Assembly (NCBI GenBank): GCA_030431975.1
Contig: JAUIHP010000016.1
Coordinates: forward strand, 62,001 to 126,000
Origin: a bacterium
GTDB taxonomy: Bacteria > Eisenbacteria > RBG-16-71-46 > CAIMUX01
DNA: 64,000 nt
Reading direction: 5' to 3'
The notes beneath the pieces were generated by a model. It searched no databases. It was not told where the DNA came from and saw only the letters and a list, made by a program, of their open reading frames with translations. This document shows positions 1-64,000 of this stretch, piece by piece. Numbering within the stretch: the first letter of the stretch is position 1; every line of letters starts with the position of its first letter. A program made the position numbers and the translations under genes.

Positions 1-885
1 GAGCAGATTCTTCCGCGAATCAGCGAGGAGACGATGGAGGTTCTGATCGACGGGGCGACCGCGGTTCGAACCGTGCTGGGTGGTCCGATCGAACAGGTCG
101 TGGATCTGACGCAGGCAGTTTCGCCCCCGTCGGACTCGACTCTGTTCGATGTGACGTCGCGTTTTCGGGGGCCGGCAGAGACGATTGGGGCACATCTCTT
201 CCCACCGTCGATCGAGGTCGTGGACCGAAAGGTGGGGGAAGGTGGTTCCGACGTCGGGAGGGAGGATGGTGACCCGGGTGTCGGGTTCATGGCGCTCTTC
301 TTTCCCGGAGTCCTCATCATGTCCCTGCTCTTCGTGGGGCAGGCCGTCGCGGGCGATCTGTGGGAAGAGGAACGCATCGGAACCTTTCGTCGATCGCAGA
401 CTCTACCCGGGGGAGCGAACTACCTCGTTCTCGCGAAGTTGATCGCGGGGGCAATCCTTCTGTTCGTGATCTTCTTTGCGCTGCTCGTAGTCGGCCGGTA
501 CCTGTTGCAGATCGAGCTGCAATCCCTCCACCTTGCCGCAGCGTTCCTGGCGCTGACCGGGTTCGCGTTCCTGGCCGGGCTCAGTTGGTTGGCCGTGATC
601 GCCAAGTCCCAGAACGGTGGGGCCGTGCTCAGCAATCTCTTCATCATGCCCATGATTCTTCTCGGTGGCGGTCTCTTTCCGTTGGAGTCCATGACCGGCT
701 TGCTTCGAACGATCGGGACACATTCGCCGACCGGGCTCATCCTGCAGGATGTGAAGGGCATTCTCTATGGACGCCCTGACTGGGGTTCCGCGTCGGTGTC
801 CGTGGCCGTCTGCCTGGTCATCGGTCTCGTGCTCAGCTTCTTCATCGCGCGGCAGGCTCGCCGTCGTTTTCTCGGAGAGGCCTGA
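1..885 (+). CDS. ABC-2 type transporter permease (5' end cut by window)
   Basis: Membrane permease of an ABC exporter. The reading frame is open from base 1 with no start of its own, so the N-terminus lies outside the window. After a soluble, probably periplasmic stretch, about six hydrophobic segments follow, beginning at FMALFFPGVLIMSLLF. This is the ABC-2 layout: one N-terminal helix, a large external loop, then a C-terminal membrane block. It ends two bases before a second ABC-2 permease, so the two probably pair as a heterodimer driven by an ATPase encoded upstream. The substrate cannot be read from the sequence; drugs, lipids or polysaccharides are all possible. Confidence 0.85.
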   Translation, partial: EQILPRISEETMEVLIDGATAVRTVLGGPIEQVVDLTQAVSPPSDSTLFDVTSRFRGPAETIGAHLFPPSIEVVDRKVGEGGSDVGREDGDPGVGFMALFFPGVLIMSLLFVGQAVAGDLWEEERIGTFRRSQTLPGGANYLVLAKLIAGAILLFVIFFALLVVGRYLLQIELQSLHLAAAFLALTGFAFLAGLSWLAVIAKSQNGGAVLSNLFIMPMILLGGGLFPLESMTGLLRTIGTHSPTGLILQDVKGILYGRPDWGSASVSVAVCLVIGLVLSFFIARQARRRFLGEA

Positions 886-887
886 CG

Positions 888-2024
888 ATGAATCTGCGCA
901 ACGTCGGCGTGCTCTCGCGATTCGATCTCCGCTACATGCTGCGGAGTCGCGAAACCATTCTGTGGATGTTCATCATGCCGGTTCTCTTCATGTTCCTCAT
1001 CGGGCGCATGACGGAAGCCAGAGGCGGTGGTGGTGTTCCCACGATGGCCGTTCAGGACCACGACGGTGGGATGTTGGCCGCCGATCTGTGTGCTCGCATC
1101 GAGTCACTGGGATACGCAGTTCAGCGGGTCGACGCGGACACGACTCTGGCGAAGTACTCCCGTCAGCTGACGATCCCCGGTGGTTTCACGTCAGGTGTTC
1201 TGTCGGGCCAGCCGCAGAACGTGGAATGGTTCCGCAAGGGATCAGGCACCGAGTCGGGTGCGTTGGACCGGGTCCGTGTACAACGAGCCGCGTTTCAAAC
1301 TCTGACCTCCGTCATTGCGATCCAGTCGGAAGGTCGCGAGGTGTCACCAGCAACCTTGGAGGAGCTGCGATCCCGGCCGCGGGCGATCGATCTCGAGGTC
1401 GTCTCCGGCGGGAAAGCGTTCACGGCTCCAGACGGGTTCCAGCAGTCCGTGCCGGGTATCCTCGTCATGTTCGTCGTTCTCGTCTTGATGACGACGGGCG
1501 GCGTGCATTTGGTCATTGAACGGGAAGAAGGGTTGCTGCGTCGGTTGGCGTCGACTCCGGTTTCCCGATCCGAAATCGTGGCCAGCAAACTTGTGGCGCG
1601 AATTCTCGTCGCCATCGTTCAGGCGACCTTTGCCGTCTTATTGGGAACGTTCGTCTTTCGGATCAGCTGGGGTGGTCGCCTACCCGAGATCGGACTTCTG
1701 TTGCTGGTCTACGGAGTCGCGATTTCTGTTCTCTCGATCCTCTTCGGCAATTTGGCGCGGAGTCGCGGCCAGGCCGTGGGACTCGGGGTTCTCTCGGCGA
1801 ACGTGCTGGGTGCTCTGGGTGGATGCTGGTGGCCTATCGAAGTCGTACCTGAGATGATGCAGCGAATCGCGTGGATGCTGCCGACCGGATGGGCCATGTA
1901 CGGAATGCACCGTTTGATGAACTTCGGCTCCGGCTTGGAATCCATACTCATTCCGCTGCTGCTGTTGAGTGGGTTCACGGTGGCGGTGTTCTTCCTGGCC
2001 CGACAGACATTTCGGTATGAGTGA
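888..2024 (+). CDS. ABC-2 type transporter permease
   Basis: 378-aa inner-membrane permease. It has one N-terminal helix (ETILWMFIMPVLFMFLIG, about residues 24-41), a soluble loop to about residue 190, then five or six helices from GILVMFVVLVLMTTGG onward. The cytoplasmic segment EREEGLLRRLASTPVSR is the usual ABC-2 coupling region that contacts the ATPase. The start ATG lies two bases after the stop of the preceding permease, so the genes are co-transcribed and probably form the two halves of one exporter. The substrate is unknown. A 76-bp gap separates it from the next gene, which has its own ribosome binding site. Confidence 0.88.
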   Translation: MNLRNVGVLSRFDLRYMLRSRETILWMFIMPVLFMFLIGRMTEARGGGGVPTMAVQDHDGGMLAADLCARIESLGYAVQRVDADTTLAKYSRQLTIPGGFTSGVLSGQPQNVEWFRKGSGTESGALDRVRVQRAAFQTLTSVIAIQSEGREVSPATLEELRSRPRAIDLEVVSGGKAFTAPDGFQQSVPGILVMFVVLVLMTTGGVHLVIEREEGLLRRLASTPVSRSEIVASKLVARILVAIVQATFAVLLGTFVFRISWGGRLPEIGLLLLVYGVAISVLSILFGNLARSRGQAVGLGVLSANVLGALGGCWWPIEVVPEMMQRIAWMLPTGWAMYGMHRLMNFGSGLESILIPLLLLSGFTVAVFFLARQTFRYE

Positions 2025-2100
2025 CCTGGACAGATCCCGTCGCGAGCGAGAGTCGGATCTTTGTGTTCGTCGCCCGCTGTCTATCTGGTGAGAGGCGCAA

Positions 2101-5100
2101 ATGAAGTTCAAGTCTGCTGCGAAGCTGCTTCTTTCAATATGGGTCGTCTTCCCGATTCTGATCGCGGACCCGGATCGTTCCCAAGGTCAGGAGCCGGTTT
2201 CGAGTTCGTCTGAAGTGGAGGCAAACGAGGTTCGATGGCCTCCGTCGGATCGGCGGGATCAGGTGCCGGAGTATCCGCGCGAAGATATTCCCCTCTACCT
2301 GGAAGACTCGTCGATCCCCGGCCTCAAACCCGCCACGGCGGCGGCCATCGAGAGTGGGCTCGGTGCGATGGGAATCGCCCCCTACGAGCTGGGGTTTCAC
2401 AAGCTCGCCGCTCGGGAGGACACCTTCCGGCTCGCGTTCGTGGAAGACATCATGAACGATCCACTCAGTCTTCCATTGGCACAGACCCGACTCGTTCAGG
2501 GAGCGCGTGACCGGGCTCGACAGTCGCGGTCCCTGTTGGGCTTTCTGGGTGGATTGTTGGCGGTTGAAGCCGGCGATGGTTACGACAACGAAATAGTCGA
2601 CGGTCCCGACGACCGTCCTGACGACGCGGTGCGCGGGACAGCGCGTGCTATTGACGAGTCCGTCGCCAACGCGGGGGCGGATGTACGGCGCAACTCGGCT
2701 TGGGGCGCGGCAGTGGATTCTTCTCCGCAGCTGCGTCGCGCCGATCCCGAAACGGTTCTGCAACATTGGACCGAAGCCGCAACCAAACTCGAAGCCGCCC
2801 TGGCGGAAGTTCCGAAAGACCTGCGCGAAGAAATTCTCATCGGAGCTCCGTCGATCTGGGGAAATGAAGACGACGAGGAAGATGCTCTTCGCAAAGGCAT
2901 GATCCATTTCGAACTCGGGGCTCGGGTCGACACGACGTTGGAGTTGGGGATCGACCCCGTCCTCGATGCCGCAGCGTCGGTTCGGCGCGCGGAGATGCTT
3001 CGGGCCGCCGAGCACTTCCTGCTCGGAATGGAAGAAGCTCAGAAGTTGGGCGTGTTCTTACGAGCCGAAACGCGAAAGGGCCGCCGGCCAGACGGAGTAC
3101 CCAACAAACATCCCAAGACGTTTCGCTCCCTCGAAGAATCGATTCGTGGCGACGTCGTCGCGGCCTGGCCGAGTGAGTTCGGTTGGTTCGTGGTCGGCGG
3201 TGAAACGGACAACGTCTATGACCCCGCAGCATTGAAGGAGATCGCGCTTCTGCTGGACCTCGGTGGCAACGATGTCTACCGGGGGCGAGTGGCTTCCGGG
3301 TTGGGGGGAAGCGTCGATCGACCTCTGGGTGGGCTCATCGATTTCGATGGAGACGACACCTATCTCTCCGGCGGGAGTCCGTACGCGCAGGGCGGTGCGG
3401 TCATGGGCTGTGCCGCTCTTGTCGATCTGAACGGCGATGATCTCTATCGGGCGGACGATGGATCGCTGGGTGCAGGTTATTTTGGGTTTGGCCTTCTCTA
3501 CGACGGCGCCGGCCGTGACCGTTTCGAAGGACGGAACTTCACGCAGGGTGCGGGCGCCGTGGGTATCGGGATGTTGATTGCCTCCGCAGCGCAAGAGGCT
3601 CCCGGTGGGCCGGAGATCGTCCGTGATGTTGCTTATGAAGAAGGCATCCTCTCGACACCGGGAACGGGGTCGCTACCCATTCGGTTCGACGAAAACGACA
3701 CCTATGAAGCTTCGTTCTACGGGCAGGGTTTCGCTTCGACGTTGGGGATCGGACTTCTCTACGACGATCAGGGGAATGATCTCTACCGCGCCGGTGGGCG
3801 CTATCCGCACGCGCCTCTCCTGCCACATGACTTTCGGTCTCTTTCCCAAGGCTTCTCGATCGGGTTTCGTCCCCGGGCTTCCGGCGGGATAGGCCTGCTC
3901 ATCGACGAGGCGGGAAATGACTACTACGACGCCGAGGTCTACGCCCAGGGTGCTGCCTACTTCTACTCCTTTGGTTTGCTCTTCGACGGAGGCGGCAACG
4001 ACCGCTACCTCGCCAGTCAATACGGACAGGGCGCCGGCATTCACCTGGCGGCGGGTTCTTTGTGGGACCGCGGTGGAGACGATCACTACGTCTCCAAACA
4101 CGGAGTCGTCCAGGGGACGGCTCACGACTACGCCGTGGCCATGCTTCTCGATGAATCCGGGAACGACATGTACACCGTGCGCGGTGGACAGGGGGAAAGT
4201 CTGACCAACTCATCGGCTCTCTTCATCGACGAGATGGGAGATGACATCTATGCCACCGCTGGAGCGGGTCAGGGAACGGCGCGCTATCGACGGGGCTTCT
4301 CCGGCGCCGCACTCTTCCTGGACTTGGAAGGTAGCGATACCTACCCGGAGAAGGGGCACGGGGCGGATGGCTTGACCTGGTCCACCCACAACTTCTCCAT
4401 CGGGATGGATCTCGATCGCGACATCAAACTCCCCACGGAAGATCGGCCCGAGATCATTCTGACTGCTGAGGACAGCACCCGCGCGATCGACGAGCTCTAC
4501 GAAACGGCTTCGCTCTGGGAAGTGGGCAGTTCGGCGAATAAAGTCCGACGGGCGCGCATTGCGCTGTCCGCGCGCGGCGAAGAGGCGGTGGCCTTTCTCA
4601 GCGGGGAGACCGGACCGTACCCCGATGGCGAACCGTTGGCGCAGAAAACGACCATTCGCTACCGCACTCTGCGTGAAGTTGCGGGAAAACATCCCGACCT
4701 CATCACCCCGCGACTGTTGGCGCGAATGGACGATGAAGACCTCGTCGTGAGGGGCAACATCATTCGGCTGCTGGGTGATCTCAAACGCGCGGAGGCGGAA
4801 CCTGAGATTCGTTCGATCCTTGCAGACGCGGAGAGCGAACGGCTTCATGGGATTGCCGTGTGGGCTCTCGGACGAATCGGTCAGCCGGCGTCCATTCCGG
4901 CCGTGCGCGACTTCGTCCGGCACGACAAGGAATCGTTGCGCATTCGTTCCTTGGAAGCGCTGAAGTTGCTGGGAGACGAAGAATCGGCTCCGGTCCTCGT
5001 CGAGATGATGTCCGACCCCTACTTCACGGTGCGGAGCGCGGCCATGTCGGGGTTGGTTCACTTTGGTCGAACTTCGGTTCCCGCCATCGTCGATGCGGCC

Positions 5101-5451
5101 GACGCGACGGACGATCCGATCCAGCTCATGCGAGGGCTGGGTTTGGTCCGTGCATCTCTCAAAGACAGCACGTCCACCCGCGATGTCGCGGCCCGCGACT
5201 TGGCTGAGTCGGCGCTGCTGAAGGAGTTGGAGCGGGCACTCGAAGACTGGCAGGAACGTGGCGCAGGCGATTCCGCCGGGGAAGTCGGGAAAGTCAACAC
5301 GAGCGCGGAGGAGGCGAAGGTCGCTGTCTGTGCCCAGGCTCTTCTCAGGCTCCCGGATGCGGAGATCCATCGTAAGGTTCGACGACAGCTGGAGGGGCGG
5401 GACGGCCCGATGATTCGCAGTATGCTGGATCGCTATCCAATGCCCGAGTGA
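2101..5451 (+). CDS. Large secreted protein with G-x-D-x-Y/QG repeats and C-terminal HEAT repeats
   Basis: 1116 aa. An N-terminal signal peptide (AAKLLLSIWVVFPILIA) predicts export. Residues about 380-770 hold roughly nine imperfect repeats of 30-45 residues, each built as h-h-h-D-x-G-G-N-D-x-Y followed by x-Q-G and a hydrophobic strand; examples are LLDLGGNDVYRG, LIDFDGDDTYLS and LLFDGGGNDRYLA. The Gly-Asp pattern recalls RTX calcium-binding turns, but the canonical GGxGxDxLx nonapeptide is absent. Residues about 810-1030 look like HEAT/PBS-lyase repeats (VVRGNIIRLLGDL, HGIAVWALGRIG, RIRSLEALKLLGD). A ribosome binding site GAGAGG precedes the ATG. I infer a periplasmic or surface scaffold that may bind metal; no catalytic motif is visible. 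Confidence 0.8.
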   Translation: MKFKSAAKLLLSIWVVFPILIADPDRSQGQEPVSSSSEVEANEVRWPPSDRRDQVPEYPREDIPLYLEDSSIPGLKPATAAAIESGLGAMGIAPYELGFHKLAAREDTFRLAFVEDIMNDPLSLPLAQTRLVQGARDRARQSRSLLGFLGGLLAVEAGDGYDNEIVDGPDDRPDDAVRGTARAIDESVANAGADVRRNSAWGAAVDSSPQLRRADPETVLQHWTEAATKLEAALAEVPKDLREEILIGAPSIWGNEDDEEDALRKGMIHFELGARVDTTLELGIDPVLDAAASVRRAEMLRAAEHFLLGMEEAQKLGVFLRAETRKGRRPDGVPNKHPKTFRSLEESIRGDVVAAWPSEFGWFVVGGETDNVYDPAALKEIALLLDLGGNDVYRGRVASGLGGSVDRPLGGLIDFDGDDTYLSGGSPYAQGGAVMGCAALVDLNGDDLYRADDGSLGAGYFGFGLLYDGAGRDRFEGRNFTQGAGAVGIGMLIASAAQEAPGGPEIVRDVAYEEGILSTPGTGSLPIRFDENDTYEASFYGQGFASTLGIGLLYDDQGNDLYRAGGRYPHAPLLPHDFRSLSQGFSIGFRPRASGGIGLLIDEAGNDYYDAEVYAQGAAYFYSFGLLFDGGGNDRYLASQYGQGAGIHLAAGSLWDRGGDDHYVSKHGVVQGTAHDYAVAMLLDESGNDMYTVRGGQGESLTNSSALFIDEMGDDIYATAGAGQGTARYRRGFSGAALFLDLEGSDTYPEKGHGADGLTWSTHNFSIGMDLDRDIKLPTEDRPEIILTAEDSTRAIDELYETASLWEVGSSANKVRRARIALSARGEEAVAFLSGETGPYPDGEPLAQKTTIRYRTLREVAGKHPDLITPRLLARMDDEDLVVRGNIIRLLGDLKRAEAEPEIRSILADAESERLHGIAVWALGRIGQPASIPAVRDFVRHDKESLRIRSLEALKLLGDEESAPVLVEMMSDPYFTVRSAAMSGLVHFGRTSVPAIVDAADATDDPIQLMRGLGLVRASLKDSTSTRDVAARDLAESALLKELERALEDWQERGAGDSAGEVGKVNTSAEEAKVAVCAQALLRLPDAEIHRKVRRQLEGRDGPMIRSMLDRYPMPE

Positions 5452-5544
5452 TCCGGAGCGTGGTGCGGGGTTGGTTTCAGCCGCCGCGTTTGTGCGTTTT
5501 CGATGCTTCCGCGTGTTCTTCCAATAGAATGATGGTCCACCCTC

Positions 5545-5560
5545 GGAGGGACCCCACGTG
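5545..5560 (+). promoter_or_regulatory. Ribosome binding site deciding a GTG start
   Basis: GGAGGG at 5545-5550 sits seven bases before the GTG at 5558 and supports this start for the kinase-STAND protein. No upstream in-frame ATG is better placed. Confidence 0.6.
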
Positions 5561-8500
5561 GCGGAACCAGGATCTGTAGAAAAACTCGCCGCAGCGGTAG
5601 CCGATCGGGCCAAGGTCGACTGGATGGAACTCGACCTGAGCCCTGCGGAACGTCATGCGGTTGAAAACGTTCGGCGAATCGAGCGTATTGCCGACAGTTT
5701 CTGTCGGCACGTCGATCTCAATCCTTCGAACAGTGCCCAGGGACCGACCGGAACGACCGGACCTGCTGGCGCAATCTCCGAGCCGACTCCAGGCGCAGAT
5801 GAAGAAGCTGCGGGAACCTCCGCAGAGGTTTCCGGAACGCGAACAATCGACCGGTGGGGCCCGTTCGAGCTGATCGAGCCGCTGGGGGAAGGCGGATTCG
5901 GCACCGTCCATGCCGCCTACGATTGTGTGCTCGAGCGGGAGGTTGCTCTCAAGCTGTGGCGCGGCCACACGGAGTCGCGGCTCGAGCGCGATCGTCAATC
6001 CCGTCGGTTGTTGGACGAAGCGCGAAAACTCGCGCAGGTGAGGCATCCCTCGGTCGTGGCGATTTTCGGTGCGGACGTCCACGATGGCGTTGCCGGAATG
6101 TGGATGGAACGTCTGAACGGCGCATCCCTTCGCGAGCTTCTGGAGGTGAAGTCTCTGCCGTTGTCAGAAGTTCTCCGCGTGGGGCGCGATCTGGCCGAGG
6201 CGCTTCAGTCCGTGCACGCATTGCGACTGGTCCACGGCGACGTCAACGATGGCAATGTATTCGTAGAACCGGACGGACGGATCGTACTTCTCGACTTTGG
6301 TTCCGCGATCATGGCCGAAGCGGTGAACTGGAAACCAGTTTCGGCAGCGCCTCTCTTCCTCGCGCCGGAGGTGCTCCTACTCGGACAGGAGCCCAGTCCG
6401 CAGAGTGATCTCTATTCGCTCGGTGTCCTCATCTACCGCGCGGCGACTGCAGAGTATCCCGTTCCCGGCCAGGATGTGGCGGAACTGGAACGTCGCCACT
6501 CTGAGCTGCAGGCCAACGAAACGACTCCGTCGCTGCAGTGGCCGGATGGGACGCCGGATCTTCTTCGTGACCTGGTGGCGTCTTTGCTTCATCCGAATCC
6601 GAGACTGCGTTTGCAGGAGGCGCGAGACGTGGTCCGGTCGCTCTCTGTGCTGGAGGATGTAGGCCGGGCGACGTCGGCCTTTGAACCCAAACTTCCTCGA
6701 CGGACGACACGATTCTTCGGACGGAAGAGAGAGATGGCGCAGCTCAAAGAGCGCATCCTTTCCGGTCGTTGGGTGACCCTGGTCGGCGTGGGTGGGACCG
6801 GGAAGACCCGCTTGGCCATCGAGCTGGCGTCGCAGCTGACTTCGAGTTTTCCGGGTGGAATGTGGTTCGTCGACCTGACGTCGGTCGAAACGGAGGATCA
6901 GGTCCTTCCGCACGTCTATGACTCGATGGGCCTGCTCGGACTCAGTGCGACCGGGATCGAACCCATCCTTCGCCGAGTGCGAAGCCAACGCTGCCTCTTC
7001 GTTCTCGACAATGCCGAGCATCTGGTCGACCCACTCTGTGACTTCGTCGAGCGGCTTCTGGACGCTTGTCCGGAGACGCATGTTCTCGTCACGTCTCGTC
7101 GAGCTTTGGAATCGACTTCGGAAGAGGTACTGAAGCTGTTGCCGCTTCCTTTGCCGCCCAAGCGGAAGACGCAGGATGACAGCGACTCCGGTTCCATGGC
7201 GGAAGCGAGCCGGGAAGCGAGCAGCGAGACCCGGTCCGGGGATCATCGCGGTCCCGGACCCATGCCGGGTGCCGACACAGCTGCGTTCACAGCACCGCCG
7301 TCGAGTGATCAGAACGCATGCATCCGTCTCTTTCTGGACCGAACCCGGCGACGGGATCAGGACATGGAAGACGAGTCCACGGTTCTCGTGGCGGAAGAAA
7401 TCTGCCGCCGTCTCGATGGGATTCCGCTTGCGATCGAACTGGCGGCTTCGCGTGCGGCCATGCTTTCCCCGGAGGAAGTGCTGCGCAATCTCGAGTCACC
7501 GCTCGAGTTGGCGTCCACGACCCGTCCGCGTTCCCGCGGGGACTCTCTTCGGGCCTCGATTGAGTGGAGCTACGGACTCCTTCGTCCGGAAACGCAGCTC
7601 TTCTTCGACCAACTGTCCGTGTTTCGCGGCGGGTGGACCTTGGAAACGGCGGAAGCCGTCACGAAATCGGCGCCGATGGAGCCCACGGCAGAGCTGGTTG
7701 CGTCTTCGCTGGTCGAAAAAAGACGCTCAGAGTCGGGGCGCGTGCGCTTCGAGCTGCTGGAGACTCTTCGCGAGTTCAGTCATGAGCGACTGTCAGATCG
7801 CGGAGAAGAGAAAAAGAGGCGCTCGCAACACCGGGACGTGTTTCTCGAGCGATTCCGGGTCCGGTCAAAGGAGTTGTTCGGAGCCAGGCAGTCGAAAACG
7901 CTGGCGGGGTTGGAAGAGGACTTCGCCAACCTGGAGCAGGCGATGGCGGCGGGGCTCGAGGACGGAGTCGCAGATCCGCGAGTTCGGGAATCCTTGGTCA
8001 ATACGGCCAACCGGCTTCATCGCTACTGGAGTATGGCCGGGCGTCAAGTCAATGGTGCTTACTTCTACGACCGGATCCTCGATGCATTCGGTGAAACGCT
8101 CGATCCGCTGAAGTCGGCCTGGGTGCGCTTTCACCGCTCCCGTTGCACCCGCCTCTTCCGTGCGGATCAGACCCGCGAGGATGCAAGAGCGGCCTTCGAG
8201 ACCTTCACCCGGATCGGAGACGATCAGGGGCGCGGGAAGGCCTTGGTTGCGCTGGGTGGAATCGACGGGGACGACCTGCGTTTCGAAGAAGGCGACCAGA
8301 AGATTCGGGAAGGCATCTACGTGCTGGGTCAGACCGACAACGTCACGGCCTATGCGGATGCCTATGCGTCACGCGCCTACAACTTCTACAAGTGGAACCG
8401 GCTGGATGAAGCTCGGGAGCAACTCGAGGCGGCGCTTCGGATCAACCGCGAGGCAGAGAACTCCTTCGGGTTGGCCAGCTCACTGATCACGGCCGGCTCG

Positions 8501-9115
8501 GTCTCGTGGGCGCAAGGCCGATACGAGGCGGCAATTCACGAACTCGAGGAAGCTCTCGAATTGACCCGGGGTTTCCCCCGCGCCCTTTTCATCATGTCGA
8601 TTCACAGCAACCTTGGGAACGTCTATCGAAATCTGGGCAAGCGCGCCCAGGCGATGGCTCACTACCGCATCGGAGCCCAGCGTGCCGAAGAAGCGGGGTA
8701 CAGCGTGTTCTCCTGCATGTGCCTTTTGGGGCTGACGGGTTACTGCGAAGAGTTCAGTGAGAGAAAGAACATCCTCTCACACTCACTCGACGTCTTGTTG
8801 GAAGCACGCGACTACTTCTATGCGCTCCCCGTGTTTCGTGGCATCGCCCGCGAAGGGATTCTGCCCAACCTTGCGCTGGAAGACGGAATGACGCTTCTGG
8901 CTTTCGAGGATGCGTTCCGTGAGGCGCAAGGGTTTCAGAACCTGGGAAGCCAGGCTGCGGACTTTGCCGAGATCGTCAGGATCGCGGAGAGTCGCCTTTC
9001 TCCGGAACAAGTCGAAGCCTGCCGATTGCGAGGTCGGCAGCTCGACGTGGTCGCCGCGGCCGCCTTGGCGCACAAGCTCCTGCGTTCAGTCGAGACGGAG
9101 CGACGTCGCCGTTGA
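5558..9115 (+). CDS. Ser/Thr kinase - STAND NTPase - TPR fusion protein
   Basis: 1185 aa, cytoplasmic, no membrane segment. The kinase domain spans about 101-375: glycine loop GEGGFGTVH, ATP lysine in VALKLW (K132), catalytic loop HGDVNDGN (H226-D228) and LDFG (about 245-248). HRDLKPEN is replaced by HGDVNDGN, so it is a non-RD kinase that keeps the catalytic Asp and Asn. An AfsR/LuxR-like STAND module follows: FFGRKREM, Walker A GVGGTGKT (about 410-417), LFVLDNAEH and LVTSRR. The C-terminal 400 residues are TPR-like helices. STAND proteins of this shape sense a signal through the TPR region and switch on ATP binding; here the likely output is phosphorylation. A sigma factor gene follows 163 bp downstream and may be linked. 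Confidence 0.88.
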   Translation: MAEPGSVEKLAAAVADRAKVDWMELDLSPAERHAVENVRRIERIADSFCRHVDLNPSNSAQGPTGTTGPAGAISEPTPGADEEAAGTSAEVSGTRTIDRWGPFELIEPLGEGGFGTVHAAYDCVLEREVALKLWRGHTESRLERDRQSRRLLDEARKLAQVRHPSVVAIFGADVHDGVAGMWMERLNGASLRELLEVKSLPLSEVLRVGRDLAEALQSVHALRLVHGDVNDGNVFVEPDGRIVLLDFGSAIMAEAVNWKPVSAAPLFLAPEVLLLGQEPSPQSDLYSLGVLIYRAATAEYPVPGQDVAELERRHSELQANETTPSLQWPDGTPDLLRDLVASLLHPNPRLRLQEARDVVRSLSVLEDVGRATSAFEPKLPRRTTRFFGRKREMAQLKERILSGRWVTLVGVGGTGKTRLAIELASQLTSSFPGGMWFVDLTSVETEDQVLPHVYDSMGLLGLSATGIEPILRRVRSQRCLFVLDNAEHLVDPLCDFVERLLDACPETHVLVTSRRALESTSEEVLKLLPLPLPPKRKTQDDSDSGSMAEASREASSETRSGDHRGPGPMPGADTAAFTAPPSSDQNACIRLFLDRTRRRDQDMEDESTVLVAEEICRRLDGIPLAIELAASRAAMLSPEEVLRNLESPLELASTTRPRSRGDSLRASIEWSYGLLRPETQLFFDQLSVFRGGWTLETAEAVTKSAPMEPTAELVASSLVEKRRSESGRVRFELLETLREFSHERLSDRGEEKKRRSQHRDVFLERFRVRSKELFGARQSKTLAGLEEDFANLEQAMAAGLEDGVADPRVRESLVNTANRLHRYWSMAGRQVNGAYFYDRILDAFGETLDPLKSAWVRFHRSRCTRLFRADQTREDARAAFETFTRIGDDQGRGKALVALGGIDGDDLRFEEGDQKIREGIYVLGQTDNVTAYADAYASRAYNFYKWNRLDEAREQLEAALRINREAENSFGLASSLITAGSVSWAQGRYEAAIHELEEALELTRGFPRALFIMSIHSNLGNVYRNLGKRAQAMAHYRIGAQRAEEAGYSVFSCMCLLGLTGYCEEFSERKNILSHSLDVLLEARDYFYALPVFRGIAREGILPNLALEDGMTLLAFEDAFREAQGFQNLGSQAADFAEIVRIAESRLSPEQVEACRLRGRQLDVVAAAALAHKLLRSVETERRRR

Positions 9116-9278
9116 GCCTCGGTTCGCCGGCTCCATCGATGGGTCGGCCGAACCCCGGTTGATTGCAGTCCAATCGAGTAGCCGATGTCAAGCAAGTGGG
9201 GGCCGCCGCTCCAACCGCGCGCAGCCGACCGCGCTGAGGCCCGCAACGATGGAGGTTCGATCCTGCTATGCTTGCCTC

Positions 9279-9860
9279 ATGGGCTCGCCGAGCAGCAGAG
9301 AAACTCCCGCCATCATGGGCGAGACCGCCGAGTTATTGAGCCGCGTTCGCGGTGGGGATGAAGGTGCGATCCGCGACCTGGTCGAGCTCTACCGTCCCTT
9401 GCTGGAACAGTGGGCGTCGGGCCGCCTTCCCGGAAACGCGCGCGGGCTTGTCGACACCGTTGACGTCGTCCAAGTCTGTTTGGTTCGGGCCCTTGGCCAG
9501 GTCGATCGCTTCGATGCAAAGCGCCCCGGAAGCTTCCTGGCGTATCTTCGTCGGGCGCTTCTCAATCAGATCCGCAATGAGATCCGCGCTTCCGGTAGCC
9601 GGCCGGAATCCGGAAGTGAAGCGACGGAGCGGCCGGACATTCTCCCTTCGGTCGAAGATGAGGTCGGACGGGAGACGATCGAGTCCTACGAGACTGCACT
9701 GTCCCAGCTGCCCGAAGACGATCAGGCTGCGGTCATCCTCCGCGTGGAATTCGGACTTCGCTACCAGGAGATTGCGGAGGGACTGGGCCGCCCTTCGGCA
9801 AATGCTGTTCGCATGCAGGTGACCCGTGCGCTCGTGCGCCTGGCCCAGCTGATGGAGTAA
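9279..9860 (+). CDS. Sigma-70 family (ECF-type) RNA polymerase sigma factor
   Basis: 193 aa. Region 2 is RDLVELYRPLLEQWA through VDTVDVVQVCLVRAL and FLAYLRRALLNQIRNEIR. Region 4 is SQLPEDDQAAVILRVEFGLRYQEIAEGLGRPS, a helix-turn-helix for the -35 element. The longer frame reaches back to 8910 but overlaps the kinase gene; I chose ATG 9279, with ATG 9315 as an alternative. The sequence recalls the short sigma factors common in Planctomycetes and related phyla. It follows the kinase-STAND gene in the same direction, suggesting the kinase could control it. No anti-sigma gene is adjacent. Confidence 0.85.
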   Translation: MGSPSSRETPAIMGETAELLSRVRGGDEGAIRDLVELYRPLLEQWASGRLPGNARGLVDTVDVVQVCLVRALGQVDRFDAKRPGSFLAYLRRALLNQIRNEIRASGSRPESGSEATERPDILPSVEDEVGRETIESYETALSQLPEDDQAAVILRVEFGLRYQEIAEGLGRPSANAVRMQVTRALVRLAQLME

Positions 9861-9879
9861 CTAGTGGACCATAGCGGGC

Positions 9880-9919
9880 AAAAAAAGGGCGGGGACCGGC
9901 GGAAGTGTCCGGTCCCCGC
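9880..9919 (-). terminator. Rho-independent terminator (minus-strand reading)
   Basis: Perfect 11-bp stem GCGGGGACCGG (9889-9899) / CCGGTCCCCGC (9909-9919) with a 9-base loop. On the plus strand it is preceded by seven A residues (9880-9886), so on the minus strand the hairpin is followed by a T tract, the classic terminator order. It probably ends the transcript of the small secreted protein gene at 10110-10523 and may also stop plus-strand transcripts from the sigma gene. Confidence 0.7.
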
Positions 9920-9965
9920 GTCCAACATCCCGCGAGTGGCCGCGGTACTGCGGGATGTCAGCTGA

Positions 9966-9994
9966 CCTTGACCGGCGGTTTCGCCGAATCAAGG
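9966..9994. repeat. Imperfect hairpin in the 9.86-10.11 kb gap
   Basis: CCTTGA (9966-9971) pairs with TCAAGG (9989-9994), enclosing a second stem CGGCG/CGCCG. It lies between the sigma gene and the convergent secreted-protein gene. It may be a second terminator hairpin or transcript stabiliser. Nothing else was recognised in this 249-bp gap. Confidence 0.35.
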
Positions 9995-10109
9995 TGGAGA
10001 GGTGGGTGCGCCTTCAGGTCGTGATGCCGGCGGTAACAGTCGCCGTGGCAAGGATGCATTCTCTGTACGACCTGGCCGGTCGACGGGCCCGACGGGGGCG
10101 GTCCGTCGT

Positions 10110-10523
10110 CTAGCGGCGTCCCCACACTGCAAGTCGGGCTGGGCGTCGGCCCTGCTCGACATTTCCGTACTTGAAGTCGATCTTCTCCACGATCTTCTTT
10201 CCACCGGGAAACTCAATCAGTCGTGAACTCGCCCCGGCAGAGAAGCTCTGTTGCATGTCGACATCCTGCATCGTGCCGTCCCCGAAGTGGACCCGCAGGC
10301 TGTAGATGTCCATGGCCGATCGTGCGACCCGAATCTGCAGCGCTTCGAACCGTCCATCCGCCGCGGTTACGGTGAGGACATCCTGGCCGCCGTTGGCATT
10401 GACCTGCTGCACTCCCAAACGTTCCCAGGTTCCCGGGTCCGCAGCAGCCGAAACCGGCCCGGACAGGCCGATTGCCATGAACGTGAACAGTCCCCCCACG
10501 ACGAGACGAACGAGTCGGATCAT
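10110..10523 (-). CDS. Small secreted protein, possibly DUF2541/YaaI-like
   Basis: 137 aa. Residues 1-27 are a clear Sec signal peptide (LVVGGLFTFMAIGLSGPVSA). The mature part is beta-rich: WERLGVQQVNANGGQDVL, then DGRFEALQIRV and DFKYGN near the C-terminus. The pattern of a short signal peptide, a W-x-x-L-G strand and a terminal strand resembles DUF2541 (E. coli YaaI), whose function is not established; this match is from memory and weak. Likely a periplasmic or outer-surface domain. It stands alone, followed by a strong terminator hairpin. Confidence 0.6.
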   Translation of the reverse strand: MIRLVRLVVGGLFTFMAIGLSGPVSAAADPGTWERLGVQQVNANGGQDVLTVTAADGRFEALQIRVARSAMDIYSLRVHFGDGTMQDVDMQQSFSAGASSRLIEFPGGKKIVEKIDFKYGNVEQGRRPARLAVWGRR

Positions 10524-10850
10524 GCAGTTCTCCGTTGTTTGAAGAGCGAGCGACAGCAGGGCTGTTTTCCGCTTCGGATTCGACTGTGCCTATGCACCTG
10601 CAAACTCAGTTTGGAATCGTCGTGCCAATAAAGTGCGGAAATACTCGGCGCGTTTACGAGCAAGCGTTTAGAGGTTTGAGCATCCGTCGCTGGAAGGAAG
10701 AGCGTGCGGTGAATTGTAGGTAAGAACTACTGACCCACACAGAAATACACGGTGACGAGAAAGGCGTAGATGATCGGAATGGTTGTGCGAATCCTGTTTC
10801 GCGGCACGAAAGCGATCGTGTTCGGCCTTATGTCGGAAGCTTTGCGAACG
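10524..10850. other. Intergenic gap with no supported gene
   Basis: 327 bp between two minus-strand genes. No reading frame has both a credible start and a recognisable product, and no RNA gene or strong hairpin was seen. It presumably holds the promoter of the small secreted protein. Confidence 0.5.
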
Positions 10851-11357
10851 TCACGCGCCCGCGGCCGCCAAAACCGCGTCGTAGTCCGGTTCAGTTACGA
10901 TCGTGGGAACGTACTCGACGTAGCGAACGGTGTCGTCAGGCCCGACGACGAAAACGGCGCGACTCAACGTTCTCTCGGCGGTGCCCTCCGCCAGTAGGCA
11001 TCCGTACGCATCCCCGAACGATGCCCTACGGTGGTCACTACCCGTGACGACGTTCTTGATTCCGTTTGCGCCGCACCACCGTCCTTGAGCAAAAGGAAGG
11101 TCCATGCTGACCGCGATGACCACCGTGTCGTCAAGGTTGGCGGCTCGCTCGTTGAACTTCTTCATTTCCATGTCGCAGACGCTGGTGTCGAGCGAGGGGA
11201 CGCTGCAAAGGATTCGTGTCTTCCCGCCGTAGGTGTCCAAGGTGATGTTGCCCATGTCCACACCCTGAAGATTGAAGTCGGGTGCCTTCTGCCCAACCTC
11301 GACCGGATTGCCGGCAAGGGTGAAGTGGTTATCTCCGATGGCAAAGTCACGGGCCAT
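10851..11357 (-). CDS. tpx: Thiol peroxidase (atypical 2-Cys peroxiredoxin)
   Basis: 168 aa. Tpx reduces alkyl hydroperoxides using thioredoxin. The start of the domain, FTLAGNPVEVGQKAPDFNL, and the peroxidatic Cys in PSLDTSVCDMEMKKFNE are typical of Tpx. Pro, Thr and Cys of the active site (P-x-x-x-T-x-x-C) are present. A second Cys in RWCGANGI is in the place of the resolving Cys, and the family-typical FGxAYG element appears as FGDAYG. I chose ATG 11357 because AGGAG lies eight bases upstream; an in-frame GTG at 11366 overlaps that site and is less likely. Monocistronic, divergent from the MATE gene. Confidence 0.95.
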   Translation of the reverse strand: MARDFAIGDNHFTLAGNPVEVGQKAPDFNLQGVDMGNITLDTYGGKTRILCSVPSLDTSVCDMEMKKFNERAANLDDTVVIAVSMDLPFAQGRWCGANGIKNVVTGSDHRRASFGDAYGCLLAEGTAERTLSRAVFVVGPDDTVRYVEYVPTIVTEPDYDAVLAAAGA

Positions 11358-11507
11358 GAGTAGCACTCCTGTTCCTGTCTCGATTTGACTCCAGCCGCTT
11401 GGTTCGGATGCTCCCCGGGACTCCGAGTTTCGTCAACCCGCCCGGCTGCTTCCTGGACGCTTTTGCCCACGGTGATGCGGGTCGATCCGGGCTAAGATCC
11501 CCGTCCC

Positions 11508-12947
11508 ATGAGCGACGATCGCCAGATCAAAGCCGGCCGGTTGGCGGGCAAGTCCCTTCCGACCGCTATCGTCCTGGTGGCGGCTCCGGTTCTGTTGGAG
11601 CAGTTTCTCGCGGCGTTTGTCGGGTTGGTCGACAAGGTCCTGACCGGCGGACTCCCGACCGGCGCGACGGCGGCATTGGACGGTGTCGGCATCGGAGCCT
11701 ATGTCGGCTGGTTCATCGGAATCTCCCTGAGCGCTCTCGGGATCGGCGGTCTTGCCATCATCAGTCGCTCGCTGGGGAAGGGGGACGTCCGCAGCGCCGA
11801 ACTGGGATTGGGGCAAGCCACCACCTTTTCTGTGATTTGGGGGGTGATCCTCGCCTTTGCTTTGCATGCGGCAGCTCCCTTGTTGGCGAAGATCGGAGGG
11901 TTGTCTCCGGAAGCGGCGGAAGCTTGCACCGTCTATGTCCGGCGGATCGCTCTGGGGCTTCCCTTCGCGTCCCTGACCATGGTCGGAATCATGTCGCTTC
12001 ACGGCGCCGGTGAGGCCGTCCGACCATTCTTCATCATGCTCGTCGTCAATATCGTCAACATTGTGGTCAGTTGGCAGCTCTCGGGCTCGGTCGTCGCAGT
12101 CTTCGGCCGTAGCTTTGCGTCTTCGGGAGCGATGGGTGTCGAGGGCATCGCCACGGGCACCGTGATCTCGCGAATCGTCGGAGCCGTGCTTGTCTTCGCG
12201 CTGATCGTTCATGGAGTTCAGGACCTGCGACTTCGGCGGTGGGCGTTGCGGCCGGACAGCGAGATGCTGCGACGAATCATTCGCGTCGGCCTGCCCGCGT
12301 TTGGCGACGGAATGGCGATGTGGGTCGGGAACATCCTGGTCGTCGGCATCGTCGGGATGATCGCTGCCCAACAAGCGTTGGAACTCGGTCTCGTCTCCGG
12401 AACCCAGGATGGTCTCATCGGCGCACACATCATCGGTGTGCAGTGGGAGGCGTTCTCCTTCCTTCCCGGATTCGCACTGGGAACTGCAGCCGCGACCTTG
12501 GTCGGCCAGTATCTCGGCGCGGGCAACCGGGAGATGGCAACGCGGGCGATCTGGGCCTGCACGGCCGTCGCCGCCGTCTTCATGGGAGCCGCAGGTTTCG
12601 GATTCATCTTTGGCGGAGAGTTCCTGACCCGCCAGATCAGCCGGGACCCGCTCCACCTGGAGATCGCGCCGGAACTGCTGCGAATCTGCGGCTTCGTCCA
12701 GGTCTTCTTCGCCATGGCCATGGTCATTCGTGAAGCGATCAAAGGCGCCGGCGACACACGATGGGCCCTCTGGATCAACCTCATCGGAACCTACGGGATC
12801 CGGGTTCCGTTCTCCTACTGGATCGGCTACAAAGCCGGCGGCGGATTGGTCGGCGTCTGGTGGGTACTCTGTTTGGAAATCGTCGTTCGGGCGCTTCTTT
12901 TCCTGGTACGCCTGCTCCACGGCGGCTGGAAACGAATCGAGGTCTGA
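11508..12947 (+). CDS. MATE family efflux transporter
   Basis: 479 aa with about 12 transmembrane helices in two homologous halves, as in NorM/DinF-type multidrug and toxin extrusion proteins driven by Na+ or H+. Typical features are the first helix AIVLVAAPVLLEQFLAAFVGLVDKV, the conserved small-residue loop GLAIISRSLGKGD, and the matching second-half helix GLPAFGDGMAMWVGN. A polar loop with ETL-like spacing precedes the final helices. Substrate not predictable. It is the first gene rightward from a divergent region with tpx; the next gene starts 109 bp later. Confidence 0.92.
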   Translation: MSDDRQIKAGRLAGKSLPTAIVLVAAPVLLEQFLAAFVGLVDKVLTGGLPTGATAALDGVGIGAYVGWFIGISLSALGIGGLAIISRSLGKGDVRSAELGLGQATTFSVIWGVILAFALHAAAPLLAKIGGLSPEAAEACTVYVRRIALGLPFASLTMVGIMSLHGAGEAVRPFFIMLVVNIVNIVVSWQLSGSVVAVFGRSFASSGAMGVEGIATGTVISRIVGAVLVFALIVHGVQDLRLRRWALRPDSEMLRRIIRVGLPAFGDGMAMWVGNILVVGIVGMIAAQQALELGLVSGTQDGLIGAHIIGVQWEAFSFLPGFALGTAAATLVGQYLGAGNREMATRAIWACTAVAAVFMGAAGFGFIFGGEFLTRQISRDPLHLEIAPELLRICGFVQVFFAMAMVIREAIKGAGDTRWALWINLIGTYGIRVPFSYWIGYKAGGGLVGVWWVLCLEIVVRALLFLVRLLHGGWKRIEV

Positions 12948-13056
12948 GCCCGGCGACTGCTACACTGACTCGCCGTCCTCTCGATCTGAATCAAACCTGG
13001 ATCCGGGACGGGGTTTTGCGGGTAGGGAGAGGTGGCCGAAGCTTCAGGGGGATCAC

Positions 13057-13590
13057 TTGCGTCGGATCGTTCTCATCACGACGGGCGGGACCATAGAGAA
13101 GACCTACGACGAGACGACCGGGGAGCTGGTCAATCGTCAGTCCGTCGTTCGTAAGATGCTCAGTCGCTTGCGTTTAGAGGACAAAGAAATCAGCATTCTG
13201 GAGCTCATGCACAAGGACTCCCTACATCTGACCGACGCAGACCGGGCCCGGATCGTCGAAGTGACCAAAACCTTCGGGGCGGTCGAAAATCCCGGGGAGA
13301 CGGTGGGTATCGTCATTCTCCATGGGACCGACACGCTCGAGACGACGGGCGAGAGGCTTCTTTCGTCGATTCCCCTTCCTCGCATGCCGATCATCCTTAC
13401 GGGCGCCATTCGGCCCTATGAAATGAAAAAGTCGGACGCACTACAAAACCTGACCGAGGCTGTCTTTGCGGCCGGGCTCCTGCAACCGGGGGTCTACTGC
13501 GTGGCTCACGGTCGGGTGCTCGAGTTTCCCGGTGTCACCAAAGATCGTCTGCGGGGCACCTTTGTCCATGCCGCCAAGGAGACCACCTGA
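13057..13590 (+). CDS. Short asparaginase-domain protein (N-terminal domain only)
   Basis: 177 aa, about half the usual ~330. It contains the two threonine motifs of the type I/II L-asparaginase fold: LITTGGTIEKTYDE at the N-terminus (nucleophile Thr) and VILHGTDTLETTGE (Thr-Asp pair). It also has LTGAIRPYEMKKSDALQNL. The C-terminal lid domain is absent. Such single-domain proteins form a known small family of unproven activity. The start is TTG 13057 with AGGGGG ending five bases upstream; the longer upstream frame overlaps the MATE gene and lacks homology. It is followed after two bases by a secreted YceI-like gene, so the two are an operon. Confidence 0.82.
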   Translation: MRRIVLITTGGTIEKTYDETTGELVNRQSVVRKMLSRLRLEDKEISILELMHKDSLHLTDADRARIVEVTKTFGAVENPGETVGIVILHGTDTLETTGERLLSSIPLPRMPIILTGAIRPYEMKKSDALQNLTEAVFAAGLLQPGVYCVAHGRVLEFPGVTKDRLRGTFVHAAKETT

Positions 13591-13592
13591 TC

Positions 13593-14234
13593 GTGTTTCA
13601 TCGGTTCTTTCGATCCCTGATTTCGACCTCACTTCTTGCCGGAGCGACGTTGCTTTGCGCCACGCATTCCGCTGATGCCGAGCGCATCACGTACTCGCTC
13701 CAGGACCCGATGGGCCTCAATGCCGTGTCCGTGGCGATCGATTCCCACTACTCGCCGATACGCGGATTCTGTGACCGTATCGACGGGCGATTCCAGTTCG
13801 ACAAAGAGACGGGTCATATCGACGGCACGATGAACTTGTGGACGGAGAACCTTCGGTTCGCAGGTCACGAAATGAACGCCAAGCTTCATTCCGAAGACTG
13901 GTTCTTCTTTGACCGCCATCGCCAGATCAAACTGACGATCAAGGGCGTCGAAGACGTCGAGGAACTGGACGACGGTCTTTGGCGGATGAAAGCGCGCGGC
14001 GCCATGATGATGCGCGGCCGTGCCGGAGGCTTTGATTTTCCGATTACCATTCGCTTCATCGAAGACGGTATGACGACGCGGACGAATGGCAATGTCGAGG
14101 GGGATGCAGTCTTCGTCCAGGGACGCTGCTCGTTTTCCCGCTCGGACTTCAACGTCAACCCGAATCCGGATCTGTTCGACTGGATCGGCGATGAGGTCGA
14201 GTTCGAGTTCAATGTCGTCGCGTGGGCGCCGTAG
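13593..14234 (+). CDS. Secreted YceI-like domain protein
   Basis: 213 aa, GTG start two bases after the asparaginase stop. The signal peptide is RSLISTSLLAGATLLCATHSADA. The mature part has the YceI-type lipocalin pattern: VSVAIDSHYSPIRGFCDRIDG, then FDKETGHIDGTMNLW, AKLHSEDWF.D and KGVEDVEE. Family members bind polyisoprenoids or fatty amides in the periplasm, but ligand and role here are unknown. Length (about 190 mature residues) fits the family. Translation is probably coupled to the asparaginase-domain gene, which is an unusual partner. Confidence 0.7.
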   Translation: MFHRFFRSLISTSLLAGATLLCATHSADAERITYSLQDPMGLNAVSVAIDSHYSPIRGFCDRIDGRFQFDKETGHIDGTMNLWTENLRFAGHEMNAKLHSEDWFFFDRHRQIKLTIKGVEDVEELDDGLWRMKARGAMMMRGRAGGFDFPITIRFIEDGMTTRTNGNVEGDAVFVQGRCSFSRSDFNVNPNPDLFDWIGDEVEFEFNVVAWAP

Positions 14235-14322
14235 TCGTCAGTAGCCGTGGAATCGAAGGTGCCTGAGTGGTGCTCGGGGTTGGCCGGAGCGAAACGGTCC
14301 ATTCGAGCGACAAGGTTGAGGT

Positions 14323-15234
14323 GTGGCCAAGCTTAGTCGAAGAGCGTTTCTTCTCGCCGGCGCAGCCGGTCTGGCCGGCGCCGGTTTCGCCTACTCCCGG
14401 CTGGGAGAGTCGGGTTGGTTGGAAACTCGCCATGTCCCGGTTTCGCTGCCCGGACTGGCCTCGACCGTTCGCGTCCTCGTGCTGTCCGACCTCCACTACT
14501 CCTCCGCTGTTCCCATTTCTCTCATCGATCGGGCCATCCGGTCCGGCCTCAAAGAGTCGCCCGACTTCGCGTGTTTGGGAGGGGACTTCATCACGGCGGG
14601 AGAGCGTCCGGACTTGGCGCCACTCACGGAGTCCCTGGGTCGGCTGGCACAACAGGTGCCTACGTTTGCGGTGTTCGGAAACCACGACGGCGGTGAGTGG
14701 GCATCGCATCGTGACGATGGTTTCGAGTCGCCGGATGCGGTCGGCCAAGCGCTGACTCGCGCAGGTATCACGATCCTCGAGAACCAGTCGCTGACCACCA
14801 AAGAAGGAGTCCGACTTGTCGGGCTGGCAGATCTTTGGTCGGGAAGTTGTGACCCCAGGCCGGCCTTCACAGGACAAGAGCTGTCGGAACCCGTTCAGCC
14901 CCAAGCCACCCTTGTGTTGGCGCACAACCCGGACACGAAGGACCTGGTTCGCGCGTTCGATTGGGATCTCATGATCTCCGGACACACGCACGGGGGGCAA
15001 ATCCGTGTCCCGCTGGTCGGTGCTCCCTACGCCCCGGTCCAGGATCGTCGCTACATTGCCGGACTCAACGCCTTCGAGAACCGTTGGGTATACACGACGC
15101 GAGGAGTCGGCAGTTTGTTCGGCGTTCGCTTCAACTGCCGCCCCGAGGTGACGATCCTGGAGCTCAGCGGCAACCGTGGGCTGGCCTCCTCGGCCGAGCT
15201 CGAATGCCGGCCCGGCGGATTTCAAAGCGCCTAA
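14323..15234 (+). CDS. Tat-exported metallophosphoesterase (YkuE/YaeI-like)
   Basis: 303 aa. The N-terminus SRRAFLLAGAAGLAGAGFAY is a twin-arginine (Tat) signal, implying export of a folded, metal-loaded enzyme. Calcineurin-type motifs are complete: LSDLHY (D-x-H), LGGDFI (GD), FGNHD (GNHD), LAHNPD and SGHTHGGQ. This set matches the YkuE/YaeI group of phosphodiesterases, some of which act on UDP-diacylglucosamine or membrane lipids; the true substrate cannot be read. GTG 14323 is chosen because it gives a complete Tat signal. Confidence 0.9.
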   Translation: MAKLSRRAFLLAGAAGLAGAGFAYSRLGESGWLETRHVPVSLPGLASTVRVLVLSDLHYSSAVPISLIDRAIRSGLKESPDFACLGGDFITAGERPDLAPLTESLGRLAQQVPTFAVFGNHDGGEWASHRDDGFESPDAVGQALTRAGITILENQSLTTKEGVRLVGLADLWSGSCDPRPAFTGQELSEPVQPQATLVLAHNPDTKDLVRAFDWDLMISGHTHGGQIRVPLVGAPYAPVQDRRYIAGLNAFENRWVYTTRGVGSLFGVRFNCRPEVTILELSGNRGLASSAELECRPGGFQSA

Positions 15235-15395
15235 GTCCGCGATCCTGCTAGACTCCCCGCGGTCTGCTCGCCTGATTGGGAGAGGGCGCAGACACGGTGG
15301 ACCCGACCCGGAGACAAGTCGAGGACCGTTTCCTGCCGCTGGCCGGTGGGACATTCGATCCCGCTGTCCCACCTTCCGCTTCGAGAGGAGTCTCA

Positions 15396-18218
15396 ATGTC
15401 TTTCCCTATCCCCGCCACCGCTGTGTGGCGTTCCATCAGTGCCTGCATTGTCGGCCTTGTCATGCTGGCCGCCGCGGGTGCTCCACTTTCTGCCCAGACG
15501 GACCTGGAGCTTCCCGACGGAATGACGCACGTCGTTTCGGTGGAAGGAATCCACGAGTACCAGTTGGAAAACGGGCTTCGCGTCCTGCTCTTTCCCGACC
15601 CTTCCAAGGACATGGCTACGGTCAACATCACCTACCTGGTGGGATCGATGCACGAAGGTTACGGAGAGACGGGTATGGCCCATCTGCTGGAACACCTTCT
15701 GTTCAAAGGTTCGACCAACCATCCCAACATTCCGGATGAGTTGACGGCCCACGGCGCCCGTCCGAATGGGACGACCTGGTTTGATCGCACCAACTACTTC
15801 GAATCGTTCTCGGCGACCGAAGAGAACCTGGAGTGGGCTTTGGATCTGGAAGCCGACCGCATGGTCAACAGCTTTGTCCGCAAGTCCGACCTCGATTCGG
15901 AAATGTCCGTGGTCCGAAACGAGTTCGAAATCGGGGAGAACAACCCGATGGGCATTCTCGAAGAGCGCGTCTACGCCACCTCCTATATCTGGCACAACTA
16001 CGGCAACACGACGATCGGCGCCCGTTCGGACATCGAAGAGGTTCCGATCGATCGTCTGAAGGCGTTCTATAAGACCTGGTATCGCCCGGAGAACGCGATT
16101 CTCGTTGTGGCGGGCAAGTTCGATCCGGTCAAGACCGTCGCGTTGATCGACGAGAAGTTCGCCCCGATCGAGAATCCCGAGACGCCGCTGCCTCCGGTCT
16201 ACACGCGTGAGCCGGCCCAGGACGGAGAGCGGACGGTCACCCTGCGTCGTGTCGGCGACATTCAGGGCGTGATCGCGGGCTATCACATCCCGTCCGGAGC
16301 GCATCCGGATTATCCGGCTCTGCAGGTTCTGTCACACGTCCTTGGTTCCACGCCGTCCGGCCGACTGCACAAGGAACTCGTCGAGACGAAGATGGCGACC
16401 GAGGTCTCGAGTGGTGCGGATCGCTTCAAAGATCCGGCGTTGTTCGTCCTGCGCGCTGAAGTGGACAAGAACAAAGATGTCTACGCTGTGCAGAAGGTCG
16501 TGCTCGAACAGGCCGAAGACATCGTGGCGAATCCGCCGACGGACGAAGAGGTCGATCGTGCGAAGAACGCCTTGATGCGCCGGTGGCAGCAGCGTCAGAG
16601 GAACACGAGCTGGGCGGCCATCGGTCTCAGTGAGTGGGCTTCGATGGGCGATTGGCGGTTGCAGTACCTGCACCGCGACCGGCTGAAGGAAGTGACGGCA
16701 GCCGACGTGGCCCGGGTTGCGGAGACCTATCTGCAGTCCACGAACCGCACGGTCGGTCTCTACATCCCGACGGATGCGGCGGAGCGTGTGGAGATTCCGG
16801 ACACTCCCGATCTCGACACCATGCTCGCTTCCTACACGGGCGGCGAGGGAATGGCCCTGGGCGAGGAGTTCGACTCTTCTCCGGACAATATCGAGTCTCT
16901 GCTTCAACGAAGCGTTCTCGCCAACGGTCTCAATGTGATGCTTCTGCCGAAGAAGACGCGTGGTGAGACGGTCAATCTCTCTCTGTCTCTTCACATGGGC
17001 ACGAAGGAGTCCCTCGCCGGCAAGTCGGAGGTGGGACGCTTGACGGGAGAGATGCTCGACCGGGGAACGAGTTCCCGGACCCGCCAGCAGATCCGTGACG
17101 AGATCGATGCGCTGCAGGGGTCAATGAGAATCGGTGGCGGAGCTACGGGCGTCTCTGCCTCGATCGAGGTGACGCGGGAAAACCTGGATCCGATGATCGA
17201 CATCCTCGTGGACTGTCTCCGGAATCCGATCTTCGATGCGGAAGAGTTCGCGCAGCTGAAGGAAGAGAGATCGAGCAACCTCGAGGAGCAGAAGTCGAGT
17301 CCGCGGTCTGCGGCCCGGACGTCACTCAACCGTCATCTCTATCCGTATGACTCTGATGACGTGCGTTACAGCATGACGCCCGAGGAGGCGATCGCCGAAC
17401 TTGAGGGGATCACCGCCGACGATCTCATGCGTTTCCACGCGGATTTCTACGGCGCGACATTCGGAGAACTCTCGGTCGTCGGCGACTTCGACGCGGACGC
17501 GATCGGAACTCTGATCGAGCAGAAGCTGGCCGATTGGCAGACGAAGATGCCGTACGAGCGGATCGTCACCGAGTTCCAGGATCGACCGGCAATGGTCGAC
17601 CGCATCCAGATCCCGGATAAGGAAAGCGCGGCCATGTCGGCGGGTGTGCGAGTCGATATGAATGACGAGGATGCTCTCTATCCGGCGAGTCAGCTTGGCG
17701 GATTCATGATGGGCGGCGGATTCCTCAACTCCCGTCTGGCCACGCGCATCCGTCAGGAGGAAGGGATCAGCTACAGCGTGTGGGCGTGGACCTGGGCTCC
17801 CGACGCGGGGAACAACGCGGGCTTTGGCGCCTTTGCGATGTATGCGCCCCAGAACGATGCTCGACTGATGGAAGCGTTCGCGGACGAACTGCGGAAGTCG
17901 AACGAAGTTCCGTTCACGGCCGACGAAGTCGCCGAAGCGAAGTCCGGCTGGCTGCAGCAGCAGAAGGTCTCGCGCAGCAATGACCGGGAGTTGGCCGGTC
18001 GTCTCAACGACCTCGCTTCGAAGGGCCGCACGCTGCAGTGGGACAAGAAACTGGAAGCCAAGATCGCTGAGGTCACGCCGGAGCAAGTAACGGCGGCACT
18101 CAAGAAGATCATCGTTCCGGGCAAGGTTTCGATCTTCCGGGCCGGTGATTTCAAGAAGGGCGATGCGACAGCGGCGGATGCGCCGGAATCGTCCAGCAGT
18201 TCGAGCTTGGTTCGATAG
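15396..18218 (+). CDS. Periplasmic M16 family zinc peptidase, two-domain
   Basis: 940 aa. ATG 15396 with AGAGGAG upstream; signal peptide SISACIVGLVMLAAAGAPLSAQ. The first M16 domain carries the inverted zinc motif HLLEH in GMAHLLEHLLFKG and the partner region GTTWFDRTNYFE. The second half repeats the fold without HxxEH (GRLTGEMLDRGTSS), as in bacterial two-domain members where the second domain is structural. The C-terminus is low complexity. M16 peptidases of this type degrade peptides in a closed chamber in the periplasm. A strong terminator follows at 18256-18286. Confidence 0.93.
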   Translation: MSFPIPATAVWRSISACIVGLVMLAAAGAPLSAQTDLELPDGMTHVVSVEGIHEYQLENGLRVLLFPDPSKDMATVNITYLVGSMHEGYGETGMAHLLEHLLFKGSTNHPNIPDELTAHGARPNGTTWFDRTNYFESFSATEENLEWALDLEADRMVNSFVRKSDLDSEMSVVRNEFEIGENNPMGILEERVYATSYIWHNYGNTTIGARSDIEEVPIDRLKAFYKTWYRPENAILVVAGKFDPVKTVALIDEKFAPIENPETPLPPVYTREPAQDGERTVTLRRVGDIQGVIAGYHIPSGAHPDYPALQVLSHVLGSTPSGRLHKELVETKMATEVSSGADRFKDPALFVLRAEVDKNKDVYAVQKVVLEQAEDIVANPPTDEEVDRAKNALMRRWQQRQRNTSWAAIGLSEWASMGDWRLQYLHRDRLKEVTAADVARVAETYLQSTNRTVGLYIPTDAAERVEIPDTPDLDTMLASYTGGEGMALGEEFDSSPDNIESLLQRSVLANGLNVMLLPKKTRGETVNLSLSLHMGTKESLAGKSEVGRLTGEMLDRGTSSRTRQQIRDEIDALQGSMRIGGGATGVSASIEVTRENLDPMIDILVDCLRNPIFDAEEFAQLKEERSSNLEEQKSSPRSAARTSLNRHLYPYDSDDVRYSMTPEEAIAELEGITADDLMRFHADFYGATFGELSVVGDFDADAIGTLIEQKLADWQTKMPYERIVTEFQDRPAMVDRIQIPDKESAAMSAGVRVDMNDEDALYPASQLGGFMMGGGFLNSRLATRIRQEEGISYSVWAWTWAPDAGNNAGFGAFAMYAPQNDARLMEAFADELRKSNEVPFTADEVAEAKSGWLQQQKVSRSNDRELAGRLNDLASKGRTLQWDKKLEAKIAEVTPEQVTAALKKIIVPGKVSIFRAGDFKKGDATAADAPESSSSSSLVR

Positions 18219-18255
18219 TCTTCACGTTTTCCCGGTCTCACGATGACCGCTGATG

Positions 18256-18286
18256 AAAGGGGGACATCCACTGGGTGTCCCCCTTT
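18256..18286 (+). terminator. Strong hairpin terminator after the M16 gene
   Basis: Perfect 11-bp stem AAAGGGGGACA (18256-18266) / TGTCCCCCTTT (18276-18286) with a 9-base loop, 38 bp after the M16 stop. The stem ends in T residues and could act in both directions. Confidence 0.75.
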
Positions 18287-18399
18287 CTGGTTCTGGAGCC
18301 GCGGTCTCTCCTGTCGAGCCGTATCATTCTCGCCAGAGTTCCGACTACCTGAAGGCAAGACGACTCATTCGTCCGGCGCTTGACGAGAAGGGGGGATCG

Positions 18400-20583
18400 A
18401 TGAACGGGACAATCTCGTTGCGGTTGGTACTTGGAACGATCGTTTCGCTCGTCCTTCTGGCGAGCACTGCGCAAGCCGGAGGAGACAACACGACGCTCCT
18501 CGGCCGTTGGGCCTACGGCCCCTCCTCGACGGTGTGCGTCGTCGGGACCACGGCCTACACCGGGGCCGGTGGGTTCCTTCTCATTTCCGACGTAACGGAC
18601 GAAGCGTCACCCATTCCACTCGGAGACTTCGAGTTTCCGTCTGCTGTACTCGACGTCGAGGTCGAGAGCGACTTTGCGTTCGTGGCGACGGCCTACTCCG
18701 GACTCTTCGTGCTCGATGTCACTGACTCGTCCGCTCCGGCGGTGATCTCGTCCCTGCCCTTCGACTCGTTCCTGATCGACCTGGAGATCGCGGGCGGCCA
18801 CGTCTATCTCGCGGACGGGGTTGGGGTCAATATCGTCGACGTCTCGGATCCGTTTGATCCGTCTCTGGTGACTCAGATTGCGACGTCGGGGTCCGCGACC
18901 GACACCAGGGTACAGGGCGGGCTCGCCTATGTTTCCGATTTTGGTCAGGGGCTCCTGATCTATGACGTGGGTGACCCGACTACGCCTCAGTTGTTGGGCA
19001 CACACGTACCCATTCCTGTGGGCCTGAACGAAGTTTGTGACGTCCAGGACGGTGTGGCGTACGTCGGCGATTGGCAGGGCGTCCGTACGGTCGACGTTTC
19101 GGATCCGGCCAATCCCTTCGAACTCGACTTCCTGGCGACGGGGATCATTTTCGATGTCGAGGTCGACGGCGACATTCTCTACGCATCGGACGGACGAGGC
19201 GTGAGGGTTTTTGACGTATCGGACCCTTCGAATGTGGAGCAAGCGGCCATCGTCGGCGGAGGGCATTTCGGTGACCTCTACTACGACATTGATGTCGTCG
19301 ACACTCACCTCTACATGGCCGACAGCATCGAAGGGACGCGCATCTTCGATCTTCCGACCCCGACGACACTCGACGAGATCGGCGTCATCGACGCTCGAGG
19401 CTACTCCTACGACATCAAGGTCATCGGCGATCTGGCCTACGTTGCGAATGGAAGCCGGGGACTCCGCATCATCGACCTCAGCGATCTGTCCTCGCTCGAG
19501 GAGATCGGGTTCCTCGAGACCAACTGGGCCACGTACGGAATCGATGTCGACCAGTCCCGCGCATACATGGCCGACGGCGCCGCGGGACTGCGAATCGTGG
19601 ATGTTGCGAATCCTCTCGCTCCCGCCCAACTGGGACTGCATGCGTCCGCCGATTGGTTCTACGATGTCGTCGGACTTGGCGATCTGGCCATCGCGGCCAA
19701 CGGAAACCTGGGGACGGCCATTGTCGATGTCTCCGATCCGACCTTCCCGTTCCTTAGGTCCCGTTTGGACGACAACTCTCCCTGCGGCGCCTCGTTGGAG
19801 TCGGCATACGTCGCCGGCATCGACGTCGTGGGCAACCTGGTCTTCGCGGCCGAAGATCAGTGCGGACTACGGATCATCGACATCTCCGATCCGGACAATC
19901 CAGTCACAGTGGGACAACTCGATACGCCGGGGAACGCGACCGATGTCGTCGTCGACGGCGACTTCGCCTACCTTGCCGACAATCCAGGGCTTCGCATCAT
20001 CGACATTTCCAACCCAACCCTTCCGGTCTTGCGAAGTGTCTTGTTCGGAGTGGGAGGGAACGACATCGCCTTTGCGGAAGGCTATGCCTACGTCGCGGCG
20101 TGGGCCGAGGGTGTCTACGTCGTGGATGTCAGCGATCCCGAGCATCCGGTTCAGGTCGGAGCCTTCGATACCGGCTTTGCGGCGCGGGGTCTCTATGCTT
20201 CGGGCTCCAGAGTCTATGTGACCGACGGGATGGACGGACTTTACGTCATTGGAAACGACGCGGTGCCCTCCGACGTGTCGCTTCCCGACTCAGGACCGGC
20301 TACAGAAGGTGGCCGACAGGCGGACCGAATCCTTCTGGGGAATGCCCCAAACCCGTTCGCGGACGAAACCCGGATCCGTTTCCAGCTCCCGGAGCCGTCG
20401 GAGGTGCGACTGATCGTCATCGACGTGAGTGGACGGCAAGTGGCCAGGCACTTTGAACCGCGTCTGGACGCAGGTCGACATGAGATCTCCTTTGCAGGGG
20501 AAGATCTGCCGAACGGTGTATATCGGTACGTGCTGCAGGCGGGGGCCCGGGTCGAGCAGGGGCGCATGACACGAGTTCGTTAG
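18400..20583 (+). CDS. Secreted LVIVD beta-propeller protein with FlgD-like sorting tail
   Basis: 727 aa. ATG 18400 has AAGGGGGG upstream; the longer frame from 18253 runs through the terminator and is not used. Signal peptide LVLGTIVSLVLLASTAQAGG. About 13 repeats of roughly 45 residues end in LxIxDVSDPxxP (IVDVSDPFDPS, TVDVSDPANP, IIDISDPDNPV), the LVIVD pattern that folds into propellers. The last 85 residues (ILLGNAPNPFADETRIRFQL to the end) are a FlgD/type IX-like C-terminal domain with NPF, DVSGRQVA and LPNGVYRYVL. This suggests export to the outer membrane or cell surface. Function unknown. Confidence 0.88.
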   Translation: MNGTISLRLVLGTIVSLVLLASTAQAGGDNTTLLGRWAYGPSSTVCVVGTTAYTGAGGFLLISDVTDEASPIPLGDFEFPSAVLDVEVESDFAFVATAYSGLFVLDVTDSSAPAVISSLPFDSFLIDLEIAGGHVYLADGVGVNIVDVSDPFDPSLVTQIATSGSATDTRVQGGLAYVSDFGQGLLIYDVGDPTTPQLLGTHVPIPVGLNEVCDVQDGVAYVGDWQGVRTVDVSDPANPFELDFLATGIIFDVEVDGDILYASDGRGVRVFDVSDPSNVEQAAIVGGGHFGDLYYDIDVVDTHLYMADSIEGTRIFDLPTPTTLDEIGVIDARGYSYDIKVIGDLAYVANGSRGLRIIDLSDLSSLEEIGFLETNWATYGIDVDQSRAYMADGAAGLRIVDVANPLAPAQLGLHASADWFYDVVGLGDLAIAANGNLGTAIVDVSDPTFPFLRSRLDDNSPCGASLESAYVAGIDVVGNLVFAAEDQCGLRIIDISDPDNPVTVGQLDTPGNATDVVVDGDFAYLADNPGLRIIDISNPTLPVLRSVLFGVGGNDIAFAEGYAYVAAWAEGVYVVDVSDPEHPVQVGAFDTGFAARGLYASGSRVYVTDGMDGLYVIGNDAVPSDVSLPDSGPATEGGRQADRILLGNAPNPFADETRIRFQLPEPSEVRLIVIDVSGRQVARHFEPRLDAGRHEISFAGEDLPNGVYRYVLQAGARVEQGRMTRVR

Positions 20584-20609
20584 TCGGCTCTTCGATCGTC
20601 GAATTCCGA

Positions 20610-21314
20610 TCAGCAGCGGATGGTCTTGCGCTTCTTTCCGGCGCGGCCCGCTTTCTCGACCTTGTCGATGTATTCTGTGGCCAGAGGGACTTTGCAGGCG
20701 GTTCCGCCCATGTCGACCTCGACTTTGCCGATCGACTTTGCCGTGGCCTTGGCTTCCTTCCGAAGTGACTGGACGTAACTCCCCACCGCGATGACGAAGC
20801 CGTTCATGGTGTAACGCACTCGATTCGGTGCGTCCGCGATGTCGGTTTGGACACGCTTCAGCAATCCCCGGACCTCGTCGAGATCGAGTTCTTCGTCCGC
20901 CTGGGTGGCGAGCAGGCCGACGTACGTGCACCACCCTGCTGCGGCCACCTGTTCTTTCCTGGCGTCGATCCACTTCATGGCCAGATCGCGTCCGTGCTTA
21001 CTTTCCGAAGCAACCCAGGGGACGCTGTACTCGGAAATCGTTGTGAACCTGGCGTTGCGGGCCCAGGACTCCAACTGCTTCTTCGTCATCTCCCGGCCGT
21101 CCGCCACCATACCCGCCAGGTACATCGCATCGTAGTTGCCGGTCTCGAAAAGCTCGTGCGCCAGGTCCTGCCGCCCTTTGATCTTCTTCGCGACCACTTT
21201 CAAGTCGGCGACTTTGACTCCGTAGGATTCGGATGCGCCGTGGCGAGCGAGCGTCTTGCGGGTCTGCTCGCTCCCTTTCGACTTCAGGTCTTTCAGCACG
21301 TCGTTGAGCTTCAA
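20610..21314 (-). CDS. DNA alkylation repair protein (AlkD-like HEAT fold)
   Basis: 234 aa. TTG 21314 is selected because AGGAGGG lies at 21321-21327, six bases upstream; the frame extends further but into unrelated sequence. Hallmarks of the AlkD-like family are GVKVADLKVVAKKIKG, HELFETGNYDAMYLAGMVAD, TTISEYSVPWVASESKHGRDLAMKW and VRYTMNGFVIAVGSYV. AlkD excises bulky or positively charged alkylated bases with HEAT-like repeats. The basic tail RAGRAGKKRKTIRC could aid DNA binding. It lies downstream of thiC on the same strand but with its own ribosome site. Confidence 0.82.
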   Translation of the reverse strand: MKLNDVLKDLKSKGSEQTRKTLARHGASESYGVKVADLKVVAKKIKGRQDLAHELFETGNYDAMYLAGMVADGREMTKKQLESWARNARFTTISEYSVPWVASESKHGRDLAMKWIDARKEQVAAAGWCTYVGLLATQADEELDLDEVRGLLKRVQTDIADAPNRVRYTMNGFVIAVGSYVQSLRKEAKATAKSIGKVEVDMGGTACKVPLATEYIDKVEKAGRAGKKRKTIRC

Positions 21315-21397
21315 AGCCAGCCCTCCTGTTCGGGTCCGAACGGCTAACGTCGGGTATTCTCGAAGGTCACCGCAGCAACCTTCGTGAACAGTCCGTG

Positions 21398-23419
<2,022 letters not shown>

Positions 23420-23484
23420 CTACGAAAGAGTCGTTTCGGAGGGGCAACGAGCACGGAGAGATTCGAGGTGAGTCGGTCCGTAGC

Positions 23485-23595
23485 TTCGCTTCCCTACGCC
23501 GGCATGATCCGGATCAGGTTCAGAGGCTTCCGCGGTGCGTTCCGGTCGGCCGGAAAACCGCGTCTCAGGGCGTCACTGCGCCCGCACCCAGCGAA
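23485..23595 (-). ncRNA. TPP (THI-box) riboswitch upstream of thiC
   Basis: Read on the minus strand, the conserved elements occur in order: GGGTGC, CTGAGA with a preceding GGGCG/CGCCC stem, then ACCTGATCCGGATCATGCC followed by GGCGTAGGGA. Closing stem P1 is TTCGCT (23590-23595) pairing with AGCGAA (23485-23490). These are the sensor helices of the thiamine-pyrophosphate aptamer. It precedes thiC by 75 bases, with room for an expression platform that hides the ribosome binding site or terminates transcription. Confidence 0.95.
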
Positions 23596-23619
23596 CGGAC
23601 TTGAGAATAGGGGGGGCGG

Positions 23620-23644
23620 CCGGAGTGACGCAAGGGCACTCCGG
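23620..23644 (-). terminator. Possible terminator after the DUF2202 gene
   Basis: Inverted repeat CCGGAGTG (23620-23627) / CACTCCGG (23637-23644) with a 9-base loop, between the DUF2202 stop and the riboswitch. There is no T tract on either strand, so it may only insulate weakly. Confidence 0.4.
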
Positions 23645-23664
23645 CGCTCGGCTCGGCGGCTTCG

Positions 23665-24609
23665 TCAGTCGCCTTCGGCGAAGCAGCGTTCGTGCTCACC
23701 GGCCGCGATCTCCCAAAACTCCTGCTCGGAGAGGTGTTCCGGCGTGAAGTCGATGTCCCGCCGCTGCAGATGGCGGGCGAAAGCGCGTAGGTGATTTCGT
23801 GAACCCGTCTCCAAGATGGTGTAGACCCGTTTGAGATCCGGGTTGGTCGTGCGGGCCTGCCGCTCGCGAAGATCGACGATATCCAGTTCCTCGATGCGGG
23901 CGCCGACGACGATCGCCTGATCGAGAGACTGCCATCCCTGGGCCACGAGTTGATCGTGGAGGGTTTGGATGGCCGGATTGCGGAACTCACCGACGCGAGT
24001 CTTTGGCGCTCCCTTGACCTCGTAAGTGTCCGCCAACTCGTGGAGCAGGTCCATGTGCGTCTGTTCCGAGCGCGAGATGTTCGCGTAGGGACGGAAGCTC
24101 CAGGTCTCCAGAAGTTGCGTGTAGACGTCGCGAGCGAGTTGCTCTTCCTGCAACATGAAGAAGAGGTCGGCGCGCTCGACTTGCGTGAGCGGCGTCTTGG
24201 CCGGATCTTCGATCATCTCTCCGATATCCTTGGCGCTGCAGGCGCCGCCGCCGCAGCCAGGCTTGCCATTTCCAGATCCGCCCACGCTGCTTCCGCAGGA
24301 GGCTCCGCCACAAGCGCCCCAGCCACAGTTGACACTGGAATTCTGGGCCGGGCCTTTGCCTCGGCCGCCTCGTCTGGCGCGGTTCTTTCCGGAGGGTTTC
24401 GCTTTTTCTGAGCCTTGGCGAGCCTGCCGGGTCGCGTTGCAGCAGCCGTCCGTGTTGCAGCAGCCCGAAGCGTCACCGTACGACTCGACGTCGGGGCGGC
24501 CCCACTGTGACTTCTGCTGGGCGTGTCCTGTATCCGCTGTTGCAAAGAGTAGGATGGCAACGAGGCCGGCGAGGGCACCTCCACCGGCGATCAAGGTTCG
24601 AGGACGCAT
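23665..24609 (-). CDS. Secreted DUF2202 (ferritin-like) protein with Cys-rich linker
   Basis: 314 aa. N-terminal signal peptide ALAGLVAILLFATADTGHAQ. Residues about 45-130 are rich in Cys and Gly, with GCCNTDGCC and CGWGACGGASCG clusters. From about residue 138 the DUF2202 domain follows: LFFMLQEEQLARDVYTQL, RSEQTHMDLLHEL and SRNHLRAFARHL. Glu and His spacing (E-E-x-x-A-R-D, E-x-x-H, N-H-L) resembles a four-helix di-metal site of ferritin-like proteins. The Cys-rich linker is an unusual addition and may bind metal. I infer a periplasmic metal or redox protein; no reaction is established. Confidence 0.82.
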   Translation of the reverse strand: MRPRTLIAGGGALAGLVAILLFATADTGHAQQKSQWGRPDVESYGDASGCCNTDGCCNATRQARQGSEKAKPSGKNRARRGGRGKGPAQNSSVNCGWGACGGASCGSSVGGSGNGKPGCGGGACSAKDIGEMIEDPAKTPLTQVERADLFFMLQEEQLARDVYTQLLETWSFRPYANISRSEQTHMDLLHELADTYEVKGAPKTRVGEFRNPAIQTLHDQLVAQGWQSLDQAIVVGARIEELDIVDLRERQARTTNPDLKRVYTILETGSRNHLRAFARHLQRRDIDFTPEHLSEQEFWEIAAGEHERCFAEGD

Positions 24610-24745
24610 CGGAACCTCCCTTCAAGTAGCCCAATCAGTCCTGTTGCTACTAGGAGACGACGTTTCGGCACGTGGTCACATAGGGGGTTTTCCGGATGAC
24701 GGTTGAGTGATGGCATCGAAACTTGGCGAACGGCTCATTCGGCGA

Positions 24746-25909
24746 TCACTCCGGCCCGTCCTGGAACAACCGGATGTAGTCCGCGTAAAAGAAGACGCGA
24801 TTGCGCTTCTGGCCGGTCTGCTCGACCAGGATTCGATGTTCGACGAACTGCTTGACGAGGCTGTTCGCCGCCGGGTAGCTGCTACCTGTGATGCTCTGCA
24901 CGGTCTTCACGGTTAGATACGGCTGCTCGTAGAGTCGCTCGAGGACTCTGTGGCCGTTGCCGGCTGCCCGTCCAAACGCGTGAACGATCCGTTCACGATG
25001 GTTTTCCCGCAACAGAAGGATCTTTCGGGCAGTCTCGGTGGCCTCCTGGCTGACCTCGTAGACCCCCTTCAGGAAAAACATCAGCCATTCCTCCCACTCA
25101 CCACTGTCTCGCACCGCTTGAAGGCGGTCGTAGTACTCTTGGCGATAACGTTTGAAGTAGTGGGAAAGATAGAGAACGGGTTTCAGCAAGACTTCCCGTT
25201 CACATAGAAGGAACGTGATCAGAAGTCGGCCGACTCGACCATTACCGTCGAGAAATGGGTGGATCGTTTCGAACTGAGCGTGTGCCAGTCCAATACGGAC
25301 GAGCAACGGGAGGGATGAGTCATCGTGGAGAAACGATTCCAACTCTCGCAGGAGGCGCGGTACCTCAGCAGGAGGGGGTGGAACGAAGCTCGCTTCGTTC
25401 AGGGTACAGCCGGAAGGTCCGATCCAGTTCTGTGATTCTCTCAACTCGCCGGGCACCAGGTGACGCCCCCGACCGCCGGCGAGGAGTCGTTTGTGGATCT
25501 CCCGGATGAGGCGGACGGAGACCGAGAGCGCCTCGAGTCGCTCCAAACCGTAGTTCATGGCCTGGACGTAGTTGAAGACCTCGTCCACATCATTCGGCGC
25601 TTCGGCAGATAGCACCCGTGCTTCGGCGGCAAGGACATCCTGGAGAGAGCTTTGGGTCCCTTCGATTTGGCTGGAAAGAACTGCCTCTCTTCGAACGTAC
25701 ATCGCCACGAAGAGGTCAGGGTGGGGCAGGGTTTGGACCGAGCCGTCCAGCCGGCCCAGGGCCCGATCGGCCTTCGATAGCAGTACTTGGAGCCGGTCCT
25801 CGATGAGGATCGGGGGGTCTGGCGGCAGCCGCGTAGGTAGAAACGCGCTATAGCCTTGCAACTGATGGATATAGCGGCCTGATCGGGAGTTGTTCGTCCG
25901 TCGGGTCAC
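24746..25909 (-). CDS. Fic family protein (AMPylator, class II) with C-terminal winged helix
   Basis: 387 aa. Fic enzymes transfer AMP or other groups to protein hydroxyls. The catalytic loop HPFLDGNGRVGR is complete at residues about 217-228. The auto-inhibitory helix motif (S/T)xxxE(G/N) is present as SSQIEG (79-84), on the N-terminal side, which defines class II. The N-terminus RSGRYIHQLQGYSAFLPTRLPPDPPI fits this subfamily. The C-terminal part (LYEQPYLTVKTVQSITGSSYPAANSLVKQF) is a winged helix-turn-helix, suggesting autoregulation at the operator-like array just upstream. GTG 25909 has no good ribosome site. The cellular target is unknown. Confidence 0.92.
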   Translation of the reverse strand: MTRRTNNSRSGRYIHQLQGYSAFLPTRLPPDPPILIEDRLQVLLSKADRALGRLDGSVQTLPHPDLFVAMYVRREAVLSSQIEGTQSSLQDVLAAEARVLSAEAPNDVDEVFNYVQAMNYGLERLEALSVSVRLIREIHKRLLAGGRGRHLVPGELRESQNWIGPSGCTLNEASFVPPPPAEVPRLLRELESFLHDDSSLPLLVRIGLAHAQFETIHPFLDGNGRVGRLLITFLLCEREVLLKPVLYLSHYFKRYRQEYYDRLQAVRDSGEWEEWLMFFLKGVYEVSQEATETARKILLLRENHRERIVHAFGRAAGNGHRVLERLYEQPYLTVKTVQSITGSSYPAANSLVKQFVEHRILVEQTGQKRNRVFFYADYIRLFQDGPE

Positions 25910-25928
25910 AGTAAAGGTAGCCTTTCAT
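25848..25928 (-). other. Out-of-frame 26-codon leader ORF overlapping the Fic start
   Basis: ATG 25928 has the best ribosome site in this region (GAGGAG, five bases upstream) but opens a frame of only 26 codons (MKGYLYCDPTDEQLP...) that ends at TAG 25848-25850, inside the Fic gene in another frame. The Fic GTG at 25909 lacks its own site. This could be a regulatory leader peptide, a coupling device, or a sequence or genuine frameshift that detached the true Fic start. Confidence 0.35.
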
Positions 25929-26002
25929 ATGGACTCCTCACCTCGCCATATTAAAGGCTGCATTTAATATGGGCAACTGGAGGCTCCATATGTAAGGCAG
26001 CC
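25916..26002. promoter_or_regulatory. Four-copy operator-like array before the Fic gene
   Basis: A 17-bp motif, CCATATnnAAnGCnnCC with small variations, occurs four times: 25916-25932 (minus), 25946-25962 (plus), 25956-25972 (minus) and 25986-26002 (plus). The middle two overlap and form a perfect palindrome CCATATTAAA (25946-25955) / TTTAATATGG (25963-25972) around a 7-base centre. The outer sites are placed symmetrically at about 30-bp spacing. This is what a cooperative repressor site looks like, and the DNA is much richer in A/T than its surroundings. The Fic protein's own winged helix is an obvious candidate ligand. Confidence 0.7.
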
Positions 26003-26033
26003 CTTCCTAGGGGGTCGCCTGCCCTCGACCCCG

Positions 26034-27173
26034 CTACTGCCCGAACAGGATGTCCAGGACAGCGCGTGCCTGTCCGGCCGCGTAGCCAGTTCCCAGATTC
26101 GAGAGGACGATGACGGTGAGGTCGTCGTCAGGGAATCGCACCATGTAGGAGCTGAAGCCCAGGTCCCCGCCCTCGTACCAGAGGGTCCGGCGACCGTCAA
26201 ACTCGCCCCAAACCAGGCCGAACGCGTCGTTTGCCTTGTCGTGTTCGAAACGCCGGACCTGAAGCAGCAGCTCGGTCAGCTCCGGGCCGCCGAGCGAATG
26301 GGACCGGAAGCTCTCATCCCACTTCGCCAGGTCTTCCAGTGTCGAGAAGACACCGCTGCCTCCGTAGTGGGGCGACCGTCGGATCTCTCGTCGAAACCCC
26401 GCTTCCTCGTCCACGTTGTAGCCGGTGGCGCGGCCCGCGATGATGCGGCCGAGATCATCGTTGACGACGCTTCGGTTCATCTTCAGGGGAAGGAAGATCT
26501 CACGTTCGACGAAGGCCGAGAATGGAACTCCGCTGACTCGCGCGACGATCTCTGCGATGACCTGGTAGTTGGTGTTGCTGTAGGCCCATTGCGATCCGGG
26601 AGCGAACTCCAAGTCCGGAGTTGCCATCACGGCGCTGAGAGCATCCTCGACCGTGAAATAGTCGGCGCCCCAGTCGCGACCGCCGGATCGTTCGAGCCGG
26701 TAGTATTCCGGAAGTCCGCTTGTCATGTAGACGAGGTGCTGAACCTGCACGCTCTGAAACGGCGCGGGCCATTCTTCCAGATACTGCGATACGGGCGCAT
26801 CGAGCAGCACCTGGCCACGCTGGATCAGGATTCCGAGAGCAGCGGCGGTGAACTGCTTCGAGAGCGAGGCGATGTTGAATGCGGTCGTCGGGTCGATCGG
26901 GATGTCGTGCTCGAGGTTGGCGCTCCCGAAACCGCGGGCATGTACCAGATCTCCATCTTCGACGATGCCGACGGCATAACCGGGCTGTCTTCCCTCGAAC
27001 TGTGAGAAGTGGCGGTCGACCTCACTCTTCCTTACTTCGGTCAAAGTCGTATTGAACCGGTCGGGATCCGATGCGTCGGCCACTTCCGGGCACCCGATCA
27101 CCAAAAGAACCAGTCCAAGCAGGATAGATGTCCGTCGGTTGCACGATGCCGCTGAGCTTGAGTCTGGAAACAT
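26034..27173 (-). CDS. Serine hydrolase, beta-lactamase/PBP4-like lipoprotein
   Basis: 379 aa. The N-terminus has a hydrophobic run ending LLVIGC, a lipobox, so it is probably a lipoprotein. The class C beta-lactamase fold is indicated by NIASLSKQFTAAA (S-x-x-K, catalytic Ser) and YSNTNY (Y-x-N). The third motif, usually H/KxG, appears as EGGDLGF, as in many esterase-like members. The conserved GLPEYYRLERS and FSTLEDLAKW segments fit the family. Possible roles are D-Ala carboxypeptidase or esterase; no substrate can be chosen. The next gene on this strand is Fic, 124 bp away behind the operator array. Confidence 0.88.
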   Translation of the reverse strand: MFPDSSSAASCNRRTSILLGLVLLVIGCPEVADASDPDRFNTTLTEVRKSEVDRHFSQFEGRQPGYAVGIVEDGDLVHARGFGSANLEHDIPIDPTTAFNIASLSKQFTAAALGILIQRGQVLLDAPVSQYLEEWPAPFQSVQVQHLVYMTSGLPEYYRLERSGGRDWGADYFTVEDALSAVMATPDLEFAPGSQWAYSNTNYQVIAEIVARVSGVPFSAFVEREIFLPLKMNRSVVNDDLGRIIAGRATGYNVDEEAGFRREIRRSPHYGGSGVFSTLEDLAKWDESFRSHSLGGPELTELLLQVRRFEHDKANDAFGLVWGEFDGRRTLWYEGGDLGFSSYMVRFPDDDLTVIVLSNLGTGYAAGQARAVLDILFGQ

Positions 27174-27467
27174 GGCTCCAAGACTACATCGAATCGCGTG
27201 CCGTCACGACCATGCCTCGCACGCAAGGCCTGACCCCTTGACCGGCGAGAAACACTTGGCACAACCGTTCGCATTCGAACAGATCAGTTCTCTCCAAGCT
27301 CCACACTCGATCCTTTCGATCCTTTGCTGAAACCAAACTCGAAGCCGATCGAAGTCAGCGGGCTTTCGCAGTCGGCTGTCTCCCAGCGATTTGTCTTGCC
27401 AGCACAAGCTTCATCCCGCGATGGCACGGATGTTTGCCTACGCGACCCGGGGCCGGAAGGGAGAGTC
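27174..27467. other. Gap between the divergent serine hydrolase and sigma genes
   Basis: 294 bp. The sigma frame extends upstream in this region but without family similarity, and no clear alternate gene or RNA was seen. It should hold the promoters of both divergent genes. Confidence 0.4.
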
Positions 27468-28133
27468 ATGGAGTTTCCGGATTGCCGATCCGCGGAGGAG
27501 CCGACGGGGCAGCATTCTTCGGAGCCGAACCATGAGAGGAGTCTCGCGCAGCGTGTCGCAAACGGTTCGCAGGAAGCGTGGGAAGAGTTCCTCCTCGAGT
27601 ATGCACCTACGATTCTGAAATCCATTCGCCGACAGCCCGTCCGGGATGAGGACGAGGTTCAGTCGGTCTTCGTCAATGTTCTCACCTACCTCCACAGATC
27701 GGGGCTGCAGACCTACCGGGGAGAAGCCGCCCTATCGACGTGGCTGGATCACGTGGTGCGGTCCCGTGCGGTGGATGAGCTGCGCCGTCGGAAGGGCAGA
27801 AGTCCGTCTCCACGGAGAGAAGCCGTCTGGCGAGGGCACGTTCGGGACTTTTACCGTGAGCTGACCGAGGCGCTGGAGGAACGCCGGCCGGATCGGCGAA
27901 TGGAGACCGGGGACAAGTACGGTGACGAGTACAGTGACGAGTACGGTACGGCCGAGAAGCTGAGGGTGCAGATACAGAAGCTGCCCGAGATAGAGCGCGA
28001 AGTGATCCTGCTGAAGCTTCGGGGAGTCTCGGCACGGGAGATTGCGCGCCGACTGAGTTTGAAGAACAGTCGGAAAGCCTACACCGTGGCCGCAAGCGCG
28101 ATCCGAAAGCTGCGAAGATCGTTGCTTCTATAG
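27468..28133 (+). CDS. Sigma-70 family (ECF-type) sigma factor with in-frame tandem repeat
   Basis: 221 aa from ATG 27468, preceded by GGAAGGGA. Region 2: WEEFLLEYAPTILKSIRR, then DEVQSVFVNVLTYLHR and LSTWLDHVVRSRAVDELRRRK. Region 4: LPEIEREVILLKLRGVSAREIARRLSLKN, followed by a basic helix RKAYTVAASAIRKLRR. Between them, residues about 149-160 are three 4-aa units (DKYG, DEYS, DEYG) encoded by a 12-bp tandem repeat at 27912-27947, in the variable linker. A small Cys-rich secreted protein gene is convergent downstream. The regulon is unknown. Confidence 0.85.
   Translation: MEFPDCRSAEEPTGQHSSEPNHERSLAQRVANGSQEAWEEFLLEYAPTILKSIRRQPVRDEDEVQSVFVNVLTYLHRSGLQTYRGEAALSTWLDHVVRSRAVDELRRRKGRSPSPRREAVWRGHVRDFYRELTEALEERRPDRRMETGDKYGDEYSDEYGTAEKLRVQIQKLPEIEREVILLKLRGVSAREIARRLSLKNSRKAYTVAASAIRKLRRSLLL
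27912..27947 (+). repeat. 12-bp tandem repeat, three units, in the sigma linker
   Basis: Units GACAAGTACGGT, GACGAGTACAGT and GACGAGTACGGT are contiguous and in frame, encoding DKYG-DEYS-DEYG. They lie in the linker between sigma regions 2 and 4, where length changes would be tolerated. Confidence 0.85.
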
Positions 28134-28216
28134 TGGACCGTAACTGGAAGCTTCGAGAATCGGGCAAGGTCACTCGACCCGTCTGCCGAATGACCTTGCT
28201 CGAACTCGGACTTGGA

Positions 28217-28570
28217 CTAGTTGCAGGTCTGACAACCCGTGACGGCAGTCTGATTCGGGGATCCGTTGTACCAACGCTCGATCTTGAACTGGTTGTCGCC
28301 CGCAGATCCAATGTACTTGTACTGCGTCTTGCCGCAATCGAGGACTGCGATAGGGGACCAATCTCCGGTGCAGCCGGACTTGACGTAGATTCGAACCTCG
28401 TCGCAGTCACAGCCGGTGTCATTGAAGTTGATGACCCAGGTTTCCAGACCCGGACCCGGGGAGATCGCCGCGCAAGATACGCTTGCAGCGAGGTTGTCGC
28501 AGGCGTTCGCTGCCATCGCACCACCGAGAATCATCGCAGTTGCAACCATGAGTCGAGCTAGCTTCTTCAT
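28217..28570 (-). CDS. Small secreted Cys-rich protein
   Basis: 117 aa. Signal peptide KLARLMVATAMILGGAMAANA. The mature ~95 residues hold nine Cys, including CDNLAASVSC, GCDCDEV, KSGC, LDCGK and GCQTCN at the C-terminus, suggesting disulfides in the periplasm or outside the cell. The strand pattern (WVINFNDTGCDCDEVRIYVK) suggests a small beta sandwich. No family was recognised. ATG 28570 is the only reasonable start. It is convergent with the sigma gene 84 bp away. Confidence 0.7.
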   Translation of the reverse strand: MKKLARLMVATAMILGGAMAANACDNLAASVSCAAISPGPGLETWVINFNDTGCDCDEVRIYVKSGCTGDWSPIAVLDCGKTQYKYIGSAGDNQFKIERWYNGSPNQTAVTGCQTCN

Positions 28571-28836
28571 CAGTTGTTCTCCATCTATGGAAGTTGATGT
28601 CGGCGGCCGCTGGAGCAGAGTGCACCAGCGGCCTGCATGGATAGACGGATGAAGTTGTACGATTACCAGCTACGGCAGCTTTATGACGAAGATTTCTTCA
28701 AGAAACACTCCTTCTGTAACACGTCGTTGTACCGCCGGACGCGCAGTCGAAAAACTTGTGTATGGAAGGACGGAACCTTCGATGAGTACATGAATGAGGA
28801 GGGTTTGTTTTCGCTGACAACAAAGTCCGCCACGTG

Positions 28837-29688
28837 TCAGGGCTTCGAAAGGTGCCTTTGGATCCAGTCGATTGCCTTGTCAATCCAATCGGCCGGAAGG
28901 TTGTGGCCGCCGGGGTAGAAGTGGATGTCCTTCTCTGATGAATGAAGGAGAGAATGCAGATGCCGGGCCGTATCGGCCGTGTAGTTGACCGGGTCCTCCT
29001 CTGCAACGAGCAACAGGTGTGGTTGGAGGACGCGTGGCGCATAGTGGTAGGCCGATATCGCCGTCGGTGCGTTCACGATGGGCGGTACGCATGACACCGC
29101 CACAGAGATTCTCGGATCCAACGCGGGCATCAGGAACGAAAGCAGTCCACCCATGCTGTAGCCGGCTACGCCGATCCGTGACTCGTCGATTTCCGGCCGG
29201 GTTGCCATCAGGTCGAGGCACCGCCGATGTTCGACGACGGACTGGACGATCATCTCACGTGCTCGCTCGAACCAACCCCGCTCGAACAGAAATGCCGCAG
29301 GGGACTCATAGTCGTTCTCGCCCAGCCGTTCTCCGTGGTACTGGCAATCCAGAGTGACGACGGCGTATCCCGCCTCCAGCAGCCGTAGCGTCAGCAGATA
29401 GCCCGAATGGGAACTCCCATCGGTCCACCAGCCCTCCTTCGAACCGCCGATGCCGTGAAGAAGCATGACGCACGGATGCGGCGGTGAACTGGAGCAGGGA
29501 AGCGCCAGGTAGCCGGGCACTCGACTGTCTCGTGGACCACGGAAGACGAACTTCTCGCGGTGGTAGGCCGGCTCTTCCAGGACTTCCACGGTTCGCTCGT
29601 CGAACGGGACGCCGAGGTCGTAATCGAAGAAACTGCGGAGGACCGAAAAGGCTTCGGACTCGACAGGACGGATTGGATCGTTGCTCAT
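28837..29688 (-). CDS. Alpha/beta hydrolase, prolyl-oligopeptidase/dienelactone-hydrolase-like
   Basis: 283 aa from ATG 29688 with GGAAG just upstream; the longer frame to 30012 has no family similarity and crosses a terminator. Oxyanion region LLHGIGGSKEGWW, nucleophile elbow GYSMGG (Ser), acid in LLVAEEDPVNYT and catalytic His in YPGGHNLP are all present and in order. A cap region with LDCQYHGER precedes the nucleophile. Family members cleave esters, acyl groups or peptides. No signal peptide, so cytoplasmic. Transcribed alone. Confidence 0.87.
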   Translation of the reverse strand: MSNDPIRPVESEAFSVLRSFFDYDLGVPFDERTVEVLEEPAYHREKFVFRGPRDSRVPGYLALPCSSSPPHPCVMLLHGIGGSKEGWWTDGSSHSGYLLTLRLLEAGYAVVTLDCQYHGERLGENDYESPAAFLFERGWFERAREMIVQSVVEHRRCLDLMATRPEIDESRIGVAGYSMGGLLSFLMPALDPRISVAVSCVPPIVNAPTAISAYHYAPRVLQPHLLLVAEEDPVNYTADTARHLHSLLHSSEKDIHFYPGGHNLPADWIDKAIDWIQRHLSKP

Positions 29689-29780
29689 CTTCCGGCACTC
29701 CCCCCCGGTCTCTGGCATCTCGCTCAAGCTGAAGTGGCTACAACCTTCGTGAAAGAACCTGGCTGGGTTGAGCCTACGAC

Positions 29781-29810
29781 AAGAGGGACAGCCTTTCGAC
29801 TGTCCCTCTT
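29781..29810 (-). terminator. Bidirectional hairpin terminator
   Basis: Perfect 11-bp stem AAGAGGGACAG (29781-29791) / CTGTCCCTCTT (29800-29810), 8-base loop, flanked by T on the plus strand. It lies downstream of the giant NHL gene on the minus strand and upstream of the hydrolase, separating the two. Confidence 0.75.
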
Positions 29811-29903
29811 TGTCTGACCAGGGCCGAAGCCCCGTCTGGAGGTCGACCATTGCGGAGACCGGGCCGCGCAACCTATAACAACCGGCCTCCGCAACGCGTG
29901 CGG

Positions 29904-32900
29904 CTACTTCGTGAGAAGCAGCTTGGCCTTGAGCACGCGATCTCCGGAAGCGAGTCGTACGAAGTAGATCCCGCTTGTCAGCTCCTGTCCGCGATCGTTT
30001 CGGCCGTCCCAACCGATGGTGTGACGACCGGCGGAAAGCTCCGTGTCGATCAACGTCCGTACCCGGCGGCCCGAAGCGTCGTGAACCGCCATTCGCACGT
30101 CGGCGCTCCGCTCGAGGCTGAAGCTGAGCTTCGTCCGATCACGGAACGGCATCGGCGCGGCTTGCAGCGTGTCGAGATGACGCAGAGTCGGTAGCTCCTC
30201 GTCGGCGGATGTCGTCTCGATGAGGGCTTCACCGGGGATGACGCCGACGGAGGCGACGGGGACCCTGAGCCCACCGCGGGTCGAGAGCGCGGTCTGGGCT
30301 CCAACCTCGAAGACGCCTTCTTCGAACTGCGGATCGTAGGAAAGAACGATCGGATACACCCAACGTCGCGCGCAACGTGCGAACTGAACACGCCGTGTGA
30401 TGACCTTGATCTCACCTTCCATGAACTGCAGCTGCTCGCCGCTCACTTCGCCCGGTTCTCCACCGTCGATGGAAAGAACCGGCCAGATGTCGGACTCGGA
30501 GTGCCTCTCGGCGATGTCGTAGTCAAAGACGTTCGGCACATCGAGCAGGTTCTGGATGCGGAACGAGACCTCGATCTCCTGCGACGTCGAGTCGGAATAC
30601 TCGGAGCCGACGACCGGGGCCAGGATCTGGATGTCCCACGGATCACGATCGCGAACCTTCAGGATGGTTCCCGTTGCGACCAGGTCGCACGGTCCACTTC
30701 CTACGTCCTTGTTCCATGCTCGGAACTCGTAGCACGCTTCGTCGCCGGGGCTCATTCCGGACGGGACGGTCATCAGAATCGGTGAGATCGTGACGCAGCT
30801 GCCGGCGCCCACGGTGATCGTTCCGGTTGCCGACGGGAAGAAGCTCGTCGGACCGGCGACGTCGCAGTCTCCACCTGCGGGCAGCCCGGAGAAGGCGTAC
30901 TCATAGGTGATGCTGCCGGGTGTCGAGTTGCAGATCGTGGCCGAGGTCGAAACCTGCGCCACCCCAGATGTCGCCCGGATGGCTCCCGGAACGCTGACGC
31001 GATCGCGGCACTTGCCGGTGGAACCCGCCTCCCAGAGCGAGACGATCTCGGCTTCGGTCAGACTGCGTCGGAAGTACTCGACTTCGTCGATGGCCCCGGC
31101 GAAGTCCTCACCGTTTGTCGTGCCCCCGATTCGGAAGGGGCGGTTGTTCGCGAAGTTGCCGAAAGTGAATCCGGTGTCTTCGAGGATCTTGACGCCGTCG
31201 ACGTAGAGTCGGACGAATCCGGGCTCGACGGTCAACGCGATCAGATGCCAGTTTCCGTCCCCGACGAACGAGCTGCTCACGTTGGACGCACTTGCACTGC
31301 TTCCGCGAAGTTCGTATCCGAGGAAACCGTCCTGCATGTAGAGCCAGTAGCCGCGCGATGCGCCGTCCAGCTTCTCGATGAAGGTTTCGACTCCGGCAGC
31401 ATCAAGGTTGTCAGCTCGAATCCAGGCGTCGAGGGTGAATTGCTGGAATGGATTGAGTTTCGCTGCGGAGGCGGTCTCGACTCGGTCTCCCATTCCGTCG
31501 AAAAGGAAGGCGTCGCCGACGAAGCCGCTCGTGTAGATCGTGTTGTCGATGAAAGACCCCGTCGCCGGTGCCGAGATCAGGTCGATCGCAGCGCCGCCCC
31601 CATCTCCCGGCCACCATGCACAGATCGAAGGCGGCGCCAGTACGCAGCACGTTCCCGATCCGCAGTCGCAACAGTAGGTGAGTTCGATGTCGATGTAGTC
31701 GACACCGGTATCGTCCTGAATGAGCAGGTCGAGGTTTCCGTCATGCAGTGCGGACAGGATGTTGGTGACCAACGTTCCCGGTGCAGGCGGAAGATCCGCC
31801 AGGTCCAGGCAGATGGTCATGTCATCCCCGGCGTCCCAACTTCCGTCCGGAGCCAGATTGTTCAAAGGCATCGACCAAACCGGACTGCCGGCCTGGTAGA
31901 AGATGATGGAGTCCGTCTCCGGATCTCCGTTCGGATCCGTCGTCGACCGCATCCGCAGGCAAACCTCTGCTCCCGTCACGGTGCAGGTCGTCGGCCAGCC
32001 CGTCATCGTCTCGCCGAAGCACTGATTCAGTGGGATGTAGTCATACTCATAGATTCCACCAAACGTGCAGTTGGCGAAGAGCGGCGTCAGATCCGGGCCG
32101 GGGTTCGTCGGCTCGTTCGGGAACGAGAATCCGTCCGGGTTGCCGAACGTCGCCGCAAACGAACTTGTGTCGGCGCAGGCCTTGGCGTTGCCGAACACCG
32201 CACCCGACTCGTTCTGTCCGTTGAGCAGAGTAAACGTGTAGAAAACGTCGGCGGGCGCAGTCTGAACCCAACCCGGCAGCATTCCCTCTACCACGTCATA
32301 CGTTCCCGGCGGCAGCGCCTCGAAGCAGAACTGTCCGTTTTGGTCCGTGTTGACGGTGTTCGAGTTTCCATTCGGATAGGTCAGGCTGATCGGCCAACCT
32401 GGAATCGGCGGCTCGCCCGAGTCCCATACGCCGTCGCAATCGAGGTCGTTGAACTTGGCCCCGCAGATCGATCCTCCGATCGGACAGCAGACGAAGACAT
32501 TGAGGTCGAGGTTGTCGACCGCCGTGTTGTCCTGGATGAGAATGTCGAGATCCCCATCCTGCAGCGCGGCGATGACATTCGTCGTGCCGAAGAGATCGGG
32601 GGGAAGGCTGGACAGGTCGAGGGAGAAGGAGCCGGTCTGGCCCGGGAACCAAGTGGACCCGGCACCCGGCAGCGAGCTGATGCTCGCGGACCAGATCGTC
32701 GACGATCCCTGCCAGAATGAAATTTGATCGTCACCCACTTCTCCCTCACCTGCCCTCAGCGTGAACTCCAGTTTCGCGCCGACGACGAGGCAGCTTTCCG
32801 GCCAACAGTCCTGAGTCTCGGCGAAGCACTGGTCCATCGGCGGGACGTCGTAGTCCAAGAGGAACGAAGAGCAGCTGCCGCTCAGCGCCGCGAGAAAAGT

Positions 32901-34364
32901 TACGCTCGGGGTCGAGGGCTCGTTGTTGGACGGGTCGAACCCGTCACCGAGACCCCCGTTGCAGGTGTAGACCTGCGGCTCGAAGCAATCGTCCTGGACG
33001 TTCCCGAAGTCGAGCCCATCGACCGTGACGCCGGGTAGGAACGTTGAGTTGTAGACGGCGCTGAGTGGCCCCGTCTGATACCAACCGGGCTGCTGGACTT
33101 CATTGATGACGTAGGTCCCGGCGGCGATCCCTTCGAACGCGTACGCCCCGGCCGCATCCGTGATGGCCGTCTCCAGGACCGAACCGCCCGCTCCATCGCG
33201 CAGCTCGATCGTCCATCCCGACAAACCGGACTCGGATACGTCCGGCATGCTGTTCTGATTGGCGTCTTCGTACTTTCGTCCCGACACGCAGATCTTGTCG
33301 AAGCGTTGGACTCGATGGTTGTCCGTGTCGGTGACGAAGATGTAGCACTCACACGCGGCGACATCATCGGGTGCACTGAACTCTCCCGGCAGGAATCCGG
33401 TCGAGCCCCATTGGGTCCGGTAGGCGCCGGCCAGGATCTCCATCCGCTGAATCCGGTCGACGGATGTACTGCCCTCGACGACATGGAACTCGTTGCCGAA
33501 GTAGGCGTCGATTCCACGGGGTCCCGTGAACTGTCCGTTCCCCGTGCCCGCGCTGCCGATGATGCCGGTGTAGGCGCCGCCGAGGGTCCAGGTTTGCACC
33601 CAATCGGTGTTCTGAAGGTCAGTGATACATACCTGGCTCCCGCCGGGGCCGGGATTGACCGTGATGCCGTAGGGGCGTTGGAACTCTCCAGGGTTCGTTC
33701 CGAACGTGCCGTACGAGCCGAACCAGTTTCCGACGGCGTCGATCCGCTGGTACCGGGAGTTGCCGGTGTCCGTGACGACGAGTTGTCCGCCGACGTACTC
33801 GACATGCGACGGTGAGTTGAACCGCAGATTTCCGGTTCCGAACCCACCGACGTCCGTGATGTGATTGAAGGCGGAGTTCCAAACCGAAACACGATGATTG
33901 CCGGTGTCGACGACGTAGATCTCGCCGTTGTTGGGGTTGACCGCGATTCCGATCGGATTCAGAAGCTCTCCGGGGCCGCTTCCCATGATTCCGAACTGAT
34001 TGATGTAGTTGCCGTTTTCGTCGAAGACCTGGACCCGGTGGTTCCCGGAGTCCACAACGTAAACGTTGCAGTTGGCGTCGGTCGCGATTCCCCGCGGTCC
34101 GTCAAACTCACCAGGACCGTTTCCGGGAATTCCGAACTCGAGGATGAAGGCCGGGGGACCGTCCGCTTGAGCCAGGGCTGCGGAAGGTCCGAAAGCCGGG
34201 GCATCAGCGAACGGACCTGGAGAGAGTCCGAGCCCTAGCTGAAGCGCGACGGTCCAGAGTGCGATTCGAGTCGCCGTGGCGATTCGTTTCGCGGATGCAA
34301 AGCGATGTAGCGTCGTGGATGAAACCGGACGCGCGAACTCGAGGAACAACCGGAAGCGGTTCAT
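29904..34364 (-). CDS. Giant secreted NHL / SdrD-B / LamG protein with FlgD-like sorting tail
   Basis: 1486 aa. ATG 34364 is preceded by GGAGA and starts a long signal peptide (TRIALWTVALQLGLGLS). Residues about 70-390 are six NHL-type repeats (FDGPRGIATDANCNVYVVDSGNHRVQVF and variants), a propeller. Two SdrD/Cna-B-like domains follow (GRKYEDANQNSMPD to GWYQTGP; AKFNDLDCDGVWDSGEPPIPGW to GWVQTAP). Two related domains rich in disulfides precede and follow the second. A LamG-like domain (ICAWWPGDGG to ALTVEPGFVRLYVDG) and an Ig-like region come next. The last 80 residues are a FlgD/type IX-like tail (DASGRRVRTLIDTELSAGRH, LTSGIYFVRL). Probably surface exposed or secreted, perhaps adhesive. A sigma/kinase pair is divergent. 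Confidence 0.88.
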   Translation of the reverse strand: MNRFRLFLEFARPVSSTTLHRFASAKRIATATRIALWTVALQLGLGLSPGPFADAPAFGPSAALAQADGPPAFILEFGIPGNGPGEFDGPRGIATDANCNVYVVDSGNHRVQVFDENGNYINQFGIMGSGPGELLNPIGIAVNPNNGEIYVVDTGNHRVSVWNSAFNHITDVGGFGTGNLRFNSPSHVEYVGGQLVVTDTGNSRYQRIDAVGNWFGSYGTFGTNPGEFQRPYGITVNPGPGGSQVCITDLQNTDWVQTWTLGGAYTGIIGSAGTGNGQFTGPRGIDAYFGNEFHVVEGSTSVDRIQRMEILAGAYRTQWGSTGFLPGEFSAPDDVAACECYIFVTDTDNHRVQRFDKICVSGRKYEDANQNSMPDVSESGLSGWTIELRDGAGGSVLETAITDAAGAYAFEGIAAGTYVINEVQQPGWYQTGPLSAVYNSTFLPGVTVDGLDFGNVQDDCFEPQVYTCNGGLGDGFDPSNNEPSTPSVTFLAALSGSCSSFLLDYDVPPMDQCFAETQDCWPESCLVVGAKLEFTLRAGEGEVGDDQISFWQGSSTIWSASISSLPGAGSTWFPGQTGSFSLDLSSLPPDLFGTTNVIAALQDGDLDILIQDNTAVDNLDLNVFVCCPIGGSICGAKFNDLDCDGVWDSGEPPIPGWPISLTYPNGNSNTVNTDQNGQFCFEALPPGTYDVVEGMLPGWVQTAPADVFYTFTLLNGQNESGAVFGNAKACADTSSFAATFGNPDGFSFPNEPTNPGPDLTPLFANCTFGGIYEYDYIPLNQCFGETMTGWPTTCTVTGAEVCLRMRSTTDPNGDPETDSIIFYQAGSPVWSMPLNNLAPDGSWDAGDDMTICLDLADLPPAPGTLVTNILSALHDGNLDLLIQDDTGVDYIDIELTYCCDCGSGTCCVLAPPSICAWWPGDGGGAAIDLISAPATGSFIDNTIYTSGFVGDAFLFDGMGDRVETASAAKLNPFQQFTLDAWIRADNLDAAGVETFIEKLDGASRGYWLYMQDGFLGYELRGSSASASNVSSSFVGDGNWHLIALTVEPGFVRLYVDGVKILEDTGFTFGNFANNRPFRIGGTTNGEDFAGAIDEVEYFRRSLTEAEIVSLWEAGSTGKCRDRVSVPGAIRATSGVAQVSTSATICNSTPGSITYEYAFSGLPAGGDCDVAGPTSFFPSATGTITVGAGSCVTISPILMTVPSGMSPGDEACYEFRAWNKDVGSGPCDLVATGTILKVRDRDPWDIQILAPVVGSEYSDSTSQEIEVSFRIQNLLDVPNVFDYDIAERHSESDIWPVLSIDGGEPGEVSGEQLQFMEGEIKVITRRVQFARCARRWVYPIVLSYDPQFEEGVFEVGAQTALSTRGGLRVPVASVGVIPGEALIETTSADEELPTLRHLDTLQAAPMPFRDRTKLSFSLERSADVRMAVHDASGRRVRTLIDTELSAGRHTIGWDGRNDRGQELTSGIYFVRLASGDRVLKAKLLLTK

Positions 34365-34506
34365 GGGTTCTCCCATTGCTTGGTATAGTTCCCCTGAGGG
34401 CTGTCCCAACCGGTCGGCGAGGATTCCGGTGTGCGGGGCAGTTGCAAGTGCGGCTACCTTCGGCGGCCTTGAAGCGAAAAACCGTTGCGGATTGCGACAC
34501 ACTTTT

Positions 34507-34527
34507 CTTCGATCTCTGCAATCGAAG
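34507..34527. promoter_or_regulatory. Inverted repeat in the divergent NHL/sigma promoter region
   Basis: CTTCGAT (34507-34513) / ATCGAAG (34521-34527), 7-base centre, in the 218-bp divergent region. It could be an operator or a short attenuator stem for the sigma gene. Confidence 0.35.
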
Positions 34528-34582
34528 TGCCTATCTGCAGTAAACCCCGGTACTCAATAGGTTTAGGGCCCGACCGTCATGG

Positions 34583-35209
34583 ATGGATCGGGTTGGGAAA
34601 GGGCAGCAGCACGACATGCCACAGGGCGAGGACCCGGAAAAGCCGATCGGCCCGTCGGACTCTGACTGGGAGATCACTCCGCTTCTCTCGGAGACGGCGT
34701 TGGCCGACGGCGCCGATCTCGATCGGGCCCTTCCCATCGTCTATGCCGAACTCCGGGCCATTGCCGCCAACTACATGCGGGATGAGCGGGGGAGCCACAC
34801 GCTTCAGCCGACGGCTCTGACCCACGAGGCGTACATCCGTCTTCGGGAGTCCGCTCCCCTGAAATGGAGAAGTCGTGCACACCTTGTAGCTCTGGCAGCC
34901 CGGGCCATGCGGCACACCCTCGTCGATCACGCACGGGCGCAGCGGGCGCAGAAGCGTGGCGGTGAGTCGCGCGCGGTCTCGTTGGAGTTCGTGCCCGCCC
35001 CGGAGTCGACCGGCCCCATCGATGTCCTCAAGTTGGATCGCGCTTTGGAAGAACTGGGACAGGTGGATGAGAGGAAGCTTCGCATCGTGGAGATGCTCTA
35101 CTTCGGGGGGCTGGCCGTCCATGAAGCGGCCGAGGTCCTGGAGGTTTCACGTCGGACGGTCGAGCGGGATTGGAAGTTCTCGCGAGCCTGGTTGCTGAAA
35201 CGACTGTAG
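34583..35209 (+). CDS. ECF sigma factor of the TIGR02999 type
   Basis: 208 aa. Contains the signature LQPTALTHEAYIRLRE, WRSRAHLVALAARAMRHTLVDHAR and AQKRGG, which match the TIGR02999 group of ECF sigma factors frequent in Planctomycetes and Acidobacteria. Region 4 is LEELGQVDERKLRIVEMLYFGGLAVHEAAEVLEVSRRTVERDWKFSRAWL. The start is uncertain: ATG 34583, with ATG 34616 as an alternative. It is followed after 12 bp by a Ser/Thr kinase gene in the same direction. Such ECF-kinase pairs are known; the kinase is thought to replace the anti-sigma factor. Confidence 0.9.
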   Translation: MDRVGKGQQHDMPQGEDPEKPIGPSDSDWEITPLLSETALADGADLDRALPIVYAELRAIAANYMRDERGSHTLQPTALTHEAYIRLRESAPLKWRSRAHLVALAARAMRHTLVDHARAQRAQKRGGESRAVSLEFVPAPESTGPIDVLKLDRALEELGQVDERKLRIVEMLYFGGLAVHEAAEVLEVSRRTVERDWKFSRAWLLKRL

Positions 35210-35221
35210 AGTCCAGAATCC

Positions 35222-37930
35222 GTGGACCGTTCCATCGACACCATCTTCAATGACGCCCTCGAGCTGGGTTCCGAAGAACGTGCTGCGTTTCTCGAGGCCG
35301 CATGCGCCGGTGACGATGAGCTGCGCTCGGAGGTCGAGCAACTTCTGTTCGCGTACGAGAGTTCGTCCGAACTCGATCTTCCGACGTCCGCCCTGACCGG
35401 AGAACTTCCCGACAAGGTCGGCCCCTACGACATCGTTGGGGAACTCGGACGCGGCAGCATGGGCATCGTCTATCGCGCCAAGGACCAAACGCTCGGCCGT
35501 GAACTCGCACTCAAGGTTCTTCCAGCCAACCTGGCGATTCTCGAAGACTGGGTGGGTCGGTTTGAAGCGGAAGCGCGGGCCTTGGCTTCGCTCAATCATC
35601 CGAGTATCGCGACGATCTATTCGTTCGAGGAAGCGGACGGACAGCGTTTCATCACGATGGAACTGGTCGAAGGACCGACTCTCGCGCAAAGGTTGGCGGA
35701 TTCACCACCCTCCCGAATCGAAGCCCTTCGACTCTGCGAAGAGATTGCCGGAGCACTGCAGGTCGCGCACGAGAAGGGAATTGTTCATCGCGACCTGAAA
35801 CCTTTGAACATCAAGATCGACGCGGCTGGACGGGCCAAGTTGCTCGACTTCGGTATTGCAAAGTCGGTGGCCGATCTCGGGTTCGCCGCCGATTCCGGGG
35901 CGGGTTCGACACTCACGGCCGGCACGCTGTTGCCGGCGGCGTCGACGCGGCTCTCCAGCCTTCCTGTGGGAACACCCGGCTACATGAGTCCAGAGCAGGA
36001 GGCTGGACGCGAGGTCGATCACCGAGCGGACATCTGGGCATTCGGCCGCATCCTCGAGGAAACGTTTCGTGCGGCCGGGCTCCCGAAGCCGATTCGGTCG
36101 CTCGCCGACCGCTGTCTGGTCGCAGACCCGGGGATGCGACTCTCCTCGATGCGGCAGGCGCATGAGGTCCTGAAGAGTCAGGCCGAAACTCCCACTCCGG
36201 GCATCTACTGGGCGCTGGGGTTCGTGGCTCTTTCCGTGATCGCCGCCTTTGTCTTTCTGCAAATGCGGACCGCGGGCGATCCGCGGGACGAAGTGGCCCG
36301 GGTACGGGACAGCAAGCGCGTCCAGGTCACGTTCTCCGGCGTGGCGGAACAGGCCGAGATCACACCGGACGGGAGGCACATCGCCTACGTCGATCAGGAA
36401 CTCCCGACGCGGAATCGCATCCGCGTTCGTGGACCGGGCTCGGCGGAGCCGCGCGTGGTTTTCGAGACGTGGTCGCGTCCTTTCCTCCGTTGGTCTCCCG
36501 ACGGCCGACACCTCTTGATCTCTGCGCATGTCGAAGGGAAACAGGATCACAAGACCTTCCTCGTCGACCCCTTCACTCCGAATGGAGATGCCGTCGTTCG
36601 CGAGTTCGACACGGCCGGGCCGCTGGCCTGGGCCCCGGACGGTTCCCGATTTCTCACGACGCCAAGCTACGGGAAGTGGGATTCGTTGTGTGTCGTCGAC
36701 GTGGAAAGCGGAGCCGTGCTGAGACGGATGGGCACACCGGAGCAGCGCCCGCTGTTTGATTTCGACTGGTCGCCCGACGGCGACCGCATTGCCTTTGAAA
36801 CGCGGCAGGGAGAGGATTCCGTCATTTGGACGATGCGGGCAGACGGATCCGGGAGCACTCCATTTACGACAGGAAGAGCCGCCTCACCACGATGGTCACA
36901 CGACGGCCGGTATCTCTACCACGTTCGAGGCACGGAACTTCGTCTTTACGCCACGGAGTTCGATCCAGGGTCCGGGACGGCCAAAGGTGAGCCGACACTA
37001 CTGGAGCCTGGGCCGATTGCCGGCAGCGTCAGCGTTTCCCGGGAAGGTCACTTCGTCTACGCGCGTGGACCCGGACAGTCGAACGTTCACCTGTTGGATC
37101 TGGCCAAGGATCCACCCTCGGACAATCCGTTGACTTCCGGGACGTTCAGTCACGGCATCACCCGTTTCTCGCCGGACGGAAAGTGGATCGCGTACACGCG
37201 GAACTCTCAGGGACGTGACGTCGAGCTCATCATCCACTCTTTGACTTCAGGCGAACGCAAGGTCGTGATCAGCGCCGACGGAATCGGCATGCCGGCCTGG
37301 TCTCCGGACGGCAGGCAGTTGCTCTTCCATGTGATCGATGACGGGGCGCGATACTACGGAAGGTACGATCTGGAGCAGGGCCGTATCGACGAAGGGCCCG
37401 GGATTTCCGTCGGGCGGATCGTGACCTGGCATCCGTCGAATCGCATCTTCGTTCAGAACGAGGACGGGACGAACTTTTGGGTCGTCGATCCGGAGACCTT
37501 CGACAAGCGCCTGCTCTTCAAGGACGATTCGTCCCGTCTCGTTTGGCAGATCGAGTCCTCTCCCGTGCGGGACCTCGTTGCCGTTCTCGAAACTCAGTCG
37601 AAGTCGCGAGGGCCAAGAGTCGTGCTCGTCGATGTCGGGACGGGGCGAGTGCAGCCTTTGTACAACGGTTTGGCCGCCCCGATCGCGTGGTCCGAGGACG
37701 GGGGGTTCGTGTACCTCATCACCCTGGGGGATGCGGACGAACGGGCACGAATCATTCGGGTTTCCGTCGACGGTGCAACGGTGGAAGAAGTCGTTCGACT
37801 ACCGAACAGGGGCGGGATGTGGAGTGCGGTCGACATGACAACCGATAAGCGGCTGCTTTCCTACGACTATCGCGAGTTCCACTCCGACATCTGGATGATC
37901 GAGCCCGGAATCACGTCGATTCCCGAGTAG
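35222..37930 (+). CDS. Membrane Ser/Thr protein kinase with TolB-like propeller
   Basis: 902 aa, GTG start 12 bp after the sigma gene. Kinase domain about 67-310: GELGRGSMGIVYRA, K in ELALKVLPA, HRDLKPLNIKID and LLDFGIAK, then GTPGYMSPEQ. The catalytic set is complete. One transmembrane helix (YWALGFVALSVIAAFVFLQM, about 327-346) puts the C-terminal ~550 residues outside the cytoplasm. These form a TolB/WD40-like propeller with repeats ending in WSPDGRHLLI, WAPDGSRFL, FSPDGKWIAYTR and WSPDGRQLLF. I infer that the propeller senses an external ligand and the kinase controls the partner sigma factor. Confidence 0.93.
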   Translation: MDRSIDTIFNDALELGSEERAAFLEAACAGDDELRSEVEQLLFAYESSSELDLPTSALTGELPDKVGPYDIVGELGRGSMGIVYRAKDQTLGRELALKVLPANLAILEDWVGRFEAEARALASLNHPSIATIYSFEEADGQRFITMELVEGPTLAQRLADSPPSRIEALRLCEEIAGALQVAHEKGIVHRDLKPLNIKIDAAGRAKLLDFGIAKSVADLGFAADSGAGSTLTAGTLLPAASTRLSSLPVGTPGYMSPEQEAGREVDHRADIWAFGRILEETFRAAGLPKPIRSLADRCLVADPGMRLSSMRQAHEVLKSQAETPTPGIYWALGFVALSVIAAFVFLQMRTAGDPRDEVARVRDSKRVQVTFSGVAEQAEITPDGRHIAYVDQELPTRNRIRVRGPGSAEPRVVFETWSRPFLRWSPDGRHLLISAHVEGKQDHKTFLVDPFTPNGDAVVREFDTAGPLAWAPDGSRFLTTPSYGKWDSLCVVDVESGAVLRRMGTPEQRPLFDFDWSPDGDRIAFETRQGEDSVIWTMRADGSGSTPFTTGRAASPRWSHDGRYLYHVRGTELRLYATEFDPGSGTAKGEPTLLEPGPIAGSVSVSREGHFVYARGPGQSNVHLLDLAKDPPSDNPLTSGTFSHGITRFSPDGKWIAYTRNSQGRDVELIIHSLTSGERKVVISADGIGMPAWSPDGRQLLFHVIDDGARYYGRYDLEQGRIDEGPGISVGRIVTWHPSNRIFVQNEDGTNFWVVDPETFDKRLLFKDDSSRLVWQIESSPVRDLVAVLETQSKSRGPRVVLVDVGTGRVQPLYNGLAAPIAWSEDGGFVYLITLGDADERARIIRVSVDGATVEEVVRLPNRGGMWSAVDMTTDKRLLSYDYREFHSDIWMIEPGITSIPE

Positions 37931-37974
37931 ATTCCGAAGCTCCCGCGCGTTCGACGATCTGCTACCTTCGCACG

Positions 37975-38664
37975 ATGCCGAATTCCAAGGGGCAAAGGCG
38001 CGCCGGGTCCGGACGCGCGGCAACGGCTTCTCTCGAAAAGAAGCTGCAGCGACACGTCCGTGACCTCCACGCGTGTGAACTTTGCCCGAACATGCACCGG
38101 CCCGCGATCAGTGGCGGCCCCGTTCTCAGTCCGGTTCTTCTGGTTGGTCAGGCGCCGGGTGACAAAGAACCCAAACTCGGGCGTCCGTTCGCGTGGACGG
38201 CGGGGAAGACTCTCTTCAAGTGGTTCGATCAGAGCGCGGGACTGGGTGAAGCGGCTTTTCGCAGTCATGTCTACATGGCGGCGGTCTGTCGTTGCTTTCC
38301 CGGAAAGAAGCCGAAGGGAGGCGATCGCGTTCCGGACAAACAGGAGATCGCGACCTGCGCAGCCTGGCTGGAAGCGGAGATCCGGATGCTCGAACCTCGT
38401 CTGGTTCTTCCCGTGGGGAAACTCGCCATCGAACAGTTCGTCGAGTACACGAGACTGGAGGATCACGTGGGGAGCCGGACCCGGGGAGAGCGCGCGGGCG
38501 TGAGTTTCGATCTCATTCCTTTGCCCCATCCATCCGGCGCCTCGCCGTGGCCGCGGATCGAGCCGGGAAAGACGCTCTTGGCCCGGGCTCTCGAGCTGAT
38601 TCGGAAACACGAAGCCTTTCGCGAAGTGTTGCGTTCCGCAAAGGCTGCCGGAGTCCAGGCGTGA
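37975..38664 (+). CDS. Uracil-DNA glycosylase family protein (Fe-S, type 4/5-like)
   Basis: 229 aa. Removes uracil from DNA in repair of deaminated cytosine. Motif A is LLVGQAPGDKEPKLGRPF and motif B is LPHPSGAS, the pair used by families 4 and 5. Four Cys for the iron-sulfur cluster can be assigned: CELC near the N-terminus, then VCRCF and TCAAW. The basic N-terminus (SKGQRRAGSGRAATA) may bind DNA. The stop overlaps the GTG start of the next gene by four bases, suggesting coupling, although the acyltransferase partner has an unrelated role. Confidence 0.9.
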   Translation: MPNSKGQRRAGSGRAATASLEKKLQRHVRDLHACELCPNMHRPAISGGPVLSPVLLVGQAPGDKEPKLGRPFAWTAGKTLFKWFDQSAGLGEAAFRSHVYMAAVCRCFPGKKPKGGDRVPDKQEIATCAAWLEAEIRMLEPRLVLPVGKLAIEQFVEYTRLEDHVGSRTRGERAGVSFDLIPLPHPSGASPWPRIEPGKTLLARALELIRKHEAFREVLRSAKAAGVQA

Positions 38665-39602
38665 GGCGTCTGGCCGCTCCATTCATCCTTCTGATCTCGG
38701 TGCTTCTGCTGGCCGGCCACAGTGCGTTCTGGTTGGCGCTGTTCTATCCCGTGGCGATTCTTCGGCTGTTGATTCCGATCCGCGCATTTCGCCGATTCTG
38801 CGCGCGTATTCTCGTGCAGATCGGGTGGGGCTGGGTGTGGTGTTGTCGCTGGGTCCTCGATGGGGTGTTGCCGACGCGGTTCGTCATTCTCGGAAAGGAA
38901 TCCCTCGATCCGCCGCTGGATCCGAAGAAGTCGTACTTCATTTCCTCGAACCACCAGTCGTTTGTCGACCCGCTCATTCTGGCGACGCGCCTGGCCGGAC
39001 ACGTTCCCTTCTTTCGGTTCTTCGCAAAGAAGGGTTTGATCTGGCTGCCGTTCTTTGGATTTGCCTTTTGGGCGTTGGACTTTCCGTTCATGCAGCGCTT
39101 CTCGCGAGAGCATCTGGAACGTCATCCGGAGGATCGCGGAAAGGATCGGGAAGTGGCGCGGAAAGTCGGCGAGAAGTTCCGCGACATTCCGACCTCGATC
39201 GTCAACTACGCGGAAGGGACGCGGTTCACCTCCGCCAAGCACCGATCACAGGACTCTCCCTACAAGCATCTGCTGAAACCGAAGACCGGGGGGATCGCCT
39301 ACATCCTCTCGGCGATGGGCCACCGTCTCCACCGGTTCCTCGACGTTACGATCGTCTATCCGCCCGGTCGGCTCAGCTTCTGGCACTTCCTCGCCGGGCA
39401 ACTGCCATGGGTCGTCATGGATCTCAGGCAGAGAGAGATTCCTGAGGATTTCGCAGACGGCGACTACATGACGCAGCCGGATTTCCGGGAGCGGATCCAG
39501 AAGTGGACCCGCGATGTCTGGGCTGAAAAGGAGCGCCGGATCGAAGAAATCCTCCAGATGGCGCCGGACTTCGGGAGCCGGTCCCGTTCCGAGTCGCCTT
39601 AG
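38661..39602 (+). CDS. Lysophospholipid acyltransferase (YihG/PlsC-like)
   Basis: 313 aa from GTG 38661, whose first four bases overlap the preceding TGA. Two N-terminal hydrophobic segments (PFILLISVLLLAGHSAFW and PVAILRLLI) anchor it to the inner membrane. The acyltransferase motifs are SSNHQSFVD (NHx4D) and NYAEGTRFT (block III, EGTR). It resembles YihG-type enzymes of glycerophospholipid remodelling, including the long C-terminal part with YPPGRLSFWHFLAGQL. The longer frame from 38292 lies inside the UDG gene and is not used. Confidence 0.9.
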   Translation: MRRLAAPFILLISVLLLAGHSAFWLALFYPVAILRLLIPIRAFRRFCARILVQIGWGWVWCCRWVLDGVLPTRFVILGKESLDPPLDPKKSYFISSNHQSFVDPLILATRLAGHVPFFRFFAKKGLIWLPFFGFAFWALDFPFMQRFSREHLERHPEDRGKDREVARKVGEKFRDIPTSIVNYAEGTRFTSAKHRSQDSPYKHLLKPKTGGIAYILSAMGHRLHRFLDVTIVYPPGRLSFWHFLAGQLPWVVMDLRQREIPEDFADGDYMTQPDFRERIQKWTRDVWAEKERRIEEILQMAPDFGSRSRSESP

Positions 39603-39783
39603 GGCCGATTTCTTCGACACTGGGCCAGCGGCGTACGGTCCGGCTCGAAGCGGGGATGCCGAGAGCGAGTTGAAGCCTCCGAAGGCCGGGCGCGGCGGAG
39701 GTCGACGCCCCTCTGTGCTATACTTTCCGACTTTGCACGCTGGCTCGCCCGGCAGGATCGACAACCTTTGGGATGGCAGGACG

Positions 39784-40341
39784 ATGGAACTCTGGAGCTC
39801 TCTGAAAACGACAGGATTGACCCCCACCCGGCTTTGGCTGCGCCTCGCTCCGGAGACGCGCTTTGACGCCGCGACCGCGCTCTACGAGCACGATTGGGAA
39901 GGGGATCCGGTCCCGACCGAGGCCAATCTCTATATCGCCAAGGCTCTGAAGTTCCGGCCGCAGGCCATCAAGAAGCTCCCGCAGGCCGACCGGGTCAAGT
40001 ACCTGGCCAAGGTCGTTCGCCCCGACCGGTCTTTGGTTTCTTCGCTGCTCCTGGCGCTTCATCTCGAAAAGCGCTCCGACATCATGGCGACCTTTCTCGA
40101 CGCCCTCGAAATTCCGCACGAGAACGGGCTCATCGATGAGGACTTCGAGTTCGAGATCGTCGAGAAGGCCAAGCTCGAGGTCGGGGTCAAAGCGCTTTTC
40201 GACAAGCACGAAGTTGCCACCGTTGATCTTTACCTGGTCACTCTCTACATGATGGATCCGAGTACCTGGCAGAACATGAATGAGGTTTTGCGGCCCTACG
40301 TGCAGGAGTCGGACGAGGAAGAAGCGGAAGAGTCGGAGTAG
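39784..40341 (+). CDS. Hypothetical protein with acidic tail
   Basis: 185 aa from ATG 39784. The sequence is helix-rich, soluble and without a signal peptide or membrane segment: RLAPETRFDAATALYEHDW, then YIAKALKFRPQAIKKLP, LLLALHLEKRSDIMATFLDALEI and a C-terminal run of Glu and Asp (ESDEEEAEESE). No family was recognised. The layout of short helices suggests an all-alpha adaptor. It ends nine bases from the convergent AEC transporter gene. Confidence 0.6.
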   Translation: MELWSSLKTTGLTPTRLWLRLAPETRFDAATALYEHDWEGDPVPTEANLYIAKALKFRPQAIKKLPQADRVKYLAKVVRPDRSLVSSLLLALHLEKRSDIMATFLDALEIPHENGLIDEDFEFEIVEKAKLEVGVKALFDKHEVATVDLYLVTLYMMDPSTWQNMNEVLRPYVQESDEEEAEESE

Positions 40342-40349
40342 TCGAAGCC

Positions 40350-41234
40350 TCAACCGAATTGCGCCAGGATCCAAGGGATCAGGAAAAGCGACACCAAGGT
40401 CGTCAGCAGAATGGTCGAGGCGACCTCCTCCGTCTTTCGACCGGCGCGTTCCGTCAGAACGACCGTGACGACCGCCGCCGGCATGAAGGCGTAGAGAATC
40501 AGCACCGACCGCAACATTCCCGTCGGCGCCAACCACTTCAGGGTGAGAAGAATCGCGATCCATCCACCGGCGTAGCGCACGGCGGTTGCGACCAGGGCCG
40601 GTCCGAACGATCCGGCCGGTGTCCGCGCCAACGAGTTCCCGAAGAGAAAGAGCATCAGCGGGACGGCGGCCTGTCCCGCGAGTTCCGCGATGCCCAAGAC
40701 CGCGCCGGGTAGCTCGATGTGTGTCAGCCGAATCGCCAGAGCGACCAAAGTCGCCCAGAGAACCGGCTCCTTGGCCGCATCCGCCCAGCGTCCCTTTCCA
40801 TGCAGGATGAAGTTGCCGACGGTGAAGACCGTCATGCTGGTCGTCAAGAAACAGACGATGGCGAAGGACACTCCCTCCGGTCCAAAGTGCGAAAGGACGA
40901 TCGGAAGAGGGAGGTTGGCCGAGTTGACGAAGGCGATCGGGAGAAGCAGTTCACGTCGATCTCCCTTGCCCAGAAGACGCAGGACAAGCACTCCGAGAGT
41001 GAGGCCGACGACGATCTGCAGCGCGGTGGCGAGAGCGGCGCTGCGGACGTCGGAGGCGGCGACGTCGGCTTCGAGAAGCGAGGTCAGGACGAAGCAGGGG
41101 ATGAAGAACCCTGCGGTGACTCGCAGCATCGTGCTGAGGTCCGGCCGAAACCGTCTGCAGTAGAGGTAGGAGACGGCGACGACACCAAAGACGGGGACGA
41201 CGGATCCCAAGATGATCTGGATGTCGGAACCCAA
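40350..41234 (-). CDS. AEC (auxin efflux carrier) family transporter
   Basis: 294 aa, TTG start at 41234 with a GGGGGG run upstream. About nine or ten hydrophobic helices: ILGSVVPVFGVVAVSYLYC, MLRVTAGFFIPCFVLTSLLE and so on. The central SANLPLPIVLSHFGPEG and the late GIAELAGQAAVPLMLFLFGNSLA are typical of the AEC/MdcF group, which exports malate, malonate or amino acids. Substrate unknown. Slightly short for the family but both halves are present. Confidence 0.88.
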   Translation of the reverse strand: MGSDIQIILGSVVPVFGVVAVSYLYCRRFRPDLSTMLRVTAGFFIPCFVLTSLLEADVAASDVRSAALATALQIVVGLTLGVLVLRLLGKGDRRELLLPIAFVNSANLPLPIVLSHFGPEGVSFAIVCFLTTSMTVFTVGNFILHGKGRWADAAKEPVLWATLVALAIRLTHIELPGAVLGIAELAGQAAVPLMLFLFGNSLARTPAGSFGPALVATAVRYAGGWIAILLTLKWLAPTGMLRSVLILYAFMPAAVVTVVLTERAGRKTEEVASTILLTTLVSLFLIPWILAQFG

Positions 41235-41391
41235 TGCACCCCCCGACGGCTTCGCTTCCTCGACTCCCGCGGGCCAACGTTACTCTCTTTCCGGGAGAAA
41301 CCCAATCTGGCTGGTTCCCGTAGTAGGCGGTATCCTCACAGCTCGCGAAATCATCCAATCACGCCGGGCCTGTCGGACCGGCTTGGAGGTG

Positions 41392-42720
41392 ATGTTGACT
41401 GCTCGAAGAACCGGAGCGATCTCCGGCCGCCAAAACAGGCTTACGCGGATCACGTCCCTTGCCTTGCCTTTCCTTATGCTGGCCTTTGTTGCCCTGATGT
41501 CTTTCTCCGTCGTCGGTCTGAGCGGGTGCTCCCGTGGCGACGAGTCCGCAGAGTCCCAGGAGAAGTCGCAGGCGGGCTCGGAGCAGGGTGACGAAGATTC
41601 CTCCGCCGACTCCACGGGCGAGGTGGGCCGCGATGGCTCGAGCGGCGGCGACGGCGAAAACTCCGAAAGCTCGGCCAAGGGTGGTGACGGGGCCGGGAAA
41701 GGCAAAAGGTCCAAGGGCGGCGACGACGGCGATGACGACAAGAAGGTCGTCGAGGCTCTTCCCGTGGACGCCGTGCCCATCCAATCCGGCCGCATCGAGT
41801 CGGTCGTCCGGACCTCCGCCAATCTTGAAGCCGAGAACCAGGTTCAGATCCTCGCCGAAGCGGCCCGTCAGGTGCGGAGTCTCTATGTAGAAGAGGGCGA
41901 CCGGGTGAGCAAAGGCCAGGTCCTGCTTCGACTGGAAAACAACGAGCAGAAGAGCGCCCTGGCTCGTGCGCAGGTCGGTTTCGATCAGGCCGAAACGGAG
42001 TTTCAGCGGCAACAGCGTCTCTTTGATCAGAACCTCGCGGCGGAACGCGCCTACAACGACGCCAAGCACGAGTACGAGCGGCAAAAGATCGCGCTCGACG
42101 ATGCAAAACGTGAGCTCAGTTACACCGAGGTTCGGTCAACCATCGCCGGCACCGTGACCCAACGCCTCGTCAAAGTCGGAGACCAGGTCTCGGTTGGTCA
42201 GCATCTCTTTGACGTCGTCGACTTCGAGTCTCTTGTGGCCCGTGTCTACGTACCCGAGCGATACATTTCAGAAATCGCGTCGGACCAACCGGCCAGGATC
42301 CGAGCGGAGGCCGCTGGAACTTCCGAGTATGACGCCAAGGTCGATCGGGTCGCCCCCGTCGTCGACCCCAAGTCGGGGACGGTCAAAGTCACGGTTTCGG
42401 TCGGAGCCCAACCCGGTCTTTTGCCTGGAATGTTCGTCGACGTTGATCTTGTGACCGCCGTGCATGAAGATGCCGTACTCGTCCCGAAGCGCGCCCTCGT
42501 CTACGATGAAGACCGCGCCTTCGCCTTCAAAGTGAACGGCGACCGGGCCGAGAGGGTTGCCATCATGCCCGTCCTGTCCGATCGTGATTCGGTCGAACCG
42601 TCGGAAGGCTTCGCAGTCGGAGATACCGTGGTCGTGGCCGGGCAGGCTGGACTCAAAGACGGGTCGCTGATCGAGCTCGTCGGTTCCGGCGACGATCGGG
42701 ACGAGGACACCTCGTCGTAA
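41392..42720 (+). CDS. Efflux periplasmic adaptor (membrane fusion protein), lipoprotein
   Basis: 442 aa. ATG 41392 has TTGGAGGTG upstream. The N-terminus ends VVGLSGC, a lipobox. Residues about 50-130 are a low-complexity Asp/Glu/Ser/Gly/Lys linker, unusual in length. The RND-type adaptor core follows: barrel-sandwich lipoyl half QILAEAARQVRSLYVEEGDRVSKGQVLLRLE, a coiled-coil hairpin from NNEQKSALARAQVGFDQAETEF to AKHEYERQ, lipoyl second half VRSTIAGTVTQRLVKVGDQV, and a beta-barrel (VDRVAPVVDPKSGTVKVTV). No RND pump or TolC gene is nearby. A second lipoprotein follows after 18 bp. Confidence 0.9.
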   Translation: MLTARRTGAISGRQNRLTRITSLALPFLMLAFVALMSFSVVGLSGCSRGDESAESQEKSQAGSEQGDEDSSADSTGEVGRDGSSGGDGENSESSAKGGDGAGKGKRSKGGDDGDDDKKVVEALPVDAVPIQSGRIESVVRTSANLEAENQVQILAEAARQVRSLYVEEGDRVSKGQVLLRLENNEQKSALARAQVGFDQAETEFQRQQRLFDQNLAAERAYNDAKHEYERQKIALDDAKRELSYTEVRSTIAGTVTQRLVKVGDQVSVGQHLFDVVDFESLVARVYVPERYISEIASDQPARIRAEAAGTSEYDAKVDRVAPVVDPKSGTVKVTVSVGAQPGLLPGMFVDVDLVTAVHEDAVLVPKRALVYDEDRAFAFKVNGDRAERVAIMPVLSDRDSVEPSEGFAVGDTVVVAGQAGLKDGSLIELVGSGDDRDEDTSS

Positions 42721-42738
42721 GTAGGGAGATACAAGTCA

Positions 42739-43590
42739 ATGACTCGCAAAGTGGAACGGACAACGGCTCACACACTCCTCTGGACCGTTTGCGTCCTGGG
42801 ACTGATCGTCATGGGCTGTCAGTCCAAAAAGACCGAGTCGAAAGAGGGCGAAGGCAATCAAGCCACGGCAGAGTCCGCGTCCAACGGCTCATCCGCGGCC
42901 TCCGGTGACTCGAAGGAATCGGGGGACGACGCCGAGAGTCGCGCCAAGGCTGCTGCGATCGCCGACCGAGTCATCGAGGGACTGGGTGGAGAGAACGCCT
43001 GGCACGAGACCCGGTACCTTTCCTGGGTTTTCTTCGGCGGCCGTGAGTACTGGTGGGACAAGAAGACCGACGATGTTCGGATCGAAACAAACGACGCCGT
43101 CGTTCTCCTGAATCTACGAAGCGGAGAGGGACGCGCCAAGAAGGCCGGCGAGGAATTGAAGGATCCCACTCATCTCCGCAGTTTCCTGAACCTGGCGAAA
43201 GGTTGGTGGGAGAACGACTACTACTGGATGTTCCTGCCCTTCGTACTTCGGGATGACGGCGTCAACCTGACCTACAAAGGTGAAGGAACGACGAACAGCG
43301 ACGTTCCCTGCGACATCATCACAGTCACGTTTGACGAAGGCTACCGCGAGCGTTCCAAGGCCAAGTATGACGTGTACGTCTCCAAGGAAGACGCCACCGT
43401 CCTGCAGTGGTCGCACTATCCACGTCGGGAACTGGAGAAGCCACAGTTCACCCTGCCCTGGGGTGGTTGGCAGCAGTTCGGCAAGATCCGCCTCGCTACG
43501 GAGCATGGACAAGGCAAGGATTGGAAGATCGCGGCGCCGCAGACCCTGCCGGAGTCGGTGTTTCAGAGCTTCGATCCGGTGGTTTCCTAG
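42739..43590 (+). CDS. Lipoprotein, LolA-like fold suspected; host gene of the island
   Basis: 283 aa. The signal ends VMGCQSKK, a lipobox. A Ser/Glu/Gly linker leads to a domain starting ADRVIEGLGGENAWHETRYLSWVFFGGREYWWDKKTDDVRI, which resembles the beta-sheet half-barrel of LolA/LppX-like proteins (DUF6503-type). Ends GKDWKIAAPQTLPES and then the final residues FQSFDPVVS. It is operonic with the efflux adaptor. Its last 24 codons and about 70 bp of 3' flank recur 6 kb downstream, showing that the island at 43.5-49.65 kb entered at the 3' end while leaving this copy intact. Confidence 0.82.
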   Translation: MTRKVERTTAHTLLWTVCVLGLIVMGCQSKKTESKEGEGNQATAESASNGSSAASGDSKESGDDAESRAKAAAIADRVIEGLGGENAWHETRYLSWVFFGGREYWWDKKTDDVRIETNDAVVLLNLRSGEGRAKKAGEELKDPTHLRSFLNLAKGWWENDYYWMFLPFVLRDDGVNLTYKGEGTTNSDVPCDIITVTFDEGYRERSKAKYDVYVSKEDATVLQWSHYPRRELEKPQFTLPWGGWQQFGKIRLATEHGQGKDWKIAAPQTLPESVFQSFDPVVS

Positions 43591-43662
43591 ACCTAGACCT
43601 AGAGCTCCTGATGAAGCTTCGCGCCTGATCCGCCTGCGCTCCAAACCGGCGGGAAGTGTGGG
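43519..43662 (+). repeat. Left copy of the 144-bp direct repeat (possible attL)
   Basis: Identical to 49511-49654 over 84 consecutive bases (43547-43630 versus 49537-49620) and about 92 percent overall by hand alignment. It covers the last 24 codons, the stop and about 70 bp downstream, including the short tandem TAGACC units around the stop. Confidence 0.9.
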
Positions 43663-43833
43663 TGTTCAGTGGACCGTAACCGAGGAATCGGTAGTGCCTG
43701 AGCGGCTCTTCTCGCCCTCCGCTTCGTTGCTTCTCCTCCGAGTACCGCCTCAGGTATTCGTCGTCGTAGCGCCTTGCGGTGAACGAGAATCCCTCGCTCG
43801 AATGAAACTTTCAGCTGAGAAAGTGACATACCA

Positions 43834-43945
43834 ATGATGAAAGACACGATTCGAGGGGGCTGCTTTGTCTTGCGATTTGGGGAAGCGTACCTGCTGCTGA
43901 GCCGAAGACATGGCACGTCCTTTTGGACGGTACCGGAGATGCACC
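43834..43945 (+). pseudogene. Possible truncated Nudix hydrolase start
   Basis: The frame from ATG 43834 reads IRGGCFVLRFGEAYLLLSRR and then HGTSFWTVP, which looks like the N-terminal strands of a Nudix domain. The Nudix box that should follow (GGxxExxE) is missing; the next bases run into the reverse-transcriptase fragment in another frame. A likely gene remnant cut by the intron or IS event. Confidence 0.35.
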
Positions 43946-43997
43946 TTTCTTCGAGGCAGCGGTCGTGGGGCGTGGGTCGACTCCGTCTGCGGTCCCC

Positions 43998-44240
43998 CGA
44001 GAGTTCACCTTCCTCGGGTACGACTTCAAAGAGCGCACGCTGATCGATCGAAACGGAGTTCTGTTCCGAAAGGTTGCTCCGGGTGCCTCAAAGTGTGTTC
44101 CAGTCGCGGCTCGTCAAAAAAAGTACCGACTCGGGCAACGTGCTGCCGAGCGGAAGCTGGCTCGTGTTCGCCAAGCCCAACCGTCGTTGTTCGCCCACGG
44201 GACTCTCCTTGGATCGAATGCGCACCCAAGAGCCGTATGA
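43998..44240 (+). pseudogene. Group II intron reverse-transcriptase remnant
   Basis: The frame through 43998-44093 reads PREFTFLGYDFKERTLI then DRNGVLFRKVAPGASK. FTFLGYxF with this spacing is characteristic of the RT domain 7/thumb region of group II intron maturases. The catalytic YADD part and the C-terminal maturase and endonuclease domains are missing; after GASK the frame becomes unrelated. It lies directly before an intact domain V, confirming an intron fragment. The flanking frame is open to 44240 but not meaningful. Confidence 0.7.
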
Positions 44241-44314
44241 GTGGAGACGCTCACTTACGGTTCTGTGAGCGACCCCGGGGGGAGGTTCCCCGGGTCGACT
44301 CTTCGGAAGCGAGA
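44230..44314 (+). ncRNA. Group II intron domain V and VI fragment
   Basis: Bases 44230-44264 form a perfect domain V: GAGCCGTAT, then GAGT, a GGAGAC turn, GCTC, and TTACGGTTC, with the catalytic AGC triad and the two-base bulge in place. The folding and length match domain V of Ll.LtrB-type introns. A GC-rich hairpin (44271-44314 region, CGACCCCGG / CCGGGTCG) follows where domain VI should be. The 5' intron domains were not found, so this is a 3' remnant. Confidence 0.85.
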
Positions 44315-44337
44315 AGGGCGGGCGGGTTGGAGCGAGT

Positions 44338-44487
44338 CTTTTCTCCATCGTCGCCGCCTGCAAGGCGCTGGATATCCACCCCGAGCGCTATCTCAAGGAC
44401 GTTCTCGAACGCGTGAGCAGCACACCACAGTCGGAGATCCGGAAGCCCACGCCGTGGGCGTGGGCCGAGGAGAGCGCCGCGAACTAA
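44338..44487 (+). pseudogene. IS66 transposase (TnpC) C-terminal remnant
   Basis: In frame 44338-44487: FSIVAACKALDIHPERYLKD, then VLERVSSTPQSEIRKPTPWA and WAEESAAN followed by TAA. The segment C-K-x-x-x-I-x-P-E-R-Y-L-x-D-V-L and a closing PWxWA are the characteristic end of IS66-family TnpC transposases. The upstream part, catalytic DDE core and TnpA/B genes are absent. It is joined to the intron fragment at about 44315-44337. Confidence 0.85.
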
Positions 44488-44759
44488 CCGGACGAAGAAG
44501 CGGTGCCGGTCAGACATGTGACCACCGAACGCGCCGTCCAGGAGCTTCTCGTCGATCTTCTACTTCTCGCCTCCGTCCGAGGAGTCCATTGTATGGCTCA
44601 AACACGAAACTTCTGACAGTCTCGGGGGCAGCGACGGACTGGGTTAGCGCAATACCAACGACGAGAGAAACACCGTTCGACTTTTCCTAGACCCCCTGAG
44701 AGTATCAACTCGTCCTTTAGCCTGGGGGGACAGTTGTTGACTTGAAGTCAGGGAGTCTT
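44488..44759. other. Non-coding stretch before the defence operon
   Basis: 272 bp between the IS66 remnant and hamA. No coding frame is supported. It should hold the operon promoter; a Shine-Dalgarno-like AGGGAG at 44750-44755 precedes the chosen GTG. Nothing else was recognised. Confidence 0.45.
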
Positions 44760-45602
44760 GTGCCCACGAAGAAGCGTACAACTCGCACCCGCCTCCAAGA
44801 GCCAGCGGGGCTGTCGCGACATACCTACGACCTCTATTGGCTAGATGTTGAGGACGGCGACCAGTCTGACCGACCATTCGCAGAGAAGACAGCACATGAG
44901 AGCGAGGGTAGTCGAGCGGCCGTCGAGCCGTTCCTAGTTGAGGCCATTCAGGATCATCACACGTCGCGCCAGAGAGTGGCCCAAGTGCTCGATGAGCTTG
45001 GCCATGCGGAGGCTGCGGAGTTTTTCGCACAGGAACTGCCGAAGGCTGATCGAACCCGGAAGGGCAACTTTGGAGAGGTCGTCGCCTCAGAGCACCTCAT
45101 TCAGCGGTACGGCTACTCGATGCCGGTATTCAAACTCCGGTATCGCGACAGCGCACTTCCGATGCGCGGAGAGGACATCGTCGCGTTTGAGGTGAATGAC
45201 ACAGGCAAGATTGTCCGTGTCATCATCGGTGAATCAAAAGCGGCCAAGCGCTACCGAAGCGAGACCGTGCGAGAGGCCCACGAGCGACTGAGGGGGGCCT
45301 ATAGACCCCGCCCAAAGACACTCGCGATGCTTTCCAACATACTCTATGACAAGGGCGACGATGCACTGGCGGCGCAAATCGACAGGATCTCAATCTCACT
45401 ACCACGTCGGGCCTTCCCTTGTGCGCATTGGATCTTTGTTATTTACGAGAATCAGCCGCAGGACCCTTTTGCGGTCTTGGCGGAGAATGGAGAGGCGATC
45501 ACTGATCTATGTTGCGTTAGCGTCACCCTGCCCGAGATGACCGATCTAGTCGATACGCTGTTTGACGCGGGGCCTGTTTTACGTCCCGACGAGGACGAGT
45601 AG
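44760..45602 (+). CDS. hamA: Hachiman HamA-like nuclease (DUF1837)
   Basis: 280 aa. GTG 44760 is preferred because AGGGAG lies five bases upstream; TTG 44742 is an in-frame alternative. A DUF1837-type core is visible: KGNFGEVVASEHLIQRYG (E106), PVFKLRYRDS, MRGEDIVAF (D139) and VIIGESKAAKRY (E158, K160). E, D, ExK in this order is the PD-(D/E)xK nuclease pattern described for HamA. In the Hachiman system HamA is held inactive by the HamB helicase and degrades DNA when HamB senses damaged or phage DNA. The stop is immediately followed by the GTG of the helicase gene. Family assignment is by pattern, not by search. Confidence 0.78.
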   Translation: MPTKKRTTRTRLQEPAGLSRHTYDLYWLDVEDGDQSDRPFAEKTAHESEGSRAAVEPFLVEAIQDHHTSRQRVAQVLDELGHAEAAEFFAQELPKADRTRKGNFGEVVASEHLIQRYGYSMPVFKLRYRDSALPMRGEDIVAFEVNDTGKIVRVIIGESKAAKRYRSETVREAHERLRGAYRPRPKTLAMLSNILYDKGDDALAAQIDRISISLPRRAFPCAHWIFVIYENQPQDPFAVLAENGEAITDLCCVSVTLPEMTDLVDTLFDAGPVLRPDEDE

Positions 45603-48600
45603 GTGCCGCGTGACCTGGCCGAAACGGCTCTTGCTCTTCAGGAACTCCTAGAAGATGGAGCACTGCGGAATCTACAAGCCCAAGCACACGCGCGTACCAT
45701 GCTCAACCAGTTGGGTACATCCGCTGACGACTGGCACCAATTCACGGAGGAACTCGACGAACGGCTGTTGTACGGAGCGCACGTGTATCTCGTGCGAGGA
45801 ATGGAACTGATTGACATCGACTCGCATGCCGCACTGGGAAGCAGTCTTCTTTTCCGTGGAGCAGAGACGCTTGAGTTCATCACGGATTCAGCGCGGGGGC
45901 CTATTTCGCGGTTCGAAGAGCGTCTCAATGCTGCCCTTGCTTATCACGTATCAGGCCACCACGCTCGCTCATACGTGATAGCAGATCGGCTGGCAGAGGA
46001 AGAGCACACTGGCAGGGGTCCAGATGGTCTCGCGACATCGCTCTTGGCACTGCTTCGTCGAGATCTTCGGAGTCTCTCCACATCCTGCCTCAAGACTCTT
46101 GGAAGTCAGACATCGCAGGACCAGGGTGTGAGTAAGGCACTACGAGAAGGCGCGCTGGATGACGACGACGCCATCGGGAACTTGGGCCGTCGTAGCTTAA
46201 GCGAGGCACTCCTATCTTACCTGGAGTACGCCAAAAGAGGCCAGGCTGAGCTTCTTGTCGGCGCTCGAGCACAGTGTCGTGTCGTGTCCCGCCTAGGGCA
46301 GGAAGCTGGTCACGTCGATCTCTGGTGGCTTGGACTAGCAGTTGAAAGGCTTCTGCGTGACCTGGGTAACTCGAGCCTTTGGAGTGGTCTGAGAGATCTC
46401 TGTCCTACGTCTCCGTATGGGGGCGCTATTGACCGGTATATCGAATCCAGTTTACGGGCCGAAACATCAATCGTGACTCTGTGGCCCTCCCAACGCAAGG
46501 CGCTTGGAATGATCAAGACTCCGGGGGCACCGAGCTTCTGCATCCGAATGCCAACCAGCGCAGGTAAGACGAAGATCGCGGAGTTCTGTATTCTTCGAAC
46601 GATGCTAGAGGCTGTGGTCGAGGACGATGCGAGATGCCTATACATCGCTCCGTTTCGGTCCCTGGCTGTGGAGGTGGAGTCAACTCTTAGCAAGGGCTTA
46701 CGCCCTCTTGGGATCCGAGTTTCGGAGATCTACGGCGGCTTCGACTTGACAGTGGCTGACGAACGTCTGATCAGAGAGACCCAGGTGATGGTTGCTACTC
46801 CGGAGAAGATTGACGCCGCCGTCAGGCTCGTGCCGGACCTCTTGGACTCAGTTCGACTGGTGATAATTGATGAAGGACACATTGCCGGGTCTCGCTCTGA
46901 AAGGGGGATACGGGCAGAATTCCTAATCAATCGACTGCTTTGGCGACTTGGGCGTGACAACTGCCGCCATGTGTTCATCTCAGCCGTACTGCCGAACGCA
47001 GATGAGTTCGCGTCTTGGATAGGTGGTTCCGCAGATAGAATCGTCGAATCCGACTGGCGGCCGTCGCGCTTGGTTCTTGGCGAGTGCGAATGGAGTAGAA
47101 CCCGAGGTGACGTCCGGCTCTCGTTCACGCACGAGGGGTCTCAACGGCTGGAGACGGATGTCCTCATCCAACCGTTCGTCAGAGTGCGTGGTGTGCGAGG
47201 GGTTCCCGGGGCCGGTAGGCGACGGAACGCGTTCCCCCACGATACGCCCGAGGCGTTTGCGGCATGTGTCCTGAGGTTCGCTCAGTACGGCACAACCCTC
47301 GCGTTTGTTCCACAAGCACGACAGGTAGATAGCAACGCGCGCGTCCTCGTAAAGGCGAGTCACCTCATGAAGGTACTATCCGAGGCGGACGGTGAGACTT
47401 GGAAGCTGCCAGCTCCGGACGGCACGACGCGATTGATGAGAGAGGCCATTGATGCGATGGGTGAAGAACTTGGGGAAGGCTCTGAACCCGAGTGGTTTCT
47501 GCGACATGGTATCGCCATACACCGAGGCAACTTGCCAGCAGGAGTAAGAATCGCAGTAGAGCGGCTGATTCGGGCTGGGGAGATCCGGATCATTGTCGCA
47601 ACAACTACGCTCGCTCAAGGCGTGAATCTGCCAATCCGCACTGTGCTGGTTCGGGGACTTCAGCAAGGACAGGATAGTGTCGTCGACGCGATGACGTTCT
47701 GGAACATCGCCGGGCGGGCGGGTCGCGCGCTTTGCGAGAACGAGGGCCAAGTCCTCTTCTTCAACGACATCGAGCGCGACCGGTTGGTCGTGCGCAGGCA
47801 ACGACAGGCAGCTGCCGCGATCGTCGACAGATCCGCCGTAGAACAAGTAGTCGGTCTCCTGTATCGGATCTTGAAGCTGCTTGTGCATCGATGGAGGATC
47901 GATGCACCTGATTTGGACCTACCTGGTTTAGCCCTAAGGCTGGCCGAGAATGACTTCGAGTGGGTTGAGAGGTCACGGCGTCCAGGGCTGAAGGAGTTTG
48001 TCGCGCTGATCGATCAGCACTTGCTGGCTGTTGCCGTTGAAGGCGGGTTTGGTCCTGCTGATCTGGATTTGCTCCAGGAGGTGCTTCGCGAATCGCTGCT
48101 GTACGCTCAGTTGGGCGCCCGTCCAGTTGAACGGCTTGATGAGACGGCCGCTCGGGACATCTTAGCAGCGAGGCTGCGGTGGGTCTTCGCGCGAGTGCCA
48201 CATCCGACAAGGCGGGAGCAGTTCTATCGCATGGGTATGTCGCTCGGGGACTGCGAGACTATCGAAGCAGCAACTGACGAGCTGCTTACCCTTGTCGAAC
48301 AAGCGCATGAGTGGCAGGAACTCACCTTAGCACAGCGACTAGAGCTGCTGATGTCATTCGCCGTGATCGCAAGTCGGGTCAAGGCAACGAGTGAGGCTGT
48401 CCGAACGATGCCTCCCGATGCGCTGGACATCGTGAGAGCATGGCTTCAAGGTAAGCGATGCGTACAGATCGTCGCAGACGGCCTAGGGGAAGAGCTGGAG
48501 CACGACGCGGGGCAGTTGGGCCGGTTTCTTGAAGAGTACTGCGTTTACGGACTGGCATGGGCCGTCAGTGGCCTGATCAGCTTCGCTAAGGAGGAGCTGC

Positions 48601-49175
48601 AAGCGGAGGGAGCCGAGGGGCCGGTCGTCCTAGATCACCTGCCAGCAATGTTTAAAATAGGTGTGAGCGACCCGTTGGCTGCCGTGTTTGCCCCATATAT
48701 CCAGATGGATCGGGCGCTGGCGATGACGGTTGCCAAGGTGTGTCCATATGGCCTCACCGAGATTCCCAGAGCTATTGCCTGGCTTCATGCAGCTCCTGCT
48801 GCGGAACTAACAGCGAAGGGGCTATCCGCGCCCGAGGTGGATGTTCTTCGGAGGAAGCAGCGTCAACTGCCGGACTTTGAACCGTTCGAGTTCGAAGATG
48901 GGGCCATGCGATGGAGCGTGAAGGTCAGATCGGCTCCAATCAGCATTGGAGCGAATGACCGGCTTGTTGTCGTCCCACGTCCGGACCAAAGCCCCGCGCA
49001 CTATGATTTGGTCACCCTTTCTGGCAAGCGACTTGGCAACTTCCGCCGGTCCACAGGAGAGCTTCCGCCCTGGTGGAATGACCCGCTAAGCACGGATGTA
49101 CGAGTGGAGAACGTTGACCTGCTGGGCGACGGCGGTGTGCGCGTGGCACTCAATGCTCGCGAGCTCGCAATCTGA
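45603..49175 (+). CDS. hamB: Hachiman HamB-like SF2 helicase
   Basis: 1190 aa, GTG start with zero spacing after hamA. An N-terminal helical region (about 1-295) precedes a Ski2-like DEAD/DEAH core: LWPSQRKALGMI (Q-like), Walker A MPTSAGKT (316-323), DEGH (423-426), SAVLPN (motif III), YGTTLAFVPQARQVD (motif IV), TTLAQGVNLPIRTVLVRG (motif V) and GRAGRA (704-709). About 480 residues of mainly helical sequence follow and end without a known domain. The motif set, size and partnership with a DUF1837 protein match HamB. The codon use is unlike the flanking host genes. Confidence 0.85.
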   Translation: MPRDLAETALALQELLEDGALRNLQAQAHARTMLNQLGTSADDWHQFTEELDERLLYGAHVYLVRGMELIDIDSHAALGSSLLFRGAETLEFITDSARGPISRFEERLNAALAYHVSGHHARSYVIADRLAEEEHTGRGPDGLATSLLALLRRDLRSLSTSCLKTLGSQTSQDQGVSKALREGALDDDDAIGNLGRRSLSEALLSYLEYAKRGQAELLVGARAQCRVVSRLGQEAGHVDLWWLGLAVERLLRDLGNSSLWSGLRDLCPTSPYGGAIDRYIESSLRAETSIVTLWPSQRKALGMIKTPGAPSFCIRMPTSAGKTKIAEFCILRTMLEAVVEDDARCLYIAPFRSLAVEVESTLSKGLRPLGIRVSEIYGGFDLTVADERLIRETQVMVATPEKIDAAVRLVPDLLDSVRLVIIDEGHIAGSRSERGIRAEFLINRLLWRLGRDNCRHVFISAVLPNADEFASWIGGSADRIVESDWRPSRLVLGECEWSRTRGDVRLSFTHEGSQRLETDVLIQPFVRVRGVRGVPGAGRRRNAFPHDTPEAFAACVLRFAQYGTTLAFVPQARQVDSNARVLVKASHLMKVLSEADGETWKLPAPDGTTRLMREAIDAMGEELGEGSEPEWFLRHGIAIHRGNLPAGVRIAVERLIRAGEIRIIVATTTLAQGVNLPIRTVLVRGLQQGQDSVVDAMTFWNIAGRAGRALCENEGQVLFFNDIERDRLVVRRQRQAAAAIVDRSAVEQVVGLLYRILKLLVHRWRIDAPDLDLPGLALRLAENDFEWVERSRRPGLKEFVALIDQHLLAVAVEGGFGPADLDLLQEVLRESLLYAQLGARPVERLDETAARDILAARLRWVFARVPHPTRREQFYRMGMSLGDCETIEAATDELLTLVEQAHEWQELTLAQRLELLMSFAVIASRVKATSEAVRTMPPDALDIVRAWLQGKRCVQIVADGLGEELEHDAGQLGRFLEEYCVYGLAWAVSGLISFAKEELQAEGAEGPVVLDHLPAMFKIGVSDPLAAVFAPYIQMDRALAMTVAKVCPYGLTEIPRAIAWLHAAPAAELTAKGLSAPEVDVLRRKQRQLPDFEPFEFEDGAMRWSVKVRSAPISIGANDRLVVVPRPDQSPAHYDLVTLSGKRLGNFRRSTGELPPWWNDPLSTDVRVENVDLLGDGGVRVALNARELAI

Positions 49176-49510
49176 TTGTCACTTTTGATCTCCCCACTTG
49201 GGTTGGTGGGGCTCGTTCGGTAAGTAGGAAGTCATCCAGAGGGAAGTGTTGCCAGCCTAGCCCCTCTTTGTTGCCAACCTGACAGTCACCGATCGCAGAG
49301 CGGTGCCCTGTCCGATCAAGTGCCGACCGCTACAGCTGATACCTCCCTCGGGCGCAATAGGTCGCGGACCTCTGCCAACTAGGTCAGGGTCGTTCACTAT
49401 CGACAAATCTGATGAACTGCTACCCATAGGTACGCGTTCGGTGACCCCATCTTGAGCGTCGGACCGGATTGACGAGAATGGGGTTCCACCCTCAAGGAGG
49501 CGCCATGACT
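49176..49510. other. Tail of the island: hairpin and leader of a lost gene
   Basis: Directly after hamB a CCCCAC/GTGGGG hairpin (49192-49197/49206-49211) may end the transcript. From about 49440 there is a stem ACCCCAT / ATGGGGT, then CTCAAGGAGGCGCC and an ATG at 49504 with a good ribosome site. The ATG runs straight into the displaced gene end and stops after nine codons (MTDWKIAVP). It looks like the leader of a lost gene, possibly a transposase, joined to the right repeat. Confidence 0.45.
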
Positions 49511-49654
49511 GACTGGAAGATCGCGGTGCCGTAGACTGCCGGAGTCGGTGTTTCAGAGCTTCGATCCGGTGGTTTCCTAGACCTAGACCTAGAGCTCCTG
49601 ATGAAGCTTCGCGCCTGATCGGCCTGCGCTCCAACCCGGCACGAAGTGTGAGTG
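49511..49654 (+). repeat. Right copy of the direct repeat (possible attR); decayed gene end
   Basis: Matches 43519-43662 but with a C-to-T change that creates a TAG in the old frame and loss of two C residues (GACTGCC instead of GACCCTGCC). It no longer encodes the protein tail. It is the displaced copy, free to decay. Confidence 0.88.
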
Positions 49655-49660
49655 AGTTGG

Positions 49661-50983
49661 TTAGTTGACCCCAAGAAGGACGAAACGAGCCTTCAGGTCG
49701 AGAGCCTTTCCCTGAATGCGCACGTAGTAGACGCCCTCGACCAGATCCGCTGACGAGGGTAAGGACGCGATTGTTGGGCCTGCCTCCAAGCTCAGCCAGG
49801 ACTCACCTTCCAAGGCCCCGGCGACGTCGTACAACCGAACGCAATACGATCCAGCGTACGGCACCTGAAACGACAGGCGCGGCGCGGACCGGGCTGGGTT
49901 AGGGAAGACCCTCAGGAAGACATCGTCTCCGAGAACTTCCATCGGCGACGACGAGGACTGGCAGGTCAAGAATGCTCCAGCAGACTCACATGGTAGGCCG
50001 AGATGGAGGAGTGGATCTGCACACGGCGAATCAGGGCTCAAGTAAAAGTCGTTGTTGGAAGGATCGCAGAACATCGGATCCACGGAGTAGTTGTTGGTTG
50101 TGCTGCATCCCCCGCACAACAAGCCTCCGTCCTCGTTGTCCCAGAAGTCCGAACACCGGACGTTTCCGCCATCTGCAAGCACCGCCCCAGCGCCGCCGAT
50201 TGTTCCGGCAACGATACAGCGTTCGATCTCTGCGTAACCGGCCAGAAGATTGATCGCTCCACCCATTCCCACAACTTCATTTCCCCAGAAAGTGCAACGA
50301 CTCAGAACCGGGTGAGAACCGAAGTCGCAACACTCATGGTAGGAGCCGAGGCCGCCGAACTCCCCTCGATTGCCAACGAAAACACTTCCTGTGACCTGCG
50401 AGGGTCCGGACAGTGCGACCGCGCCGTACCCCGTCGACGTGTTGTCAACAAAGAAGCAGTTCTCTACATCGCCGGAGAAGCTGCTAAAGACGAGCGGCGC
50501 ACCGTCATCCGTTACGGAGATTGTGTTTCCGATAAAGTCGCAGTCGACCACGAGCGACCCTGGTCCGGGCCACACGATTCCCCCGAAACTTTTGTCAGCG
50601 ATAGACTCGAAGACACAGCCCTCCATCACGAAAGTGCCGCCAATAATAACGGTGTCATCCCCGGTGAACCGAAGGTTCTCGATTCGGTGCCCGTCCGCCA
50701 CCCGATACCAAAGTCTAAGGTCGACAATTGTCGTAGAACCGGGAGTCGCACCCAAGCCCACAATCGATAGATCTGACACCCACACTTGTGTGTGCGCTTC
50801 GGAACCCTCGGCATAGAGACCCGGTTGGATGGCGACGACATCGCCCGATTGTGCAGCCAGCACGGCCTCACGGACCGAACTGAAGTCTGCGTCGGCGCCG
50901 GATCCTACTAGAATCTGCTCGGCACTGCAGGTTGCCGCAAGCATCAACTGAAAAGCGAATAGCGCGATGAGGTAGATCTTCAT
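49661..50983 (-). CDS. Secreted beta-helix protein with sorting tail
   Basis: 440 aa from ATG 50983; signal peptide LIALFAFQLMLAATCSAEQ. Residues about 20-340 are a right-handed parallel beta-helix of the polyvalent NosD/CASH type: ILVGSGADADFSSVREAVLAA, DVVAIQPGLYAEG, IENLRFTGDD, VENCFFVDNTS, VTGSVFVGNRGEFGG and RCTFWGNEVVGMGGAIN. Cys residues are frequent in turns. The C-terminus has NPARSAPRLSFQV, DVAGALEG and LVEGVYYVRIQG, a type IX-like sorting domain. It lies immediately beyond the island's right repeat and is convergent with the island. Confidence 0.85.
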   Translation of the reverse strand: MKIYLIALFAFQLMLAATCSAEQILVGSGADADFSSVREAVLAAQSGDVVAIQPGLYAEGSEAHTQVWVSDLSIVGLGATPGSTTIVDLRLWYRVADGHRIENLRFTGDDTVIIGGTFVMEGCVFESIADKSFGGIVWPGPGSLVVDCDFIGNTISVTDDGAPLVFSSFSGDVENCFFVDNTSTGYGAVALSGPSQVTGSVFVGNRGEFGGLGSYHECCDFGSHPVLSRCTFWGNEVVGMGGAINLLAGYAEIERCIVAGTIGGAGAVLADGGNVRCSDFWDNEDGGLLCGGCSTTNNYSVDPMFCDPSNNDFYLSPDSPCADPLLHLGLPCESAGAFLTCQSSSSPMEVLGDDVFLRVFPNPARSAPRLSFQVPYAGSYCVRLYDVAGALEGESWLSLEAGPTIASLPSSADLVEGVYYVRIQGKALDLKARFVLLGVN

Positions 50984-51081
50984 GGGGTTCCCGATCGTAG
51001 TAGGGGCCACAGCGGTCGAAGCACTCAGTAGCTAAAGTAACACAGTGACAGCCTTGTCTTCACGCCGAACGGCGAGGTTGT

Positions 51082-51324
51082 TTGACAAAGACGGTCGATC
51101 CTTCCCCTCTCGACACGCCGTCAAAGGCAGAAATCTTTGATGTCACGGGACGCTTGGTTCGGTCCTTGGGATCTGCGACGGAAACTGACGGGGTAACCTT
51201 GGAGTGGCATTGGAACGGGCGTGATTCCGGTGGAACTCTCGTCGTCAGCGGGCTCTATTTCGGAAGGGTCGAAACCTCGACCGGCAGGCGGTACACAGCC
51301 CGGATCCTCATCGTGGGTGATTAG
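51082..51324 (+). pseudogene. Orphan FlgD-like / type IX sorting-domain fragment
   Basis: 80 codons from TTG 51082: DPSPLDTPSKAEIFDVTGRL, then VRSL, EWHWNGRDSGGTLVVSGLYF and GRVETSTGRRYTARILIVGD to the stop. This is the C-terminal sorting domain seen at the end of other secreted proteins in the window, but no gene body precedes it and no signal peptide is present. The intact N-terminal strand with NPF is missing. Probably the tail of a deleted gene. Confidence 0.7.
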
Positions 51325-51417
51325 TCGCGCCCGCGTCGGAGGCGGTCCCAGCGTTGTCCCATGACAGACGGTACTGCGACTCAGAACTCCGATTCGTTTG
51401 TGTCCCAGCGCCAGCCT

Positions 51418-52008
51418 TCAGCGGGAAATCAGTCCGTCCAGAAGTAGCCGTGCCTTGCGAGCCAGGCTCGCCGCGACGGTGACGTCCCCGTCGTCCAGCG
51501 CGTTCGTCACTTTCTCCATCAACTCTTTCGCAGTTCGCAGCTGCTCCGCCTCGTCGCGGCTCAATCGGCTGCGAGTCTCCATTTCGCGAAGACTGGTCTC
51601 AGCTTCGCTGAGATCGTTCCGTGCATCGCGTTCCAACTTCTGTCGCTCCGCTGCCGGAACGTCGACCTGAAGCTGAGGGAGCGCGGGCGCCGCATTCGAA
51701 GTTTCTTCGGAGGGCGGACTCGGGCTACCTGTACCTTGAGCGGGAGTCTTAGGCGCATTCTGGCCGCCGGATCGTCCACTCTTTGCAGCCGACTCCTGCG
51801 AGGACCGCGGTGATCCCGCCGGCTCCACCTGGGCACTCTCAAGGGAGTCGAAGACGGCACTCGAGTCGGTCGCGGACGAGGAGAAGGCTTCCTGTGGCGG
51901 GGTCGGATCCGTCGGGGGGGATTCTCCGCTCGAGAACGCGCCGCAGCCGGCCAGTGCCAAGACGGGTGACATCCAGACCCAATAGAATCGTCGGGCTCGA
52001 CCGTTCAC
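51418..52008 (-). CDS. Lipoprotein with coiled-coil domain
   Basis: 196 aa from GTG 52008 (GGAG seven bases upstream); ATG 52044 overlapping the histidine kinase gene is an alternative. The signal ends LALAGC, a lipobox. Residues about 30-110 are Ser/Pro/Gly-rich, then a helix-rich coiled coil (RQKLERDARNDLSEAETSL to KARLLLDGLIS). No known family. It ends the operon with the NtrC/histidine kinase pair and may be linked to its signal. Confidence 0.72.
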   Translation of the reverse strand: MNGRARRFYWVWMSPVLALAGCGAFSSGESPPTDPTPPQEAFSSSATDSSAVFDSLESAQVEPAGSPRSSQESAAKSGRSGGQNAPKTPAQGTGSPSPPSEETSNAAPALPQLQVDVPAAERQKLERDARNDLSEAETSLREMETRSRLSRDEAEQLRTAKELMEKVTNALDDGDVTVAASLARKARLLLDGLISR

Positions 52009-52027
52009 GTTTTCTCCAGCCTCGCGG

Positions 52028-53860
52028 CTATCTTTCGCCTTCATCCGAGTCCTCGAGTCCCCGAGGCAGTGACATCGTCACGGTAGCGCCGAGTCCGGCT
52101 TCCGTGCCAGCCCCGATCGTAACCTCTCCACCGTGGAATGCGGCGACCTGACGAACCAGAGCCAGCCCGACTCCGCTTCCGGTGGCCTTCGTCGTAAAGT
52201 AGATGTCGAAGACGCGGCTGCGATTCGTCTCAGGAATTCCGGGGCCGGAGTCCGCGACCTCGAGATGGACCCACCGCGCGTCCGAGCGACTGCGAATGCG
52301 AATCGTGTCGTCGTCGGAAGGTGTGGCTTCGATGGCGTTGCGAACCAGATTGTCGAGGGCCTGACGCAACAGGTGGCGGTCGGCCGGAATGTCAGGAAGG
52401 TGGGTCTCGAGTTCCGTCCGAAGTTCGACTCCCGCCTGGCGTGCTTCAAAACGAAGGTTGGACTCGACCTCATCGACGAGACTGTTCAGCTCCGTGGGTT
52501 GCATCGCAGCCGGTCGGAGGCGAGCGAGTCGGAGGAATCCGTTGACCACATCGTCGAGTCTTCCGATCTTCGACTGCAGACCGGTCAGGTGCTTCTGGGT
52601 CTTTGGATCGTCTCCCTGCAGCAATCCCAGGGCGTGAAGTTCGAACTGGATGGACTGAAGCGGGTTCCGAATCTCGTGTGCGACCCCTGCGGCCATCTGC
52701 GCCAGCCAGGTGAGAACATGTGACTGGTCGACCAGCGTATGAAGATGCGCCTGCTCGGCGGCTGGTTTGATTTCCACGAGAAAGCCCGCGACGCCGTCCG
52801 GGTTTTCGACGACATGTGCGACCGCGACCTGTTCCTCTTCGTCGTCCTCGCCGGGCAGCTGCACGGTCAGGCTCGGCGTCTCCCCAGATCCGTCGTAGGC
52901 CCGTTCGAGTTCCAACACCGCAGCCAGCAGAGGGTGTCCCGGCAGGACGTCGTCCAGCTTGCGACCGAGCACGGCCTCCCGATCCAACTCGAGTTGGGAG
53001 GCGGCTGGAACGTTGATCATGACGATCTCTCGGGAGGGTCCCAAGGTGAGGATGCCGTCTCCAAAGAGATCGGCGGCGCGGCGGAACGTGGTTTCGACGC
53101 CCGCGCGGCGACGGTCCTGGTCGTACTGTTCTCCCAACAGATTGAGTTCGCGCGCCAGTTCACCAAACTCGCCGACGCCGTCATCCGCCAGTTTTGGACG
53201 GCGTCCTTCCCGAACGGCTACGACCGCGTCCCGGGCCCGGCGGACGCGCGTGACCACGATGTGGGAAAGTACGGCGCCGGTTGCCGTGGCTAATGCGACG
53301 AAGGCCGCAGCGAGAAGGAGTCCTGCGCCCAGCCGTGTACGAACCTGATCGAGAAGAAACGTTCCGGAGACGACGACCTGAATCGACGCGACCGGTTCAT
53401 CGGCCACCACCAGAGGCGTGAAGACTTCGTAGGTCGGTTCGTCCTTCCAAAGCCGATAGAGAGTTTGCAGGGACGCGACCAGGTTTTGGGGTTCAGGGAG
53501 CGGTTCGTGCCGCTCCACCGGTTCCGTCAGGAACGAGTCCAGAGTGTGCGCGACGACGATGTCCCGCGGATCGGTGACGGCGACGTGCACGACCCCACTG
53601 GCGAGCACCTGCGCGTCCTCCAATTCCAGGGTCACTCTGGGGTTGGACTGAAGGTTGTTGAGTGCACCGGAACCCTGCTCCATCAGCAGAAAGGCGATCT
53701 GTCGACGAAGACCGCCCGTGACGAGTCGGCTCTCGACGGAAGCTCGTTCCAGGGTCGACCGGGTTCGGTCCGCCAACTCCATGAGCCCGGCGACAAGGAC
53801 GACGAGCACGGAAAGCAGCGTAAGCCAACCGATCTGACGTGAAGCCCAGCCCAGTCTCAC
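52028..53860 (-). CDS. Membrane sensor histidine kinase (PAS/HAMP)
   Basis: 610 aa, GTG start three bases after the response regulator stop. Membrane helices at about 9-28 (WLTLLSVLVVLVAGLMELA) and about 180-210 (GLLLAAAFVALATATGAVLSHIVV) enclose a periplasmic sensor domain of about 150 residues. HAMP and PAS segments follow; then HisKA with the phospho-His in GVAHEIRNPLQSIQFEL, and HATPase with NLVRNAIEATP (N box), DSGPGIPE (G1) and TGSGVGLALVRQ (G2). This is an NtrB-type kinase. It phosphorylates the adjacent sigma-54 activator; the signal is unknown. Confidence 0.95.
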   Translation of the reverse strand: MRLGWASRQIGWLTLLSVLVVLVAGLMELADRTRSTLERASVESRLVTGGLRRQIAFLLMEQGSGALNNLQSNPRVTLELEDAQVLASGVVHVAVTDPRDIVVAHTLDSFLTEPVERHEPLPEPQNLVASLQTLYRLWKDEPTYEVFTPLVVADEPVASIQVVVSGTFLLDQVRTRLGAGLLLAAAFVALATATGAVLSHIVVTRVRRARDAVVAVREGRRPKLADDGVGEFGELARELNLLGEQYDQDRRRAGVETTFRRAADLFGDGILTLGPSREIVMINVPAASQLELDREAVLGRKLDDVLPGHPLLAAVLELERAYDGSGETPSLTVQLPGEDDEEEQVAVAHVVENPDGVAGFLVEIKPAAEQAHLHTLVDQSHVLTWLAQMAAGVAHEIRNPLQSIQFELHALGLLQGDDPKTQKHLTGLQSKIGRLDDVVNGFLRLARLRPAAMQPTELNSLVDEVESNLRFEARQAGVELRTELETHLPDIPADRHLLRQALDNLVRNAIEATPSDDDTIRIRSRSDARWVHLEVADSGPGIPETNRSRVFDIYFTTKATGSGVGLALVRQVAAFHGGEVTIGAGTEAGLGATVTMSLPRGLEDSDEGER

Positions 53861-53863
53861 GAG

Positions 53864-55273
53864 CTACTCACTCTCCTCGTCGCCCGGGTCCGGCGCATAC
53901 GCGCCCTCTTCCTCGTACTTGTGAAGCTTTGTATAGAGTGTCCGCGTGCTGATTCCGAGCATGGAGGCCGCACGTGTCTTCACTCCCTTGCAAACGTCCA
54001 GAGTTTCGAGGATGAGTGCCTTCTCGGCCTCCTCGACCGTCGTTCCCACCGACAGCATGAGCGTTCCGGGTTCGCCGCTGGACTTTCCTGCCTTAGGCCG
54101 GACAGAAGGGGGTAGGTGATGGGGTTCGATGTCGCCTTCCTTACAGAGAATCGACGCTCTCTGCACGACGTTTCGAAGCTCGCGGGCGTTCCCCGGCCAG
54201 TCATGGCGAAGGAGCAGTGCGATCGCATCCTCGCTGAATCCGGTCGCTTCGGTCTGTCCGCTGTCACTGAAGCCGCTGAGGAAGTGGTCGGCAAGAAGAG
54301 GGATGTCCAGCTTCCGTTCACGCAACGGAGGAAGTTGGATATGGAAGACATTGAGTCTGTAGTAGAGGTCCTCGCGGAACTCTCCGCGCTCGAGCGCCCC
54401 TTCGATGTCGGCATTGGTCGAGGCGATCACGCGGGTGTCGACGGAAACTTCCTCGGTTCCTCCGAGCCGTTGCACCTTGCCGTCCTCGAGAACGCGAAGC
54501 AGCTTGCTTTGCAGAGCCACCGGCATCTCGCCGATCTCGTCGAGTAGAAGTGTGCCGCCGTCTGCCTGCTCGAAGCATCCCGGGCGGGACTGGTTGGCCC
54601 CCGTGAACGCGCCTTTCTCGTGGCCGAGAATCTCACTCTCCAACAGCGTCTCGGGAATCGCCGCGCAGTTGATGGCGACAAGACGGCTGTCTTTGCGCCC
54701 GCTCAGTTCGTGAATGGTCCGGGCGACCATTTCCTTTCCGGTCCCGCTTTCTCCGGTGATGAGGACCGAAGCTTCGGACGGGCCGACCTGTTCGATAAGC
54801 CGGTACTGCTCGAGCATGGATCGCGACTTTCCGACCAGTCGGTGAAACCGGCCCCCACGCAGGACCTCCTGGCGAAGTTCCCGAACCTCGCTTCGTAGTT
54901 GGGATCGTTCGAGGGCGCGTTGGATGACGTGCTCGAGATGATCCGGTCGCACCGGTTTCTGCAGGTAGTCATAAACGCCCCGGCGCGTCGCTTCGATTGC
55001 GGTTTCGATCGTGGCGTGGCCGGTCAACACGATGATCGTGGCCTCGAGCGAGGCTTCGCGAAGTTCGGAGATCAGCCAGAGTCCGTCGTGACCGGGCATG
55101 TTGAGGTCGGTCACGATGACGGCGGGGGACAACTGGAGCGCGCGCTCCAAACCTTCTTCGGCGGTGGAGGCGACCGCTACTTGGAGACCGAAGTTCGAGA
55201 GAAGGGACTGCAACCCCTCGCGGATCGACTCTTCGTCATCGACGACGAGGACTTGTGTTGTGCCTTCACTCAG
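53864..55273 (-). CDS. Sigma-54-dependent response regulator (NtrC family), start unclear
   Basis: About 469 aa. Receiver domain: VLVVDDEESIREGLQSLL (acidic pair), phospho-acceptor Asp in VIVTDLNMPGHDG and Lys in YDYLQKPVRP. AAA+ domain: GESGTGKEMVA (Walker A), GAFTGA (sigma-54 contact) and GGTLLLDEIGEM (Walker B). A C-terminal Fis-type helix-turn-helix (RAASMLGISTRTLYTKLHKYEEEG) binds enhancers. The receiver's frame has no ATG, GTG or TTG upstream of VDDE before a stop; only CTG 55271-55273 exists. A GTG at 55269 is one base out of frame. Either CTG initiates or a frameshift interrupts the start. Confidence 0.9.
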   Translation of the reverse strand: MSEGTTQVLVVDDEESIREGLQSLLSNFGLQVAVASTAEEGLERALQLSPAVIVTDLNMPGHDGLWLISELREASLEATIIVLTGHATIETAIEATRRGVYDYLQKPVRPDHLEHVIQRALERSQLRSEVRELRQEVLRGGRFHRLVGKSRSMLEQYRLIEQVGPSEASVLITGESGTGKEMVARTIHELSGRKDSRLVAINCAAIPETLLESEILGHEKGAFTGANQSRPGCFEQADGGTLLLDEIGEMPVALQSKLLRVLEDGKVQRLGGTEEVSVDTRVIASTNADIEGALERGEFREDLYYRLNVFHIQLPPLRERKLDIPLLADHFLSGFSDSGQTEATGFSEDAIALLLRHDWPGNARELRNVVQRASILCKEGDIEPHHLPPSVRPKAGKSSGEPGTLMLSVGTTVEEAEKALILETLDVCKGVKTRAASMLGISTRTLYTKLHKYEEEGAYAPDPGDEESE

Positions 55274-55307
55274 CGAAGAAAACCTCGGCGAAAGTGGACC
55301 GTCGCCT

Positions 55308-55346
55308 GACCTCTGCAGTCAGATCGCCCGACCTCTGCAGTCAGAT
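55308..55346. promoter_or_regulatory. Tandem 17-bp direct repeat, candidate activator sites
   Basis: GACCTCTGCAGTCAGAT occurs at 55308-55324 and again at 55330-55346, a 22-bp step (about two helical turns). It lies in the divergent region between the NtrC-like and OmpA-like genes, upstream of a sigma-54-like promoter for the rightward genes. Positions and phasing suit enhancer sites for the NtrC-like regulator. Confidence 0.5.
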
Positions 55347-55500
55347 GGAAAGTCTGAAGATACTTCACACATGAGGGGCCTCCTATGAGAAAGCTGCAGA
55401 GCCGGAATGTGCCCGGGACTTCGCCGCGAGAATCTCGCTGAAACTTCAAGCCTATGTCAGATATGCGGTTGTGGATTGTTTTCCGGCGATCCTGGTGCGA

Positions 55501-55516
55501 TGGCATGGGGGTTGAG
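55501..55516 (+). promoter_or_regulatory. Sigma-54-like -24/-12 promoter before the OmpA lipoprotein
   Basis: TGGCAT-GGGGG-TTGAG matches the consensus TGGCAC-N5-TTGCA with correct spacing, except T for C in the -24 box and A for C in the -12 box. It is 50 bp upstream of the OmpA gene. An NtrC-family activator gene diverges from the same region, which supports the call. Confidence 0.45.
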
Positions 55517-55566
55517 TCCTACCTCCCCGAACGCGGCTAGGTGCCGCACACAGGAGGTGGTGACAA

Positions 55567-56238
55567 ATGAAGAAGCAGAATTGGATGCTCCTCGCCTTGG
55601 CGGGCACGTTCACCGTGGCCCAGGCAGGATGTGCATCGAAAGGATTTGTCCGGGACGAGATGACGCTCCTGGACGCGAAGATCGAGCGGCTCGAACAGGA
55701 CATGGAGGCCGGTGACTCCCGCGCTTCCGCCACAGCCGATGATGCATTGGCACGGGCTTCGGAAGCGATGTTGCGTGCGGAAGCCAGCGGCCGGTGGGCA
55801 CTGGGTGAGTACGACTACGAGATTGTCGACACCCACACCGTCTATTTCGACTTCGACAGCGTTGAGATTACCGACTCGGCTTCGGCCACTCTGAACAGCA
55901 TCTCGCGTCAGCTGCAGGACCGACCCGACTATGTCGCAGCGGTCCACGGTTTCGCTGACCCGAAGGGTTCGGCCGCATACAACCATGCACTCGCCGATCG
56001 TCGGGCCAACGCCGTGATTCGGTACCTCGCCAACTCTGCGCAGACGTTGCCGACGCGCTTTGTCTCCGTCAGCTACGGCGAGGATGTTCCGTCGCCGGGC
56101 GGATCGTTTGACGCGGCCGGTTTCGATACTGATGAGAGCCGGCGAAACGCGACGATCTGGATCGTCGAGCGCACTCCGATCGAGGCCAGTGGTTCCGAAA
56201 CCGCTGCGGTCACGATCGAGCAGAACACGAACGAGTAG
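55567..56238 (+). CDS. OmpA-family lipoprotein
   Basis: 223 aa. ATG 55567 preceded by AGGAGGTGG. The signal ends VAQAGCASK, a lipobox. Residues about 30-80 form a short coiled coil, then an OmpA-like peptidoglycan-binding domain: VYFDFDSVEITDSASATLNSI, VHGFADPKGSAAYNHALADRRANAV and VSYGEDVP. It anchors the outer membrane to the cell wall. It is the first gene right of a divergent regulator and probably under sigma-54 control. Confidence 0.9.
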   Translation: MKKQNWMLLALAGTFTVAQAGCASKGFVRDEMTLLDAKIERLEQDMEAGDSRASATADDALARASEAMLRAEASGRWALGEYDYEIVDTHTVYFDFDSVEITDSASATLNSISRQLQDRPDYVAAVHGFADPKGSAAYNHALADRRANAVIRYLANSAQTLPTRFVSVSYGEDVPSPGGSFDAAGFDTDESRRNATIWIVERTPIEASGSETAAVTIEQNTNE

Positions 56239-56417
56239 AGACCGATCCGACAACGAAACCGTCCGTGCCCGGTGCGCCTCAGCTCACCACCAAAGCACAA
56301 ACCCGCGCATCGGGCACGGGTCCGGTTCTGATCAGCAAGACGATCTCGCGTTTCGAAGCCTGTGAGCATCAGGGTTTGGCTTCGGGGCAGGAGAAGTGCC
56401 GAGTTCAGGAGGAAACC

Positions 56418-57239
56418 ATGTTCAAGTCATCACGAATCGCCAAGGTGGGAACGTTCTTCGCGAGCTTCGCGCTCCTCTGCGCGACGACGGTCTTTGCCGG
56501 CAATGATCCGGTGAAGGGTGAGCCCACGACCGAGCCGAACGCCCAGCAGCAGACGACGGCCGAAGATTCGAACCACGAGTCATCTGCCGAGACGACCGAG
56601 GTTCTCGATGAAGCCCAGGCGCGAGAGAACTTCGAGAAGGCTCTCGATATGAAGACGGATCGTCCCGATGAGGCGGCGGCTCTCCTTCATGACGCCGTCG
56701 GCGCCTTCGGAGACGATGTCCAGATGGAAGCCAAGGTCCGGACGAACCTCGCGCGTTGCTACATGAGCGCGGACCAGTCCGAGAAGGCTCTGCAGCCGAC
56801 CGCTGAAGCCATCGAGCTGGATCCGGAATCGTCTCAGGTATGGAACGTCCGTGGACTCGCCCTGATGGAAGCGGGAGACAACGAGGAAGCGACACTGGCT
56901 TTTGCCAAGGCGACTCGTTTGGACTCCGGCAACTACTGGGCCTACAACAACAGTGGCTATCTCTCCCTGATGGAGGGGGACTTGACTACGGCACTGACCT
57001 CTCTCGAAGCAGCACGTACTGCGGCCGAGGAAATCGGTGAGACGCTTCCGTCCGTGGCCTGGAACAACCTCGGTGTCGTCTACGAGAAGAAGGAAATGGT
57101 GCTCGAGGCCGTGGATGCCTACTCCGCCGCAGCGGAGCAGGGTCACGCCGGCGCCCAGGCCAACCTGGAGCGACTGGAAGAGTCGCTTCCGGAAGGTGAG
57201 GAGCCGGTTCAGGATGATGCACTCATGAGTCGTCGCTAG
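56418..57239 (+). CDS. Secreted TPR protein
   Basis: 273 aa from ATG 56418 with AGGAGGA upstream; the longer frame is not used. Signal peptide KVGTFFASFALLCATTVFAG. After an acidic linker, four TPR-like units follow: EAQARENFEKALDMK, KVRTNLARCYMSADQSEKAL, WNVRGLALMEAGDNEEATLAF and WAYNNSGYLSLMEGDLTTALTS. A last unit is WNNLGVVYEKKEMVLEAVDAY. Likely a periplasmic scaffold. It is 180 bp after the OmpA lipoprotein gene and may share its transcript. Terminator follows. Confidence 0.87.
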   Translation: MFKSSRIAKVGTFFASFALLCATTVFAGNDPVKGEPTTEPNAQQQTTAEDSNHESSAETTEVLDEAQARENFEKALDMKTDRPDEAAALLHDAVGAFGDDVQMEAKVRTNLARCYMSADQSEKALQPTAEAIELDPESSQVWNVRGLALMEAGDNEEATLAFAKATRLDSGNYWAYNNSGYLSLMEGDLTTALTSLEAARTAAEEIGETLPSVAWNNLGVVYEKKEMVLEAVDAYSAAAEQGHAGAQANLERLEESLPEGEEPVQDDALMSRR

Positions 57240-57310
57240 ATCGCCGTCGGTCACGGCCGCCAGGCGACCAGCTTGTGCGAGGCGCGAGATCGATGGTGAG
57301 GAACTGCCAA

Positions 57311-57340
57311 TCAACGACGTCTTCCCCGTTTCGTCGTTGA
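57311..57340. repeat. Inverted repeat after the TPR gene
   Basis: TCAACGACG (57311-57319) / CGTCGTTGA (57332-57340), 12-base loop. It lies just before the main terminator and may act with it. Confidence 0.45.
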
Positions 57341-57349
57341 TGGTGGCCT

Positions 57350-57388
57350 GGGAGGGACCCTGCCCCGGTGTCCCTCCCAATCTCTTTT
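57350..57388 (+). terminator. Rho-independent terminator after the TPR gene
   Basis: Stem GGGAGGGAC (57350-57358) / GTCCCTCCC (57370-57378) with an 11-base loop, followed by AATCTCTTTTT. A classic terminator; it ends the OmpA-TPR transcript. Confidence 0.82.
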
Positions 57389-57419
57389 TGCTCTTTCTGC
57401 GTCCGTCCTGGACGGAGGG

Positions 57420-58241
57420 TTAGCTCCGCCTTGACCCAACGTGCAGTCCAAGTCCGGATGGCCCCTTCGGGTCCCTACTCCACTCGAGCCCTGCTCGCTG
57501 GAACGCCGTTTTCATCTCTTCGTCCGTGAAGAGATAGATCGGCTGTTCATCGCACAGTTGTTCATCGCAAAGTGGTTTGTCGCGCAGTGCGGGTTCGTCC
57601 ACGGCGCCGTTGGGCTCTTCCTGGCCCGCCCGTGAATAGAGAAAGCGGATGCGCAACAGGGGACCGTCCAACGTGGCGTCTGTCTTTCGGCGCCACTGCC
57701 GACCACCGGAGAAAAAGACATCTTCCGAAACCTCAGGCGGCTGCACCCTCTCTCTTGAAACAGGCGGCTCCACGAGAAGGCAGCCTCCCTCCGAGACGTG
57801 CTCGGCCATGGTCGCGATCGCGATGTTGAGGTCTTCCGGCCCGTCCAGGTACCCGACCGAAGAGAAGAGGCAGGTCACGACGTCAAACGTCTGACGGAGC
57901 TGAAACCGGGTCATGTCCGCTTGATGAAACCGTGTCGAGGGCAGGTGTTCCCGTGCGACGCGAAGCATCTCCGGCGAGCGGTCCAATCCCTGTGCTGCGA
58001 AGTGCTGGGAAAGGTGGCGCAGATGGAGCCCGGTTCCGCAGGCCACATCCAGCAGCCTCAGGCGAGTGGGCGGCGGCCCAGACCCGGACTCGAACGATCC
58101 GGCCGGCGGGCTCGATTCGGGCACTCGAGTCGAGTCCATTGCCACTCCGATGACCGCGCGCAGGTACTCGGCTTCCTTCCGGTAGTCCTTCCCCCTTGCC
58201 GCGTAGACATCGTCATAAAGATGAGCCCAACTCTCGAACAT
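57420..58241 (-). CDS. SAM-dependent methyltransferase
   Basis: 273 aa. Class I Rossmann fold: LRLLDVACGTGLHLRHL (motif I), GLDRSPEMLRVARE (acidic loop), DMTRFQLRQTFDVVTCLFSSVGYL (motif IV) and GGCLLVEPPV. The N-terminus ESWAHLYDDVYAARGKDY fits small-molecule methyltransferases. Near the C-terminus three 5-aa units (RDKPL, CDEQL, CDEQP) are encoded by a 15-bp tandem repeat at 57544-57588, in a loop between strands. It is divergent from the NeuC-like gene by 47 bp. Substrate unknown. Confidence 0.85.
   Translation of the reverse strand: MFESWAHLYDDVYAARGKDYRKEAEYLRAVIGVAMDSTRVPESSPPAGSFESGSGPPPTRLRLLDVACGTGLHLRHLSQHFAAQGLDRSPEMLRVAREHLPSTRFHQADMTRFQLRQTFDVVTCLFSSVGYLDGPEDLNIAIATMAEHVSEGGCLLVEPPVSRERVQPPEVSEDVFFSGGRQWRRKTDATLDGPLLRIRFLYSRAGQEEPNGAVDEPALRDKPLCDEQLCDEQPIYLFTDEEMKTAFQRAGLEWSRDPKGPSGLGLHVGSRRS
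57544..57588 (+). repeat. 15-bp tandem repeat, three units, inside the methyltransferase
   Basis: TGTTCATCGCACAGT, TGTTCATCGCAAAGT and GGTTTGTCGCGCAGT, contiguous and in frame on the minus strand. The third unit is diverged. Confidence 0.75.
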
Positions 58242-58288
58242 GTCGAAAGTCTAGCCCCATCTAGCGGCTCGGGCGCTACTCTTCCCGG

Positions 58289-59584
58289 ATGCGCCACCCA
58301 AACAAGAAGCGAATTGCCGTCATTACATCGTCGAGGGCGGACTTCGGGCACCTCTTCTGGCCACTGAAAGAGCTGGAGGCGCGGCCTGAAGTCGACCTTC
58401 TTCTCATCGCGATGGGGCCACATCTGTCTTCGGAGTTCGGGCACACCGTCGACGCGATCGAGGAGGCGGGCTTCGTCGTCGACTACAAGCTGGAGTGCCT
58501 GCTGAGTTCGGACTCCGATGTCGGTATGGCGAAGACGATCGGTATTGCCACGCAAAGCCTTGCCGATGTGCTGGGCCGCGAACGGCCCGACCTGCTTCTC
58601 GTCATCGCCGATCGATACGAAATGCTCGCTCCGGCTTCGGTGGCCTTGGCCTTACGGATTCCGATCGTTCACATCGAGGGAGGAGAGGCTTCGGAAGGCG
58701 CCATTGACCACGCCGTGCGCAACGCGCTGACGATGATGAGTCACATCCATCTGACGCCGACCGAGCTGTCCCGGCGCCGCGTCATTGCCATGGGCGAGGA
58801 GTCCTGGAGAGTCCACTGCACCGGCGCGCCGAGCCTCGACCACTTGAACCGCTCCGCGCTCTTGGACCGAGCGTCGCTCGAAACGGAGTTGGGGCACGAG
58901 ATCTTCGATGGCACGATCCTGGTTGGCTATCATCCAGTCACGTTGGAGAAAGAGACGGTACAAGGCGTCGGCGAACTGCTGGCCGCCTTGGAACAGGTCC
59001 GGCGCCCGCTCATCTTTTGCTTTCCGAACGCGGATGCCGGAAGCCGTCGGATCATCAAAGAAGTCGAGGGGTTCCGCGCACGGAGATGGCCGCGCGATGT
59101 CGATCGTGAAGTCGGTCGCGAAGTCGGTCACGAAGTCGGTCACGAAGTTGATCACAAGGTCGGTCACGAAGTCGGCCGTGAAGTCGGTCGTCGTGAAGCT
59201 CCGTCGATTCGGATCCACGTCAACCTTCCGCCCATTCCGTACTGGAGTCTGCTGCGGCACGTCGACATGTTGGTCGGGAACTCGAGTAGCGGAATCATGG
59301 AGAGTCCCTCTGTCGGGATTCCCGCGATCAACATCGGAGACCGACAGAAAGGCCGGGAACGGGCAGAGAACATCATCGATGTCCAGCCGGAGGCAGGAGC
59401 TATCGTTCAGGCGATCGAGCGCGCTTCAACCGAAGCGTTTCGGTCACGTGCTTCCAACGCGGTGAATCCCTACGGCGACGGGAATGCGTCGGTAGAGATC
59501 GCAAGGATTCTCGCGGAGCTGCCAATCGATGCCACTTTCAACGCCACTCTTCTAAGGAAGCCGGCTCTTCAGCTTCCCGACTGA
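58289..59584 (+). CDS. UDP-GlcNAc 2-epimerase, NeuC-like (hydrolysing type)
   Basis: 431 aa. Converts UDP-GlcNAc to ManNAc (or an epimerised sugar) for sialic-acid-like or bacillosamine-derived sugars. Key elements: ITSSRADFGHLFWPL, DRYEMLAPA, HIEGGEASEGAIDHAVRNALT, LVGYHPVTLE and VGNSSSGIMESPSVGIPAINIGDRQKGR. All family-defining residues seem present. Between GSRRIIKEVEGF and IRIHVNL a seven-unit 12-bp tandem repeat adds about 28 residues (units such as GREV, GHEV and DHKV). This falls in a surface loop that is short in homologues. No sialic acid genes are nearby. Confidence 0.92.
   Translation: MRHPNKKRIAVITSSRADFGHLFWPLKELEARPEVDLLLIAMGPHLSSEFGHTVDAIEEAGFVVDYKLECLLSSDSDVGMAKTIGIATQSLADVLGRERPDLLLVIADRYEMLAPASVALALRIPIVHIEGGEASEGAIDHAVRNALTMMSHIHLTPTELSRRRVIAMGEESWRVHCTGAPSLDHLNRSALLDRASLETELGHEIFDGTILVGYHPVTLEKETVQGVGELLAALEQVRRPLIFCFPNADAGSRRIIKEVEGFRARRWPRDVDREVGREVGHEVGHEVDHKVGHEVGREVGRREAPSIRIHVNLPPIPYWSLLRHVDMLVGNSSSGIMESPSVGIPAINIGDRQKGRERAENIIDVQPEAGAIVQAIERASTEAFRSRASNAVNPYGDGNASVEIARILAELPIDATFNATLLRKPALQLPD
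59102..59185 (+). repeat. 12-bp coding minisatellite, seven units, in the epimerase
   Basis: Seven contiguous 12-bp units related to GGTCACGAAGTC, all in frame, with substitutions mostly at the first codons. They encode DREV, GREV, GHEV, GHEV, DHKV, GHEV and GREV. Copy number should be variable. Confidence 0.92.
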
Positions 59585-59594
59585 CTTAGCCGGG

Positions 59595-59618
59595 GCCAAA
59601 GCCCGAGCCGAAGCCCGA
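59595..59618. repeat. 12-bp repeat after the epimerase gene
   Basis: GCCAAAGCCCGA (59595-59606) and GCCGAAGCCCGA (59607-59618), then a partial unit. The same class of short tandem duplication as in neighbouring genes, here in non-coding DNA. Confidence 0.6.
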
Positions 59619-59639
59619 GCTTGACCCGAGGTCCAAACC

Positions 59640-59756
59640 CTAGATCAGGTAGACGAGTCCGAAGCAGACCACGGCGGTGAATACGGCGATGGCTGCACCT
59701 TGAAGGATCCGCTCGACTCGACTGAGCCGGAAACGATCTTGATAGTGCTTCAACAT
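59640..59756 (-). CDS. Small membrane peptide (38 aa)
   Basis: ATG 59756 with TGGAG nine bases upstream. The product starts MLKHYQDRFRLSRVERILQG and continues AAIAVFTAVVCFGLVYLI to the stop. A basic amphipathic N-terminal helix of about 18 residues precedes one strong transmembrane helix at the very C-terminus, a known small-protein layout. No family recognised. It is isolated between two plus-strand genes. Confidence 0.45.
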   Translation of the reverse strand: MLKHYQDRFRLSRVERILQGAAIAVFTAVVCFGLVYLI

Positions 59757-60314
59757 GGCAGACAACTCCAGACGTAGAGGAAACCCAAACCCCGGTTGCG
59801 CAAGATGCGCGATCGACAAGCGACGGTGGCAGAGACAGAACGACCTGTCGTCTGTGGCTTACGCGTCTGCGGCCGCGGAGTTTCAGGAAAACCGTTTTCA
59901 AACGAGACGCAAGCCGTTGGCCAACCGTTCAGCATCTGTCTGACGAGAAAACGTCCATTTTCGTCGTATCGGACGGACTTTCTTCAAACGCTTCGGATTG
60001 AGAGAGCGTCCTGCTTCCACGAGGGAACGTCGACGGCCCCGCGCGTCGGCGGCCGCCGCGGTCGGCCCTGACGCGTTCGTCCACCTCTCGCGACGAGTTG
60101 GAAAACGGAGGCGCAAGCCCGGGGATGGAACCGCCGATTTCTCGATGGCGGGGATTGCGGAATATCTTGGTTCGGAGCCGAACGGCCGTACAGACGCGGA
60201 AGATGGAGTCGTGCAAGCAACTAGTCCGACAACAGGAACGAACGTTCACTTTCGCCCTGCCGGGAAGGCGTTTTCTCGTTGCGGGTGCCGGTGGAGATAC
60301 CTATTTTGCCGCTC
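59757..60314. other. Long intergenic region before the transglycosylase gene
   Basis: 558 bp. No frame gives a recognisable product and no RNA gene was identified. A 13-bp palindrome-like GAAAAC-C-GTTTTC (59887-59899) lies within an A/T-richer part and could be an operator. Promoter of the downstream gene presumably here. Confidence 0.45.
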
Positions 60315-62477
60315 ATGGCCATCCACAAACTGACCGCCCTTTTCTTCGTGGCGGCCGGCCTGTCCGGCTGCGCGGTATCGCCGCACCTCTCCGATCCGCA
60401 GGAAGTGTCGGACGAGGTCCAACCGTATCCGGTGCATCGCGAAGCGACCGAGTTGGTCGGCGACGCGGAAGAGTACCTGGCGAATCTCGAATTCGAGAAC
60501 CTGATCGACGAGCAGAGTGTCCTCGTCGATTCGTTGGAAAGCCCGGGCAGCCTCGTCGATGGCATTCCCGACATCTCCGACAGTCTTGCCGTGGAGACGG
60601 AGGCTCGGCTTCCGGCTTCCGAGGAACTCTTCGACTATCCGGTCGTGGTGAACCGCCGCGTCCTGACCTGGGTCGACGCGTACACCGGGAGAAGTCGAAA
60701 CAGCTTTTCGAACAGTCTGCAACGGTCGGGTCGCTACCTGCCCATGGCTCGACAGATCTTTGCTGAAGAAGGTGTACCGCGAGATCTTGCGTTTCTCGGT
60801 CACGTCGAAAGCGGATTCCGGTTCAATGCCCGTTCCCCGAAGCGCGCCCTTGGCTTGTGGCAGTTCATGAGAGGAACGGCCACGGACTACGGAATGCGTT
60901 GCGACACCTGGGTCGACGAGCGACTGGATCCTGAGCGGTCGACGAGAACCGCGGCGATCTACCTGCGTTGGCTCTACGAAAGATACGACGACTGGCTTCT
61001 GGCCCTCGCCGGTTACAACGCTGGTCCGGGTAAGGTGGACAAGGCTATTCGTCGGGCGGGATCGCGTGACTTCTGGGAGATCGCAAAGACCGATCACCTT
61101 CTGACCGAGACGAGGAACTTCGTCCCGGCGATTCTGGCGGCGACGATTCTCGCCAAGTCGCCCGATGCGTACGGACTACCAACCGACACCCATAGTCCTC
61201 TCGAGTTCGAAACCGTTTCCGTCAGTCACACGACCGATCTCGGCGTCGCTGCCCAGTGCGCCGGCGTCCCCGTTGAAGAGATCCGCGAACTGAATCCGGC
61301 GCTGCTCAAGGGACAGATTCCTGCCGGTTATGAAGTCCACGTTCCGAAAGGGTTGGGCGAGATTGCGTCCTCGCGACTGGCGGATGTGCCGCCGGACAAA
61401 CGCTTCGCCTTCACCTCGCATCAGGTTCGCTCCGGTGACACGTTGGGTGCCATCGCACGGCGGTATGGAACGAGCGTCGGCGAGATCCAGCAGGCCAACG
61501 GAATGGGACGTTCGACTCTGATCGGAGTCGGAAAGGTTCTGCGGATCCCTGCGCATGGCAGTCCTCCTATCGGTGTGGCGTCCGCCGTCGAGGTTCCCGC
61601 CTCCGGCAAGCACAAGGTGCGTCGTGGCGAAACGCTCGGTGCCATTGCTCGTCGATACGGCATGTCGACGAATGCCCTGGCAAAGGCAAACCGGATTGCG
61701 GATCCATCGCGGATCCACCAGGGGCAGACGTTGCTGATTCCGGGGCAGCCCGGCTCCGGCTCGAATTCCTGGCAACCGGTCGACGCGATGTATGCCGAGG
61801 TCCTTAGAAAACGTTCCGCTCCTGCGCCGACGGCTGAATCCCTGGGGCGAGGTGGAAGCACAGCCCACCTGGTCGAGTTGGCTCGCGCCGAGATCGCCAA
61901 TCCGGAAAGCACGACCGCATCCCGAATGGATCGTGTCGACTCGGCGAGTGCGATTCCCGGGCAGAGCACTCCGGTTCGGGAGAAGGCTCACTTTGCATCG
62001 GCGGGCCGCGGCGCTGAGGAGAGTCGTCTGACGCAGTTCTCCGATGGGAAACGCCCGAGCGAGGCTGCAACAGAGGCTGCAACAGGGGCTGCAACAGAAG
62101 CTGCGGACACCATCGTTTCGAACTCTGCGGCCTCGGCATCCAGCACGCGTACCCATTCATACACAGTGCGAAGCGGCGACACCCTCTATGGAATCGCCCG
62201 TCAGTTCGGCCACAGCGTCAGCGACCTCAAACGTTGGAACGGGATCGGGTCCCGGGGTCTCATCCGACCCGGCGACGAGATTCGTCTCGCGCCTATGGGA
62301 GAGACGACCCCGACCGGCATGTCCCGTGACGATGGGAAGACGCATGTCGTGCTCAAAGGCGAGAATCTTTGGCGCATCGCCAAGAACTACGGAGTTCGCG
62401 TCGGCGATCTCATGCGGTGGAACGGACTTCCCTCACGGGCGCGTATCTATCCAGGTCAAAAGCTGCAGATCTTCTAG
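60315..62477 (+). CDS. mltD: MltD-like lytic murein transglycosylase with LysM repeats
   Basis: 720 aa from ATG 60315. The signal ends GLSGCAVS, a lipobox. The SLT domain (about 140-270) has the catalytic Glu in FLGHVESGFRFNARS, then ALGLWQFMRGTATDYGM and LLALAGYNAGPGKVDKAI. Four LysM units follow: VRSGDTLGAIARRYGTS, VRRGETLGAIARRYGMS, VRSGDTLYGIARQFGHS and VLKGENLWRIAKNYGVR, plus a degenerate one at VSHTTDLGVAAQ. Cleaves murein glycan strands at the outer membrane side. A 12-bp repeat in the linker encodes EAAT units. E. coli MltD has two LysM domains, so four is more than usual. Confidence 0.93.
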   Translation: MAIHKLTALFFVAAGLSGCAVSPHLSDPQEVSDEVQPYPVHREATELVGDAEEYLANLEFENLIDEQSVLVDSLESPGSLVDGIPDISDSLAVETEARLPASEELFDYPVVVNRRVLTWVDAYTGRSRNSFSNSLQRSGRYLPMARQIFAEEGVPRDLAFLGHVESGFRFNARSPKRALGLWQFMRGTATDYGMRCDTWVDERLDPERSTRTAAIYLRWLYERYDDWLLALAGYNAGPGKVDKAIRRAGSRDFWEIAKTDHLLTETRNFVPAILAATILAKSPDAYGLPTDTHSPLEFETVSVSHTTDLGVAAQCAGVPVEEIRELNPALLKGQIPAGYEVHVPKGLGEIASSRLADVPPDKRFAFTSHQVRSGDTLGAIARRYGTSVGEIQQANGMGRSTLIGVGKVLRIPAHGSPPIGVASAVEVPASGKHKVRRGETLGAIARRYGMSTNALAKANRIADPSRIHQGQTLLIPGQPGSGSNSWQPVDAMYAEVLRKRSAPAPTAESLGRGGSTAHLVELARAEIANPESTTASRMDRVDSASAIPGQSTPVREKAHFASAGRGAEESRLTQFSDGKRPSEAATEAATGAATEAADTIVSNSAASASSTRTHSYTVRSGDTLYGIARQFGHSVSDLKRWNGIGSRGLIRPGDEIRLAPMGETTPTGMSRDDGKTHVVLKGENLWRIAKNYGVRVGDLMRWNGLPSRARIYPGQKLQIF
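62061..62108 (+). repeat. 12-bp tandem repeat, four units, in the MltD linker
   Basis: GAGGCTGCAACA twice, then GGGGCTGCAACA and GAAGCTGCGGAC. In frame, encoding EAAT-EAAT-GAAT-EAAD in the linker before the third LysM. Confidence 0.85.
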
Positions 62478-62479
62478 GA

Positions 62480-62501
62480 ACGGGCTTGTTCAGGCCCGTT
62501 T
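62480..62501 (+). terminator. Hairpin terminator after the transglycosylase gene
   Basis: Stem AACGGGC (62480-62486) / GCCCGTT (62495-62501), 8-base loop, starting two bases past the stop. Short T run after it. Confidence 0.6.
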
Positions 62502-62665
62502 CGGACAGGTTTGAGTCGAACGTGCTCTTGATCTCGACATTGTTGCATCGAGTACGGGGATTCCCCAACCCCGTTGCCGACGTTGAGTAGCCTCATCCTT
62601 ATCCCGATCTCTATAATCAACTAGACGCTCTTCACCGTTCTTCTTACCTCGCTTCAGGGGGTGTT

Positions 62666-64000
62666 GTGCTTCCTTCTCTTCCTCTCCGATCGGGAATGGC
62701 CCTGATCGTTTCGTTCCTCTTCATTGCATGCGCTCCAGATTCACCCGATTCGGGATCTGGCGACTCGGGCACGGCAGGCTCCGGGTCAGCGTCGTCGGGA
62801 CAAAACGATCCGATCGACGCCGGAGAACTCGAACGCATCGAAGACCTGTCGGAGTCCCTGGCCAACGATCTGCTCGACCTCTCCGTCGCCTCGCGCCGGC
62901 GCGACATCGAGTCGATGTCGAACTACTTTGCCGCCAACGTTTCCGGATCCGCGTGGCCGTCGACCCGGGAGCCGGTCGAACCCGCGGAACCCGCAATGAT
63001 GGGCGATGGGAATAGCGAGACCGGCGTCTCCTCACGGATTCATCAAGCCTCCTGGCGTTTGCCGGCGGCCAACTCTCGTAGCGGCGAAGACGCGGTTGCC
63101 GACTGGGACCGCTTCCTCGGACTCTTCAAAGAGATCGAGGACGTGCGATTCAAAGTGAAGAAGGCCCTGTTCGATTCCGAGACCGGTGGTCACGCCCGGG
63201 TCTACGCCTTCGTCATCGGCCGCAACGCCAAGGATCAACGCGAGTGGATCAAGGTCTGGGCGGAGGCCGACTTCACGCGATCGGGAGCGGAAGATACCTG
63301 GCGCTTCCGCAACATCGAACTAGAGTCGGTGACATCCCTCTACTCCGAAGTCGATCTTTTCTCCGAGGTCGCACAGCCGGCGGGAGTCGCGTTGCAGCTA
63401 CCTCGTTACGGCGCTCCCGGAAACGAAGGCTTTGTTTGGCACGGCGCCGCAGCGATCGACATCGATCAGGATGGTGACGTCGACGTCATGGCCACGGGGG
63501 TCCATCGGAACTACGTCTACCTCAATCGCGGGGACGGAACGTTCGTGGAGTCTGCAGCCGAACTCGGAGTGGCTCAAACCTCGGAGACCGCAGTCGCCCC
63601 GCTCTTCGTCGACTACGACAACGATGGAGACTCCGATCTCTTCCTTTCGGCGTCCGGGAATCAGATGCTCTTTGAGAACAGACTGGTGCCGGATGGAAAT
63701 CTCAACTTTCAGGACGTTTCCCTTTCCGCAGGTGTCGACCAGCCTGCGATCGGATTCAGTGCCACTGCGGCTGATGTCAATGGGGACGGCTTTCCCGACA
63801 TCTACGTCAACTCCTACCAAAGGTACGGGGTCGTGATGCCCAACGACTGGGCGGAAGCGGACAACGGAACGCCCAACCTTCTCTTCCTCAATCAGGGAGA
63901 CGGAACCTTCGAAGAAGTGGCTGCGGACTGGGGTCTGAATGACTCCCGATGGAGCTACGCCTCTGAGTTCGTCGATATCGATGGCGATCACGACCTCGAC
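62666..64000 (+). CDS. FG-GAP/VCBS repeat lipoprotein (3' end cut by window)
   Basis: At least 445 residues, open to the last base. GTG 62666 has CAGGGGG upstream. The signal ends SFLFIACAPDS, a lipobox. Residues about 40-230 form an undescribed domain (DLLDLSVASRRRDIESMSNY, DWDRFLGLFKEIEDVRFKV). From about residue 265 FG-GAP-like calcium-binding repeats appear: DIDQDGDVDVMAT, DYDNDGDSDLFL, DVNGDGFPDIYVN and DIDGDHDLD. These form a beta-propeller often followed by an ASPIC/UnbV domain, which would lie beyond the window. Likely an outer-surface protein; function unknown. Confidence 0.87.
   Translation, partial: MLPSLPLRSGMALIVSFLFIACAPDSPDSGSGDSGTAGSGSASSGQNDPIDAGELERIEDLSESLANDLLDLSVASRRRDIESMSNYFAANVSGSAWPSTREPVEPAEPAMMGDGNSETGVSSRIHQASWRLPAANSRSGEDAVADWDRFLGLFKEIEDVRFKVKKALFDSETGGHARVYAFVIGRNAKDQREWIKVWAEADFTRSGAEDTWRFRNIELESVTSLYSEVDLFSEVAQPAGVALQLPRYGAPGNEGFVWHGAAAIDIDQDGDVDVMATGVHRNYVYLNRGDGTFVESAAELGVAQTSETAVAPLFVDYDNDGDSDLFLSASGNQMLFENRLVPDGNLNFQDVSLSAGVDQPAIGFSATAADVNGDGFPDIYVNSYQRYGVVMPNDWAEADNGTPNLLFLNQGDGTFEEVAADWGLNDSRWSYASEFVDIDGDHDLD

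What the first reader, a model, noticed from the sequence alone, without database searches (positions are those of the whole stretch)
43519..49654. Island flanked by a duplicated gene end, with no integrase
The last 24 codons and 70 bp of 3' flank of a host lipoprotein gene recur 6 kb away in the same orientation, 84 bases identical. The left copy is intact, the right has decayed. This is the footprint of an element that enters a protein gene's 3' end and restores it. Such sites in protein genes are less usual than in tRNA genes, and no recombinase remains.
Basis: partly seen in the sequence, partly recalled or inferred. Interest (0 to 1): 0.75.

Follow-up and report, generated by a model that had tools for sequence, protein, structure and literature searches.

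The report
Phage-defence island behind duplicated gene end
A two-gene anti-phage defence system (Hachiman) sits in a bacterial chromosome between two copies of the tail end of a host gene, most likely the scar of an acquired DNA segment that entered at that spot; this kind of insertion is already known, and how this one entered is not proven.

Summary
The repeat is real. 146 bp (43519-43664), covering the last 24 codons of a host lipoprotein gene plus 74 bp of 3' flank, recurs at 49511-49654 in the same orientation: 93% identical, 85 columns without a difference. The left copy completes the gene; the right copy has a stop and a frameshift and ends 6 bp before the stop of a convergent beta-helix gene. 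Between the copies lies an apparently intact Hachiman operon (HamA 44742-45602, HamB 45603-49175) with catalytic motifs, plus debris: a truncated hairpin repeat of a genome-wide family, group II intron domains V-VI and the last codons of an IS66 transposase. No recombinase is present. Hachiman is nearly absent elsewhere in the phylum, so acquisition is well supported. The proposed empty site could not be tested: the nearest relative held (another genus) has one gene end, followed by a different gene. Two details weaken the simple story of an integrase site with one decayed copy: differences sit only at the edges of the repeat (P about 0.003 against even decay), and no recombinase-type inverted repeat stands out. 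A mobile island at a gene's 3' end is the best reading (about 0.5). Such islands are known; interest is modest.

The parts
42739..43590 (+). host lipoprotein gene (283 aa), intact, ends in the left repeat copy
   Evidence: ORF; orthologue in G002 at 46-48% identity with conserved left-hand neighbours; no Pfam family
43519..43664 (+). left copy of the direct repeat: last 24 codons including the stop plus 74 bp of 3' flank
43668..43799 (+). hairpin (MITE-like) repeat, one terminal inverted repeat intact, about 32 bp of the other end missing; member of a family of about two dozen mostly partial copies in this genome
   Evidence: full 164-bp copy at G000:C10:388621-388784
43923..44240 (+). possible C-terminal remnant of a group II intron reverse transcriptase (inferred from position and motif only)
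   Evidence: ORF; no Pfam match; overlaps and is followed by intron domain V
44228..44304 (+). group II intron domains V-VI (3' end of an intron)
   Evidence: Rfam RF00029, 48.7 bits, E 3e-7; plasmid ltrA/maturase loci match here
44305..44487 (+). last codons of an IS66-family transposase (5' part missing)
   Evidence: Pfam PF13817, E 7.5e-9; tblastn to annotated IS66 transposases
44742..45602 (+). HamA, Hachiman effector nuclease
   Evidence: PADLOC HamA E 2.5e-39; Pfam PF08878; PDB 8vx9_A E 5e-17 with D...E-x-K aligned
45603..49175 (+). HamB, Hachiman Ski2-like sensor helicase (1190 aa), directly after the hamA stop
   Evidence: PADLOC HamB E 6.6e-166; PDB 8vx9_B E 3.4e-76 with DEGH conserved
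49176..49510 (.). non-coding DNA at the right end of the island, single copy in the genome
49511..49654 (+). right copy of the direct repeat; stop and 2-bp deletion in the coding part
49661..51010 (-). convergent beta-helix protein gene whose stop lies 6 bp beyond the right copy
   Evidence: Pfam PF13229

Best explanation
A DNA segment carrying the Hachiman anti-phage operon was acquired and integrated at the 3' end of the lipoprotein gene, in the short space between it and the convergent beta-helix gene. The incoming DNA carried a slightly different copy of that gene end. Recombination within the shared stretch rejoined the host gene to a complete 3' end (left copy) and left the other copy at the far side (right copy). 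An integrase acting on the gene end as attachment site is the most likely agent; its gene has since been lost, or acted from elsewhere, and the left part of the island has filled with insertion-sequence, intron and hairpin-repeat debris. Shown: the repeat, the intact gene, the cargo identity, the debris, the rarity of the cargo in the phylum. Inferred: integration as one event, the site-specific mechanism, loss of the integrase. The cargo is expected to work as Hachiman does: HamB senses damaged DNA and releases the HamA nuclease, which ends the infected cell (PMC12278908).
For: Direct repeat of a gene end flanking the insert, gene kept whole. Cargo is a complete Hachiman pair with GC3 of 0.61-0.65 against 0.66-0.75 for nine neighbouring genes (the beta-helix gene at 0.66 is close to hamA). 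HamB relatives were found in only 2 of 47 genomes of the phylum, and the other one is a 31% partial match. The repeat covers nearly exactly gene end plus intergenic space to the convergent neighbour. Differences flank an 85-column core, as expected when two diverged segments recombine in the middle. Island DNA is otherwise almost entirely single copy in the genome. Precedent: phage 21 replaces 165 bp of the 3' end of icd (PMC4129442); many genomic islands sit in protein genes and reconstitute them (PMC12884075).
Against: No integrase or recognisable remnant in the island. The whole genome has only three Pfam Phage_integrase matches, none near this locus. No recombinase-type inverted repeat in the core beyond shuffles (55 of 60 shuffles do as well). 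No empty site and no second occupant could be examined. No copy of the core in viral contigs. A 146-bp imperfect repeat is longer than most attachment cores.
Confidence: 0.5

Rival explanations
1. Integration by ordinary homologous recombination: a circle or fragment from a relative that carried Hachiman and this gene end entered by a single crossover in the 146-bp stretch, with no dedicated recombinase.
For: No recombinase, no inverted-repeat core; long, imperfect homology with diverged edges and an identical middle is what a single crossover between diverged segments leaves.
Against: The stretch is short for RecA-type recombination between diverged DNA, and the repeat stops close to the end of the intergenic space. 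Needs a donor that already had the gene end next to Hachiman.
Confidence: 0.22
2. A short local duplication of the gene end came first; later insertions (hairpin repeat, IS66 with its intron, Hachiman) piled up between the two copies.
For: The insert is visibly composite. The same genome holds another separated duplication beside a half-copy of the same hairpin repeat: an nqrM-like gene at G000:C5, 221 bp, 93% identical, 2.9 kb apart.
Against: Does not explain why the duplication covers gene end plus intergenic space so exactly, or why the differences are confined to the edges.
Confidence: 0.2
3. Assembly artefact: chromosome and a separate Hachiman-bearing molecule, or two strains, were joined through the identical stretch in a draft assembly.
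For: Draft assembly of 59 contigs; an identical stretch of 84-85 bases could tangle a short-read graph.
Against: The copies differ at both edges and sit in unique sequence inside a 163-kb contig; the island contains a hairpin repeat of the host's own family.
Confidence: 0.08

Closest known systems
Hachiman (HamAB) anti-phage defence system, E. coli ECOR31 structure 8VX9
   Same: hamA then hamB; HamA D-E-x-K and HamB DEGH conserved; full length
   Different: Distant in sequence; host is a Candidatus Eisenbacteria lineage; flanked by a gene-end repeat
Phage 21 in the 3' end of icd
   Same: Long segment shared with a protein gene's 3' end supplies an alternative gene ending (165 bp, PMC4129442)
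   Different: The phage is known as a mobile element with its own integration function; here neither an integrase nor an empty site is seen
Genomic islands that integrate in protein-coding genes and restore them (TIGER/Islander type)
   Same: Foreign cargo, direct repeat from a gene end, gene kept whole
   Different: No integrase; boundaries not confirmed by an uninterrupted relative

Membership tests
Hachiman | HamA (DUF1837 nuclease) with the D-E-x-K motif | tested here: met
Hachiman | Adjacent Ski2-like helicase HamB with DEGH and helicase motifs | tested here: met
   starts directly after the hamA stop codon
Hachiman | Protects against phage | not testable with these tools
   needs an assay
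Integrase-driven genomic island | Direct repeat at both ends derived from the target gene, gene restored | tested here: met
Integrase-driven genomic island | Recombinase gene at one end | tested here: not met
   no such ORF between the repeats; three Phage_integrase matches in the genome, none near this locus. Serine recombinases were not searched by profile
Integrase-driven genomic island | Core with imperfect inverted arms for a tyrosine recombinase | tested here: not met
   best candidate no better than in shuffled sequence, (weak test)
Integrase-driven genomic island | Uninterrupted site in a close relative | tested here: inconclusive
   nearest relative with the gene is of another genus; one gene end, different next gene
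IS or composite transposon insertion | Terminal inverted repeats and a short target duplication at both ends | tested here: not met
   no inverted repeat pair of 20 bp or more in 42-51 kb; hairpin-repeat end present on the left only

The most novel reading that the evidence does not exclude
The hairpin repeat family of this genome takes part in making gene-end duplications. The two long separated direct repeats found in about 1.07 Mb both lie within about 40 bp of a half-copy of this repeat, with its intact end facing the gene copy judged original. That would point to an integrase-free, hairpin-associated route that duplicates a gene's end or a whole small gene and places new DNA between the copies.
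Probability: 0.06. Interest if true: 0.6.

Novelty: new member of a known kind. Interest (0 to 1): 0.3.

Why it matters
It adds a Hachiman system in Candidatus Eisenbacteria, a phylum where HamB relatives are nearly absent in the genomes held, and a probable new insertion site at a protein gene's 3' end. If close relatives show other defence cargo at the same site, it would be a small defence hotspot. As it stands it illustrates known processes.

Tried and rejected
Looking for an empty site: 59 genomes by kinship, one scan of genome contigs and G002 in detail gave only other-genus relatives. Looking for the attachment core elsewhere: own genome and viral contigs, none. HamB in viral contigs, none; plasmids, only distant helicases, the best about 30% identical. 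The flank of the only other HamB-like gene in the phylum (G025) shows no comparable direct repeat. Two of the three integrase loci in the genome (C35, C18) show only coding-type tandem repeats, no flanking duplications. Synteny with G001 by the histidine kinase reaches the kinase and regulator only and says nothing about the site. The nqrM-like duplication was considered as a second case of the same process: its two copies are both intact and differ mainly at synonymous positions (13 of 16 changed codons), so it looks like an ordinary gene duplication with an insert, and it is not counted as support.

Full report
Observation. The finding is real. A segment of 146 bp at 43519-43664 recurs at 49511-49654 in the same orientation. 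It consists of the last 24 codons (stop included) of an ORF of 283 aa, 42739-43590, and 74 bp beyond it. Eight substitutions and one 2-bp deletion separate the copies, and 85 consecutive columns show no difference. It is the only separated long direct repeat of the window; in about 1.07 Mb of the same genome examined only one other of 100 bp or more was found.

The copies. The left copy completes the gene. The right copy, read in the gene's frame, has CAG changed to TAG and a 2-bp deletion, and upstream of it no similarity to the gene continues. It ends 6 bp before the stop codon of a convergent beta-helix gene (49661-51010, minus strand). The likely ancestral arrangement is therefore two convergent genes about 80 bp apart, with the island in that space (inference). 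The differences are not spread evenly as in simple decay of one copy: they lie in the first 28 and the last 34 columns; random placement gives such a long clean run in 0.3% of trials. A recombination between two slightly different segments, or later homogenisation, explains this better.

The cargo. The insert carries an operon of two genes, hamA (44742-45602) and hamB (45603-49175). PADLOC profiles give E 2.5e-39 and 6.6e-166; Pfam gives HamA and DEAD/helicase domains. The best PDB matches are HamA and HamB of the E. coli ECOR31 Hachiman complex, with the nuclease motif D...E-x-K and the helicase motif DEGH aligned. In that system HamB senses DNA damage and releases the HamA nuclease; mutation of either active site removes defence (PMC12278908). 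By sequence this copy looks intact; function was not tested.

The debris. Between the left repeat and hamA lie, in order: a hairpin repeat (43668-43799) with one end intact and the other missing, member of a family with about two dozen mostly partial copies in this genome; domains V and VI of a group II intron (44228-44304, Rfam); and the last codons of an IS66-family transposase (44305-44487, Pfam). The intron match ends at the base before the matching IS66 reading frame, so the pair is probably the 3' part of an IS66 copy that was itself interrupted by an intron. Apart from the hairpin repeat and a 43-bp stretch after the IS66 remnant, the left and right non-coding parts of the island are single copy in the genome.

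Foreign origin. GC3 of hamA and hamB is 0.65 and 0.61, against 0.66-0.75 for nine neighbouring genes; the beta-helix gene, at 0.66, is close to hamA, so this is weak evidence alone. HamB relatives at E <= 1e-20 occur in 2 of 47 genomes of the phylum, the other a 31% partial match.

Test of the interpretation. The decisive test, an empty site, could not be made. Of 59 genomes ranked by kinship the nearest with the gene is of another genus (G002; 48% identical). The same contig is the record JAGQHR010000049.1, Candidatus Eisenbacteria bacterium HKST-UBA01 (same length and match position). There the lipoprotein gene has the same left-hand neighbours, is followed about 50 bp later by a probable carbonic anhydrase gene (my reading of the sequence), and synteny with the window resumes at 60.5 kb. 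No second gene end was matched there. This shows that the space behind the gene is variable across genera, not how this island entered. No integrase lies in the island; the genome has three Phage_integrase matches, on other contigs. A search for an imperfect inverted repeat within the repeat found nothing beyond shuffled sequence. The core occurs nowhere else in the genome or in viral contigs.

Judgement. An acquired Hachiman island at the 3' end of a protein gene is the best reading. That it used a site-specific recombinase is likely but unproven; homologous exchange and a prior local duplication remain open. Such islands are not rare enough to surprise: phage 21 replaces 165 bp of the end of icd (PMC4129442), and many genomic islands sit in protein genes and rebuild them (PMC12884075). 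The finding is a new member of a known kind.

A loose end. The other separated repeat found in this genome is a duplication of a small gene whose product resembles NqrM (my identification), at G000:C5:95131-95351 and 98079-98299, with a beta-helix-like gene between the copies and a half-copy of the same hairpin repeat 36-40 bp from the copy that lies beside nqrF- and apbE-like genes (my identification). Both copies are intact and differ mostly at synonymous sites. The sample was biased towards hairpin loci, and two cases are too few, so I record the association as a lead only.

Noticed in passing
L090 5132-5352 and 8080-8300 (G000:C5:95131-95351 and 98079-98299): A second separated direct repeat in the same genome: a small nqrM-like gene duplicated (221 bp, 93%), both copies intact, with a beta-helix-like gene and a half-copy of the hairpin repeat between them.
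   Followed up: partly
G000:C10:388621-388784 (L064 8622-8785); window 43668-43799: A palindromic hairpin repeat family of up to 164 bp with CTAG at both flanks of the full copy, about two dozen mostly partial copies, several with only one end.
   Followed up: partly
window 44228-44487: A group II intron 3' end that stops exactly where the end of an IS66 transposase reading frame begins, suggesting an intron that once sat inside an IS66 element.
   Followed up: partly
window 59095-59202: Seven imperfect 12-bp tandem units inside an ORF (58289-59584) that resembles a UDP-sugar epimerase (my reading).
   Followed up: no
L108 17580-18130 (G000:C35): A tandem array of 19-bp units in the neighbourhood of one of the genome's three Phage_integrase matches.
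   Followed up: no
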